Virus record (IMG/VR): IMGVR_UViG_3300011400_000008
Location: 1-43,196 of that record
Length of the DNA: 43,196 nucleotides
Reading direction: 5' to 3' (one strand)
From: a virus
A program made the position numbers and the translations under genes. The notes below the pieces were generated by a model. It searched no databases and was not told the origin of the DNA. It was given only the letters and a program-made list of their open reading frames with translations. How positions within the stretch are numbered: position 1 is the stretch's first letter; every line of letters starts with the position of its first letter. Shown one piece after another: positions 1 to 43,196 of this stretch.

Positions 1-345
1 GAATTCTCGGCGATGCCGCTCGACGGCGGCGTCCTCGCGCCGCATACCGACCTGGCCTCGAAAGTCGTCACGCTCGTCGTGTCGATGATCGCGGCGGATC
101 CGGACGCCGAGACCGCGATCGGAGGCGGTACGGCGGTGCTCCGGCCGCGCGATGGGTACATGCGGCTCGAGGACTACAAAGCGCCGCTCGAGGCCTTCGA
201 CCGGGTGGAGCTCCTGCCGTACCTCGCGAACCAGGCGGTCGTCTTCGTGAAGACCTTCAACAGCTGGCACAGCGTGGGGCCCATGACGGGCGGGCCCGGG
301 ATGCGCCAGACCATCACCATCAACATCGAGAGGCGGACCTCCTAG
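1..345 (+). CDS. 2OG-Fe(II) oxygenase-like protein, C-terminal part (5' truncated)
   Basis: The frame is open from base 1, so the gene begins outside the window; the ATG at 13 is probably internal. Counting from base 1, the visible residues fit the double-stranded beta-helix core of Fe(II)/2-oxoglutarate dioxygenases: an HxD pair in PHTD (H15, D17), a distal histidine in NSWHSVG (H90), and an arginine twelve residues later (R102) in a strand-like RQTITINIE end, where 2-oxoglutarate is usually held. Family knowledge suggests hydroxylation of protein or nucleic acid, but the substrate is unknown. It heads the run of virion-associated genes, ending 3 nt before the next ATG. The N-terminal half is missing, so the call rests on motif spacing. 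Confidence 0.6.
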   Translation, partial: EFSAMPLDGGVLAPHTDLASKVVTLVVSMIAADPDAETAIGGGTAVLRPRDGYMRLEDYKAPLEAFDRVELLPYLANQAVVFVKTFNSWHSVGPMTGGPGMRQTITINIERRTS

Positions 346-347
346 CT

Positions 348-794
348 ATGGCCACGATCAAATGGGGCACGAGTCCGACCAGCCGCGGCACCGTGCTCAC
401 GACCGAGCTGAACTCGCTCGCGAATGCCGGCTACTGCGGGGTCGGGCCCGCGTTCGATAACACGTCGAATCTCGACCGGTGGGGCTGGCTGGAATTTCTC
501 GGCGGCGGCTCGATTACGCCGACCGCCGGCGCGACCATCTCGGTCTTCCTGGTGCACTCGCTCGACGGCACCAACTACGACGATGCGGCGAGCGCCACCA
601 ATCCGGCGACGCATCAACTGGTGGCCGTGCTGTCGATTCAGACCGGCGCGCATACGGTGCGGGCCAACACGCTGTTCCCGTTTCCCTTGCCCCCGGGCAA
701 ATTCAAATTCGTGTTGAAGAACAACACCGGCGTGACGCTGACGGCGACGACCAACACGCTGACGCTCTTCACCAGCAACGAGGCGGTCGCCTAG
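348..794 (+). CDS. Beta-rich phage virion-associated protein, unknown function
   Basis: A 148-residue protein without signal peptide or membrane segment. It is rich in Thr, Ala, Gly and Asn, with alternating hydrophobic stretches typical of a beta-sandwich (for example TISVFLVHSLDG and FKFVLKNNTGVTLTAT). The HSLDGTNYDDA segment is of a kind I associate with small phage structural proteins. It sits between an oxygenase-like gene and a LamG-like gene, 3 nt after the former and directly abutting the latter, consistent with a tail-tip or capsid-surface role. No enzymatic motif is visible, and the function is inferred from neighbours only. Confidence 0.65.
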   Translation: MATIKWGTSPTSRGTVLTTELNSLANAGYCGVGPAFDNTSNLDRWGWLEFLGGGSITPTAGATISVFLVHSLDGTNYDDAASATNPATHQLVAVLSIQTGAHTVRANTLFPFPLPPGKFKFVLKNNTGVTLTATTNTLTLFTSNEAVA

Positions 795-1562
795 ATGTCG
801 GTGGGCCAGCTCACCGAAGCCGCCGCCATCGCGGTCACCGCACCAAAGCTGAAGATCGCCGCCGCGTCCACGGCGCTGCCGAATCCGAACCGGTTCACGA
901 TGATGTGTTGGGCGCAGTACACCGGCGTCGAGGTCGTCGGCTATAGCGACCTGATGACGATCCGCGCGCCAGGCGAAGTCCTCGGCTGCGCCTCCCACGG
1001 CGTCGCCGGCACCCGCCGCTTTTCCCTCGGCGACGAGTCGTCCGATCTCGATGGCACCAGGCCGATCCCGGTCAACGAGTGGCATCACTTCACGATGACC
1101 GCGGAAGACGCGGTGGGAACGGTCGTGCGGTGTCTGGGCTACCTCGATGGCGTTCAGGAATGCTCGGGCACGCTCGTCCCGCCCGTCACGCCTGACTTTG
1201 TCCAGCTCTACAACTCGCGGGAATCCAACGACGACGGCGCCGGGGTGTATGTCGGCAATGTCTGCGGCCTGAAAATCTGGACCGATGTGGCGCTCAGCCC
1301 GTCGGAAATTCGCCGCGAGATGTGGACCTACATGGCGCAGCGGAAAGCGGGCTTGTGGGCGTGCTCGCCGATGATCAGCGTCGATCAGCGCACGCACAAT
1401 TACGGCGGGTCGGCGGGGATCGACTGGACGACGCAGAGCGTGTATTTCGAGATTGGGAAGGTCGGGGTCGTGCAGAGCGAACCGGCGGGCGTGGCCTGGG
1501 ACGCGCGTCCCTCGGCCGCCGCGTCGACGCCGCCGCGGCGCTGGATTCTGGGGAGCCATTGA
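795..1562 (+). CDS. LamG/concanavalin A-like domain protein (virion carbohydrate-binding candidate)
   Basis: A 255-residue protein with the hallmarks of a Laminin-G-like jelly-roll. An early strand contains NRFTMMCWAQYTG, followed by the central EWHHFTMT segment. Next come a GYLDGVQECSG turn and the closing GLKIWTDVALSPSEIRREM signature seen in LamG_3 domains (roughly residues 30-190). Such domains in phages usually decorate tails or capsids and bind host or environmental glycans. The C-terminal 60 residues are a variable, Ala/Pro-rich tail. The stop overlaps the next start (TGATG at 1560-1564), so translation is probably coupled to the methyltransferase. Confidence 0.75.
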   Translation: MSVGQLTEAAAIAVTAPKLKIAAASTALPNPNRFTMMCWAQYTGVEVVGYSDLMTIRAPGEVLGCASHGVAGTRRFSLGDESSDLDGTRPIPVNEWHHFTMTAEDAVGTVVRCLGYLDGVQECSGTLVPPVTPDFVQLYNSRESNDDGAGVYVGNVCGLKIWTDVALSPSEIRREMWTYMAQRKAGLWACSPMISVDQRTHNYGGSAGIDWTTQSVYFEIGKVGVVQSEPAGVAWDARPSAAASTPPRRWILGSH

Positions 1563-2284
1563 TGAAGATTCGCACTGGCGACCTGACGTTCGTGTGCGAG
1601 GACCCCTACGAAGTGGCGCGTGCGGAGTCGCTCTACACGAAAGAACCCGGGACGATTGCGTGGCTGCGCGCGACGCTGCGGCCGGGCGATGTGTTCTACG
1701 ACATCGGCGCGAATATCGGCTGCTACAGCCTGGTGGCCGCGCGCCTGGTCGGCCTGACGGGGCGCGTCTACGCGTTCGAGCCGCACGTCTTCAACGCGGC
1801 CGCGCTGCTCCGGAACATCCGCGCCAACGATCTGGCGGCGGTCATCAGCGTGGTCACGACGCCGCTCGACGACGTCAGTACCGTGCGGCAGTTCCATTAC
1901 ACCTCGCTGCGGCCGGGATCGTCGGGGCATCAGCTCGGCCACACGGTCAGCGAAACCGGCAGGCCGTTCACGCCGGCGATCTCGGTGTTCGCGCAGAGCC
2001 TGCGTCTCGACGACCTCCAAGGTCTGCGCCCCCCGACCGTCGTGAAGATCGATGTCGATGGGCTCGAGTTGGCGATTCTGCGTGGGATGGCCTGGCCGTG
2101 GCCGCGCTCGCTCCAGGTCGAGGTGCATGCGAAGGACCGCCACGCGATCGCCGCCTATCTCGCCGGCCAGGGCTACACGGTCAGCGGTCGGCACTACACG
2201 CAGCTCGGGCAGCAGGCCGTCGATCGGGGCGCGGATCCGGACAGTGTCACCGACAACGCGATCTTCAGCCAGGGGGTCGCATGA
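1562..2284 (+). CDS. FkbM-family SAM-dependent methyltransferase
   Basis: A 240-residue class I methyltransferase. Motif I is FYDIGANIGCYS (about residues 45-56). It is followed by the acidic ribose-binding strand VYAFEPH and the FkbM-type VVKIDVDGLELAILRGM motif around residue 160-176. FkbM enzymes usually O-methylate sugars or small molecules, and next to a glycosyltransferase the likely substrate is a glycan attached to a virion or host surface component (inference). A longer upstream reading frame exists, but the ATG at 1562 that overlaps the previous stop gives the family-length protein. The gene overlaps the next one by four bases. Confidence 0.85.
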   Translation: MKIRTGDLTFVCEDPYEVARAESLYTKEPGTIAWLRATLRPGDVFYDIGANIGCYSLVAARLVGLTGRVYAFEPHVFNAAALLRNIRANDLAAVISVVTTPLDDVSTVRQFHYTSLRPGSSGHQLGHTVSETGRPFTPAISVFAQSLRLDDLQGLRPPTVVKIDVDGLELAILRGMAWPWPRSLQVEVHAKDRHAIAAYLAGQGYTVSGRHYTQLGQQAVDRGADPDSVTDNAIFSQGVA

Positions 2285-2961
2285 AGGCGCCCGCGCTGCG
2301 CATTTTCATCGGCTACGACTCGAAAGAGCCGAGCGCGTACGCCGTGCTGTCGCACTCGATCCTGAGCCGCGCCTCGGTGCCGGTCGCGATCATCCCGCTC
2401 GCCTTGCCGGGCCTCGCCCGGATCTACACGCGCGAGCGCGGCCCGACGGAAACGACCGAGTTCTCCCTGACGCGGTTCCTCGTCCCCTACCTCTCCGGCT
2501 ACGAGGGGTACGCGGTGTTCATGGACTCCGACATGTTGGCGCGCGTCGACGTCGGCGACCTGTGGCTGTACGTGCTCGCCGATCCCGGAAAAGCCGTCTA
2601 CGTCTGCCCCCACGACTACGAACCCCAGGCCGGCGCGAAGTTCCTCGGCCAGGCGCAGACCTCCTATCCACGGAAGAACTGGTCGAGCTTCATGGTGTTC
2701 GACAACGCGAAATGTCGGGCACTGTCGCCGGAGTACGTGAACACGGCGACGGGCCTGCAGCTCCATCGCTTCCAGTGGACGACGGACGCGCAAATCGGGC
2801 ATTTGCCGCTCGATTTCAACTGGCTGGTCGGCGAGTACGCGCACAACGACACCGCGCGCATCCTGCACTACACGCGCGGCGGGCCGTGGTTTCCCAGTGC
2901 CGAACCGGTCGATCACGCCAGTGACTGGTGGACCGCGTACGAAGCGGCGGTGCTCACCTAA
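2281..2961 (+). CDS. GT-A fold glycosyltransferase (GT8-like)
   Basis: A 226-residue protein starting RIFIGYDSKEPSAYAVLSHSI, the typical first strand and helix of GT8-like enzymes. The metal- and nucleotide-sugar-binding DxD is DSD in VFMDSDML (residues 82-84). A late ILHYTRGGPWF segment resembles the HxxGxxKPW-type end of the family. It should transfer a sugar from a nucleotide donor; acceptor unknown. The start overlaps the methyltransferase stop (ATGA), so the two probably act on the same glycan. There is no signal peptide, so it acts in the cytoplasm during virion assembly or on host precursors. Confidence 0.8.
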   Translation: MKAPALRIFIGYDSKEPSAYAVLSHSILSRASVPVAIIPLALPGLARIYTRERGPTETTEFSLTRFLVPYLSGYEGYAVFMDSDMLARVDVGDLWLYVLADPGKAVYVCPHDYEPQAGAKFLGQAQTSYPRKNWSSFMVFDNAKCRALSPEYVNTATGLQLHRFQWTTDAQIGHLPLDFNWLVGEYAHNDTARILHYTRGGPWFPSAEPVDHASDWWTAYEAAVLT

Positions 2962-3140
2962 TGGGCGGGATCTATCCCGGCGGCGGCTACTGCGGGCAAT
3001 ACAGCGCCGGCGGGGAACCTCCGGCGCCGCCGTCGGGCCCGTATGCCGCGCTGGACCTCACGGGCACCTACGTGCAGGCGCTGCCGGTCACCGGGACCGT
3101 CGTCACCACGCAGGCGCTGACAGGAACGGTGGATGGCTAA
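2961..3140 (+). CDS. Small Gly/Pro-rich phage protein
   Basis: A 59-residue protein beginning MGGIYPGGGYC, rich in Gly, Pro, Tyr and Thr and low in charge. The TAATG overlap with the glycosyltransferase stop and the overlap of its own end with the next ATG (3133) support translation. Such short Gly/Thr-rich proteins are common in tail-tip regions, but nothing specific can be read from this one. Confidence 0.55.
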   Translation: MGGIYPGGGYCGQYSAGGEPPAPPSGPYAALDLTGTYVQALPVTGTVVTTQALTGTVDG

Positions 3141-3519
3141 AGAGACGGCAATCACGGGTGACGATGCGCTGTTCCAGGGCACGGATTTCACCTATCCGTT
3201 CACCATTTTGAACGGGGCCGAAGCGGCGGCGATCGACATCACCGGCTGGGCCTTGTCCTGGTTGGTGAAGCGCTACCGGAGTGATGCCGATGCCGCCGCC
3301 CTGATCACCAAGACCATCGGGTCGGGCATCGTGATCTCGGGCGCCTTCCATAGCGTGCCGGCCACCAATACGCAGATCGCCACCGTCACGGTCGAGGACG
3401 CCGACACGATCGCCGTGCCGAGCGGCCTCTTTCACTACGAGCTCAAACGCACGGACGCGGGGTTCGAAACGGTCCTCGCGTTCGGCCCGTTTCAGTTGCG
3501 CCAAGGGGTCCATCGATGA
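3133..3519 (+). CDS. Baseplate/tail BppU-like N-terminal domain protein
   Basis: A 128-residue beta-rich protein. The pattern F-x-G-x-D-F-x-Y-P-F, then IDITGWALSWLVK, a GSGIVISG turn, DADTIAVPSGLFHYELKRTD and VLAFGPFQLRQGV is the one found in phage upper-baseplate (BppU-like) N-terminal domains and related receptor-binding scaffold proteins. This suggests a structural role in attaching fibres at the tail tip. It overlaps both neighbours by a few bases. The family assignment is by remembered pattern, not by a search. Confidence 0.6.
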   Translation: MAKETAITGDDALFQGTDFTYPFTILNGAEAAAIDITGWALSWLVKRYRSDADAAALITKTIGSGIVISGAFHSVPATNTQIATVTVEDADTIAVPSGLFHYELKRTDAGFETVLAFGPFQLRQGVHR

Positions 3520-3806
3520 TCGGCCCGCTGCACCGTCGCGCGAGCGATCGCGTCGTCGGCGTGCCGTCGGGCCCGGCCTTCGACGCGCTCACCTCGCATG
3601 AGCGGATGGCGATTCAAGAGCAGCTCGCCCTGCGCTATCTCGGCCAGGTGGCCCGCCGCGAGTGGGACCGGGACTTCGCGCGCGATCCGATCACGAAGGC
3701 GGTCTCGCGCCGGCCGGTCGCGATCACGCTGCACGGCACGCGGCCGCACCGGCGCCTGATCGGCTCGCCGGCGTCACTGCGGGCCCTGACCCCGAGGTCG
3801 GCATGA
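3516..3806 (+). CDS. Unknown small basic phage protein
   Basis: A 96-residue arginine-rich protein with a central helical stretch (SHERMAIQEQLALRYLGQVARREWDRDF). It is linked to both neighbours by ATGA overlaps, so it is part of the same translational chain. I do not recognise a family. The basic C-terminus could contact nucleic acid or a partner protein, but this is speculative. Confidence 0.55.
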   Translation: MIGPLHRRASDRVVGVPSGPAFDALTSHERMAIQEQLALRYLGQVARREWDRDFARDPITKAVSRRPVAITLHGTRPHRRLIGSPASLRALTPRSA

Positions 3807-4048
3807 CCAGGCTCTACTGCAAAGCCTGCGGCCGCGAGAAGGATCCGGCCGTGGAGCGTGGCTACGAGTGGCTGCCGTGCCGGTGCGGGAACCGGAGTTG
3901 GTTGACGGAGCGACCGGCGGTCGTCCTGCCGCTGCGCGAGGCGCCGGTGATCGTCGAGGCGCGCGAGCCCCTGACGCCCTACGTGCTGACCCGCAACGAT
4001 CGGGTGTTCCTGCGGACGTTCTGCATCGATCCCGAAGTGAGGGCGTGA
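3803..4048 (+). CDS. Small zinc-ribbon-like protein
   Basis: An 81-residue protein with a CKACGR...CRCGN pair of cysteine knuckles (residues 6-9 and about 30-32), the spacing of a zinc ribbon. The rest is Pro/Val-rich and ends in an RVFLRTFCIDPE segment. The start at 3803 overlaps the previous stop. It is one of several small zinc-knuckle proteins scattered through the structural operon; none has an assigned function. Confidence 0.6.
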   Translation: MTRLYCKACGREKDPAVERGYEWLPCRCGNRSWLTERPAVVLPLREAPVIVEAREPLTPYVLTRNDRVFLRTFCIDPEVRA

Positions 4049-4281
4049 TGGCATCCATCAGCACGATCACAGTGACAGTCGACACCCGCGAACTCGAGAA
4101 CGCCCTGCGTCGCATCGAAGCGGCGTACCAGACGCATGCAGTGTGGCTGGCGGCGCCGCCTCCCGTGCCGCAGGGGATGGGGACCGCGATCGCCGCGGGG
4201 TTGATGCTCGCCGGCAGTCAGACGCGCACGGTTACGCGGCGGGAGTTGCTCAGTTTCGGATTCTTGAAAGGGAAGCGCTGA
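4048..4281 (+). CDS. Unknown small phage protein
   Basis: A 77-residue protein with an N-terminal beta/alpha pattern (SISTITVTVDTRELENALRRIEAAY), a Pro-rich middle and a basic C-terminus. The TGATG overlap at 4046-4050 ties it to the zinc-ribbon gene. No family recognised. Confidence 0.55.
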   Translation: MASISTITVTVDTRELENALRRIEAAYQTHAVWLAAPPPVPQGMGTAIAAGLMLAGSQTRTVTRRELLSFGFLKGKR

Positions 4282-4282
4282 G

Positions 4283-4654
4283 ATGGAACGACGTGGCTTT
4301 CTGAAAGGCGTCTTCGGCGGCATCACCGCAGCCGGACTCATTGTGGCGGCGAAGCCCGACGAGATCGCGGCCTTTGCCTCGCCCCTAGTGAAGGATGCGC
4401 CCATGGTGCTCGATGCCGCACCGCTGCCCAGCACGATGCCTTCCGCAGGCGAGCATCTGTACAACGCCCGCGGCGAACTCGTCGCCATGGTCAGTGCCAT
4501 CCACTATACGAGGGACGCGATCGAGACCACGCGGGCCTCCGACACGTACCGCCAGTACGTCCAAGGTCTCCCCCAGATTCACATCGAAGCGATCGGGGTC
4601 GGCACACTCGTGCGTACGCACGCGGGATTCCCGGAACTCCGCGGGACACGTTGA
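4283..4654 (+). CDS. Twin-arginine-signal protein with tail-tube-like C-terminal motif
   Basis: A 123-residue protein that begins ERRGFLKG followed by a glycine/alanine-rich hydrophobic segment, the classic layout of a Tat signal peptide. The C-terminal part has an ETTRASDTYRQYVQGLPQI stretch that closely resembles the TSFGDANKTYVQGLPDV stretch of the tail tube protein encoded at 19236. This suggests a shared beta-sandwich fold (inference). Tat export from a phage structural operon is unusual. An alternative reading is that RRxFLxG is a chance motif in a membrane-anchored virion protein. The gene ends two bases before the HNH start. Confidence 0.65.
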   Translation: MERRGFLKGVFGGITAAGLIVAAKPDEIAAFASPLVKDAPMVLDAAPLPSTMPSAGEHLYNARGELVAMVSAIHYTRDAIETTRASDTYRQYVQGLPQIHIEAIGVGTLVRTHAGFPELRGTR

Positions 4655-4655
4655 T

Positions 4656-4946
4656 GTGGATCCTCGAGAACCCCGACGCTCCGCCTATCAGCGGGGGTAC
4701 ACCAAACAGTGGGCCACGTACTCCACTGGCTGGAGGTACGCCCATCCCCTGTGTGGCGAGCGCCTCGATGGGCAACTGCATGGCGAACACAGTCGCTGTG
4801 CGCGAGAGCAGCGCGTCGTCGTGGCCCGTGTCACCGATCACATCGTGCCCCATCGTGGGGACCAGGTGCTGTTCTGGGATCCGACGAACCATCAGTCGCT
4901 CTGTGAGTCCTGCCACAACGCGAAGAGTCGCACCGAACGTGCGTAA
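4656..4946 (+). CDS. HNH endonuclease next to the terminase genes
   Basis: A 96-residue protein read from a GTG at 4656 just after the previous stop. It has the RGYTKQWATYS start and HPLC knuckle common to phage HNH proteins. The nuclease core follows: VTDHIVPHRG (metal and catalytic His), then NHQSLCESCHNAKS (N and H with a second Cys pair). HNH proteins immediately upstream of TerS are common in cos-type HK97-like phages, where they can assist terminase cleavage. A longer ORF in another frame (to 5160) overlaps it and is taken as a shadow. Confidence 0.85.
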   Translation: MDPREPRRSAYQRGYTKQWATYSTGWRYAHPLCGERLDGQLHGEHSRCAREQRVVVARVTDHIVPHRGDQVLFWDPTNHQSLCESCHNAKSRTERA

Positions 4947-5159
4947 CCGCGTGGGTGCCTGTGTGCGCGTTGGCACGCGAGTTGGCGCGACCCCAGGGGG
5001 GGTCCATTCTCTGCAACTGAGGCAACGGGAAACCGCGCCGGGGGTTCGCGCGCAAAAAATCGATTTCAAAAACGCGGGGCTTTCAAACCGCGGGCCAGCC
5101 GAGTCCGCGGTTTGTCGCCTTAAAAGGTACGTCGGCATGTTCCCTACGGGGCGCCGCTG

Positions 5160-5759
5160 ATGGGCGGGAAGGGCAGCGGCGGGCGGCGCGTTGGCTCGGG
5201 ACGGAAGCGGAAATCCGCCCTGGAACGCGCGATCAGCGGGAATCCAGGCCCTCGCGGGGTGGTGCTGCAGCACCCGAGTGTGCCGCCGGGCTCGACGGCG
5301 ATCGCGCCGGTGGAGACGTTCGACCCGCCGGCCGACTGGCAGGACACCGAGAAGGACCTCGCGAACCTGACGTCGCAGCTCGCGTTTTTGAAACAGGGCC
5401 AGGGGCCAGGGGAACCGAATCCACAGATCGCCGAACTGCAGGCCCAGGTCCTGGAGGTGCGGAGCCGGGCCCAGGCGCTCGTGGTCTGGCACGAGCTCGC
5501 GCCGCAGGCCTTCGAAGCGCGGACCCTGACCCCGGCGACGGCCGCCGCGTTCACGATGCTCTGCCGGGCCGTGGTCCAGGAGCGGTCGTTGTCGGCCTCG
5601 CCGAGCCAGGTGAACGGGCCCAACCACCGGGGGCTGATGCACCGCGTGTCGACCTGGCTGAAGGACTTCGCGATCGCGCCGTTCGGGAAACCGCTGTATG
5701 TCGCGCAGCCGGCGGCCGCGGCGAACCCGCTCGATCGGTTCACGAAGGGCCGCGCGTGA
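5160..5759 (+). CDS. terS: Terminase small subunit (P27-like)
   Basis: A 199-residue protein. The basic GGKGSGGRRVGSGRKRKS leader and the central ALVVWHELAPQAFEARTLTPATAAAFTMLC helix block match the P27/Terminase_4 small subunit pattern (W-x-E-L-A-P ... L-T-x-x-x ... F-x-x-L-C). It should recognise the packaging site and recruit the large subunit. About 210 bp without a convincing gene separate it from the HNH gene; a pac or cos site could lie there. The stop overlaps the GTG of terL. Confidence 0.85.
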   Translation: MGGKGSGGRRVGSGRKRKSALERAISGNPGPRGVVLQHPSVPPGSTAIAPVETFDPPADWQDTEKDLANLTSQLAFLKQGQGPGEPNPQIAELQAQVLEVRSRAQALVVWHELAPQAFEARTLTPATAAAFTMLCRAVVQERSLSASPSQVNGPNHRGLMHRVSTWLKDFAIAPFGKPLYVAQPAAAANPLDRFTKGRA

Positions 5760-7663
5760 GGACCGCCGCGCTCGATCCGGTGACGCACTACGCGACCGAA
5801 GTCGTGGCGCTGCGCATCGTCGCCGGCCGGCTCGTGCGCCTGGCGTGCGCGCGGCACCTGAACGACTTGCGCGACGCCGCGGCGAAGAACTTCGTCTGGA
5901 AGCCGGAGGACGCTCAGGAAGCGATCGACTTCTTCCCGGAGTGCCTCACACTTCCCGAGGAAACCGACGTCGACGAGGATGTCGAGGCCCTCGAGGACGT
6001 CAGTCCGGAGGGGGGCACGCCGTTCGTGCTGAGCGATTTCCAACAATTCATCGTTGGAAATCTGTTTGGCTGGGCCCAGGTCCATGTCAGCAAGAAGACC
6101 GGCGCTCGACGCGAGTCGCAGCGCTTCTCGATCGCGTTCTTCCAAGGCGGCAAAGGCTGCGGCAAGACCCCGCTCGGTGCCGGGATTCTGATCTACATGC
6201 TCGTCCGTCGCGGCGTCCGCGGCGCGCAACTCTTCTGCGCCGGGGCGATGAAAGAGCAGGCCCTGATCCCGTTTGCCGATTGCCTGAAGATGGTGCGCGC
6301 GTCGGCGGCGCTGCGCGCGCTCATCAAGGAAACGGGGAACAACCTCGCGGTCACCAGCACCGGCTCGTTCATCCGGCCCATCTCCTCCGACAGTCGCAGT
6401 CAGTCCGGGAAGCGCGTGCAGGGCGCCGTCATCGAGGAACTCCACGAGCACCCGAACGCCGGCCTGGTGCTGAAGATGCGCGCCGGGATCAAGGGGCGGC
6501 CGAACGCGTTGATCTTCATGCCGACCAACACCGGCTTCGATCTGGAGTCGGTCTGCTACCAGTACTACGACTATTCGCGGCAGATCCTCGACGGCCTGGT
6601 CGTCAACGAGGCGTGGTTCGCCTTCGTGTGTCAGCTCGACGCGTGCGATCGCTGCCACGCGGCCGGGAAGCTCCAGCCGTCCGACGACTGCGACCGCTGT
6701 GACGATTGGAAAACCGAAGGCCCCCACTGGCTGAAAGCCAACCCGAACCTCGGCGTGTCGATTCCCTGGGAATACCTCCGGGGCGAGGTCCGCGTGGCGC
6801 TCGCGATCCCCTCGCAGCGGAACATGGTCCGCCGGCTGAATTTCTGCCAGTGGACCGCGCAAAAAGACGTCTGGATTACCACCGAGCAGTGGGCCGCGTG
6901 CACGACGACGACGTCGCCGGCGGAGGCGTTTCGCGCCTCGCTCGTCGGCCGCGAGTGCTTTCTCGGCATCGACCTCAGCGACAAAATCGACCTGTCGTCG
7001 GTTGTCTGCATCTTTCCACGGCCGCTCGAGCGTGCGTCCGCGGAGGTGCAGGCGACCGACGCCGGCGCCACCCCGGACGACCGGCCGAAGATTGACTGCG
7101 CGATCGACGTGCTGCCGTTTTTCTGGATGCCCGAGAAGACGCTCTACACCCGGGCGCAGGAAGACAAGATCCCGTACCCCGACTGGAAAGCCCACGGCTT
7201 CGTCACGGCGTGGCCGGGCAGTCTCATCGATCACGACGCGGTCTTCGAATTCATCGTCACCGTGCTCGCGGTCAAGTTCCGGATCCTCGGCATCGGCATC
7301 GATGACGCCGGCGCGAGTGGCGTCGTGGGGAAACTCCAACGACAGTTCGGCCACGACGAGAGCGTGCCGGCGGAGCAGCGCTTCGTCTGGCCCGTCGCCC
7401 AGGGCTTCCGCAAGTTGTCAGCGCCGTCGAAGTGGCTCGAGGCGCTCGTCATCAGCTCGAACCTCCGGCACGACGGCAACCCGTGCATGGCGTGGAACAT
7501 CGGGAACATGGGTAAGGAAGAGAACACCTGGCGGGAAATCCGCCCGGTGAAACTCGCGCAGCGCAAGCGGATCGACGGCGGTGTGGCGTTGATTGACGCG
7601 ATTGCGAAGATGACGGCGACGCCCTTCCGGCCGCCCACCGAACACATTGCGGCGTGGGTCTGA
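5756..7663 (+). CDS. terL: Terminase large subunit (ATPase and nuclease)
   Basis: A 635-residue Terminase_1-type protein. Walker A is GGKGCGKT (about residues 131-138), a Walker B-like AVIEELHEH lies near residue 223, and the RNase H-like nuclease domain starts at FLGIDLSDKIDLSSVV near residue 401. A cysteine cluster (CDACDRCHAAGK...DDCDRCDDW in outline) inserted near residue 295-325 is probably a zinc-binding insertion. It translocates DNA into the procapsid through the portal. The GTG start overlaps terS. Confidence 0.95.
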   Translation: MRTAALDPVTHYATEVVALRIVAGRLVRLACARHLNDLRDAAAKNFVWKPEDAQEAIDFFPECLTLPEETDVDEDVEALEDVSPEGGTPFVLSDFQQFIVGNLFGWAQVHVSKKTGARRESQRFSIAFFQGGKGCGKTPLGAGILIYMLVRRGVRGAQLFCAGAMKEQALIPFADCLKMVRASAALRALIKETGNNLAVTSTGSFIRPISSDSRSQSGKRVQGAVIEELHEHPNAGLVLKMRAGIKGRPNALIFMPTNTGFDLESVCYQYYDYSRQILDGLVVNEAWFAFVCQLDACDRCHAAGKLQPSDDCDRCDDWKTEGPHWLKANPNLGVSIPWEYLRGEVRVALAIPSQRNMVRRLNFCQWTAQKDVWITTEQWAACTTTTSPAEAFRASLVGRECFLGIDLSDKIDLSSVVCIFPRPLERASAEVQATDAGATPDDRPKIDCAIDVLPFFWMPEKTLYTRAQEDKIPYPDWKAHGFVTAWPGSLIDHDAVFEFIVTVLAVKFRILGIGIDDAGASGVVGKLQRQFGHDESVPAEQRFVWPVAQGFRKLSAPSKWLEALVISSNLRHDGNPCMAWNIGNMGKEENTWREIRPVKLAQRKRIDGGVALIDAIAKMTATPFRPPTEHIAAWV

Positions 7664-7667
7664 GCAC

Positions 7668-10220
7668 ATGGGAGTGATGCGTCAACGTGTCGCCCGCCTC
7701 GCGGAGGCGGTCCGGGGCATCTGGTCGGGCCCGCTGATGTCGAGCTCGCCGGAGCTTGCGCGGCTCTGGGGCGCGCCGGCGACGAGTACCGGCATGGGCG
7801 TGAACGAAACCACGGCCCTCACGTACTCGGCGTTCTGGGCCTGCGTCAACGCGATCGCGACCGACTGCGCCTCGCTGCCGCTGATCCTCTACAAACGGGC
7901 GGAAGGCGGCGGCAAATCGCGCTATGTCGCCTCACGGCTCTACCACCTGCTCCATGACGAGCCCAATCCCGAGATGACGTCGATGACGTTTCGGCAGACG
8001 TTGACGGCGCACGCGCTCACGTGGGGCGGCGGCTACGCGGAAATCGAGCGCGACGGCGCGGACCGGCCGCGGGCGCTCTGGCCCCTGACGCCGGATCGGG
8101 TGACGCCGGCGCGCACCGCTGGGCAGCAGATCGTCTACCGCATCACGCGGGCGGACGGCGGCTACGACGAGCTGCCGGCGCACAACGTGTTGCACATCCC
8201 GGGGCTCGGGTTCGATGGGCTCGTCGGCTATTCCGTGGTCGCGAAAGCACGCGAGTCGATCGGGCTCGGCCTGGCGACGGAGCGCTTCGGCGGGACGTTC
8301 TTCGGCAACGGCTCGACCTTCGGCGGCGTGATTTCGCTCGGCCCCGGCGAGCAGTTGACGGAGCAGGCCAAGAAGAATTTCCGGGAGATGAACGACGCGA
8401 CCCACAACGGCGTCGACCGCGCGCACAAGTTCCTCCTGCTGGCGAACCAGGCCAAGTACGAACGGCTCGGGATTCCGCCCGAGGACGCGCAGTTCCTCGA
8501 GACACGCCTCCACCAGGTCGAGGAAATGTGCCGGTGGTTCCGGATGCCGCCGCACAAGATTCAGCACCTGCTGCGCGCGACCAATAACAACATCGAGCAC
8601 CAGGGCATCGAGTACTACAGCGATACGCTGCGCGCCTGGCTCGTGCGCTGGGAGCAGGAGATCAACCGGAAGTTGATTCCCTCGCTCGAGCGGCGCCAGC
8701 AGTTTACCGAGCACCTGATCGAAGGCGTGCAGCGCGGGGATCTCGCGAGTCGGTACGCCGCCTATGCCGTGGGGCGGCAGTGGGGCTGGCTGTCGGTCGA
8801 CGACATTCGCGAGCGCGAGAACATGAACCCGTTGGCGGATGGCCAGGGGACGACCTACCTCGTGCCGCTGAACATGGTGCCCGCGGATCGGCTGAACGAC
8901 GTGATCGACAAGCAAGTCGAACCGACGCCGGCGCCGATCGCCCCCGTCGTGCCGGCGGCCGACGACGACCCCACCGGCCGGGCCCTCGAGGCGATTCAGG
9001 CGGCCCTCGTCGCCGCGGAAGCGCGCGTGCAGAGCCATCTGGCGGCCGCGGCCGCGGCCGACGCCCGGGCGCTGACCTTGGAAGGAACCGCCGAGCAGCA
9101 CGAGACGGACGCCACGATCCAGCGCGATGCCGCGGCGGCCGCGCAACAGGAGGTGTCGAGGCTCCAGGCGCTCAATCTGGAGGCCCAGGAGCGTTCAATT
9201 CGTGAACAGGCCGACCGGGACGGGCTGAAAGCGGCACTCGAAGCCCAGGCGGCGAGCCACCTCGAGGCGCTCGCGATCGTGACCCAGGCGGTCACGGCGG
9301 CGGACGCGGAGGTCCTCCGGATACAGGGGGATGTGGCGATTTCGCAACAGGCGGTCCTCGACGCGCAGGCGCGGGCCGCCGTGCTCGAACAAGAGGCCGC
9401 GGCCGAGCGGGCAAGTGCCGGCGTGGCCCTCGAGGGGACGAGCGCGGCGCAGCAGGAACGGGACCGGGTCCAGGCGGAGCTCGGGCCCGCCCGCGAGGCC
9501 CAGCGCCTGGCGGAGCTGGCGCTCGAGCAGGCGACCAGCCAGCTCACCGACGCGGAGGGGCGCGCCGCGGTGGAACGGGCCGCGCTCGAGCACCAGGTGG
9601 CCGACGAACGAGCGAGCGCCGCCGCCGCGCTCTCGACCGCCGATCAAGTCCGGTTCCACCTCACCGCCGCGGTCGAGACGCACCAGGCGGCCCTCGTCGA
9701 GGCGCAGCTCGCGCTCGCCAGCAGCGAGGCGCGCGAGAAGAAAGACCACGAGTGGCGAGAGACCTTGAGTGAAACGGCCGAACTCCTTACCACGCACCTC
9801 GAGACGCATAAAAAGCGTCTTGCTGACGTCAGCGTCGCCGTCCGGGCCGCCGTCGTGGATCGCCTGGCGTGGATGGTCGAGCACGAATCGGACCGCGCCC
9901 GCGCGAAGCAGGGCTCGCCCGAGAAGCTCCGCAAGTGGGTCGACGACTTCTACACGGGCGACTTCAGCGATCGCTGCCGCACGATTCTGCGGCCCAGCGT
10001 GAAAGCGTGGGTCGTCTGCATGAACCATCCGGAACCGGTCGAGCACCTGCTCGATCTCTTGATTGCCCAGCACGTGGAGCAGTCGGTGCGGCAGCTGCGC
10101 GCGGTGGCGAACGAGCACGACGTCGAGACGCTGCCGGCGGCGCTCGAGAAAGTCCTGCGGCGGTGGGAAGCCAGTCGCGCGGACACCTTGGCGGATCGGA
10201 TTCTGAAAGAGGCGGCGTAA
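7668..10220 (+). CDS. HK97-type portal protein with long coiled-coil insertion
   Basis: An 850-residue protein from the ATG at 7668, 4 nt after the terL stop. Residues 1-415 form a normal HK97-family portal: YSAFWACVNAIATDCASLPLILYK, then HQGIEYYSDTLRAWLVRWEQEINRKL and DDIRERENMNPLADG (given here as short family landmarks). Residues about 430-700 are an almost unbroken Ala/Glu/Gln/Arg heptad-like coiled coil with no family counterpart that I know. Residues about 705-850 resume a helical module (RKWVDDFY, RTILRPSV) seen at the end of many portals. Usual family length is 400-500 residues. The portal is the DNA channel at the capsid vertex. Confidence 0.92.
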   Translation: MGVMRQRVARLAEAVRGIWSGPLMSSSPELARLWGAPATSTGMGVNETTALTYSAFWACVNAIATDCASLPLILYKRAEGGGKSRYVASRLYHLLHDEPNPEMTSMTFRQTLTAHALTWGGGYAEIERDGADRPRALWPLTPDRVTPARTAGQQIVYRITRADGGYDELPAHNVLHIPGLGFDGLVGYSVVAKARESIGLGLATERFGGTFFGNGSTFGGVISLGPGEQLTEQAKKNFREMNDATHNGVDRAHKFLLLANQAKYERLGIPPEDAQFLETRLHQVEEMCRWFRMPPHKIQHLLRATNNNIEHQGIEYYSDTLRAWLVRWEQEINRKLIPSLERRQQFTEHLIEGVQRGDLASRYAAYAVGRQWGWLSVDDIRERENMNPLADGQGTTYLVPLNMVPADRLNDVIDKQVEPTPAPIAPVVPAADDDPTGRALEAIQAALVAAEARVQSHLAAAAAADARALTLEGTAEQHETDATIQRDAAAAAQQEVSRLQALNLEAQERSIREQADRDGLKAALEAQAASHLEALAIVTQAVTAADAEVLRIQGDVAISQQAVLDAQARAAVLEQEAAAERASAGVALEGTSAAQQERDRVQAELGPAREAQRLAELALEQATSQLTDAEGRAAVERAALEHQVADERASAAAALSTADQVRFHLTAAVETHQAALVEAQLALASSEAREKKDHEWRETLSETAELLTTHLETHKKRLADVSVAVRAAVVDRLAWMVEHESDRARAKQGSPEKLRKWVDDFYTGDFSDRCRTILRPSVKAWVVCMNHPEPVEHLLDLLIAQHVEQSVRQLRAVANEHDVETLPAALEKVLRRWEASRADTLADRILKEAA

Positions 10221-10230
10221 TGGACACCTG

Positions 10231-10431
10231 GTGAACGAGGCGGAGATTGTCACGGCGGCCTTGCGGGTGCGACTCGCGCGCGTGGTGCTCGACGAGGCGG
10301 CCGACGCCGAGCGGGTCGCGAGTCAGCAGCATCAACGGCTGGAGCACGCCGTACGGGTGGCGCTCGAGGCCTTGCTGGCGGCGGAGAAGGCGTTAGTGGT
10401 CGCGGCGAAAGGGCAGAGGAGTCTGACATGA
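10231..10431 (+). CDS. Small helical protein between portal and protease
   Basis: A 66-residue, alanine-rich, predicted all-helical protein starting at GTG 10231. A four-codon mini-ORF (10220-10234) overlaps the portal stop and this start, which would let ribosomes pass by termination-reinitiation. Its end overlaps the protease ATG. Position and composition would suit a short scaffold or portal-associated peptide, but there is no direct evidence. Confidence 0.5.
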   Translation: MNEAEIVTAALRVRLARVVLDEAADAERVASQQHQRLEHAVRVALEALLAAEKALVVAAKGQRSLT

Positions 10432-11000
10432 ACGATCTAGAACGGCGATTCGTCCCCGGCGAGATCCGGGCGGATGTGGATACGAGCCGGCGGATCAACG
10501 GCTACGCGATTGTCTTCAATGCGCTGTCGGTCGACCTGGGGGGGTTCCGCGAAATCATCAAACCCGAGGCGGTCAACCGGACGCTCGAGGAAGCCCTCGA
10601 TGTGCGCGCCCTGGTCGACCACAAATCGAGCAAGGTGATCGGCCGCACGCGCGCCGGCACGCTGGCGCTCCGGAAAGATCGCAAGGGGCTGCACGTCGAC
10701 ATCGACACCGCAGATACCACGTCGGGGCGCGATGTGCTGGTCTCGGTCCGCCGTGGCGACATCTCCGGCATGTCCTTCGCCTTCCGCGTCCTCACCGACG
10801 AATGGCGCATGGAAGACGGCGAGGCGATCCGGGACGTCTTCGACATGACGATCTCCGAAGTCAGCATCGTCAGCTTCCCGGCCTATCAGCAGACGTCGGT
10901 CGAGGTCGCGCAGCGATCGCTCCGGGCCTTTCGCGAGGTGACTCATGGGAAGTCGATCGCCTGGCTGCGGATGGTGCATCAGACCCGGATGGCGGGCTGA
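10428..11000 (+). CDS. HK97-type prohead protease
   Basis: A 190-residue U35-family protease. The catalytic histidine is in ALVDHKSSKVIGRT (H65) and the nucleophile serine in GDISGMSFAFR (S116, with S113 adjacent), followed by the usual ISEVSIVSFPAYQQT strand. It cleaves capsid precursors during maturation. It starts by ATGA overlap with the small helical gene and lies two kilobases before the capsid gene because an O-GlcNAc-transferase-like gene and small genes intervene. Confidence 0.93.
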   Translation: MNDLERRFVPGEIRADVDTSRRINGYAIVFNALSVDLGGFREIIKPEAVNRTLEEALDVRALVDHKSSKVIGRTRAGTLALRKDRKGLHVDIDTADTTSGRDVLVSVRRGDISGMSFAFRVLTDEWRMEDGEAIRDVFDMTISEVSIVSFPAYQQTSVEVAQRSLRAFREVTHGKSIAWLRMVHQTRMAG

Positions 11001-11210
11001 ATGTACGACAAGCACCTCGCGATGCAGCGGGCGATGTCCTCCACCGGTGGCGGGCCGTGGCCCGAAGGGTACATGCACACCACGGCCGGTAGCGGGGTCA
11101 TCGACTTCTCGCGGCTGATCGACGCTCGGGTGAAATGCGTCTACTGCGGCCGTCGCCAAATTCCGGCGAAGTCAGGGAGCTGCTGCGGCTGCGGCGCGAA
11201 TCTGCCATGA
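11001..11210 (+). CDS. Small zinc-knuckle protein
   Basis: A 69-residue protein starting directly after the protease stop. The C-terminal half carries CVYCGRRQIPAKSGSCCGCG, two CxxC knuckles about 14 residues apart, a zinc-ribbon arrangement. The N-terminus is Met/His/Gly-rich. The stop overlaps the next ATG. Function unknown. Confidence 0.6.
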   Translation: MYDKHLAMQRAMSSTGGGPWPEGYMHTTAGSGVIDFSRLIDARVKCVYCGRRQIPAKSGSCCGCGANLP

Positions 11211-11542
11211 GCTGCCAATGGTGTGGCGAGTCGCACGGCGCCGATCGGTTGTGTCAGCGCGCGCAGCGCGGGATGACGCGGCGGGCGTTCTGCTTTCTGT
11301 TCGGCACGGGCGTGGGTGCGGCGGCGCTCGGGATTGCGCCAGAGCCGAAGCGCGAGCAACTCGTGCTCGACGCTTACACATACGGCTCCCGCACCATCAG
11401 GGTGTCGCAGGAACTGTTGGCCGATGCCGACGCCCTCAGACACGGGCAGTACTTCTATGGGCCGGCATGGTTGCAGACGGATGCGTCCGGCGTCTGGTCG
11501 GCTGTTGGCGACGTGACGCCGTGGGTGAGGGCCCTGAAATGA
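11207..11542 (+). CDS. Small protein with twin-arginine-like signal and N-terminal cysteine knuckle
   Basis: A 111-residue protein. It begins with a short Cys motif (CQWCGESHGADRLC), followed by GMTRRAFCFLFGTGVGAAALG, which has the n-, h- and c-region layout of a Tat signal. The mature part (from about residue 50) is beta-rich. If the internal ATG before TRRAF is the true start, the protein is a simple Tat substrate. If the upstream start is used, the signal would sit inside the chain. The ATGA overlaps at both ends argue for the upstream start. Confidence 0.6.
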   Translation: MSCQWCGESHGADRLCQRAQRGMTRRAFCFLFGTGVGAAALGIAPEPKREQLVLDAYTYGSRTIRVSQELLADADALRHGQYFYGPAWLQTDASGVWSAVGDVTPWVRALK

Positions 11543-13065
11543 GGCCCGCCCTCTTCGAGCAGCCGCGCGACAAACTCGCCCACGAGGTCTGGAAAGACAT
11601 CGTCCTCGCCCAGCAACTCTACGACGCCCAAGACTGGGACGGCGCCTATGCGGTCATCAAACGGTTCTTGAAACGTCGCACCCTGCGCGCGCAGCCGATG
11701 ACCTACGACGCCCTGGGGAGTTGTGCGCAGTATCAGGGGCGCATGGGGGTCGCGCTCGCGTGCTTCCGCAAAGCGCTGGAAATCGATCCGCACTACGTCG
11801 AGGCCCGCAACCGGATCATCATGATTCGGGACGCGCTGCCGGAGACGACCCTCGCGCAAGCGCAACGGGAACGGGACAAATGGTGGGCGGTCCACGGGGC
11901 GCCCCTCTACGCCAAGCGCATTCCGCATGAGAACGATCGCGATCCGGACCGGCCGCTCAAGGTGGGCTATGTCTCGGGCGATTTCCAGTTCCATTCGGCG
12001 GTGCAAGTCTTTCACCGGATCGTGTTGGAGCACTCGGACCAGGTCATCCCCTATTTCTACTCGACGACGCCGTACCGGGAATGGGACACCATCACGAACG
12101 CGTACCGGGTCCGGCCCGGCTGGCGCGACCTCGTCGACTGGCCCGACTCGCTCGTGGCGAACAAGATCCGTGAGGACCAGATCGACATCCTCGTCGACCT
12201 CTCGAGTTACACGGCGTGGAATCGGCTGCTCGTGTTCGCGATGAAGCCGGCGCCGATTCAGTTGACCGGCTGGGGCTATGCGACGGGCAACGGCTGGCCC
12301 GCGATGGACGGCTTGATCGCCGATCGCTACGTGATTCCCGAAGACCGGCAACACGAGCACGTCGAGAAAATCGTCTACCTGCCGAGCGTCATCGACTACG
12401 ACGGCACCGCCGGCCTGCCCGACGCCACGCCGTTGCCGTGTCTCACGCAGCGGCCGACCTTCGGAGTCTTTCAGCGCAGCTTGAAGTTGAACGCGGAGGA
12501 GATTGGCGTCTGGCGTGAACTCCTCAGGCGATTGCCGGAGAGTCGCTTGCTGATGAAGAGCTATTACTGCCCCAGTCTCATCGAATGGATGCGTGGCCTG
12601 TTCGGAGCGCAGTGGGCCCAAGTCGAGATTCGGGGGATCACCTCCTCGTTCGATCACAAGGTCGCCTACGGCGAGGTGGATCTCTTCTGCGATACCTGGC
12701 CGCAGACCGCGGGCGTGAGTGCGTGCGATGCGTTTTGGCAAGGGGTGCCGGGCGTCACGCTGGTCGGCCCGCGCGTGATTCAACGCACGACGGCCAGCTT
12801 CTTGACCATCCTCGGCCTCACCGACTTCATTGCCGAGACCCACGAGGACTACATCGAGAAAGCCGTGAGCTGGGTCACGACGCGCAAAGAGGAACTCGCG
12901 GCGCTGCGGCCGACGTTGCGCGCGCGGTTCCAGGCGTCACCGATTCATGCGGGGTATGTCGAGGCGGTCGAGGTCGCGTACCGGCAGCTGTGGCGGGACT
13001 GGTGCGCGACGCCGCTGTCGATCGCGGACGCGCGGAAGCGGCTGGAACGGGTGCTGGCCGCATGA
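11539..13065 (+). CDS. O-GlcNAc transferase-like glycosyltransferase (GT41, SPINDLY-like)
   Basis: A 508-residue protein. Residues 20-110 contain TPR-like helices (ALACFRKALEIDPHYVEARN). From residue 140 it follows GT41: VGYVSGDFQFHS (H152 at the catalytic-histidine position of OGT), then DILVDLSSYT and TGWGYATGNGW at the loop equivalent to GYPGTSG. FQRSLKLN follows with K316 at the UDP-binding lysine position, then LFCDTWPQTAG (D385) and FWQGVPGVTLVG. It should transfer a sugar, probably GlcNAc, to protein Ser/Thr. Its location between protease and capsid suggests a virion protein as target (inference). Start by ATGA overlap. Confidence 0.88.
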   Translation: MRPALFEQPRDKLAHEVWKDIVLAQQLYDAQDWDGAYAVIKRFLKRRTLRAQPMTYDALGSCAQYQGRMGVALACFRKALEIDPHYVEARNRIIMIRDALPETTLAQAQRERDKWWAVHGAPLYAKRIPHENDRDPDRPLKVGYVSGDFQFHSAVQVFHRIVLEHSDQVIPYFYSTTPYREWDTITNAYRVRPGWRDLVDWPDSLVANKIREDQIDILVDLSSYTAWNRLLVFAMKPAPIQLTGWGYATGNGWPAMDGLIADRYVIPEDRQHEHVEKIVYLPSVIDYDGTAGLPDATPLPCLTQRPTFGVFQRSLKLNAEEIGVWRELLRRLPESRLLMKSYYCPSLIEWMRGLFGAQWAQVEIRGITSSFDHKVAYGEVDLFCDTWPQTAGVSACDAFWQGVPGVTLVGPRVIQRTTASFLTILGLTDFIAETHEDYIEKAVSWVTTRKEELAALRPTLRARFQASPIHAGYVEAVEVAYRQLWRDWCATPLSIADARKRLERVLAA

Positions 13066-13208
13066 CGCAGGATGAACTCGACGCGCTCCCGATCTACAAC
13101 GGGCCGCTGTATCAGGGGCCAGACGACCTCCTCATGGTTCAGGATCGCCGTGGTCAGATGTGGATGACCGGGTGGGCGAACGGCGTCCTGTGCAAGAGAC
13201 GCATGTGA
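13062..13208 (+). CDS. Very small unknown protein
   Basis: A 48-residue acidic to neutral protein linked by ATGA overlap to the glycosyltransferase and by a GTGA overlap to the next gene. It contains a VQDRRGQMWMTGW segment suggesting a small beta hairpin. No family recognised. Confidence 0.5.
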   Translation: MTQDELDALPIYNGPLYQGPDDLLMVQDRRGQMWMTGWANGVLCKRRM

Positions 13209-13429
13209 CGGTCCCGATGCAACGCCGGTGTTGTGCCTGCACGGAACCGTTTGACGTGCCCGACGTGCCGACCACCATCGAGGCGTATACCTGCGCGGGG
13301 TGTCGGCGGCGCCGCCTGCCCCCGGTGCCGGGCTGGGTCGAAGCCTGGGAGCGGTCGTTGAAGATGCAGCGGGCGCTGCGGGCCGACTTCCTGCGGCGGC
13401 GCGCGGCCCTCACGATCGTCAGCTGCTAG
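13205..13429 (+). CDS. Small zinc-binding protein
   Basis: A 74-residue protein from a GTG overlapping the previous stop (an ATG five codons in is the alternative). It has two Cys knuckles (CCACTEPF and YTCAGCRRRR), then a helical, basic C-terminal half. It is the last gene before a 270-bp gap in front of the capsid gene, which suggests the end of a transcription or translation block. Confidence 0.55.
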   Translation: MTVPMQRRCCACTEPFDVPDVPTTIEAYTCAGCRRRRLPPVPGWVEAWERSLKMQRALRADFLRRRAALTIVSC

Positions 13430-13699
13430 AGTCCCCAACCGAGGCTGCCGAGGCTGCCGGGCAACCTCGCCGGGCCCGCCGGCGGAAATCCCTGCTACCG
13501 TACCGATCGACCTACACAGAGAGCCCTCGCGTGAGTCGACTGGTTCGACGTAGCGCGTGGGCGAGAAGCGAGATGTAGTCCCGCCTGACGGGGCGCATCC
13601 ACCAACACCGAACTCGAAACCCTTTGAGTTCGTGCGTGGACTGCGCCCGTGCCATGTGTCATCGGCCTGATTCCTCAACGCACGACGAGGACAGCGCCC
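13430..13699 (+). promoter_or_regulatory. Gap upstream of the capsid gene with a hairpin (13609-13632)
   Basis: This 270-bp stretch has no convincing gene. It holds a perfect 7-bp inverted repeat, CGAACTC at 13609-13615 and GAGTTCG at 13626-13632, with a 10-nt loop. A purine-rich GAGGA lies about nine bases before the capsid ATG and is a good ribosome binding site. A dedicated capsid promoter or RNA-processing site here would fit the strong terminator just after the capsid gene, but no clear -35/-10 pair is visible. Confidence 0.35.
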
Positions 13700-15070
13700 A
13701 TGACGAAACCCGAACTCCTGCAGCAGAAGGGCCAGCTCGCGCAGCAGGCCCAGGACATCCTCGACAAAGCCCACGCCGACAACCGCGCGGCCGTGAGCAC
13801 CGAGGAAGAGACCAAGTTCAACGCGATCCACGCCGACATCGCCCGCATCTCCACGCAGGTGCGGATGCTCGACCAGCAGGAAGACGTCGCACGCGAGCTC
13901 GCCGGCGGCACCCGCAAGACCGAGCCGAATCCCCTCGACCCCGATCTGCGCAAGAGCACGTCGCGGTTCTCCCAGGGCGTGCGGGATCGCCAGGACGCGG
14001 TCCGGGGCTGGCTCCTGGCGGGCGCCAAGAGTCAACCGGTGCCCGCGCAGTTTGCCGCGGCGGCGCAGCGCTGCGGCCTGGATCTGAACCGGAGCTCGCT
14101 CAACATCCGCATGGGGCAGCAGGGGCTGGAGTCCCGGCGTCCCGACGACATCACGCGGTGGGCGCACTTCAACGACGAAGAGCGCGCGATGGCCGGTCCG
14201 CAGAACTCGACCAGCGTCGGCGGATTCGCGATCCAGGACGAAGCGATGCGCGAAGTCGAAGTCGCGCTGTTGTCGTACGGCGCGATGCGGCGGGCGGGCT
14301 GCACGGTGCTCCGCACGGACGGCGGTGGCCCGTTGCCCATCCCGACCGTCAACGACTCGACCAACGTGGGCGCGCTCATCGGTGAGGGCGTCACGGTCGG
14401 CACGCAGGACGTGACGTTCAGCCAGTTGGTGCTCGATGCCTGGAAGTACACCAGCAAGTCGGTGCTGGTCTCGATCGAGCTGATGCAGGACAACTCGGTC
14501 AATCTCCCGCAGCTGCTCGGCCGGTTGCTCGGCGAGCGGCTGGGGCGCATCACCAACACGCATTTCACGACCGGCACCGGGACGGGCCAACCGAACGGGG
14601 TGGTCACGGCCGCGACCTTCGCGCAGGCGACGACCGGCGCGGCCAACATGACCTCGATCAGTCTGACGAACCTGTTCACGTTGTACCACTCGGTCGATCC
14701 CGCGTATCGGGACGTGTCCAAGTGGATGTTCAACGACAACACCCTGATGAAGTTCAAGCTGATGCTGGACTCCCAGGGCAAGCCGCTGTGGCTGCCGGGC
14801 CTCGTCGATCGCGCGCCGGACACGCTCCTCGGATCGCCGTACGTGATCAATCAGGACATGGCCACGATGACGGCCACCGCGAAGTCGATCCTGTTCGGTG
14901 ACTTCAGCAAGTACTGGATCCGCGACGTGCGGGACTTCACGCTCGTGCGCCTCGACGAGCGGTTCGCCGAGTTCCTGCAGGTGGCCTTCCTCGCCTTCAT
15001 CCGGACGGACGGGGATCTCCTGAACGCAGGCACCGTGCCGATCCGGGGGTACCAGAACTCCACCGCCTAA
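13700..15070 (+). CDS. Major capsid protein (HK97 fold)
   Basis: A 456-residue HK97-type capsid protein. The N-terminal 110 residues are a charged, helical delta/scaffold domain (KPELLQQKGQLAQQAQDIL...), expected to be cut off by the prohead protease. The shell domain follows, with STSVGGFAIQDEAMREVE, the E-loop and spine-helix region and a GLVDRAPDTLLGSPYVINQDM P-domain strand. The ATG at 13700 has a GAGGA upstream; an ATG 17 codons earlier lacks one. The target of packaging and possibly of the nearby GT41 enzyme. Confidence 0.95.
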   Translation: MTKPELLQQKGQLAQQAQDILDKAHADNRAAVSTEEETKFNAIHADIARISTQVRMLDQQEDVARELAGGTRKTEPNPLDPDLRKSTSRFSQGVRDRQDAVRGWLLAGAKSQPVPAQFAAAAQRCGLDLNRSSLNIRMGQQGLESRRPDDITRWAHFNDEERAMAGPQNSTSVGGFAIQDEAMREVEVALLSYGAMRRAGCTVLRTDGGGPLPIPTVNDSTNVGALIGEGVTVGTQDVTFSQLVLDAWKYTSKSVLVSIELMQDNSVNLPQLLGRLLGERLGRITNTHFTTGTGTGQPNGVVTAATFAQATTGAANMTSISLTNLFTLYHSVDPAYRDVSKWMFNDNTLMKFKLMLDSQGKPLWLPGLVDRAPDTLLGSPYVINQDMATMTATAKSILFGDFSKYWIRDVRDFTLVRLDERFAEFLQVAFLAFIRTDGDLLNAGTVPIRGYQNSTA

Positions 15071-15092
15071 TCGCCCACGCAGGGCGGACAGT

Positions 15093-15131
15093 GGCGACGC
15101 GTCGGGATGGCCCGGCGCGTCGCCTGTTTTT
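15093..15131 (+). terminator. Intrinsic terminator after the capsid gene
   Basis: A 14-bp stem (15093-15106 with 15111-15124) contains one G-U pair and closes on the 4-nt loop ATGG. It is followed directly by TGTTTTT (15125-15131). This is a textbook rho-independent terminator 22 nt after the capsid stop. It would lower expression of downstream connector genes relative to capsid. An in-frame ATG in the loop makes a longer reading frame for the next gene, which I do not accept. Confidence 0.85.
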
Positions 15132-15148
15132 CAGGTGGGGAGGGACTC

Positions 15149-15364
15149 GTGCCGGCGTCACTACTCGAATTATTCGCGCGCCGCGGCGCCAAGCGCACCA
15201 CGCGCAACGGCCGCGTCGTGCTCGTCACCGACGGCGATCCGCTCCTGGTCGAGGCCTTCAAGCAGCTGCGCTGGGCCGATCCCTACGAAGCGCCGGAGGA
15301 AGCCGCGACGGTCACCGCGCCCGAGCGCGCCGTGCTGCCACGTCCGACAGGGCACCGCGGATGA
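15149..15364 (+). CDS. Small head protein after the capsid gene
   Basis: A 71-residue protein from GTG 15149, preceded at the right distance by GGGGAGGG. It has a basic N-terminal helix (SLLELFARRGAKRTTR), a VVLVTDGDPLL strand-turn and a Pro/Ala-rich tail. The reading frame also extends upstream to an ATG in the terminator loop, which is unlikely to be used. Unknown function. It overlaps the connector gene by ATGA. Confidence 0.55.
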   Translation: MPASLLELFARRGAKRTTRNGRVVLVTDGDPLLVEAFKQLRWADPYEAPEEAATVTAPERAVLPRPTGHRG

Positions 15365-15987
15365 CCGACGTCGCCTGTGAGTGGACGCTCGTGACGGCGC
15401 CGGTGCTCTCCGCGCTCAGTGTCGCGCAGGCCAAAGCGCAGGCGCACATCACGCACACGACCGAGGACGCGCTCGTGGACAGCTACATCCAGGCCGCGAC
15501 CGGGGACGCTGAAGCGTTCATGGCGCGCGGGCTCCTGACGCAGACCTGGAAGCTGTCGCTCGAGGCCTTCGCCGACGTGCTGTGGCTGCCGATGGCGGCG
15601 CCGCTGCAAAACGATGCGGCCGCGAATCCGTCGACCGCGCCGATCGTGAAGTACTACGACGTCAACGGGACGCTGCAGACGCTCGCGACGACGGTCTACA
15701 CGGTGGACACCACGAGCCGGCCGGGCCGGATTGTGCGGGCCCCGAGTCAGACGTGGCCGGCCCTGCAGGGCGATCGACGCTCGGGCAAGGTCGAGATCAC
15801 CTACGTCGTCGGCTGGACGGCGCCGGAGTTGATCCCCGCACGCATTCAGCAGGGCCTGCGCCTCGCGGTGAGCGCCTGCCACTGTGACCGGGACGGCCTC
15901 GAAGAGAACAGCGCCCGCGCGCGCCAGGCGGCCGAAGCGTGCTGGACCGATCGCGTGTTTTGGAAACCGCCGCAGGCGTGCGCATGA
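15361..15987 (+). CDS. Head-tail connector (gp6-like adaptor)
   Basis: A 208-residue protein with the gp6/YqbG-like order. SVAQAKAQAHI...DALVDSYIQAATGDAEAFMARGLLTQTWKL is a helical N-terminal ring domain. A beta insertion with VKYYDVNGTLQTL and KVEITYVVGW follows, then a C-terminal helix ending in WKPPQ. It should form the adaptor ring below the portal. Position directly after capsid is standard. Confidence 0.85.
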   Translation: MTDVACEWTLVTAPVLSALSVAQAKAQAHITHTTEDALVDSYIQAATGDAEAFMARGLLTQTWKLSLEAFADVLWLPMAAPLQNDAAANPSTAPIVKYYDVNGTLQTLATTVYTVDTTSRPGRIVRAPSQTWPALQGDRRSGKVEITYVVGWTAPELIPARIQQGLRLAVSACHCDRDGLEENSARARQAAEACWTDRVFWKPPQACA

Positions 15988-16241
15988 GCGCCTGCAGAAT
16001 CTGCGGCCTGCTGCTGCCGGACCTCGACGTGGCGATCTGTGAGGACTGTCTCGCCAACGGCAATGCCCACGGAGGCTTCGCCATGCTCGACGGCATCGAC
16101 ACGGACGAGATTCTCGAGGGCGGCGGCGACAACCTCGGGGAAGACCAGAGTCTGGTCGGACGGCAGGGCCGCACATGGAACTGTATCAACTCCTCGCGGC
16201 GCCACCGGGCGCCTTCGATCGGATCTGGCGTCACGTCGTGA
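15984..16241 (+). CDS. Small zinc-knuckle protein
   Basis: An 85-residue protein overlapping the adaptor stop. CRICGLLLPDLDVAICEDC gives two CxxC pairs 12 residues apart, a compact zinc ribbon at the N-terminus. The acidic middle (IDTDEILEGGGDNLGED) and the last third have no clear fold. The last 67 bases overlap a short gene in another frame that begins at 16175, so the true 3' end of the coding function is uncertain. Confidence 0.55.
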   Translation: MSACRICGLLLPDLDVAICEDCLANGNAHGGFAMLDGIDTDEILEGGGDNLGEDQSLVGRQGRTWNCINSSRRHRAPSIGSGVTS

Positions 16242-16318
16242 CGCCGACCGCGGATCGCGTGGGGGTGCCGGTGCGCGCGGATGTCGCGGCGGGCACGACC
16301 GCGCCGGTCGGCGGATGA
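16175..16318 (+). CDS. Short overlapping ORF (47 codons)
   Basis: ATG at 16175, stop at 16316-16318 overlapping the next ATG (16315). The product starts MELYQLLAAPPGAFDRIWRH and is Val/Ala-rich after that. Coupled ends and codon-like composition support translation, but it overlaps the zinc-knuckle gene by 67 bases in another frame, which is unusual here. Unknown function. Confidence 0.4.
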   Translation: MELYQLLAAPPGAFDRIWRHVVTPTADRVGVPVRADVAAGTTAPVGG

Positions 16319-16722
16319 CGCAGGCGGAGCTGAGCCTGGTGCTCGGGCCCATCTGGGAGGCCGCGGACCGCAGCGCGAACGCGCTCGAGCGGATCGCCGC
16401 CTGCCTGGAGAGTGAAGGAGACGCGATGCGCGCGGGTCGGTTGAACAAATGGGTGACGCTCTCGCGGTCGCCGCAGTCGACGAACGACAGCGACGGGTTC
16501 TTCGATGCCCTCGATCCGCCCGGTGTCTGGGCAGCGATTCGGCCCTCGACGGCCGGCGACGAGCGGACGCTGCTGCACGACGTCGAGATCCGCTACCACC
16601 CGCAGGTGACGATCGACACGCGGATTCTCTACGGGACGCGCCAGTTGTTCGTGAAGGGCTGTGTGAACGTGGACGAGGCGAACGTCGCGCTCCGGTTGCA
16701 GTGCGAGGAAATCGTCCCGTGA
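16315..16722 (+). CDS. Head-tail joining/stopper protein (SPP1 gp16-like)
   Basis: A 135-residue reading frame. The C-terminal 98 residues form the joining-protein fold: AGRLNKWVTLSRSP, VWAAIRPS, DVEIRYHPQVTIDTRILYGTRQLFVKG and a final DEANVALRLQCEEI. AAGGAG lies four bases before an internal ATG at 16426, which would give exactly that domain. The upstream ATG (16315) adds a short helix (ANALERIAACLE) and is coupled to the preceding stop. Both starts may be used. The product closes the head after packaging. Confidence 0.75.
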   Translation: MTQAELSLVLGPIWEAADRSANALERIAACLESEGDAMRAGRLNKWVTLSRSPQSTNDSDGFFDALDPPGVWAAIRPSTAGDERTLLHDVEIRYHPQVTIDTRILYGTRQLFVKGCVNVDEANVALRLQCEEIVP

Positions 16723-17159
16723 GCCGCATCATCCTGCAGATGAACGGCCTCGACGAGCTCCGCGCGCAGCTGCGGCGGCTGCCGGAGGAGCTCGCCACCG
16801 AAGCCGGCGACATCGTGCTCGCGCATGCCGAAGGGGCGCAGCGGGAGATCGTGTCCGGCTATCCGACCGGCCCCGGCAGCAAGAAATTTCCACCAGGCAC
16901 GCTCAAAGGGCGGGTCTCGATCGAGCGCAATCGATCAAAGGTGACCACGGCGGCGATCATCCGCAGCCGCGCCCCCCACGCGGTCATCTTCGAGCGCGGC
17001 ACGGTCCGGCGCATGACGGACAAGGGCTACAACCGGGGCCGGATGCCGGAAGCGTCCGACGCCCAACGCATGATCCCGAAGGTCATCCGCTGGCGACGCA
17101 AGATGGTCGACGCCCTGATCGAACTCGTGCGGCGCGCCGGGTTCGAGGTCGCGGCATGA
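16719..17159 (+). CDS. HK97 gp10-like tail completion protein
   Basis: A 146-residue protein from GTG 16719 overlapping the previous stop. The pattern LDELRAQLRRLPEELATEAGDIVLAHAEGAQREIVSGYP, RAPHAVIFERGT and the C-terminal helix matches gp10/tail completion proteins that link connector and tail tube. Starts with an RIILQMNG strand. Ends by ATGA overlap with the next gene. Confidence 0.8.
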   Translation: MSRIILQMNGLDELRAQLRRLPEELATEAGDIVLAHAEGAQREIVSGYPTGPGSKKFPPGTLKGRVSIERNRSKVTTAAIIRSRAPHAVIFERGTVRRMTDKGYNRGRMPEASDAQRMIPKVIRWRRKMVDALIELVRRAGFEVAA

Positions 17160-17386
17160 CGCGGAGCATCTTTGCGCCGAGCCGTCGCGATCGAAAGAAG
17201 ACGAAGTTCACACGCGCGTTCCTGAACGGCGTCGACGTCACCAAGGATTGTCAGGTGGCAGACGATCGCGCGGGTCGTGTGCTGCTCCTGAAACGCAATC
17301 CCGCGGGACGCCATTATCGGGATCCCGCCACCGGGAACGTCGCTCGGGAATGGTTGTGCGGGCGCGTGGAGATTGGCCGCACATGA
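17156..17386 (+). CDS. Small basic unknown protein
   Basis: A 76-residue protein rich in Arg and Lys at the N-terminus (SRRDRKKTKFTRAFLNGVDVT), then beta-like segments (CQVADDRAGRVLLLKRN). The NGVDVTKDCQ pattern recalls small phage head-tail proteins, but I cannot assign it. ATGA overlaps at both ends. Confidence 0.5.
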   Translation: MTRSIFAPSRRDRKKTKFTRAFLNGVDVTKDCQVADDRAGRVLLLKRNPAGRHYRDPATGNVAREWLCGRVEIGRT

Positions 17387-18129
17387 CGCCGACCCTGACC
17401 CTTGCGATTCCGACGATCGGCCGCGCCTCACTGCGCGACACGCTCGACTCGATTCGCCGGCAGCAGCTCGTCCCGGGGGACCGCGTGCTCGTGGTCGCGG
17501 ACAGCTTCGAGCACGGCTACCGGTACGACCTCCAGGAGCTCGTCGAAGGCTACGGGCCGCCCTTCGCGTACCACGAGTTCAACGGCCAGACGCACTTCTA
17601 CGGCAATCCGCAACTGAACCACGCGATGATGCTGGCGCAAACGGACTACTTCTGCGCGCTCGGCGATGACGACATCTACGTCGATGGCGCGATCGCCCGA
17701 CTGCGCGCCGCGCTGCGCCCGGGCCAGGCCACGCTCTGCCAGTTCTACTCGCCGCCCTTCGAGACCGGGAAGGGTCTGCGCCGCTTCGTCCTCTGGGATC
17801 GACCGGTCCTGCAGGTCGCGCGGATCTCGGGCTGCTGTCTCATCGCGCCGGTCGCCGCCCTCGTGCCGGTCAGCGCCGACCACCGGATCGAAGTCGATTA
17901 CGAGTGGATTCAGGCGGTCGTCGCGCAGACGGGGCAGCGGCCGCACTGGCTCAAGGACTGTCTCGTGATCGCGCGCCCGCCGGTGCGGCACGGCGTGCCG
18001 GTGCACCAGGGCGTCACCGACTGTCGCGGCTGCGGTGAGGTGGGCTACCGCGAGGACCTCGACACCGATCGCCTCTGCGCGGACTGTGCCCCGACCGTGC
18101 TGCGCGAATTTCTGGGAGCGAGCGCATGA
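17383..18129 (+). CDS. GT2-like glycosyltransferase with C-terminal zinc ribbon
   Basis: A 248-residue protein. LTLAIPTIGRASLRDTLDSIRRQ is the GT2 nucleotide-binding start, and LGDDDIYVDGA holds the metal-binding DDD (residues 95-97). The GCCLIAPVAAL and EVDYEWIQAV segments fit the acceptor side. The last 40 residues add a CRGC...CADC zinc ribbon (about residues 213-234), an unusual extension for GT2. It transfers a sugar to an unknown acceptor. It is inserted between connector and tail genes and coupled to the next glycosyltransferase by ATGA. Confidence 0.8.
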   Translation: MTPTLTLAIPTIGRASLRDTLDSIRRQQLVPGDRVLVVADSFEHGYRYDLQELVEGYGPPFAYHEFNGQTHFYGNPQLNHAMMLAQTDYFCALGDDDIYVDGAIARLRAALRPGQATLCQFYSPPFETGKGLRRFVLWDRPVLQVARISGCCLIAPVAALVPVSADHRIEVDYEWIQAVVAQTGQRPHWLKDCLVIARPPVRHGVPVHQGVTDCRGCGEVGYREDLDTDRLCADCAPTVLREFLGASA

Positions 18130-19217
18130 GCGAGACGCGCCGCTTGCGGCTGCTCGTCGTGCACCCCGGGGCGACCTGGGCCACGGCGGATGTGTTCTGG
18201 GGGCTCGTGCACGGGCTGAAGTACCACGACGTCGACGTCGTGCCGTACCGGCTGGATCAGCGCTTCGCGGCGTCGAAAGCGGCGCTCTACTGGCTCTGGC
18301 GCACGAAGAAGAAAACCGAACCGACCCTCGCCGAACCGAATGCGGCCGACCTGAGCTATCACGCCAGCATCGGGGCGCTCGAGATGGCGCTCCGGCATCA
18401 CGTCGACGTCGTCGTGGTCGTCAGCGCGATGCTCCTCCATCCCGACGTGCTGATCATGATGAAAGAGGCCCACCTGAAGGTGGTCGTCCTCTTCACCGAA
18501 TCGCCGTACGACCATGCCGCGGAAATGCGCGTGGCGAAGCTCGTCGATGGCGGCTGGACCAACGAGCGCTGCGTCGTCCAGGAATTCCGCAAGGTCAATC
18601 CCTGCTTCGGCTATCTCCCGCACGGCTGGGATCCGCTGGTGCATCGCACCGACACGCCGATCGACGAGAGCGTGCCCGCGCATGACGTGGTCTTCGTCGG
18701 CACCGCCTTTCAGGAACGGGTGCGCTGGTTCAACTCGATCGACTGGACCGGGATCAACCTCGGCCTCTACGGCGGCTGGGACAAAGCCCGGCTGAACAAA
18801 CAGGTGCGCCGCTGTGTGCAGGGCGGGCCGATCGAGAACGAGCGCGCCGTGCTGCTATATCGCCGCGCGAAGATCGGCCTGAACCTCTATCGCACCTCGC
18901 AAGGCTGGGGCCCGGACGCGCCGTCGATCAGCCACGCCGAGTCGATCAACCCACGCGCCTACGAGCTCGCGGCGTGCGGGACCTTCTTTCTTTCGGATCA
19001 CCGATCGGAATCGACGGAAGTCTTCGGCGACTGTGTGCCGCTCTTCCGCTCGCCGATCGAGGCCGCGGCTCTCATTCGACGCTGGTTGGCAGACGATGCC
19101 GGCCGGCAGCAGATGGCCGCCCGACTGCCCGCCTGTGTCGCGGAGGCGTCGTGGATCTACCGGGCCAGAACGGTCCTGGGCGATCTACAGGCGCTCTTAA
19201 TGCGGAAGGTCGCATGA
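18126..19217 (+). CDS. GT-B glycosyltransferase (CgeB/DUF3880-like)
   Basis: A 363-residue protein. The N-terminal Rossmann half has RLLVVHPGATWATADVFWGLVHGL and VVVVSAMLLHPDVL...VVVLFTESPYD. The C-terminal half has the donor-site features of CgeB-like group 1 enzymes: HDVVFVGTAFQERVRW, then KIGLNLYR, SINPRAYELAACGTFFLSD and the FRSPIEAAALIRRWL end. Probably works with the preceding GT2 enzyme on one glycan. No signal peptide or membrane segment. Confidence 0.82.
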   Translation: MSETRRLRLLVVHPGATWATADVFWGLVHGLKYHDVDVVPYRLDQRFAASKAALYWLWRTKKKTEPTLAEPNAADLSYHASIGALEMALRHHVDVVVVVSAMLLHPDVLIMMKEAHLKVVVLFTESPYDHAAEMRVAKLVDGGWTNERCVVQEFRKVNPCFGYLPHGWDPLVHRTDTPIDESVPAHDVVFVGTAFQERVRWFNSIDWTGINLGLYGGWDKARLNKQVRRCVQGGPIENERAVLLYRRAKIGLNLYRTSQGWGPDAPSISHAESINPRAYELAACGTFFLSDHRSESTEVFGDCVPLFRSPIEAAALIRRWLADDAGRQQMAARLPACVAEASWIYRARTVLGDLQALLMRKVA

Positions 19218-19235
19218 CCCCGCAGGAGCCGCGAC

Positions 19236-19637
19236 ATGAGTGCACATGCGGGACGCACCGGCGTCGTCTATCTCGCGATCGAATCGGCGACCGGGGTCGC
19301 GACCTCGACGATCAAGTTGAACGCCTGGACGATCAATCGGCAGACGGACAAATTCGAGGTCACCTCGTTCGGCGATGCGAACAAAACGTATGTCCAAGGG
19401 CTACCGGACGTGCAGGGCACGATCTCGGGCTTCTGGGACGACACGGAAACCAAACCGTTCGCGGGCGCGGCCTCGGCGACGGGTGTGAAGCTGTACCTGT
19501 ACCCGGACTCGACCGTGCCGACCAAGTACGCCTACGGCACGGCCTGGCTCGACGCCTCGATCAACACGCCGCTCAACGGCGCGGTCACGATCTCGGGCAG
19601 CTTCGCCGCGGCGGGCAGCTGGTACTTCGGGCTGTAA
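19236..19637 (+). CDS. Major tail tube protein
   Basis: A 133-residue beta-rich protein with a good GCAGGAG site upstream of the ATG. Strands such as GVVYLAIESATGVA, DKFEVTSFGDANKTYVQGLP, GVKLYLYPDS and AVTISGSF fit the small tail-tube fold of siphoviruses and gene transfer agents. Position, size and the following chaperone genes make this the tube subunit. It shares the YVQGLP motif region with the protein at 4283. Confidence 0.82.
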   Translation: MSAHAGRTGVVYLAIESATGVATSTIKLNAWTINRQTDKFEVTSFGDANKTYVQGLPDVQGTISGFWDDTETKPFAGAASATGVKLYLYPDSTVPTKYAYGTAWLDASINTPLNGAVTISGSFAAAGSWYFGL

Positions 19638-19641
19638 CCCG

Positions 19642-19893
19642 ATGAACGCCTTTGTCGTGCGCGGGCAGGAGGGCGAGTTGCGCTGGGGCTATCACCCGGC
19701 GGCCGTCCTCGGCCCGTGGACGATCACGGGCGACACGCTCACGGCAACAGTCGTGAGTCACGACGGGTTTCGGACGTCGCAGCCGTCCGTGACCTTCCGC
19801 GTCACGCGCCCGCAGGGGGCGCCGTGGGTGTGGGCGATCGACACGCTGCAGATCGCCGAGGGCACGCTGACCGCGCGCCTCCGGCAGGGGTGA
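19642..19893 (+). CDS. Small beta-rich tail-region protein
   Basis: An 83-residue protein made almost entirely of predicted strands (GELRWGYHPAAV, TLTATVVSHDGF, VTFRVTRPQGAPWVWAIDTLQIAEGTL). It lies between tail tube and chaperone genes, four bases after and five before its neighbours. Perhaps a tail terminator or minor tube protein; not recognised as a family. Confidence 0.55.
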   Translation: MNAFVVRGQEGELRWGYHPAAVLGPWTITGDTLTATVVSHDGFRTSQPSVTFRVTRPQGAPWVWAIDTLQIAEGTLTARLRQG

Positions 19894-19897
19894 AGTC

Positions 19898-20284
19898 ATG
19901 GGACGGTGTCGATTTGTCCAGCCGGACGTCGTCCGGTTGCCGTTGTCGGATGGGGAATGGATCGACGTCAAGCGGGAACTGAACGCGGGCGAGCAGCGCC
20001 GGGTCTTCAGCCGGCTCGTGAAGGCGTTGCACTTCAACGAGAAAGCGGAAGTCAACCCGGAGCAGGTGGGGTTGTCGAAAGTCGTGGAGTACGTCGTGGA
20101 CTGGTCGCTGGTCGATGCCGGCGGGAAGCGCGTCCCGGTCAGTGAGGCGGCGATCGGCAATCTGGACGGCGACACCTACGGGGAGATCGTGCGGGCCGTC
20201 GATGTCCATGAGAACGAGATCGAATCCGCGCGCGAACTCAGAAAAAACGACCCGGCCGGCGAGAGCAAATCGAAAGCGATTTGA
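19898..20284 (+). CDS. Tail assembly chaperone (gpG-like)
   Basis: A 128-residue helical protein immediately before the tape measure, the place of gpG-type chaperones. It begins with VRLPLSDGEWIDVKRELNAGEQRR, typical of the family. Near its end, 20242-20248 is A AAA AAC, with AAA AAC as in-frame codons: a canonical slippery heptamer. A -1 shift there reads into the 20281-20418 frame without a stop. The unshifted product ends at 20284. Confidence 0.82.
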   Translation: MGRCRFVQPDVVRLPLSDGEWIDVKRELNAGEQRRVFSRLVKALHFNEKAEVNPEQVGLSKVVEYVVDWSLVDAGGKRVPVSEAAIGNLDGDTYGEIVRAVDVHENEIESARELRKNDPAGESKSKAI

Positions 20285-20418
20285 TTCTGTGCCGGCTGAT
20301 GCGGTGGACGTTGCCGGAGCTGCTCGCGCTGCCGGTGGACGTGTACGAAGCGCTGGTCGAGATCGCTCCGAAGTGGTTAGGCACAGCTGATGGCAGTCAC
20401 AGCGAAATTTCAGGCTGA
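20248..20418 (+). CDS. Frameshift extension of the tail chaperone (gpT-like part)
   Basis: This frame is -1 relative to the chaperone gene and open from the slippery site to a stop at 20416-20418. The product contains LCRLMRWTLPELLALPVDVYEALVEIAPKW, strongly like the C-terminal T part of other siphovirus GT proteins. The fusion would have 117 residues from the 0 frame and 56 from this one, 173 in all. A TTG at 20281 or ATG at 20299 could start it alone, but the frameshift is the family rule. It overlaps the tape measure start. Confidence 0.78.
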   Translation, partial: RPGRREQIESDLILCRLMRWTLPELLALPVDVYEALVEIAPKWLGTADGSHSEISG

Positions 20419-23350
20419 CTTCTCGTCGTTCCTCCAAGCGGTGGACAAGGCGGAGCTCGCCCTGGTGGATTTCGGCAAGGGGGCCAGTCAGGTCGAGGGG
20501 AAGCTCAATCGCATGGTCGACAACTTCTCGGGTCGCAAGCTGATCCAGGAAGCCCAGCTGATGACTATCGCGGTGGAGAAGGCGGGCGGCGTTTCCGTGT
20601 TGACCGCGAAGGAACTGGAACGGGTCGGGCATCAGGCGCAAGAAGCCGCCGAGAAGATGCGCAAGCTCGGCTACGAGGTACCCGCGGGCCTGCAGAAAAT
20701 TGCCGACACAACGAAGGGCGCCGGGACGGAATGGGACAAATTCGTCAAGGGCTTCAACGTCGAACAGGCCATCGCCAACCCGCTCGCGACGGGCAAGCAG
20801 GCCGTGCTCGCCTTCACCGAAACGCTAGGCGCCACCGCAATTGCGGCCGCGGCGTTTGTGACGGCCATCGTCGCCGTCGGCATTGCCATCTTCAAGCTGG
20901 CGAAGGATGCGGCGGAGGTGGGCGGCAATCTGGACGACATGGCCGACAAGACCGGGATGTCCGTGCCAGCCCTGTCGCGTTTGTCGAATGCCGCCGACGT
21001 GGCGGGCACGACGCTCAGTGCCATGACCGATGTCGTGTTTAACCTAGAACGCCGGATGGGCGAAGGTGGCGACGCGTTCGAAGCCGGCCTGAAGAAGATG
21101 AGCCTGTCGACGGAGCAACTGAAGTCGGCGGGTCCCGATCGGTATCTCGAGCTCGTCATCGACGGGCTGAATGGCATCGCCGATCCGTCGGAACGTGCCG
21201 CCGTCGGCAACGCCGTCCTCGGGAAGTCGTACCGGGACGTCGCCGCCAACCTGAAGGACCTCGCCGACGGCTTCAGGCTGACCAACGACATCGAACCGTG
21301 GACCGCAGAGCAGGCGCAGCAGGCCGAACACTTCGACATGCAGATCGCGTCCATCGTGGTCCACGCCAAAGCACTGGGACTGGCGTTTGGCCGCGATGCG
21401 ATCCCATTCGTGGCTGGGTTCGTGTCTGCCATCGAGAAGGTGACTGCCGTCCTGGTGCCGCTCGTGGGTCGACTCAGCGGCATCAGCGGGATGCTCGAAA
21501 AACTCGCCTTCGTGTGGACGACCGCCGCGGCGGCGATCGATGTCTTCCGCGGGGCCGCCAACAAGATCCCCCCCATCACCGGCGAGGCGAAAGCCGGTGT
21601 GGAGAAATGGCAGAAATCCGTTACTGATCTCGCGCTCAAGGTGCCGACGCTGACGGCCGCGCTGATCACGGAAGAGTTCGCGACCAAATCGCTGACGGCT
21701 CGTCAGGCTGAATTGACCAAGGCGCACGGAGCCGCCGCGGCCGCCGTGAAGAAACTGGCGGCGGATCAGATCCAAGCCCTGAACGACACCATCCAGCGGA
21801 TGCAGGACTTCCACAAAGAGGGCGAGGAGGGCGCGGCGGCCGTCATCAAAGGGCTGCAGGGCATGAGCTTTGTCCTGCGCGACCTCGCGGTGCAGATGGA
21901 CGATCTGCAGCTGGCCGCCTCGAAGTCGTTCGCGGGCATGGGCGCGCTGATGCCCGACCTGAGTCGGCACGCGACGCAACACATGTTTGAACTGCGCGAT
22001 GGGACGACGGCCTGGGACAAATCGATCCACGATCTCGCGCGGTCGTTCGAGATGCTCGCGAATATTTCCGGCGAGAGTTTCGGCGGCATCGTGAAGGAAT
22101 TGGCGACGGTCACCGCCGCGCTTGCCCTGGCCGACCGAGCCATCGAGGATCTTCGGGAGGGCGGCGGCCTCGTCAACTTCTCGATCGCGTCTGTCGCGGC
22201 GATGGACGCGGCCACGAAAAGCGCGAATCGGACCACGGCCACGCTCGGCGGGCTCGCGACTGGCGCCAAGCTCGGGATGCAGATTGCCGGGCCGTATGGG
22301 GCGGCGGTCGGCGCGGTAGCGGGTGCCCTCATCGGCTGGGCACGGTCAGCTGGAGCAGCGGAGCGAGCGATCAATCCGCTCCGCGAGCAATTCGTGCAGA
22401 TGGCTGGCGGGCTCCACGAGTTGAACGTCCGAGCGCAGGCGGCCGGCGTGTCGCTGACCGCGATGCTGAACGCCAAGAACCCAGAGCAGTACAAGAAGGC
22501 CATCGACGAACTGAATCAGGCGTTGCAGATCCAGGACGACGCCATGAAGACGCTCGACGAGACGGTCGCCCGCTACGGTTTTACGCTGGAGGAACTCGGG
22601 CCGAAGTTTCGGCAGGGCAAGCTCGATGAGCAGTTCGTGCAGCTGTTCAAGGACCAGAAGATCCTGACCGCCGGCGGGGTCGAGTTCGACAAGATCCTGG
22701 AGAAGCAGGCAAAGTCGTTCCAGGAACTGATTGCCACGGCGGTGAAGACCGGCGCGACGATCCCGGCGGAGATGAAGCCGGCGATCGCGCGCATGATCGA
22801 GCTCGGTCTCCTGACCGATGAGTCCGGCGAGAAGCTGACCTCCCTCGAGGGGCTGACGTTTGCCGAGACGTTGGACGCTAAGTTCAGCACGCTGATCGAC
22901 ACCATCAGCAAGCTGGCCGACGCGATCACGCGGAGTCTCGGCGGCGCGATTGCCGCCATCCCGCGTCAGGTCACGATCGATGTCGGCTACAACTATCAGC
23001 CCTACAATCCGCCCAGCCAAGACTCCAACTACGCCTCGCGCGGCGGCCTCGTGACGGCGACCGGGATCCAGTACCTCGGGATGGGCGGGAACGTGTTGCC
23101 CTTCATGCCGCGTGGCACGGACACCGTGCCGGCCATGCTGACGCCGGGGGAACGCGTGCTGAGCGTGAAGGAAACACGAGCCTACAACGCCGGGGCGGGT
23201 GGGCGACGCGTGGACTTTGACACCAAGCGGCTCGAACGCAAGCTCGATCAGCTGGGCGCGCAGCTCGCAAACGAGCAGCGGCGCGCGCCCGAGCGGACGG
23301 CGATTGCCATCCGGGATGCGCTCAATCAGCAGGGGCGGCGGCGCGCATGA
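20390..23350 (+). CDS. Tape measure protein
   Basis: A 986-residue, helix-rich protein, the longest gene in the window, placed after the chaperones. Hydrophobic segments lie at about residues 147-170 (AIAAAAFVTAIVAVGIAIFKL) and 615-655 (Gly/Ala-rich). The C-terminus carries RGGLVTATGIQYLGMGGNVLPFMPRGTDTVPAMLTPGERVLS, the conserved PGE tail of many tape measure proteins (quoted in parts). Tail length scales with its length at roughly 0.15 nm per residue, which predicts a tail near 150 nm (inference). Confidence 0.92.
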   Translation: MAVTAKFQADFSSFLQAVDKAELALVDFGKGASQVEGKLNRMVDNFSGRKLIQEAQLMTIAVEKAGGVSVLTAKELERVGHQAQEAAEKMRKLGYEVPAGLQKIADTTKGAGTEWDKFVKGFNVEQAIANPLATGKQAVLAFTETLGATAIAAAAFVTAIVAVGIAIFKLAKDAAEVGGNLDDMADKTGMSVPALSRLSNAADVAGTTLSAMTDVVFNLERRMGEGGDAFEAGLKKMSLSTEQLKSAGPDRYLELVIDGLNGIADPSERAAVGNAVLGKSYRDVAANLKDLADGFRLTNDIEPWTAEQAQQAEHFDMQIASIVVHAKALGLAFGRDAIPFVAGFVSAIEKVTAVLVPLVGRLSGISGMLEKLAFVWTTAAAAIDVFRGAANKIPPITGEAKAGVEKWQKSVTDLALKVPTLTAALITEEFATKSLTARQAELTKAHGAAAAAVKKLAADQIQALNDTIQRMQDFHKEGEEGAAAVIKGLQGMSFVLRDLAVQMDDLQLAASKSFAGMGALMPDLSRHATQHMFELRDGTTAWDKSIHDLARSFEMLANISGESFGGIVKELATVTAALALADRAIEDLREGGGLVNFSIASVAAMDAATKSANRTTATLGGLATGAKLGMQIAGPYGAAVGAVAGALIGWARSAGAAERAINPLREQFVQMAGGLHELNVRAQAAGVSLTAMLNAKNPEQYKKAIDELNQALQIQDDAMKTLDETVARYGFTLEELGPKFRQGKLDEQFVQLFKDQKILTAGGVEFDKILEKQAKSFQELIATAVKTGATIPAEMKPAIARMIELGLLTDESGEKLTSLEGLTFAETLDAKFSTLIDTISKLADAITRSLGGAIAAIPRQVTIDVGYNYQPYNPPSQDSNYASRGGLVTATGIQYLGMGGNVLPFMPRGTDTVPAMLTPGERVLSVKETRAYNAGAGGRRVDFDTKRLERKLDQLGAQLANEQRRAPERTAIAIRDALNQQGRRRA

Positions 23351-24861
23351 GTGGCGTCTGCACGGTCCGCGTGGAACTGGAGCTCGTCGGCGTCTGGGTG
23401 GAGGTCTCGGCCGACGTCGTGGCGGGACTACGGTGGACGCGCGGCCTGGCGGGCACCTCGCCGCGCGACCGCGTCGCGGGAACCGGGCTCTGCGAATTCG
23501 CGCTGCGGAACGATGCCCGCAACGCCGGCGGGACGGCCGGCTGGTACTCCCCGAATCACGCCAGCGTGCGCACCGGGTTCACGTTCGGCATCGCGGTGCG
23601 CGTCATCGCGAATGACGGCAGCGACCGCCCGCAGTGGTACGGCCGGCTGCGATCGATTCTCCCAGACGCCGGGCAATTCGGGACGCGGCAAACGCACTGC
23701 ACGGCGCAGGACTACATGGGCGATCTCGCCGAGGCCCAGGTCCGCACGATGCCGGCGCAGGTCACGAAGACGGAAGTCGAGCTGCTGCAAGCGATCCTTG
23801 CGGCGCTGCCGGCGGAGCTGCAACCGGCCGCGACGAGTTACGACACGGCGCTCGACAGCTATCCGTACGCGTTCTACGACACCGGCGGCGGCGCCAACGC
23901 GATGGATCTCGCGAATCGGGTCGTGACCAGTACGCAAGGCTATCTCTACGTTCGCAATGACGGGACGCTGCGCTATGACAATCGCCACACGGTGGCGCTC
24001 CGCTCGAGTAGCGTCACGTTTACCGATGCGTCGCTCTTGGCACCGGACGGCCTGTCCGTCCCGAGCTCGCTGGAGAACGTCTACAACCGCGTCCGCCTCA
24101 CGATTCACCAGACGACGCAAGTCCCGGCGACCGTACTCTGCACGCTGTCCGGGGCCCAGGCGGTCGGGCCAGGCGAAACGCAGGACATCTGGCTGGACTA
24201 CACCGATCCCGACACTCCCCACAGCCTGATCGGAGGCACGGGCTTCACGACCCCGATCGTCGCGACGACGGATTACCTCGGCAACGCGCAAGCCGACGGG
24301 CTCGGCGCGAACCTGACCGCGAACCTCAGCATCGTGACGTCGCCCTTTGCGGCCACGGTCAAGTTCGCGGTGACCAACACCGGGGCCGCCCTCGTCTACG
24401 TGACGTTCCTGCAGCTGCGGGGCACGGCCATTTACGACAACGCGCCCCTGACCGCCGAGTCCTACACGGCGCAACCGTATGGGGACCGGCCGCTCGACAT
24501 CGATCTCCCGTACCAGGTCGACGCGAATGTGGCGCAGGACCTGGCGGATTACCTGAAGGCGCGGTACCTCACCTTGGCGAACCAGGTGGACGCGCACGCC
24601 TTCGATCCCCAGAGGACCGCCGCGTTGATGACGCACGCGCTCACGCGCGAGATTGGGGACGTCGTCACGGTCTCCGAAACGCAGACGGGCATCGCCGCCG
24701 TGGAGCTCCTGATCCTCGGCATCGAGATGACGGTCGGTCAGAAGACCCACCTGACGTGTCGCTACCGGGTCACGCCGAGAGGCAGCGGGTTCGTGTTCGT
24801 GCTCGACGATGCGGTGCGCGGCGTGCTCGATAGCACGGTCGCGGTGCTGGGGTACGCGTAA
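23347..24861 (+). CDS. Tail hub / tip protein
   Basis: A 504-residue protein following the tape measure by ATGA overlap. An N-terminal beta domain (VRVELELVGVWVEVSADV, GLCEFALRND) is followed by a region with YGRLRSILPDAG and TAQDYMGDLAEAQV, similar in order to gp27-like hub domains. The middle (about residues 240-360) is a beta insertion with Thr/Gly-rich turns, perhaps a carbohydrate- or Ig-like module. The C-terminus has GDVVTVSETQTGIAAVELLILGIEM, typical of hub closing strands. It should form the central tip with which the tail opens. Confidence 0.72.
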   Translation: MSGVCTVRVELELVGVWVEVSADVVAGLRWTRGLAGTSPRDRVAGTGLCEFALRNDARNAGGTAGWYSPNHASVRTGFTFGIAVRVIANDGSDRPQWYGRLRSILPDAGQFGTRQTHCTAQDYMGDLAEAQVRTMPAQVTKTEVELLQAILAALPAELQPAATSYDTALDSYPYAFYDTGGGANAMDLANRVVTSTQGYLYVRNDGTLRYDNRHTVALRSSSVTFTDASLLAPDGLSVPSSLENVYNRVRLTIHQTTQVPATVLCTLSGAQAVGPGETQDIWLDYTDPDTPHSLIGGTGFTTPIVATTDYLGNAQADGLGANLTANLSIVTSPFAATVKFAVTNTGAALVYVTFLQLRGTAIYDNAPLTAESYTAQPYGDRPLDIDLPYQVDANVAQDLADYLKARYLTLANQVDAHAFDPQRTAALMTHALTREIGDVVTVSETQTGIAAVELLILGIEMTVGQKTHLTCRYRVTPRGSGFVFVLDDAVRGVLDSTVAVLGYA

Positions 24862-25331
24862 TGGCGTGGACCAGTCCGCGGACCTGGGTGGCGGGCGCCG
24901 TCGTCACCGCGGCCCAACTGAACACCGATCACCGCGACAACCTCGGGATCTTGAAGACCTCGATCGCGGACGACGGGCGGGTCAGTGGCGAGCTGAAAAC
25001 CTTCCGCGAGGCGATCACCACGCTGACGATCGCGGCGGGGGCCATCACGCTCGACCTCAGCCTCTCGAACACGTTCAAGTGCACGCTCGACGCGAACATC
25101 ACCTCCATCACGGTGAGCAACTGGACGGCGTCGAAATCCACCCCGGTGACCCTGCGGTTGACCCAGGACGGCAGCGGCGGGCGCACGGTCGCGCTGCCGG
25201 CTGGCTGGAAATGGTCGTATGGCACCGCGACGACGATCACGGCCACGCTCAGCAAGACGGATCTCATCTCGCTCTATTCCGACGACGGCGGGACGACGAT
25301 CTTTGCCTCGCTCGTCGCGGTGAGTGCGTAG
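24861..25331 (+). CDS. Tail fibre/tip-associated protein
   Basis: A 156-residue protein starting MAWTSPRTWVAGAVVTAAQLNT, an N-terminal pattern that recurs in phage tail-tip proteins. A long beta region rich in Thr and Ser follows (TLTIAAGAITLDLSLSNT, VTLRLTQDGSGGRTVALP), reminiscent of the beta-solenoid start of fibre proteins. TAATG overlap with the hub gene. Function in host recognition is inferred from position. Confidence 0.68.
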   Translation: MAWTSPRTWVAGAVVTAAQLNTDHRDNLGILKTSIADDGRVSGELKTFREAITTLTIAAGAITLDLSLSNTFKCTLDANITSITVSNWTASKSTPVTLRLTQDGSGGRTVALPAGWKWSYGTATTITATLSKTDLISLYSDDGGTTIFASLVAVSA

Positions 25332-26178
25332 CGTGCTGACGCCACAGGGCAGTCCGGCGCCGCTCTTGTCCTGGACCGGCGCGGCCGCTGGCTCGTTGTT
25401 GCTGGTCGCCGGCGCGGCGCAGACGTTCACGACGCCGGGTACCTACACGCTCACCATCACACGACGCGCGACGTTGACCCTGCGGGGTGTCGCGGCTGGT
25501 GCTGGCGGTGGGAGCGGTGGCGGCGGCGGCAATCCCGGCTCAGGCGGCGGGGGCGGAGCGTACACCAACGGCATGACCGTCGTGCTGGTCCCTGGGCGGA
25601 CCTATACGGTGGTGGTGCCGGCCGGCGCCGCAGCCACGCTCACCGGCGCGAATACGTCGGTCACGGATTCGGTCGCGGGCACGCTGCTGGATTTGGGCGG
25701 GGGCGCGGCCGGGACCAGTACGAATCCTCCCACCGCCGGCGGCGTGGGCGGCACCGTGTTGACCGGGTCCGGCGGCGGGCCAGGGACCGCTGGCGGCCAG
25801 ACGAATTTAGGCAGTGGCTCGCAAGGCGTCGATGGGACTGGTCCGGGGGGTGGCGGCGGCGGCGGCGACGATCCGACGGATGGCGCCGGCGGCCGGGGCG
25901 GCAATTCGGCGTCGTTCAGCGGCGGGGCGGGCGGCAACGGCGGACCGACGGCGACCAACGGCACCGGCGGCGGGAACCTCGGCGCGGGAGGGACGGCCGG
26001 CGCCGGCGCTCCGCGTGAAGGTGGCGGTGGCGGCGGCGGTGGCGGGTATCAACCGACGGGCACGGCCGCTGGCTACGGCGGTGGCGGCGGCGGTGGCGGC
26101 GGCGTCGATTCAGGGACCAACGGCGTCGGCGGCGCGGGCCAACCAGGCGTCGCGCGTTTCGAATTCGTGAGCTTCTAG
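25324..26178 (+). CDS. Glycine-rich tail fibre-like protein
   Basis: About 284 residues from GTG 25324 (GTG 25333, one base after the previous stop, is an equally likely start). Residues 30-60 form strands (AQTFTTPGTYTLTITRRATLTLRGVAAG). Then come repeated GGGGG and GGAGG runs broken by NG and TN turns, ending in VARFEFVSF. This is the layout of glycine-rich phage tail-tip domains that pack as polyglycine helices and bind receptors. The tandem GGC codons make the DNA prone to slippage, so length variants would not surprise. Confidence 0.75.
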   Translation: MRSVLTPQGSPAPLLSWTGAAAGSLLLVAGAAQTFTTPGTYTLTITRRATLTLRGVAAGAGGGSGGGGGNPGSGGGGGAYTNGMTVVLVPGRTYTVVVPAGAAATLTGANTSVTDSVAGTLLDLGGGAAGTSTNPPTAGGVGGTVLTGSGGGPGTAGGQTNLGSGSQGVDGTGPGGGGGGGDDPTDGAGGRGGNSASFSGGAGGNGGPTATNGTGGGNLGAGGTAGAGAPREGGGGGGGGGYQPTGTAAGYGGGGGGGGGVDSGTNGVGGAGQPGVARFEFVSF

Positions 26179-26201
26179 CTCTTCACACGGAGGCAGTCAC
26201 C

Positions 26202-26507
26202 ATGATCTTCAACCCGCAAGCCGTCGCCTTCTCGAATACGCGCCTGCGTCACGGGGCCGATCTCCTCGCGCAGCTGTACTTCGAGGCGAAGCGCACCGTG
26301 ACGGCGTGGAACGCGCTCCAAATGAGCGCGCTCATTACCAACACGAGCGACGTGATCACCGACGGGTCGGACACGAGTGGCCGACCGGTGATTACCGGTG
26401 CGCAGGCGACGACCATCGTCACGCGCTTGATCGAATTCATCGCCGACTACGAGGCGAGCTCGAACGCCAAGCTCACCACGGTGCTCCAGGTGGCGCCGAA
26501 TCCGTAA
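26202..26507 (+). CDS. Unknown small protein with strong ribosome binding site
   Basis: A 101-residue mostly helical protein (NTRLRHGADLLAQLYFEAKRTVTAWNALQM) preceded by CGGAGG nine bases before ATG. A Thr/Ser/Asp-rich middle (NTSDVITDGSDTSGRPVITG) separates two helical blocks. Found after the tail-tip genes, where small virion or lysis-associated proteins lie. Not recognised. Confidence 0.62.
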   Translation: MIFNPQAVAFSNTRLRHGADLLAQLYFEAKRTVTAWNALQMSALITNTSDVITDGSDTSGRPVITGAQATTIVTRLIEFIADYEASSNAKLTTVLQVAPNP

Positions 26508-26555
26508 GCGATCGACAGCGGTACCCCCACACAAACGGTTCACGACCAAGGAGAC

Positions 26556-27035
26556 ATGTTCATGAGACGGAAATGCTCGACGCTCGTTGTCGCCCTCACT
26601 CTCGCTCTCGCTCTCGTCCCGCGCGTCCTCGAGGCGCAACCGGTGGCCACGGCCGCCTGGACCTTCCTCTATTGCAGCGCGCCGGCCGTGGCCGCGACGT
26701 GTGCGCCCGTGGCCAGCGTGTCGGTCGCGCTGTCCCAGGTGCAGTGCAATCAGGTGCCGACGCCGGCGCCGAGTCCGCCGCCGGTCAATCCGACGACCCT
26801 CGAATGGCACGATCCGTTTGTCCTGCCGGTGGCCTCGCGCGCCTGTGTGACGCCGCGGCCGCAGCCCGCGCCTGGCTCGCCCTTGGCCGCGGGATCGTAC
26901 CTCGGGATCCTGGTCGCGAATGGCGCGGCGCCGGGGCCGGCGAGTGCGAGCGGCCGATCCGCGCCGACCGCGGTCTTTGACATTCAAGTCGCCTTGCCGC
27001 CGCTCACGCCGACGGGCGTGATTGTGCGCGAGTGA
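26556..27035 (+). CDS. Secreted protein with Sec signal peptide
   Basis: A 159-residue protein with a clear AAGGAG site. The ATG at 26556 or 26562 gives a Sec signal (RRKCSTLVVALTLALALVPRVLEA) with a plausible A-x-A-like cleavage near residue 27. The mature part has five cysteines and a Pro-rich hinge (PTPAPSPPPVNP), suggesting a disulphide-stabilised periplasmic domain. It lies in the lysis-associated interval and could act in the envelope; no enzymatic motif is visible. Host-modifying or superinfection roles are possible. Confidence 0.65.
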   Translation: MFMRRKCSTLVVALTLALALVPRVLEAQPVATAAWTFLYCSAPAVAATCAPVASVSVALSQVQCNQVPTPAPSPPPVNPTTLEWHDPFVLPVASRACVTPRPQPAPGSPLAAGSYLGILVANGAAPGPASASGRSAPTAVFDIQVALPPLTPTGVIVRE

Positions 27036-27136
27036 CCGGATCCGCGACGTCGCTGGCCCGTTGAGACGCGCGTCGCTGTCGAGCCCCAGGTGCGGGTGGG
27101 GAACGGTTCAACCACACGCGGTTCCAGGGGGCTCCC

Positions 27137-27457
27137 ATGATGGTGTTTCGCGGCTCACTCCTCGTCACGACGCTCCTGATCGCGACCCTCGAGCCGGTGC
27201 TGCCGACGGGCGGCGACGAGGTCGGCTTGCTGAAGTACGCCATCACCCAGGGCGGCCTGGCGCTGGTGGTGCTCGTGCTGCTGTGGAGCTATCGGCGCGA
27301 CTTCACGCGCGTCCTGGCCGAGCAGCAGGACCGACTGACGGTGATGTCGACGATGATCGCGACAACGACGGCCGCGCTCACGCAAGCAGCGGCCGCCCAG
27401 GACCGCCTGGCGCGCGCGATCGAATCCCTGCAGCTGCAACAGGCGCGGCGGGTCTAA
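27137..27457 (+). CDS. Small membrane protein, holin-like candidate
   Basis: A 106-residue protein with two hydrophobic segments (about residues 5-20 and 38-51, ALVVLVLLWSY) followed by a charged, helical C-terminal tail (EQQDRLTVMS...AIESLQLQQ). Size and topology fit a holin or a spanin-type lysis protein. The TAATG overlap with the next signal-bearing gene resembles lysis cassettes. No recognisable endolysin lies nearby, so the assignment is tentative. Confidence 0.5.
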   Translation: MMVFRGSLLVTTLLIATLEPVLPTGGDEVGLLKYAITQGGLALVVLVLLWSYRRDFTRVLAEQQDRLTVMSTMIATTTAALTQAAAAQDRLARAIESLQLQQARRV

Positions 27458-27780
27458 TGACGCGCGGCCTCGTCGCCGGCGTCGTCCTGCTGCTGACCGT
27501 GACCTGCGTGCACGCGCCGCGGCGGGTGGCCCCGCAGACGATCACAGTCCTCGACTCGCCGATGCTCGTGATTTTCTCGGCCGGGTGCCGCTGGACCTGG
27601 TTCGACGAGTTGGGCGACACGATCGACGAGGCCTCGCTGCAGGCGTGCATCCGCGCGGCGCTCGGGGGGCAGACGATTCCCGAGCTACGCGCGATCCTGC
27701 GCGGCCGTCCGGACTACAACCCGCGCGCCCGCAAGCGCCATTACAACCAGCCGCCGACGCTCGGGAAACGCGCCTGCTAA
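27457..27780 (+). CDS. Exported small protein, possible lysis accessory
   Basis: A 107-residue protein with an N-terminal hydrophobic stretch (GLVAGVVLLLTVTCVHAP), either a Sec signal or a poor lipobox at C17. The mature part has CRWTWFDELG and IPELRAILRGRPDYNPRARKRHYNQPP. The start overlaps the holin-like stop. It could be an outer-membrane spanin analogue, but it is longer and less Pro-rich than usual. Function unproven. Confidence 0.52.
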   Translation: MTRGLVAGVVLLLTVTCVHAPRRVAPQTITVLDSPMLVIFSAGCRWTWFDELGDTIDEASLQACIRAALGGQTIPELRAILRGRPDYNPRARKRHYNQPPTLGKRAC

Positions 27781-27792
27781 GTCAGAGGCGCT

Positions 27793-27957
27793 GTGACCGA
27801 AACCTGGATCGAGACGCCGGAGGAGTTGCTGGTCTATCTGCGCGCGATTCTCGAGACCGATGATCTCGCGGGCGTGGCCGAACATCCCGAGGGCGGGTGG
27901 GTCGTCTTCACCCGGTTGAAGACGGCGGCGATCGCGCCGGCGCCGCGGCGCAGCTGA
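27793..27957 (+). CDS. Short acidic protein at the end of the late operon
   Basis: A 54-residue ORF from GTG 27793 with GAGGCG six bases upstream. It contains WIETPEELLVYLRAILETDDL, an amphipathic helix, then a GGWVVFTRLK strand. It is the last rightward gene before the convergent lipoprotein gene, four bases away. GCTGA and TCAGC (27953-27966) form a short hairpin at the junction, without a T-tract. Function unknown. Confidence 0.6.
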   Translation: MTETWIETPEELLVYLRAILETDDLAGVAEHPEGGWVVFTRLKTAAIAPAPRRS

Positions 27958-27961
27958 GGGC

Positions 27962-28582
27962 TCAGCGGACCTCCGTGAACGTCCACGCAACCCCGCCCGA
28001 CAACTTGATCTCTGTCACCCCTGCGCCTGTCGGCACAACGTAGGTGCCCTCAAACGTCGTCTGACGCCAACCCGTCCCTAACAGTTCGTTGACGATCAAC
28101 CGGCCACCGATATAGACGATGAAGTTGGAACTGAAACCGCTGAAGGCGCCAGTGATCCTGATGCGCCCAACGGACGCCGGCATGTCGAAGACGTTGTCGC
28201 CCACACCGCTACGCGCGAAGAGCGGGGTTGGCGTCAACTGGATATTGACATTCTGGTTGGACGTCAGCGTCACCGACGCGCTGTTGGTTTGGTAGTTCGC
28301 CGCCGTGACGCTCATCGAGAAGCCGGACACGGTGAGACCGGTTAGCGAGAAGTTTCCGCCGCTCGTGGTGGCCGAGCGGCCAGCGTTCGGCCCGTCCGCG
28401 ATCCGGATCGTCGCGCCGGTGATGCCCGTGCCAGTCGTGGCCGACGTCACCATACCGCTCAGCGTGAACGTCGTCGGAGCGGGCGGGGTCGGGTTGGACG
28501 TTGGCGCGGTCGGCGATTTGTCGCCGCCACAAGACACAGCCAGGCACGCGCACACGAGGACCGAGGCGAGGGAGGTTCTCAT
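27962..28582 (-). CDS. Lipoprotein with carboxypeptidase-regulatory-like domain
   Basis: A 206-residue protein with signal peptide and lipobox LAVSC (Cys18), then a linker GGDKSPTAPTSNPTPPAP. Residues about 38-115 (FTLSGMVTSATTGTGITGATIRIADG) fit a transthyretin-like CarbopepD regulatory domain. The C-terminal half is a second beta domain. The linker type is common in lipoproteins of Acidobacteriota such as Vicinamibacteria, pointing to a host-derived surface protein carried as cargo. It is transcribed opposite to the late genes. Expected at the outer membrane, perhaps altering the lysogen surface (inference). Confidence 0.82.
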   Translation of the reverse strand: MRTSLASVLVCACLAVSCGGDKSPTAPTSNPTPPAPTTFTLSGMVTSATTGTGITGATIRIADGPNAGRSATTSGGNFSLTGLTVSGFSMSVTAANYQTNSASVTLTSNQNVNIQLTPTPLFARSGVGDNVFDMPASVGRIRITGAFSGFSSNFIVYIGGRLIVNELLGTGWRQTTFEGTYVVPTGAGVTEIKLSGGVAWTFTEVR

Positions 28583-28761
28583 AAAGGCGGGCTTTCAGCT
28601 GACCGATGGGTGACCGCGCGCGGGGACGCGCGTCTTGTTAGCAAGCGACGAGCCGAGCGAGGCAGTGCGCTTTGGCGGGAAATCGCCGCGGTCGAGACTG
28701 TCGAGCCTCAGCGGCCAGACCTTTATTCAGCCTCGTCGCCGACTCTTCACGTGTGCGGGGA
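28583..28761. other. Gap between lipoprotein and upstream minus-strand gene
   Basis: The 179 bp hold a GC-rich hairpin near 28616-28632 (GCGCG and CGCGC around GGGGA) and presumably the lipoprotein promoter. I see no convincing -35/-10 pair. Confidence 0.3.
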
Positions 28762-29061
28762 CTAGCGATCGAGTGTGCGTAGCGCGCGATCGAGGTTCTT
28801 CACGTACGGCCCGCTGGCGGTCGCGCCCATCAGACTCGTCAGACTGTCCTCTAGCTTGGCGATGTCGGCGGCGCCGCGGGCGTTCCAGACCAGGCGGAGC
28901 TGCTCGGCGATGACGGCCATCATCTGCCTTGTCTGCGCGTTGAACGCCTTGATCTCAGCGATGGGGAGCCCCGGCGGGTCGGGGCCGTCGTCCCCGGTGA
29001 TGGCCTCCAGGTCGGTGATCACGCGGAGCGCAATCGTGGGGAAGTCGGGGGTCTCAGGCAT
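28762..29061 (-). CDS. Unknown small helical protein
   Basis: A 99-residue protein starting PETPDFPTIALRVITDLEAITG. It is followed by helices with AQTRQMMAVIAEQLRLVW and IAKLEDSLTSLMGA. It overlaps the upstream gene by 8 bases and is probably translated with it. No signal peptide. Family not recognised. Confidence 0.55.
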   Translation of the reverse strand: MPETPDFPTIALRVITDLEAITGDDGPDPPGLPIAEIKAFNAQTRQMMAVIAEQLRLVWNARGAADIAKLEDSLTSLMGATASGPYVKNLDRALRTLDR

Positions 29062-29305
29062 CAGGCCACACACTGAGCTTATTGATCCGGTCCACCATCT
29101 GATGGATCTCCTGCACCTGACGCTCGTAGGCGAGCCGTTGCCGGGCGCGCTCGGCACGGATGTGCCGGATCTCGTCTTCGACCCAGGCGGCCTGACCGAG
29201 CCGCCAGATCTCTGCGTCCAGGCGTTCTAGGTCCGAGAGGGCGGGACCCTTCCGCACAAAGGGCACGAGGAAGAGGGCACCAAACAAACCGCGACGGGTG
29301 ATCAT
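29054..29305 (-). CDS. Small protein with twin-arginine-like N-terminus
   Basis: An 83-residue protein from the ATG at 29305 that begins ITRRGLFGALFLVPFV, a Tat-like or membrane-anchoring start. Highly charged helices follow (LSDLERLDAEIWRLGQ, RAERARQRLAYERQVQEI), likely a coiled coil. The pair with the following helical gene may form a complex. A 25-bp palindrome lies 19 bases upstream of its start. Confidence 0.55.
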   Translation of the reverse strand: MITRRGLFGALFLVPFVRKGPALSDLERLDAEIWRLGQAAWVEDEIRHIRAERARQRLAYERQVQEIHQMVDRINKLSVWPDA

Positions 29306-29323
29306 GCTTTCCCTTTGCCTGAG

Positions 29324-29348
29324 TGTAACAATTCGTAGAATTGTTACA
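29324..29348. promoter_or_regulatory. 25-bp perfect palindrome, operator candidate
   Basis: TGTAACAATTC (29324-29334) and GAATTGTTACA (29338-29348) form an 11-bp perfect inverted repeat around GTA. It is AT-rich in a GC-rich genome. It lies just upstream of the 29305 minus-strand gene and downstream of the gene ending at 29360. It fits a dimeric regulator site. There is no T-tract beyond chance, so a terminator is less likely. Confidence 0.6.
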
Positions 29349-29359
29349 AACATCGGAAT

Positions 29360-30031
29360 TCATTTCTTGTTCTTGTGTCGCAGTCGCGAAAGCCGCATGC
29401 GCTCTGCGGCTGAAGTCTGCCCGAGCTTCGGCGCCTTCTGTGCCAGTTGCTTGAGCTCCTCGATTGCGGCGAGGAGTTCCTCACGGGTGAACCCTTCAGC
29501 AGCTGCGACGACGCGCGCCACGCGATCGCGCCACCCGTTACTGAGTTGGCGCAACTTTTTGATGCGTGTCTGGCGAGCATGCTCTTCGAAGGTCACGCCG
29601 GTCTGCGCGCGCGCGAGGGCCCTGCGGCCGACCGGATGTTTACCGTCGTGCCAGCCATACCGCTCCCAATACGTCGTTAGGCTCTGCGCCGCGTGTGGGT
29701 GCGCCGTTGTGACCGCCTCCAATGACCGCCGATAGCGAGGCTCATCGGTCCGCGTCCGATCCATCGCGGTCGCCAATTCGACCCGGTCTTCGGTGGTCAG
29801 ATAGAAGCGGGCGACGTCGCGCGCGTCCACCGTCTGGAGAGCCAAAAAGTAATCGAACTCGCCCGGCAAAAAGCGATAGGCGCCGGTCGCGTCGCGGTAG
29901 TCGCGCCAATCCTTTGAGCGCAACATCTCCAGGCTCGCGCGCGTCAGATCGCCAACCCGCCCCATGTTCGGCACGGCTCGCGCGAACTGGTTGACGTGGT
30001 CGCCGGGTGTGCTAGATGACTTCGAGGTCAT
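29360..30031 (-). CDS. Unknown helical partner of the HNH-helicase gene
   Basis: A 223-residue protein from the ATG at 30031, overlapping the helicase stop. The middle has YRFLPGEFDYFLALQTVDARDVARFYLTTEDRVELATAMD in outline. The C-terminus is strongly basic and helical (RMRLSRLRHKNKK). I do not recognise a family. Coupling to an HNH-SF2 helicase suggests a DNA-directed accessory or defence role (inference). Confidence 0.6.
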   Translation of the reverse strand: MTSKSSSTPGDHVNQFARAVPNMGRVGDLTRASLEMLRSKDWRDYRDATGAYRFLPGEFDYFLALQTVDARDVARFYLTTEDRVELATAMDRTRTDEPRYRRSLEAVTTAHPHAAQSLTTYWERYGWHDGKHPVGRRALARAQTGVTFEEHARQTRIKKLRQLSNGWRDRVARVVAAAEGFTREELLAAIEELKQLAQKAPKLGQTSAAERMRLSRLRHKNKK

Positions 30032-31293
30032 GACTCGTCGCCCGATGCCTGGGCCCATCGCGGCAGCGGCGTACCGGTCTCTTCGCAGTATCGCTGGATG
30101 CGGGACATCGCGGCGACAGAGGCGCGTTGGAGTTGTAGAGGGGTCGCGCGCTCGATATCACGAATACCGGTCCGCCCTTTAATATCCGCCATGAAATGCG
30201 CGATCGGCTGGCCTCCACTCTTCGCGGGAAACTGTGCCCACCATTTCTGGGCTTGTCCCAACCGCTTGCGATGGACGTCGTGATGTTCACGTTCCGTCAG
30301 CGGTCGGCTCACCGGTTCCGGTCGTTCCGTCACGCCACTCAGCGCTCCGCCAAGAATGGGCACGTCGAATGGCCGGGCCTGATTGACGATGTCGAGCACC
30401 TGAGCGAAGCGTGGCCACCACGATCCCGGCAATTCCGCTTGACGAAGCGCGGGCGTCAGGAGTTCTTCGAGCCCCGGATCCACGTCGAACGTTCCGCCCG
30501 TGCTGACGGCCGACACGACTTCGAGCCCTGGATCGCGCACCGCGATGAGATCCTTATCGCTCCACGGCGGCCCTGGTGGTCCGGGCGGCCCTGGTGGTCC
30601 GGGCGGCCCTGGCGGTCCAGGCGGCCCTGGCGACGGGGCTTCGATGTTATGGACCATGGGCGCGAGAATGTCCCGAAATCTGTCCACTAACTCTTGGATG
30701 TCGGGCAAGATGATGGCCGTCGTCAGTAGGTGCCCGACCTTGGTCCGTTCCCAAGTTGCGACCCGCTGGCCGCGGGCCACGACTTGGCGGATGTACTGGA
30801 TGGTCTTCACGTTCGTGGCGTAGGTAATGACCGCAATCTCTGGGCAATCGTAGCCCTCGCCGGCCATGTTGACGGTGCACAGCACGCCGACGCGTGGATT
30901 CCGTCGAAAGTTCTCAAGGCGGCGATACGCGTCTGGGCCGTCGGCTGACACGACGCATTCGGCCAGTCGATACAGGCCTCGCGCCGCCATTTGTCGGTCG
31001 ACCTCCTCTGCGAACTTGCGCGCCATCTCTGAACGATGGGCGACAATCAACGCTTTGACCGGTGCGTGCTTGCTGTCTTGATGGCGGAGTTGAAGTTGGT
31101 TGAGTGTGACCTCGACCAACTTCGCGACCCACTCCTGGTGTTGATTCAGACGAGCCAACACGACTCGCGACACCGCCTCATCGTCCAGATCAGCAATCGC
31201 ACTCTCGGTGACTTCTGACCTAGTCAGGTCAACACTCGTGACGTTGGCGCCGACACGAAAGAGATCGGGGGCGCGCAGGAGGCCTTCGCGCAC
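30028..31293 (-). CDS. SF2 helicase C-terminal half (frameshifted from 31224-32159), with collagen-like linker
   Basis: A 421-residue reading frame holding helicase motifs IV-VI: VKALIVAHRSEMARKFAEEV, VGVLCTVNMAGEGYDCPEIAVI (motif V) and YIRQVVARGQR (motif VI). Upstream of its first Met the frame stays open and encodes EPRIEAVADYEIQPERLVREG, the expected continuation of the N-terminal half. The two ORFs are therefore one gene broken by a 1-base deletion around 31345-31375, or by a sequencing error. A run of Gly-Pro-Pro triplets (30566-30630) links the helicase to a unique C-terminal domain of about 200 residues with WWPRFAQVLDIV and KWWAQFPAKSGG. Confidence 0.75.
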   Translation of the reverse strand: MREGLLRAPDLFRVGANVTSVDLTRSEVTESAIADLDDEAVSRVVLARLNQHQEWVAKLVEVTLNQLQLRHQDSKHAPVKALIVAHRSEMARKFAEEVDRQMAARGLYRLAECVVSADGPDAYRRLENFRRNPRVGVLCTVNMAGEGYDCPEIAVITYATNVKTIQYIRQVVARGQRVATWERTKVGHLLTTAIILPDIQELVDRFRDILAPMVHNIEAPSPGPPGPPGPPGPPGPPGPPGPPWSDKDLIAVRDPGLEVVSAVSTGGTFDVDPGLEELLTPALRQAELPGSWWPRFAQVLDIVNQARPFDVPILGGALSGVTERPEPVSRPLTEREHHDVHRKRLGQAQKWWAQFPAKSGGQPIAHFMADIKGRTGIRDIERATPLQLQRASVAAMSRIQRYCEETGTPLPRWAQASGDES

Positions 31294-32159
31294 CAGTCGC
31301 TCGGGCTGAATCTCGTAGTCGGCAACCGCTTCAATACGAGGCTCCCATGCTCGCCCGCCACGTCCCGATATCGAACTGTCGAAATCCGCTCCTTCGGTGA
31401 GGTCCGAAACAACGTGCCTGAGAGATTGAGCACGCGGGCATTCAGGCCGGTCTGCTCATCGCCCACGACCTCACGGATCGCGTTCGCCCACTCCCCACCA
31501 TTCATGGCGTCCTGCACGTGTTGGCCAAGATGATGGACCTCGTCCAGGACGACGAGGGTCGGCTCCTTCTGGATCGCGTGCCGGTGTCGCTCGCGCACCT
31601 CGGACGAGAGGAGCGCCTGATACGTATTGCACAGACCGTCCATCTTCGGCAGTTCGAGGCCGAACTGACGGGCGCCCTCCCTAGTGTCGAGCGCGATGTG
31701 GTAATCCCGCTGGACCGCGCGTTCCCATTGCATGACCAGTGGCAAGCGCGGGACGAACACGAGCCACCGATGCCAGAGACCGGCTTCCAGTCCTCGGGCG
31801 AAGACAGCGGCCGCAAATAAGGTTTTGCCTCCGCCTGGCGCCGCCATCACGGTCGCCACTCGTCCCATCGTTAAGGCCTCGAGCACAATTGGGAGTGCCT
31901 CTTGCTGCCACGCGCGAAGCGGCACGCGAGTGTCGCAGACATCGTGATTGCCGTTTTTGAGATTGCACGGGCCGCACCAGGCTTGGAGGTTCTCTCTGAT
32001 GGGAGGCCCGCCGTGGCTCGCTGCGCGCAAGTGGGCGCAGTGGAACGTCTCGATCGTGATCGACCCGCGGCACATGGGGCAGAGGCCGCCACTCGCCTCA
32101 AAGAGTTCACGCCGCAAGCCGGGTGGAATACGCCGCGAGTGACGCGTCGCATCAGACAT
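31224..32159 (-). CDS. HNH nuclease plus SF2 helicase N-terminal half (frameshifted)
   Basis: A 311-residue frame. Residues 27-70 form an HNH/zinc domain: CPMC, then HCAHLRAASHGG, then NLQAWCGPCNLKNGNH. Residues 80-260 form helicase domain 1: Walker A APGGGKT (108-114), DEVH (206-209) and motif III SGT (247-249). After VRYRD the frame drifts into non-homologous residues before stopping, while the -1 frame continues the helicase. An intact product of about 730 residues would combine DNA cutting and ATP-driven translocation, as in restriction-like defence proteins. Phage-borne, it could exclude competitors. Confidence 0.78.
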   Translation of the reverse strand: MSDATRHSRRIPPGLRRELFEASGGLCPMCRGSITIETFHCAHLRAASHGGPPIRENLQAWCGPCNLKNGNHDVCDTRVPLRAWQQEALPIVLEALTMGRVATVMAAPGGGKTLFAAAVFARGLEAGLWHRWLVFVPRLPLVMQWERAVQRDYHIALDTREGARQFGLELPKMDGLCNTYQALLSSEVRERHRHAIQKEPTLVVLDEVHHLGQHVQDAMNGGEWANAIREVVGDEQTGLNARVLNLSGTLFRTSPKERISTVRYRDVAGEHGSLVLKRLPTTRFSPSDWCAKASCAPPISFVSAPTSRVLT

Positions 32160-32496
32160 AGTCGGGGGCCCTTCGGAGAAGACAAAAAGCGCCCGCGCAG
32201 TCTTGGACGTTCGCGCTGCGGTATCGTTGAAGCAACTTTCGATTCGGCCTGCTACAACAGCGCCGAGCGAGGGCGAGAAACGGGCCGTCCTTCTCTTGGC
32301 GGTCCGTTTCGTTTTAGTGCGGGCAGTAGATAATCACGCGCGCGCTCGACACGTCAAGTCGGGGGCGGGGCACGCACTTCGCGGTCCAGACCCATCAGCT
32401 CCGGATCGAGGGACCCGGTTTTTCCGGAAGGGCGGCGCCCGCTACATCGACGCGAGGTATCCGGTGGTGTTCGTGCGGCTGTAAGCCGGCGAAACC
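32160..32496. other. Gap between helicase gene and integrase
   Basis: About 340 bp without a convincing gene on either strand. It should hold the leftward promoter of the HNH-helicase gene and, close to 32497, sequence next to attP. Short complementary segments such as GAAACGGGCCGTCC/GGCGGTCCGTTTCG (32278-32312) could form an imperfect hairpin. No clear promoter boxes are visible. Confidence 0.35.
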
Positions 32497-33918
32497 TCAC
32501 CGCTCATCCTCACCATCTCGGCTATTTCCTCGTCTCCGCATGAGTTGAGCGCAGCCTCCGGAGCTGTAGGCCACAGGTTCGAATCCTGTCGGGCGCACCA
32601 GATTCCCTGAGCAATCATCGGCCTTCGTCCGTCGTGTCCGGACAGTGGCGGACCGTTTGCGGGGCGAAACCTTACCGGCCACCTTACCGCCTCGAGGCGC
32701 CGGCCGGCGGGCGGCCAAGCGAGCAGCGCGTGCCACGGTCGACAGCTCGGTGACCGACGCCACCTGATGCTCCTGGATCGCGGCCATCGCATAGCGTTCG
32801 CTCTGCGTGATGTCGGCGTGGCCCATCAGGTCCTTCACGAGCACGAGATTCTTCGACAGCCGAAACACTTCCGTGCCGAAGGTGTGCCGCGTCAGGTCGT
32901 ACGGCCGCAGGGTTTCCGGGATCGGCGGGAGCTCGCGGCGGGCGCGTTCTTTGTTCGCGGCCTTGATCGCGCGTTTGACCGATCGCCGCAGCGACGAGCT
33001 CGAGAATTTCTTATTCGCCGCCATCGCGAAGAACCGCTTGAGCACCAGCACGGCGGCTGGCATGAGCTGCCGCGGTTTCACCTGGCGCCGCGCGCGCGCC
33101 CGTCTCGAGCGCCGACCCTTCAACCGCTTCGGCGGGATGACCGATGGCGCATCCCAGTTGACGTGTTCAGGCTGCAGCATGCCGAGCTGCTTGGCGGGGA
33201 AGCCGGTCATGATCATCGCTTCGAACCGGATCCGACTGAGCGAGCCCTTCTCGTGGGTGCCGCCCTTTTTCGGCGTCGTCACGTCCGGCATGAAGGCGAG
33301 GATCTCGTACGCGAGCGCGAACGACTGCCCCTTCGGTTGGACATCGGGCGGTTCGGCCTCGTCAACTTCCTTGACGGGGTTGTAGCCTTTCCGCCCGTAC
33401 AGCACGGTGTAGAAGTTCTCGAGCGCCCGGAGCCGCTGATTGACGGAGGACGCCGAGAGCGGGATGGCGCGATCTTCAAACCGCGCCTTGTCGCCGGGGA
33501 CCTTGACCTGCACGCGTTTTGGGCCGACGGTGAGCCACTGGTCGCGCTGCGCGCGGATCTCGTGCGGCTGCACGTCGGGGCTCGGCCGCTCACCAAACAG
33601 CGCGGCCCACTGGCGGATGTGTCGCTGACGATCCTTGATGCCGACCATGGCCTGCACGGTGTCCAGATAGCGCTCGGCATCGGCGAGGAACCCGGCGCCG
33701 ATGGGGATCGGATCCTCCGCCTTCCGACGGCGCGCCTCGACGCGGCGATCCTCGCGCCAGGCTTCGATCTCTTTCAGCGTCGGTTCGTACGTCGCCGTGC
33801 GCGTGAAGCGTTTCGATCGGACGCGGCCGTCCGGATAGCCAGGCCACGGCACCCACACGAAGGCGCGGTAGCCGGTCGGCGTGCGCGTGACACCCGTCGG
33901 CAGCGCCGGCCGGGCCAT
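32497..33918 (-). CDS. int: Tyrosine recombinase (phage integrase)
   Basis: A 473-residue tyrosine recombinase. The N-terminal arm-binding and core-binding domains occupy about 1-200 (GYRAFVWVPWPGYPDGRVRSKRFTRT; SASSVNQRLRALENFYTVLYG). The catalytic domain has DLTRHTFGTEVF (R344, H345), LMGHADITQSERYAM (H367, nucleophile Y376). At the usual first-arginine position (TG-L-R) it has TGFPAKQLGML (238-248), so Arg I is absent or displaced. The last 34 residues, including VRPTGFEPVAYSSGG, are encoded through the tRNA-derived attP, so the true C-terminus may change on integration. Start overlaps the upstream small gene. Confidence 0.9.
   Translation of the reverse strand: MARPALPTGVTRTPTGYRAFVWVPWPGYPDGRVRSKRFTRTATYEPTLKEIEAWREDRRVEARRRKAEDPIPIGAGFLADAERYLDTVQAMVGIKDRQRHIRQWAALFGERPSPDVQPHEIRAQRDQWLTVGPKRVQVKVPGDKARFEDRAIPLSASSVNQRLRALENFYTVLYGRKGYNPVKEVDEAEPPDVQPKGQSFALAYEILAFMPDVTTPKKGGTHEKGSLSRIRFEAMIMTGFPAKQLGMLQPEHVNWDAPSVIPPKRLKGRRSRRARARRQVKPRQLMPAAVLVLKRFFAMAANKKFSSSSLRRSVKRAIKAANKERARRELPPIPETLRPYDLTRHTFGTEVFRLSKNLVLVKDLMGHADITQSERYAMAAIQEHQVASVTELSTVARAARLAARRPAPRGGKVAGKVSPRKRSATVRTRRTKADDCSGNLVRPTGFEPVAYSSGGCAQLMRRRGNSRDGEDER
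32547..32600 (+). other. attP core: 3' part of a tRNA-Arg(CCG) gene
   Basis: These 54 bases read as a tRNA 3' portion. GAGC closes a D-stem; the anticodon stem CAGC/GCTG encloses loop CTCCGGA with anticodon CCG. The T-arm ACAGG-TTCGAAT-CCTGT is perfect, followed by acceptor strand CGGGCGC, discriminator A and CCA. No matching 5' acceptor strand or D-arm 5' half lies upstream, so it is not a working tRNA gene. It is the attachment core with which the phage would rebuild a host tRNA-Arg(CCG) 3' end. It overlaps the integrase coding sequence on the other strand. Confidence 0.88.
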
Positions 33919-34196
33919 CAGTGCGACTCGAGCTGCGCGAGCACTTCAGCGACGAGGTTTTCGATCACGAGGACGGCTGCCGGCCGCTGGACGGCGAGGT
34001 GCTGCAGTAGGTTGCCGAGGGCTTCTGGCGGCTTTGGCCGATCGGTCCACGGGGCCGCTGGCCTGGATAACCTCTCGCGCGTGGCGGCCAAGTGCAGCAC
34101 GCTCTGCGCGGTCCGCTGCAGCCACGGCGTCGGGAACGGGATCGGTTTGGGCATGGGGGACCGCTGCGCGGGACGGAGCAAGGGGACGGCCGTCAA
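33918..34196 (-). CDS. Small protein co-transcribed with the integrase
   Basis: A 92-residue ORF (start TTG 34196, or ATG 34154 giving 78 residues). The C-terminal half is an amphipathic helix (ALGNLLQHLAVQRPAAVLVIENLVAEVLAQLE). The TGATG overlap with the integrase start supports expression. It overlaps the 3' part of the upstream HTH reading frame by 250 bases, so only one of the two frames is likely coding in that interval. I favour this one here. Confidence 0.5.
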   Translation of the reverse strand: MTAVPLLRPAQRSPMPKPIPFPTPWLQRTAQSVLHLAATRERLSRPAAPWTDRPKPPEALGNLLQHLAVQRPAAVLVIENLVAEVLAQLESH

Positions 34197-34592
34197 CTTC
34201 CTTATAGTTCGTGGCCGATCCCGCGCTTACAGTCTTGGCGCTGGCTGACTCTGAGACACTCGGCTGACGATTCGCGTCCGCCCCGGACGTGCGGACCGTC
34301 GTGGCTTTGTAGCGGCGCAGCAGCGTCCGCCATTGACGCTCGGCGTCCTCGTGGCGTGCGTCGGCGAGGCGTCGCACCAGGTCGTATTCGGTGTCGACGT
34401 CGATGAGGAGATCCCACGGGCGGCAGCCCAGCGCCTCCGCGTGTTTCATCAGCGTCGGCAACTGCGGGACGCGCCACTGCCGTTCGATGTTGTAGATCGT
34501 TGCCGGATACTTCGAGCCGAGCTGTTCCGCCAGCGCGAGGACCGTCCGCCCTTTCCATAGCTGCTGCCGCAGCGCCCGAAAGCGTTACCCAT
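33946..34592 (-). CDS. Cro/C1-type HTH regulator with suspected 5' frameshift
   Basis: In the frame open from 34584 to 33946 the product reads RFRALRQQLWKGRTVLALAEQLGSKYPATIYNIERQWRVPQLPTLMKHAEALG (split here as family landmarks), a standard XRE-like helix-turn-helix. No start codon exists before a TAA at 34585-34587. An ATG at 34590-34592 lies one base out of frame, so a one-base loss at about 34582-34589 would explain it. Otherwise translation begins at ATG 34461, without the HTH. It probably is the leftward lysogeny regulator. The C-terminal part overlaps another small gene and is doubtful. Confidence 0.6.
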
Positions 34593-34626
34593 ACGTCACG
34601 TCGCACGGATCGTGCGCCGGTAACAT

Positions 34627-34655
34627 ATTTATGGGCAATGGCTTGCAGTACGCAA
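34627..34655 (-). promoter_or_regulatory. Candidate leftward promoter
   Basis: On the minus strand TTGCGT (34655-34650) and ATAAAT (34632-34627) are separated by 17 bases, close to the sigma70 pattern. It would drive the HTH regulator and integrase operon with a leader of roughly 30 bases. TTGC and GCAA around AGTAC (34643-34655) form a small palindrome overlapping its -35 element. Confidence 0.5.
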
Positions 34656-34673
34656 TAAATTGTTGTGGAAAAC

Positions 34674-34697
34674 GTAGTGCATACTGCACTACAGTGC
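34674..34697. promoter_or_regulatory. Operator palindromes in the divergent switch
   Basis: GTAGTGCA (34674-34681) and TGCACTAC (34685-34692) form a perfect 8-bp inverted repeat around TAC. The next GCACT-AC-AGTGC (34686-34697) overlaps it. They lie just upstream of the rightward HTH gene start (34705) between two divergent regulators, as expected for C1/Cro operators. Confidence 0.65.
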
Positions 34698-34704
34698 TCA
34701 GGAC

Positions 34705-34929
34705 ATGGCAAGAAGAAGGCCAAAGCGAAATCGCCTCCGCGTCCTCCGCGCCGACCGGGAGATGACGCAGCTCACCTTGGCTCGGAAATCCGGCGTCCAC
34801 GTGACGCGCCTCTCGTTCATTGAGAACGATCTCGTCGACGCGACCGACGAGGAACGGAAGCAACTGGCGCGGGCCTTGAAGGCGGAGATCGCGGACGTCT
34901 TCCCGGAACCCGAGGCGCTCGCGTCATGA
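34705..34929 (+). CDS. Cro/C1-type HTH regulator
   Basis: A 74-residue XRE-family protein. A basic start (RRRPKRNRLRVLRADREM) is followed by TQLTLARKSGVHVTRLSFIENDLV, a good helix-turn-helix, and an ALKAEIADVFPEPE tail. Short single-domain size fits a Cro-like repressor at the head of the rightward early operon. Overlaps the next mini-gene by ATGA. Confidence 0.8.
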   Translation: MARRRPKRNRLRVLRADREMTQLTLARKSGVHVTRLSFIENDLVDATDEERKQLARALKAEIADVFPEPEALAS

Positions 34930-34985
34930 CGCCGTCCGGGCTGAACAAGTACCCCGCCGAGCGCGATCAGGAGCGCGTCGCATGA
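34926..34985 (+). CDS. 19-residue coupling mini-ORF
   Basis: ATG at 34926 overlaps the regulator stop and its own stop overlaps the next ATG at 34982. Product TPSGLNKYPAERDQERVA is charged. It may only serve translational coupling. Confidence 0.4.
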   Translation: MTPSGLNKYPAERDQERVA

Positions 34986-35242
34986 GCGCGAAGGACGGGC
35001 CGCGCCGCCTGACGCATCTCCTCGGCGGCGTCGTGCCCCCGCGCGACTGGTTGACGATGGCGCAGCTCGCGGAGCACGGGAAATTCATGGCGCGCGATGG
35101 CCAGTGCTTCAGCGCCGAAGCCGCGCGCAAGTTCGTCACGCGCCACCCCGAGCTCCCACGGGGACGACGCGGACGGCAGATCGTCGTCGACCGCGCGACC
35201 TATGACCGCTTCATCACGAATGCGGGCACGGCCGTCGCATGA
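34982..35242 (+). CDS. Small DNA-binding (excisionase-like) protein
   Basis: An 86-residue protein with WLTMAQLAEHGKFMARDGQCFSAEAARKFV, like a winged or MerR-type helix-turn-helix, and a basic PRGRRGRQIVVDRATYDRFI end. The helix-strand order resembles HTH_17/Xis-like proteins. Early position is consistent with excisionase or transcription control. ATGA overlaps on both sides. Confidence 0.55.
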   Translation: MSAKDGPRRLTHLLGGVVPPRDWLTMAQLAEHGKFMARDGQCFSAEAARKFVTRHPELPRGRRGRQIVVDRATYDRFITNAGTAVA

Positions 35243-35523
35243 GCCGCCCGTCCGCGCGCCATCAGCACAAACATCGGCAGCGCCTCGCCTGGCTGAACGA
35301 TCACCGGGAGTTGCTCGCCGCCTTGCCGGGCGCGCATGACGACGTCGACCCGTTGGCGTCCGAGGTGCTGGACATCGTCCTCCGCAAAATGACCTCGGTC
35401 CTGCTGTACCCGTCGACGATGAAGGCGGAGGCGTGCCGGTGGAATCTGCGGCGGTGTGTCAGTGAACTGCGCGGCGAGGCGGTGCCGACGTTTGGCGGCA
35501 AGGGACGCGGAGCGGCCGTATGA
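35239..35523 (+). CDS. Unknown early protein
   Basis: A 94-residue protein with a basic start (RPSARHQHKHRQRLAWLNDH) and helices including LASEVLDIVLRKMTSVLLYP and MKAEACRWNLRRCVSEL. Family not recognised. Coupled by ATGA overlaps. Confidence 0.5.
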   Translation: MSRPSARHQHKHRQRLAWLNDHRELLAALPGAHDDVDPLASEVLDIVLRKMTSVLLYPSTMKAEACRWNLRRCVSELRGEAVPTFGGKGRGAAV

Positions 35524-35768
35524 CGTTACAGGACGCCGCGGCCGCCGGCATCGCGCGCGTGCGCCTCCCGAGCTGGGTGGACCCCGGCGACTACGTGAAA
35601 CTCGATCTCCTGCCCGACGGCACGCACGGCCCCTGGGGCCATCTGTATGCGCCGATCCAACCGCACATCGGGTTGCCGACGCCGTACGACTTCCTGCTCT
35701 ATCGAGACACCGAGGCGGGGTATGAAGCGTACGACGGACCGCTGCACGCGCTGGAGCCGCACCGATGA
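35520..35768 (+). CDS. Unknown early protein
   Basis: An 82-residue protein with strands VRLPSWVDPGDYVKLDLLPDG and GHLYAPIQPHIGLPTPYDFLLYRDTEAGYEAYDG in outline. Rich in Tyr and Pro, acidic, soluble. ATGA overlaps on both sides. No family assigned. Confidence 0.5.
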   Translation: MTLQDAAAAGIARVRLPSWVDPGDYVKLDLLPDGTHGPWGHLYAPIQPHIGLPTPYDFLLYRDTEAGYEAYDGPLHALEPHR

Positions 35769-36085
35769 CCGTCGAGCGGAAGGCGGCGATCGCCGGCGGG
35801 ATGCTGTGGTCAGCGATCGCGTTCAACGCGTGCGCCTTCGTCTGGAACGTGGTCGGCGGGTTCTACGGTCTGGCGGCCGTGCAGTCGATCATCATCGTCG
35901 GGCTGACGAGCTTCGCGTCGATCTTCCCGAAGATCCACGCGAAGCTCGACGCGATCCTCGCCAACGCGATCGCGCAGCGGCGCATGGCTGAACTCGGCCT
36001 CCAGGTCATGGAGCAGCAGACCCGGGCGGGGCGGGTGCAGGTCGAGATGGTTGGGGAGGTCCGGGGCGGGGTGCGGATGAACTGA
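35765..36085 (+). CDS. Small membrane protein
   Basis: A 106-residue protein with two hydrophobic segments (AAIAGGMLWSAIAFNACAFVW and GLAAVQSIIIVGLTSFASIF) and a helical cytoplasmic tail with IHAKLDAILANAIAQRRMAEL. It might act in superinfection exclusion or as an early holin-like protein; neither can be decided. Ends the first early block before a 138-bp gap. Confidence 0.55.
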   Translation: MTVERKAAIAGGMLWSAIAFNACAFVWNVVGGFYGLAAVQSIIIVGLTSFASIFPKIHAKLDAILANAIAQRRMAELGLQVMEQQTRAGRVQVEMVGEVRGGVRMN

Positions 36086-36094
36086 GGGGTTTAG

Positions 36095-36121
36095 GAAACT
36101 GCATCAGGAAAGTGCAGTTTC
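36095..36121. promoter_or_regulatory. Inverted repeat in the early operon gap
   Basis: GAAACTGCA (36095-36103) and TGCAGTTTC (36113-36121) form a perfect 9-bp repeat around 9 bases. There is no T-tract on the + strand. It may be an operator or an RNA hairpin ahead of the next HTH gene. TGCA is shared with the switch operator at 34674. Confidence 0.5.
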
Positions 36122-36223
36122 GGGATCAGGGATTAGGAGACGGCAGAGGCCAGCAGCCTGCTACCAAGGCAAGCGGCGAGCCCCTGCCAGGGAACATGAA
36201 CTCAGACCGGCAGGAGCTGAGCC

Positions 36224-36526
36224 ATGCGCGTTCGTATTTTAGCAGAGCAGTACCTGACGGGCGATGTCGCCCGTGCGTTGAACCTGAGCGACGAAGGGGT
36301 CAGGCATTTAGTGAGAGAGGAGCAGCTCTCGTGTACGTGGACGCCGGCCGGATGGCGACTGTTCGACAAGCGCGAGGTCCGGCGTATCGGAGAGGCGAGG
36401 CAAGAGGCCCGGCTGCGCGGCGTCCATCGCCTGCGGCCGAAGAAGCGGGGACTCCGCGGCGGTCCGCGGCAGATGTCGTTGTTCGGCGATGGGTTGCGAC
36501 CGTTTCGTCGATCAGGGCCACCGTGA
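36224..36526 (+). CDS. MerR/excisionase-like HTH protein
   Basis: A 100-residue protein with YLTGDVARALNLSDEGVRHLVREEQLSCTWTPAGWRLFDKREVRRI, the MerR-type helix-turn-helix plus wing (quoted as family landmark), then an arginine-rich C-terminus. CAGGAGCTGAGCC precedes the ATG; its GAGCTGAGCCATG resembles the array A core GAGCGAGCCATG. It may be the excisionase or an early activator. Confidence 0.7.
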   Translation: MRVRILAEQYLTGDVARALNLSDEGVRHLVREEQLSCTWTPAGWRLFDKREVRRIGEARQEARLRGVHRLRPKKRGLRGGPRQMSLFGDGLRPFRRSGPP

Positions 36527-36634
36527 GTCGGAGCGGATCAGAGTTCACTACCGGAAGGTCAAGTAGATCACGCGCGTTCGGGCCGGAAGTGATCAGGGGC
36601 TGATAAGGGCAATATCGTCAACCTGGGGGTCAGC

Positions 36635-36856
36635 ATGCCGAAACAGCGGCTCATGACGCGCGCGGAATTCGAGTGGTTCGCCGCGGTGGGGGCGCTCAAC
36701 GCGCGCGGCCGGAATGGGCCCGTGCGGATCTACACGCAGCCGCCCTTCGACCTGACGCCCTGCGAGTGCGGCGACGTCAACTGCCACGGCTGGCGGTTCG
36801 TCGAACGGCGCGCGGCCGCAAGGCCCGATCTGCGGTACGAGGCAGTGTATGCCTGA
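36635..36856 (+). CDS. Small zinc-knuckle early protein
   Basis: A 73-residue protein with CECGDVNCHGW, a compact Cys/His cluster, and a GRNGPVRIYTQPPF segment. A GGGGGTC lies seven bases before ATG. Overlaps the next gene by 8 bases. Function unknown. Confidence 0.55.
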   Translation: MPKQRLMTRAEFEWFAAVGALNARGRNGPVRIYTQPPFDLTPCECGDVNCHGWRFVERRAAARPDLRYEAVYA

Positions 36857-37094
36857 CCCGAACGGGGATTACACCGTGCGCGCCTTGTGGGAGAACCCCG
36901 GCGGCGGTCTCGGGCGATGGCCGCACTACCTGACCGCGTGTCCCTCGCTGATGCAGGCGCTGCATCTCGCACAGAACGTGCGCGAGATTTTCGGCTGCGC
37001 CGTGTGGATCGAAGACTTCGATCGGCCGGCCAGCCTGCCGATCCTGCGCGTGCGCGCGGTGATCGAGGCGCGGGATCTGCTGGCGGAGGCGTGA
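36849..37094 (+). CDS. Unknown early protein
   Basis: An 81-residue protein with NGDYTVRALWENPGGG, WPHYLTACPSLMQALHLAQNVREIFGCAVWIEDFDRP in outline and a helical end. A small alpha/beta protein without recognisable motif. Its stop overlaps the next ATG. Confidence 0.5.
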   Translation: MPDPNGDYTVRALWENPGGGLGRWPHYLTACPSLMQALHLAQNVREIFGCAVWIEDFDRPASLPILRVRAVIEARDLLAEA

Positions 37095-37399
37095 TGGCGC
37101 GGCACTACAGCAAGGTGTTGGTCGAGCTGCCGGACGGGCCCAGCGATCCACCGTTCGCGGTCGTGACGATCGACTGCGATGTCTGCGGCGAGGAGGAACT
37201 TCGGATCCACGTCGCGCACCTCGGCACGCTGCTGCGGGTGCTCGGGCAGACCGTCGACGACTTACACGATGACGGGACGGCGCAGGCGTTCTCGCAGGTG
37301 TTCGGGGCGACGCCGGCGGACAAGGCGAAGGCCCGCGACTATCTCGACCGCACGTTTCCCGGCTGGAAAGGCGATCGGCTGCGCGCGCGTCGTTCGTGA
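37094..37399 (+). CDS. Unknown early protein
   Basis: A 101-residue protein. VVTIDCDVCGEEELRIHVAHLG holds a CDVC knuckle; the rest is helical (LLRVLGQTVDDLHD, ADKAKARDYLDRTF). TGATG overlap with the previous gene. No family recognised. Confidence 0.5.
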   Translation: MARHYSKVLVELPDGPSDPPFAVVTIDCDVCGEEELRIHVAHLGTLLRVLGQTVDDLHDDGTAQAFSQVFGATPADKAKARDYLDRTFPGWKGDRLRARRS

Positions 37400-37604
37400 A
37401 GTTTCGGAAGCTAGCACCCTACGGGGTCGCGAACATCGGTGGGCTGGGGCTGAGTGCCAAGGCAGCATGCCGCCTGCTTCCGAATTCAAAGGAGGGGGAG
37501 AACCGCGGGGCGGCAACTCCGCGGCCTCCCAGGTGACCACGAATGGGTGGGCAGAGCCACCCAGGCGGGACAGGGGCGAGTGTAGCACTGGGGCAGAGGA
37601 CCGA

Positions 37605-37838
37605 ATGGACCGTATTCGCATCAACTTCGGAGCTGACTTCTGCGGGTGTGTGGAGTGCGTCATCTGCTTTGCCAACGCGCAATCGGAGCGCGCAAGCACA
37701 AGCGCAACCTTGGGTTCGCTCCTCTCCCTGCCCGCCAAGCTCCAGGAGGAGCCGCAGACAGCCTACGAAGGCGACGTGACCCCACAGATCGAGTATGAGG
37801 CGGCAGAGCCCGTGGGGCAGTTACTGATGAAGGACTGA
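37605..37838 (+). CDS. Unknown cysteine-containing early protein
   Basis: A 77-residue protein from ATG 37605 after AGGA. It opens with NFGADFCGCVECVICFANAQ, five cysteines in a short span, then an acidic tail. The preceding 205 bp (37400-37604) contain no convincing gene. Uncertain start. Confidence 0.45.
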   Translation: MDRIRINFGADFCGCVECVICFANAQSERASTSATLGSLLSLPAKLQEEPQTAYEGDVTPQIEYEAAEPVGQLLMKD

Positions 37839-37858
37839 CATGGACTGGGAAGAGTGAC

Positions 37859-38218
37859 ATGGGCTGGACCAACGACGCGGCACCGGAACACGAGGGGTCT
37901 CTTGTCGGCCTCCGCGCGTGCGATGACGCCCGGCGCCGCGGCGACGGCTTCCGGGAACTGACGATCCATGACGACGCCGACGCCGCCAAGGGGATCTTTC
38001 TGCGCTGGGTCCAGGTGGGGTGTGCCTGCGGCTGGCGATCGCCGCGGCTGGAGGCGCCGATCGGGGCGTGCTGGTGGTCCGCGTACGTCGATGCCCCGGA
38101 GTGGTTCGAGGAGGAGTGCCGGATGATCTGGCGCGCGCACGCGATGACCACGGCGGTCACCGACCGGGTGGACCGACGGGCGCTGGAACTCGTCCCGCGC
38201 GATCCGCGGAGGATCTGA
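37859..38218 (+). CDS. Unknown early protein
   Basis: A 119-residue protein with FRELTIHDDADAAKGIFLRWVQVGCACGW and tryptophan-rich CWWSAYVDAPEWFEEECRMIW. Reads as a compact alpha/beta protein. The stop overlaps the following ATG. Family not recognised. Confidence 0.55.
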   Translation: MGWTNDAAPEHEGSLVGLRACDDARRRGDGFRELTIHDDADAAKGIFLRWVQVGCACGWRSPRLEAPIGACWWSAYVDAPEWFEEECRMIWRAHAMTTAVTDRVDRRALELVPRDPRRI

Positions 38219-38529
38219 TGGCCCTCGTAGATCCGGCCGGCCATCCGATTGTGTCGACGTCGCTCACCGAGGATCAACTCGTCGCGCTGATGGTCGAGGA
38301 AGTGCGGAGGGTCACGGCCCTGCGTGGGCCCGCGATCTTCGCGGTCGCGCCGATCGACCTGTTCCACCTGGTCGGCTTGGTGCAGCTCGCGGGTCGCCAT
38401 CCCGAACTGGAGGCGTCGCCCACTGAAGCGATCGCCCGCTTGGTCGACGCGGCCCGCGAGTACTTCGCCGACTGTCCGACGGTGCTGGAGGTCATCCGGC
38501 GCGGCGAGGATCCGGAGTGGGATCGATGA
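38218..38529 (+). CDS. Unknown early helical protein
   Basis: A 103-residue protein with GGAGG upstream of the ATG. Helices LTEDQLVALMVEEVRRVTAL, IDLFHLVGLVQLAGRHPEL and TEAIARLVDAAREYFADCPTVLEVIRRG in outline. No motif. Coupled to the next gene by ATGA. Confidence 0.55.
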   Translation: MALVDPAGHPIVSTSLTEDQLVALMVEEVRRVTALRGPAIFAVAPIDLFHLVGLVQLAGRHPELEASPTEAIARLVDAAREYFADCPTVLEVIRRGEDPEWDR

Positions 38530-38882
38530 AGGGCCAGCTCCGCATCAATCAGCTCTTCGCCTTCGTCCTGGTGGACGACGACGGCACGGAAGGCGTGCCC
38601 GCGTTCGGCGACGGCCGCGGCGTGCTGATGCCGCTGATGGGCGCGGACATGGCGCGGGTCGACAGCCTGAAGCAGTTGGTCGCCACGGACCCGATGTTCC
38701 GCGGTCGACGGATTACGCTGCTGCGCTTCGGGCACCGGGAAACGATTGGCGTGATTGACCGCACCAGCGAGACGTCCGTCGTTTCCGAGGATGCCGGCGC
38801 GGTCGGTTCCTCCGCTGCGAGGCCTTCAGGTCCGGATCAACGGCGTGGAGGCGATCGCGAGAAGGGAACGTCGTCCTCGTGA
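38526..38882 (+). CDS. Unknown early protein
   Basis: A 118-residue protein. It begins KGQLRINQLFAFVLVDDDGTEGVPAFGDG, followed by LMPLMGADMARVDSLKQLV and a strand; the C-terminal 35 residues are disordered and basic. The first 80 residues resemble small phage proteins of unknown function. The end overlaps a GTG start. Confidence 0.55.
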   Translation: MKGQLRINQLFAFVLVDDDGTEGVPAFGDGRGVLMPLMGADMARVDSLKQLVATDPMFRGRRITLLRFGHRETIGVIDRTSETSVVSEDAGAVGSSAARPSGPDQRRGGDREKGTSSS

Positions 38883-39037
38883 ATGGCCTGGTCCTCGTCG
38901 GTCTCCTGTGGGGCGCAAGTGTCCTCGTCGCGATCGGCTGGTACGTCCGAGGACGTCTGAAGCTGAAGACCGACCAGTTGACGCGGCTCGATCTTTTTCG
39001 ACGGGCGAAGGTGGGCGGCAGGAAAGGCGAGGAGTGA
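38879..39037 (+). CDS. Small single-pass membrane protein
   Basis: A 52-residue ORF from GTG 38879 overlapping the previous stop. It has a hydrophobic segment (NGLVLVGLLWGASVLVAIGWYV) followed by a basic tail (RGRLKLKTD...FRRAKVGGRKGEE). This topology, positive inside, is common in phage small membrane proteins. Function unknown. Confidence 0.6.
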   Translation: MNGLVLVGLLWGASVLVAIGWYVRGRLKLKTDQLTRLDLFRRAKVGGRKGEE

Positions 39038-39041
39038 CCTC

Positions 39042-39575
39042 GTGGACCGAATGATCGATCCAAGCCTCGATGATAAATCGACGTGGGGGAAGGGTCCGTG
39101 GCACGGCGAACCGGATCGCGTCGAATGGCGGCACGCGGGCCTGCCGTGTCTCGCGATTCGGAATCACCACGGCGCCTGGTGCGGGTATGCGGCCGTCCCC
39201 CCAAGGCATCCGCTGCACGGGAAGGACTACGACACGCCGGACGTCCGCGTGCACGGCGGCGTGACCTACGCGAGCCTCTGCGCGGACGGGATCTGCCACG
39301 TCGCCAAGCCTGGTGAACCCGAGGACGTATGGTGGTTCGGCTTCGACTGCATGCATAGCGGCGATTTCGCGCCGGCGATGCACGCGCGGACGCGCCGCTT
39401 AGGCGGACCGTTTCGTGATGAGGCGTACGACCACGAGGCAGCGGTTGCGGCACTCGCCTCCGAGACGGTCCGGCGTGATGTGTATCGGACGCTCGACTAC
39501 GTGCTGGCCGAGACGAACCAGCTCGCCGAGTGGCTCGCCGCCGCAAGAGGCGGCAAGAACAGCGAGGAGGAGTGA
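39042..39575 (+). CDS. Conserved phage protein of unknown function
   Basis: A 177-residue protein (GTG 39042 or ATG 39051). It contains KGPWHGEPDRVEWRHAGLPCLAIRNHHGAWCGYAAVPPRHPLHGKDY, VHGGVTYASLC and WWFGFDCMHSGDFAP (given in pieces). This His/Cys/Trp pattern recurs in early regions of phages infecting many hosts, so the family is widespread but unassigned. Conserved H, C and D residues could bind metal. Stop overlaps the next start. Confidence 0.7.
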   Translation: MDRMIDPSLDDKSTWGKGPWHGEPDRVEWRHAGLPCLAIRNHHGAWCGYAAVPPRHPLHGKDYDTPDVRVHGGVTYASLCADGICHVAKPGEPEDVWWFGFDCMHSGDFAPAMHARTRRLGGPFRDEAYDHEAAVAALASETVRRDVYRTLDYVLAETNQLAEWLAAARGGKNSEEE

Positions 39576-39766
39576 TGCCTGACCTCGATCGCGGCGGGCA
39601 GGGCGGCGGCGCACGGCACGGACGTCTCCCGACGGCCCGGATCGACGACGACGACGCGGACAGGAACGACCCCGATGAGGATCTCGGGGACGACGACGTC
39701 GACGACAGCTCGATCGACGACGACGACCAGGACGACGAGGATCTCGGGGAGGAGGTCCTCGCGTAG
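39575..39766 (+). CDS. Highly acidic Asp-rich protein
   Basis: A 63-residue protein whose last 40 residues are mostly Asp and Glu (IDDDDADRNDPDEDLGDDDVDD and SSIDDDDQDDEDLGEEV). Such acidity is seen in DNA-mimic anti-restriction proteins and in assembly regulators, but here it could also be disordered filler. TGATG overlap with the previous gene supports translation. Confidence 0.6.
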   Translation: MPDLDRGGQGGGARHGRLPTARIDDDDADRNDPDEDLGDDDVDDSSIDDDDQDDEDLGEEVLA

Positions 39767-40244
39767 CGGCGGTGCGGACGGCGATCTCGTGGTCGGCGGG
39801 TGAGAGTCGCTCGGGGCAAACAGCGACCCTTCATGCGCGACCGTCGACGGGACGCCAGATGATTTCGCACTCAACGAGTCACGAGGAAGGAGTTCGGGAG
39901 GAGCAGCCGATCGATCACGTCGCGTTATCCCAGCACGTGACGACCGGTTCGAACACGAGAGGTGCGGCACTCAGCGTCGGGCTTCGCCACCCGCGCTGCG
40001 AGATTCTGGGCGATTGAAAAATCGCGGCGGCAAGTGATCCAACCCAGGAATCGAAAAACGGGGACCGTGATGCGACGACTCGATGGGTGTCGACGGCGCG
40101 ATCACGCTCCCCTGTGCCGGAGGGGGCTATGGCGGCAGCACCATCAGGAACACGTGCAGATTTTATCGAAGATTTTCGCAGCAGACAATCACCCGGCGGT
40201 AACTTTTCTCGTGTCTGTTTTCGCTGCGCTCGCGGCGACCGGCG
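39767..40244. other. Gap before the replication gene
   Basis: About 480 bp without a convincing gene. Short frames exist: 39859-40017 (52 codons from ATG) and 40083-40202 (39 codons), neither with a good ribosome site. The last 100 bp are AT-richer (around 40155-40215) and should hold the promoter of the replication gene. No clear -35/-10 pair is seen. Confidence 0.35.
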
Positions 40245-41252
40245 ATGAGTCGCCAGGTGACCGACATCGAGCGGCGGATCGCATGGACGCGCTTCGATCG
40301 GGCGACCGACAAAACAGTGATGCTGGCGATGGCGCGGTGGTTCTGTTGGCGCGGCGACGGCCGGCAGGTCCGGTTCACGGTCACGGAGTTAGCCCGGAAG
40401 GCCGGAGTGCCGAAGCGATCCACGGAACGCGCGCTCGAGCGCCTCGAGGCGGACTGGTGGATCGAGATCACGGCGCGCACGCATCGTCGGCCGACGACGT
40501 ATCGGATCGTCCTCGAGCGCCTCGCGACGCGCGATCCGGAGGAGCCGACGTTGACCGCCACAGTGGCGGACAGCGCGACCTGTTGTCCGCCAGAGTGGCG
40601 GACAAACGACGTGGTTGACCGCCAGAGTGGCGGACAAGACCCTGAGTGGCGGACAAGAAATGGGCCTGATTTTGAAAAAGTGGCGGACCAAAGATCAGAA
40701 GAAGAAGTACGTACCGAAAGATCAATTCGTACTCCTTCTTCTTCTGAAGAGGTCCGCCACAGTGGCGGTCAACGTGGCGGTCGACCGGAGCATCCCGACG
40801 TGCCCGCGTTTCTCGCGTGGGCGATCGCCACGTATCCGCAGCATGCGTCCGGGGCCCACCTGGTGCTCGACCGCGATCGCGATGGCCACCTCGTCTCTGG
40901 CTTACTCGAGCACTATCCGGTCGACCGCCTCCAGGCGATGACGGTGACGTGCTGGACGATCGAGGCGGATCGCGATCCGTTGAGTCATGCGTCGTGGATC
41001 GCGCGCAGTGATCGGAGTCTGCGGGTGCTCCGGCATAAAGCCGCCTTCCTCGAGCGCGTGGTGGTCGGGGCGCAGCAGTTGACGCTCGGGCCGATGACGG
41101 AACACTTCACCGCCAGCGAACTCGCGGCCGCGCGCCTCGTGCGCACTAACGTCTACAACGGCTGCCCGCATGAACCGCGCTGTGCAGGCCCGGATAGCTA
41201 CGCCTCGTGTGTGCGCGAGATCGCCTGGCTGCAGAAATACGGGACAGGATGA
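40245..41252 (+). CDS. Replication initiator-like protein with winged-helix domain
   Basis: A 335-residue protein. Residues 1-90 form a winged helix (DKTVMLAMARWFCWRGDGR, FTVTELARKAGVPKRSTERALERLEADWWIEI), as in phage O/DnaD-like initiators. Residues about 100-185 are a low-complexity linker encoded by the iterons described separately, repeating EWRT and SGGQ. The C-terminal domain has FLAWAIATYPQHASG and ends in a Cys cluster (CPHEPRCAGPDSYASC). It probably binds its own gene region and recruits the host helicase. Array 1 begins right at its stop. Confidence 0.72.
   Translation: MSRQVTDIERRIAWTRFDRATDKTVMLAMARWFCWRGDGRQVRFTVTELARKAGVPKRSTERALERLEADWWIEITARTHRRPTTYRIVLERLATRDPEEPTLTATVADSATCCPPEWRTNDVVDRQSGGQDPEWRTRNGPDFEKVADQRSEEEVRTERSIRTPSSSEEVRHSGGQRGGRPEHPDVPAFLAWAIATYPQHASGAHLVLDRDRDGHLVSGLLEHYPVDRLQAMTVTCWTIEADRDPLSHASWIARSDRSLRVLRHKAAFLERVVVGAQQLTLGPMTEHFTASELAAARLVRTNVYNGCPHEPRCAGPDSYASCVREIAWLQKYGTG
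40551..40784. other. Iteron-type replication origin inside the initiator gene
   Basis: Three 23-bp palindromic units start at 40551, 40583 and 40615, exactly 32 bp apart. Each has arms of the type TTGTCCGCCA and TGGCGGACAA around a 3-bp centre (the first and third have one or two mismatches). Direct half-sites TGGCGGACAA (40647) and TGGCGGACCA (40681) follow. After an AT-richer purine stretch with an imperfect inverted repeat (CAGAAGAAGAA near 40696; TTCTTCTTCTG near 40736) come another palindrome (40751-40772) and a half-site (40775). This resembles lambda-like origins within gene O. Confidence 0.75.
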
Positions 41253-41585
41253 ATGAGCCATCAATCGTGAGCGCACCATCTCTGAAGAGCGAGCCAGTGT
41301 GTGTGAGCGCACCAAAGAACGTGAGCGAGCCAGGGCGGCAAGAGCGCAACAGGGTGAACGAGCGAGCCACGCAGATCGAGAGCACCATTCGATAGGAGCG
41401 AGCCATGAGGAAAGAGCGCACCAATCTCAGGGAGCGAGCCAACGACTCAGAGGGCACCACGTGAATCGAGCGAGCCATGTTTGCGGAGCGCACCAAATCG
41501 ACAGAGCGAGCCAGCATGCGTGAGCGCACCAATGGGACAGAGCGAGCCAATGAACACGAGCGCACCAGTCGGAACGAGCGAACCC
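41253..41585 (+). repeat. Repeat-spacer array 1 (18-bp units, alternating cores)
   Basis: Nineteen 8-bp cores alternate strictly between type A (GCGAGCCA, 10 copies) and type B (GCGCACCA, 9 copies, with variants GAGCACCA, GGGCACCA, GCGCAACA). Between cores lie 8 variable bases followed by GA, so the unit is 18 bp and the composite 36 bp. One spacer has 9 variable bases. All 18 spacers differ. The first core (ATGAGCCA) abuts the initiator stop codon; the last (GCGAACCC) ends one base before the ATG at 41587. Confidence 0.95.
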
Positions 41586-41586
41586 T

Positions 41587-42432
41587 ATGCCTGACACCCT
41601 AACTCCGCCTGACGACTACCGCGGCCTCGAAGCGGTGACGCGCCTTTCGCGCGATCTGAAAAAGGCCGCGCAGACCCTGTCCCCGGACGAGGCCCGCTAC
41701 CTGGTCGACGCGTACTACCAGATGCAGGGCGATCGGATCCGCTCCATGAACCAGGTCCGTGCGCTGACGGAGAGCGAGGAACCGCACCAGACCCTCACCT
41801 GGCTGGCCGACAACGCCGGCGTCCTCGAACGTTCGATCGCCGGGGCCCTCGACGCCTATAGCAAGGCCTCCGTCGTCGGCCAGTGGGCGCGCTCGATCTG
41901 CGGCATCGGGCCGGTGATCGCGGCGGGCCTCCTCGCGCACATCGACATCACGAAGGCGCCGACGGCCGGGCACATCTGGCGCTTTGCCGGGCTCGATCCC
42001 ACGGTCAGTTGGGAGAAGGGGAAGAAGCGGCCGTGGAACGCGTCACTGAAAACCCTGTGCTGGAAGATCGGCGAATCGTTCGTCAAGGTGTCGACCAACG
42101 ACGACGACATCTACGGCCATCTCTACGTCGGGCGCAAAGCCTTCGAGCAGCAGCGCAATGACCGGGGCGACCTCGCCGACCAGGCCGCCGCGAAGCTCGT
42201 GAAGTTCAAGATCGGCAAAGGCACGGACGCGCGCAAGGCGTACGAGGCGGGGAAGTTGCCGCCGGCGCACGTCCACGCGCGGGCGAAACGGTGGGCGGTG
42301 AAACTCTTCCTCGCACATTACCAGGCGGTCGCCTATCGCGATCATTTCGGAACCGAGGCGCCGAAGCCGTACATCCTGACGCGGGAAGGTGGGCACGCGC
42401 ACGAGATCGCGGTGCCGCATTGGCCGTTCTAG
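41587..42432 (+). CDS. IS110-type Transposase_20 domain protein lacking the DEDD domain
   Basis: A 281-residue protein. Residues about 100-165 (ICGIGPVIAAGLLAHIDI, HIWRFAGLDPTVSWEKGKKRPWNASLKTLCWKIGESF in pieces) match the Transposase_20/IS116-IS110-IS902 C-terminal domain, with a helix-hairpin-helix and a serine at the position where IS110 carries its catalytic Ser. The N-terminal 100 residues are helical and lack the FVGIDVS start of the DEDD domain. The C-terminus (HARAKRWAVKLFLAHYQAVAYRDHFG) is basic. Similar stand-alone proteins occur in other phages without known role. Both flanks are filled by repeat arrays, suggesting it acts on or with them. Confidence 0.82.
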   Translation: MPDTLTPPDDYRGLEAVTRLSRDLKKAAQTLSPDEARYLVDAYYQMQGDRIRSMNQVRALTESEEPHQTLTWLADNAGVLERSIAGALDAYSKASVVGQWARSICGIGPVIAAGLLAHIDITKAPTAGHIWRFAGLDPTVSWEKGKKRPWNASLKTLCWKIGESFVKVSTNDDDIYGHLYVGRKAFEQQRNDRGDLADQAAAKLVKFKIGKGTDARKAYEAGKLPPAHVHARAKRWAVKLFLAHYQAVAYRDHFGTEAPKPYILTREGGHAHEIAVPHWPF

Positions 42433-42904
42433 CCATGCTCGTCGAGCGCACCAACAAGCCGGAGCGAGCCATGTATCAAGAGAGCACCAAGCTTGTCGAG
42501 CGAGCCAGGCACAACGAGGGCGCCATATCACGTGAGCGAGCCAATCACGCTGAGCGCACCAAAAGGCGGGAGCGAGCCATAGATGTAGAGAGCACCCAGA
42601 AGACAGAGCGAGCCGTTGACAGAGAGCGCACCAAGTCGAGAGAGCGAGCCACTTTGCGAGAGAGCACCAGAGAAAGGGAGCGAGCCATAACGGCTGAGGG
42701 CACCCAAGAAGTTGAGCGAGCCAGGCAACGAGAGCGCACCAAGGGTTTAGAGCGAGCCATAGGGGTAGAGCGCACCAGCTGACCCGAGCGAGCCAGAAAG
42801 TCGGAGGGCACCAGCGTTCAAGAGCGAGCCAGCAGCAGTGAGTCGCACCATAGGCGTTGAGCGAGCCATTAACCTAGAGAGCACCACGAAAGCAGAGCGA
42901 GCGA
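42428..42904 (+). repeat. Repeat-spacer array 2 (18-bp units, alternating cores)
   Basis: Twenty-seven cores continue the A/B alternation (14 A, 13 B) with 26 spacers of exactly 8 variable bases plus GA. The only length anomaly is one B core with an inserted T (GTCGCACCA near 42842). B cores vary at their first three bases (GCG, GAG, GGG) while A cores are nearly constant. The first core overlaps the stop codon of the IS110-like gene (TCTAGCCA) and the last (GCGAGCGA) supplies the A of the next ATG. No spacer repeats one in array 1. Confidence 0.95.
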
Positions 42905-43116
42905 TGACCAGCATCAACGAGAAGCTGGGCTTCAAGCGCCCAGGGAAACGCGCGTTCATGAAGAACCTCCCAGGGGACCGCGCGCTGCGCAACCGCGTCA
43001 CCTCGGCGAAGTGTCCGGCCTGTGATCGCACCGGCGCGCATCTCTCGCGCCTCCGCGGGCAGGAAGGCTGGCTGACCTGTGGCTGGTGTAACCACACGTG
43101 GGAGCTGCCGGCGTGA
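42904..43116 (+). CDS. Zinc-ribbon protein following array 2
   Basis: A 70-residue protein with two knuckles, CPACDRTG and CGWCNHTW, a zinc ribbon in the C-terminal half, after a basic helical start (KLGFKRPGKRAFMKN). The ATG lies inside the last array core. A GTG 22 codons upstream would add array-encoded residues (ERA, EST repeats) and is rejected. It may bind nucleic acid. Stop overlaps the next GTG. Confidence 0.7.
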   Translation: MTSINEKLGFKRPGKRAFMKNLPGDRALRNRVTSAKCPACDRTGAHLSRLRGQEGWLTCGWCNHTWELPA

Positions 43117-43196
43117 GCGACCACGACTCAGTGAAGCGGTTCCCGCTCGAGTGGCCGGTGGGCTGGACCCGTACGCTGCCGGCGAGACGGATGAAC
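43113..43196 (+). CDS. Phage protein start (3' truncated by window end)
   Basis: GTG at 43113 overlaps the previous stop; 28 codons are visible. The start includes KRFPLEWPVGWTRTLPARR, a motif I associate with small phage proteins of J-domain-like type that begin with a PLxWPxGWxRT signature. The remainder is outside the window. The preceding bases (GAGCGACCA) faintly resemble a further array core. Confidence 0.5.
   Translation, partial: MSDHDSVKRFPLEWPVGWTRTLPARRMN

What the first reader, a model, noticed from the sequence alone, without database searches (positions are those of the whole stretch)
41253..42904. Two arrays of alternating short repeats with unique 8-bp spacers
Seen directly: 46 copies of an 8-bp core, alternating GCGAGCCA and GCGCACCA without exception, separated by 8 variable bases plus GA. 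The period is 18 bp (36 bp for the A/B pair). All 44 spacers differ, and only two length irregularities exist. The repeats are far too short for CRISPR and are not palindromic, iterons would not have half the unit randomised, and neither a coding nor a simple satellite explanation accounts for strict alternation with unique spacers. The fixed 8-bp spacer length suggests a measured insertion or recognition process. I know of no described system with this layout. A guide-like array, a hypervariable recombination target or a repeated protein-binding RNA are possibilities.
Basis: seen in the sequence. Interest (0 to 1): 0.96.

Follow-up and report, generated by a model that had tools for sequence, protein, structure and literature searches.

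The report
Phage TIGR-Tas guide-RNA array system
A bacterial virus carries two rows of short paired "address tags" around a gene for an RNA-guided DNA-binding protein: this is a new member of the TIGR-Tas family described in 2025, with new clues about how its tags change and what they may aim at.

Summary
The repeats are real. Two arrays (41255-41585 and 42433-42904) of alternating 10-bp edge (GAGCGAGCCA) and loop (GAGCGCACCA) repeats, with 44 distinct 8-nt spacers (two of them 9 nt), fill the gaps on both sides of a 281-aa gene (41587-42432). That protein scores 208.5 bits against NCBIfam "TIGR_Tas_endo" (cut-off 100). Its model's best PDB matches are TasH and TasR, and it has no nuclease domain.

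New here, from 96 related arrays. Edge repeats covary exactly at the two pairs seen in the TasR structure. Whole spacer pairs are shared between phages at different array positions, and turnover is internal, not at one end. Two window pairs recur in other phages with A and B exchanged (16/16 and 15/16; none at that level in permutations), which is the same double-stranded target read from the other strand. Some variants differ as synonymous codons would. No target was proven: own genome, other TIGR phages and host relatives gave only chance-level matches. Candidates are a capsid gene and a terminase gene of other phages.

The parts
41255..41585 (+). TIGR array 1: 5'-truncated edge (GAGCCA, 41255-41260), 9 units of edge/spacer A/loop/spacer B, last degenerate edge GAGCGAACCC (41576-41585). 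Starts 2 nt after the stop codon of the upstream gene and ends 1 nt before the tasA start codon
41587..42432 (+). tasA: 281-aa solo Nop-domain TIGR-associated protein, no RuvC, HNH or DEDD domain
   Evidence: NCBIfam NF052498 208.5 bits, cut-off 100; Pfam Transposase_20; PDB TasR/TasH by sequence and by fold
42433..42904 (+). TIGR array 2: 5'-truncated edge CCA (42433-42435), 13 units, 3'-truncated edge GAGCGAGCG ending at the next start codon
42606..42641 (+). unit TTGACAGA/AGTCGAGA: recurs 16/16 with A and B exchanged in L058 (TasA about 59% identical)
42786..42821 (+). unit GAAAGTCG/GCGTTCAA: identical pair in L002 and L003, in a different array position (in L003 in the upstream array)
42822..42858 (+). 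unit GCAGCAGT(G)/TAGGCGTT: exchanged as TAGGCGTT/GCAGCAGC in L003 (15/16)
40245..41252 (+). upstream gene, 335 aa, replication-initiation O-like with winged-helix signals; probable operon neighbour
42904..43116 (+). downstream 70-aa zinc-ribbon-like protein; its start codon abuts the last edge repeat
   Evidence: weak

Best explanation
This is a TIGR-TasA system of a tailed phage. Both arrays lie on the coding strand and fill the gaps between genes, so they are probably transcribed with tasA (inferred). The transcript would be cut in the middle of each edge repeat into about 22 tigRNAs of 36 nt (5'-GAGCCA, spacer A, loop, spacer B, GAGC-3'). A TasA dimer holds the edge and the loop by their box C (CCA) and box D ends. 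Spacer A pairs with one strand and spacer B with the other strand of one short DNA site, so the site reads A, 0-2 bp, reverse complement of B. TasA has no nuclease, so it would bind and bend its target and block transcription or replication there, most likely in competing phages or other mobile elements. Shown here: array anatomy, protein family, fold, edge-pair covariation, spacer-pair sharing and swapping. From the published system: processing, dual-strand pairing. Inferred: transcription here, blocking without cutting, the class of target.
For: Family and fold: NCBIfam TIGR_Tas_endo 208.5 bits, cut-off 100; AlphaFold model mean pLDDT 85, best PDB matches TasH (E 4e-8) and TasR (E 1e-6), IS110-family transposases weaker; phmmer to TasR 9mty E 3e-16. 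Layout matches the published one: alternating 8-12-nt repeats, 5' and 3' truncated edges, array up- and/or downstream of the gene (PMC12045711). RNA: over 96 loci, edge positions 3-8 are G-C 66, A-T 20, T-A 5, G-T 4, other 1; positions 4-7 are C-G 76, T-A 18, T-G 1, other 1; loops keep only the 3-8 pair, as in the TasR structure. Dual-strand guide logic: two window pairs occur A/B-exchanged in other phages at 16/16 and 15/16, none at 15 or more in four within-locus permutations. Not self-targeting: best own-genome matches equal permuted pairs (mean 12.86 against 12.81).
Against: No transcription or processing data exist for this locus. No sigma-70-like promoter and no + strand terminator was found beside the arrays, whereas published arrays usually end in a terminator. 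No natural target is proven. No enrichment of matches was found in other TIGR phages, and the few host-relative genomes tested with single units gave nothing above chance.
Confidence: 0.93

Rival explanations
1. Same system, but the arrays guide TasA to host chromosomal genes to reprogram the host, rather than to competing phages.
For: TasA lacks a nuclease, so host targeting would not be lethal. TIGR-TasA prophages exist in isolate genomes such as Halomonas NO4 and Acidobacteriaceae KBS 96. Synonymous-like spacer variation fits any protein-coding target.
Against: Single units searched in three host genomes, 90 Halomonas-genus genomes and 150 genomes of the Propionivibrio order gave 0, 0 and 1 match. 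The one match is what chance predicts. Only a few units were tested.
Confidence: 0.25
2. The A/B exchange between phages is a by-product of recombination (tandem duplication of a unit followed by a half-unit register shift), not of a common target.
For: Edge and loop differ by only 2 of 10 bases here, and duplicated units exist within arrays (same-within counts).
Against: A simple half-unit shift pairs B with the NEXT A, not with its own A; two events plus edge/loop conversion are needed. One exchanged pair is between phages whose TasA are only about 59% identical.
Confidence: 0.25
3. An IS110-type RNA-guided transposon rather than a Tas system.
For: Pfam Transposase_20 and a weak NCBIfam IS110 hit.
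Against: No DEDD domain hit, IS110 model 25.5 bits against a cut-off of 140, long dual-repeat guide arrays, and closest structures are TasH/TasR.
Confidence: 0.02

Closest known systems
TIGR-TasA, dual-repeat array type (Faure et al. 2025, PMC12045711)
   Same: Solo Nop-domain protein; alternating edge and loop repeats; 36-bp unit; arrays up- and downstream of the gene; truncated edges at array ends; box C 'CCA'; covarying edge pairs; tailed-phage host
   Different: 8-nt spacers (the paper's usual is 9); 9 + 13 units; no recognisable terminator after the arrays; repeats start GA where TasR repeats start UG
TIGR-TasH of Salicola phage CGphi29
   Same: 8-nt spacers; the only INPHARED phage whose protein matches (27.8% over 62%)
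   Different: TasH carries an HNH nuclease; this protein has none
TIGR-TasR (PDB 9mty)
   Same: Nop domain and coiled coil, sequence E 3e-16
   Different: TasR has an N-terminal RuvC nuclease and 9-nt spacers
IS110/IS1111 transposases (IS621, ISCro4)
   Same: Related RNA-binding domain (weaker fold match)
   Different: No DEDD domain; guide array instead of one bridge RNA

Membership tests
TIGR-Tas | Protein of the Tas/Nop family | tested here: met
   NF052498 208.5 bits against cut-off 100; best folds TasH/TasR
TIGR-Tas | Array of two alternating short repeats with short spacers next to the gene | tested here: met
TIGR-Tas | Array begins and ends with truncated edge repeats | tested here: met
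   GAGCCA at 41255 and CCA at 42433; GAGCGAGCG ends array 2; the last edge of array 1 is degenerate
TIGR-Tas | Edge repeat has box C/D pair plus an extra covarying pair; loop only the box C/D pair | tested here: met
   compared with PMC12045711
TIGR-Tas | Rho-independent terminator after the array | tested here: not met
   none on the + strand. Described as typical, not universal; here the next gene starts at once, so it does not exclude membership
TIGR-Tas | 36-nt tigRNAs bound by Tas | not testable with these tools
   needs RNP pulldown and small-RNA sequencing
TIGR-Tas | Spacer A and B pair with opposite strands of one DNA site | tested here: inconclusive
   A/B-exchanged natural units fit, but no target is proven
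TasA subtype | No nuclease domain | tested here: met
   Pfam and PHROG scans show only Transposase_20-type matches; N-terminal third is helical
IS110 transposase | DEDD catalytic domain | tested here: not met
   no hit; IS110 model far below cut-off
CRISPR-Cas | One repeat of about 25-36 nt, spacers of similar size, cas genes | tested here: not met
   two 10-nt repeats, 8-nt spacers; PADLOC gave no hit for the adjacent protein

The most novel reading that the evidence does not exclude
TIGR arrays are actively rewritten to follow protein-coding genes of rival phages. Each unit takes both spacers from one contiguous DNA site in either orientation (hence natural A/B-exchanged units), units are gained and lost inside the array rather than at a leader end, and variants follow synonymous changes of the target. 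For this phage the targets would include another phage's capsid-gene start or terminase gene.
Probability: 0.3. Interest if true: 0.85.

Novelty: new member of a known kind. Interest (0 to 1): 0.45.

Why it matters
TIGR-Tas is a recently found RNA-guided DNA-targeting family whose natural targets and way of gaining spacers are stated to be unknown (PMC12045711, discussion). About 100 related phage loci assembled here show that spacer pairs move between arrays as pairs, turn over internally, can be A/B-exchanged, and drift partly in a synonymous-codon pattern. If that holds in a larger set, targets can be read from comparative data and the adaptation question becomes testable.

Tried and rejected
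Self-targeting of the phage's own 43 kb: equal to permuted pairs. Targets among other TIGR phages, near the tas gene (1.9 Mb): no enrichment in any order or gap over within-locus permutations, once loci fetched with the same pattern are left out. Exact 16-nt scans of viral contigs with unit 42786: gap 0 gave 21 contigs in unrelated contexts, the opposite order gave 6. Host genomes by single units: nothing above chance. Contig L185, from the same metagenome as L180, carries exactly L180's variant with a 2-bp gap, but no other L180 unit matches it. Further units against the candidate capsid and terminase phages: 3 exact matches at gap 1 against 0.4 expected, not significant over the 10 order/gap classes tested. 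Codon-phase test across both spacers did not agree on one gap length. PADLOC: no hit. Coding, satellite, iteron and CRISPR readings are excluded by the layout and the adjacent Tas gene.

Full report
OBSERVATION. The repeats are present where stated. Parsing with the two 10-mers GAGCGAGCCA (edge) and GAGCGCACCA (loop) gives 9 units before and 13 units after a gene at 41587-42432, each unit being edge(10) + A(8) + loop(10) + B(8) = 36 bp, with 44 distinct spacers. Two spacers are 9 nt long. Loops vary more than edges (11 of 22 and 19 of 24 exact). Array 1 begins two bases after the stop codon of the upstream gene with a truncated edge GAGCCA, and its last, degenerate edge ends one base before the tasA ATG. 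Array 2 begins directly at the tasA stop codon with a truncated edge CCA and ends at the next ATG.

WHAT IT IS. The intervening 281-aa protein passes NCBIfam NF052498 'TIGR-Tas system RNA-guided endonuclease' at 208.5 bits (cut-off 100), while the IS110 model reaches 25.5 of 140. Pfam sees only Transposase_20, the IS110-type RNA-binding region. phmmer and profile searches of the PDB hit TasR 9mty and TasH first. An AlphaFold model (mean pLDDT 85) matches TasH and TasR best and IS621/ISCro4 weaker. There is no HNH, RuvC or DEDD hit, so it is the solo Nop type, TasA. The layout is the one described by Faure et al. 2025 (PMC12045711). The window is a whole 43-kb record of a tailed phage with terminase, portal, major head and tape-measure genes.

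RELATIVES. Scans of viral contigs with three Tas proteins and of bacterial genomes with an alignment gave about 100 distinct related loci; nearly all have a 36-bp dual-repeat array beside the gene. Across 96 loci the edge consensus covaries at positions 3-8 (G-C, A-T, T-A, G-T in 95 of 96) and 4-7 (C-G, T-A, T-G in 95 of 96), whereas loops keep only the 3-8 pair. This is the box C/D pair plus the extra edge pair of the TasR structure, and independent support that the RNA works the same way.

SPACERS. In 1391 units from 96 deduplicated loci, 191 unit pairs from different loci are identical at 16/16, against 4 to 15 after shuffling B within loci. Shared units sit at different array positions, in collinear blocks with losses and gains scattered through the array, without a leader-end polarity. 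Window, L002 and L003, whose TasA proteins are 89-92% identical, share only one exact unit with each other. Two window units occur with A and B exchanged: TTGACAGA/AGTCGAGA (16/16) in L058 and GCAGCAGT/TAGGCGTT (15/16) in L003; four permutations gave none at 15 or more. Under the dual-strand rule an exchanged unit addresses the same DNA site from the other strand, and exchanged tigRNAs were functional in the published assay. I read this as natural support for the rule; a recombination by-product is possible but needs several steps.

TARGET GEOMETRY. Cutting 5' of the nucleotide paired with the fifth base after box C, with 8-nt 3' overhangs and 9-nt spacers, fits only the order A + reverse complement of B (my derivation). 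With 8-nt spacers a gap of up to 2 bp may remain.

VARIATION. Where homologous units differ at two or more places in one spacer, 7 of 12 pairs are compatible with all changes being synonymous in some frame, against 2.1-2.3 +/- 1.4 for shuffled positions. Clear cases are ATAcGTgC / gTACGTtC / ATAaGTtC and ATACCGTT / GTAGCGCT in L170, L171, L173 (differences at positions 1, 4, 7). The pairs are not independent, so this is suggestive only.

CANDIDATE TARGETS, NOT PROVEN. Unit 42786 (GAAAGTCG/GCGTTCAA, also in L002 and L003) matches exactly, with a 1-bp gap, codons near the start of a major-head-protein gene (M-R-S-T-D-F) in 29 viral contigs of one phage group, with homologues 71-100% identical around the site. 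The group is heavily sampled, so this may be one chance event. Unit 42606 matches with a 2-bp gap a terminase large-subunit gene in three related contigs (L207, L208, L211), all 18 bases if the fixed G next to each spacer also pairs. Hit numbers in these scans are what chance would give. Neither site is in the window phage itself.

MECHANISM. Most likely: arrays and tasA are transcribed together, host RNase plus TasA yield 36-nt tigRNAs, and the TasA RNP binds and bends dual-strand sites and blocks them without cutting. Transcription, processing and blocking are inferred from the published family, not shown for this locus.

VERDICT. Already explained in kind: a new member of the TIGR-Tas family, nuclease-free subtype. 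The added value is comparative evidence about spacer turnover and the exchanged units.

Noticed in passing
window 40550-40637: About 2.8 copies of a 32-bp repeat containing CCGCCA-GAGT-GGCGGACAA palindromes inside the replication-initiator-like gene 40245-41252; looks like lambda-O-type origin iterons.
   Followed up: no
L026, L040, L046: Arrays with a 34-bp period: edge GAGCGAGCCA but an 8-nt loop GAACATCA, a shorter-loop TIGR variant.
   Followed up: partly
L020 13174-13691; L080 7538-7783; L072 665-1178; L073 1118-1383: Second 36-bp arrays lying 2-9 kb away from the tas gene; those of L020 and L080 have edge/loop consensus.
   Followed up: partly
L065, L075 tas matches: The tas match contains an in-frame stop codon under table 11: recoded phage, pseudogene or error.
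   Followed up: no
window 30566-30632: 18-bp repeat GGCGGCCCTGGTGGTCCG, collagen-like Gly-X-Y coding repeat.
   Followed up: no
L110 about 9720-9990 (Halomonas sp. NO4): Prophage TIGR array with strongly degenerate edge repeats upstream of a TasA 66% identical to the window's; closest relative with a named isolate host.
   Followed up: partly
L185 469-486: Exact copy, with 2-bp gap, of L180's unit CTACCTTG/ACCCGTAA in another virus contig of the same metagenome, 35 bp upstream of an ORF start.
   Followed up: partly
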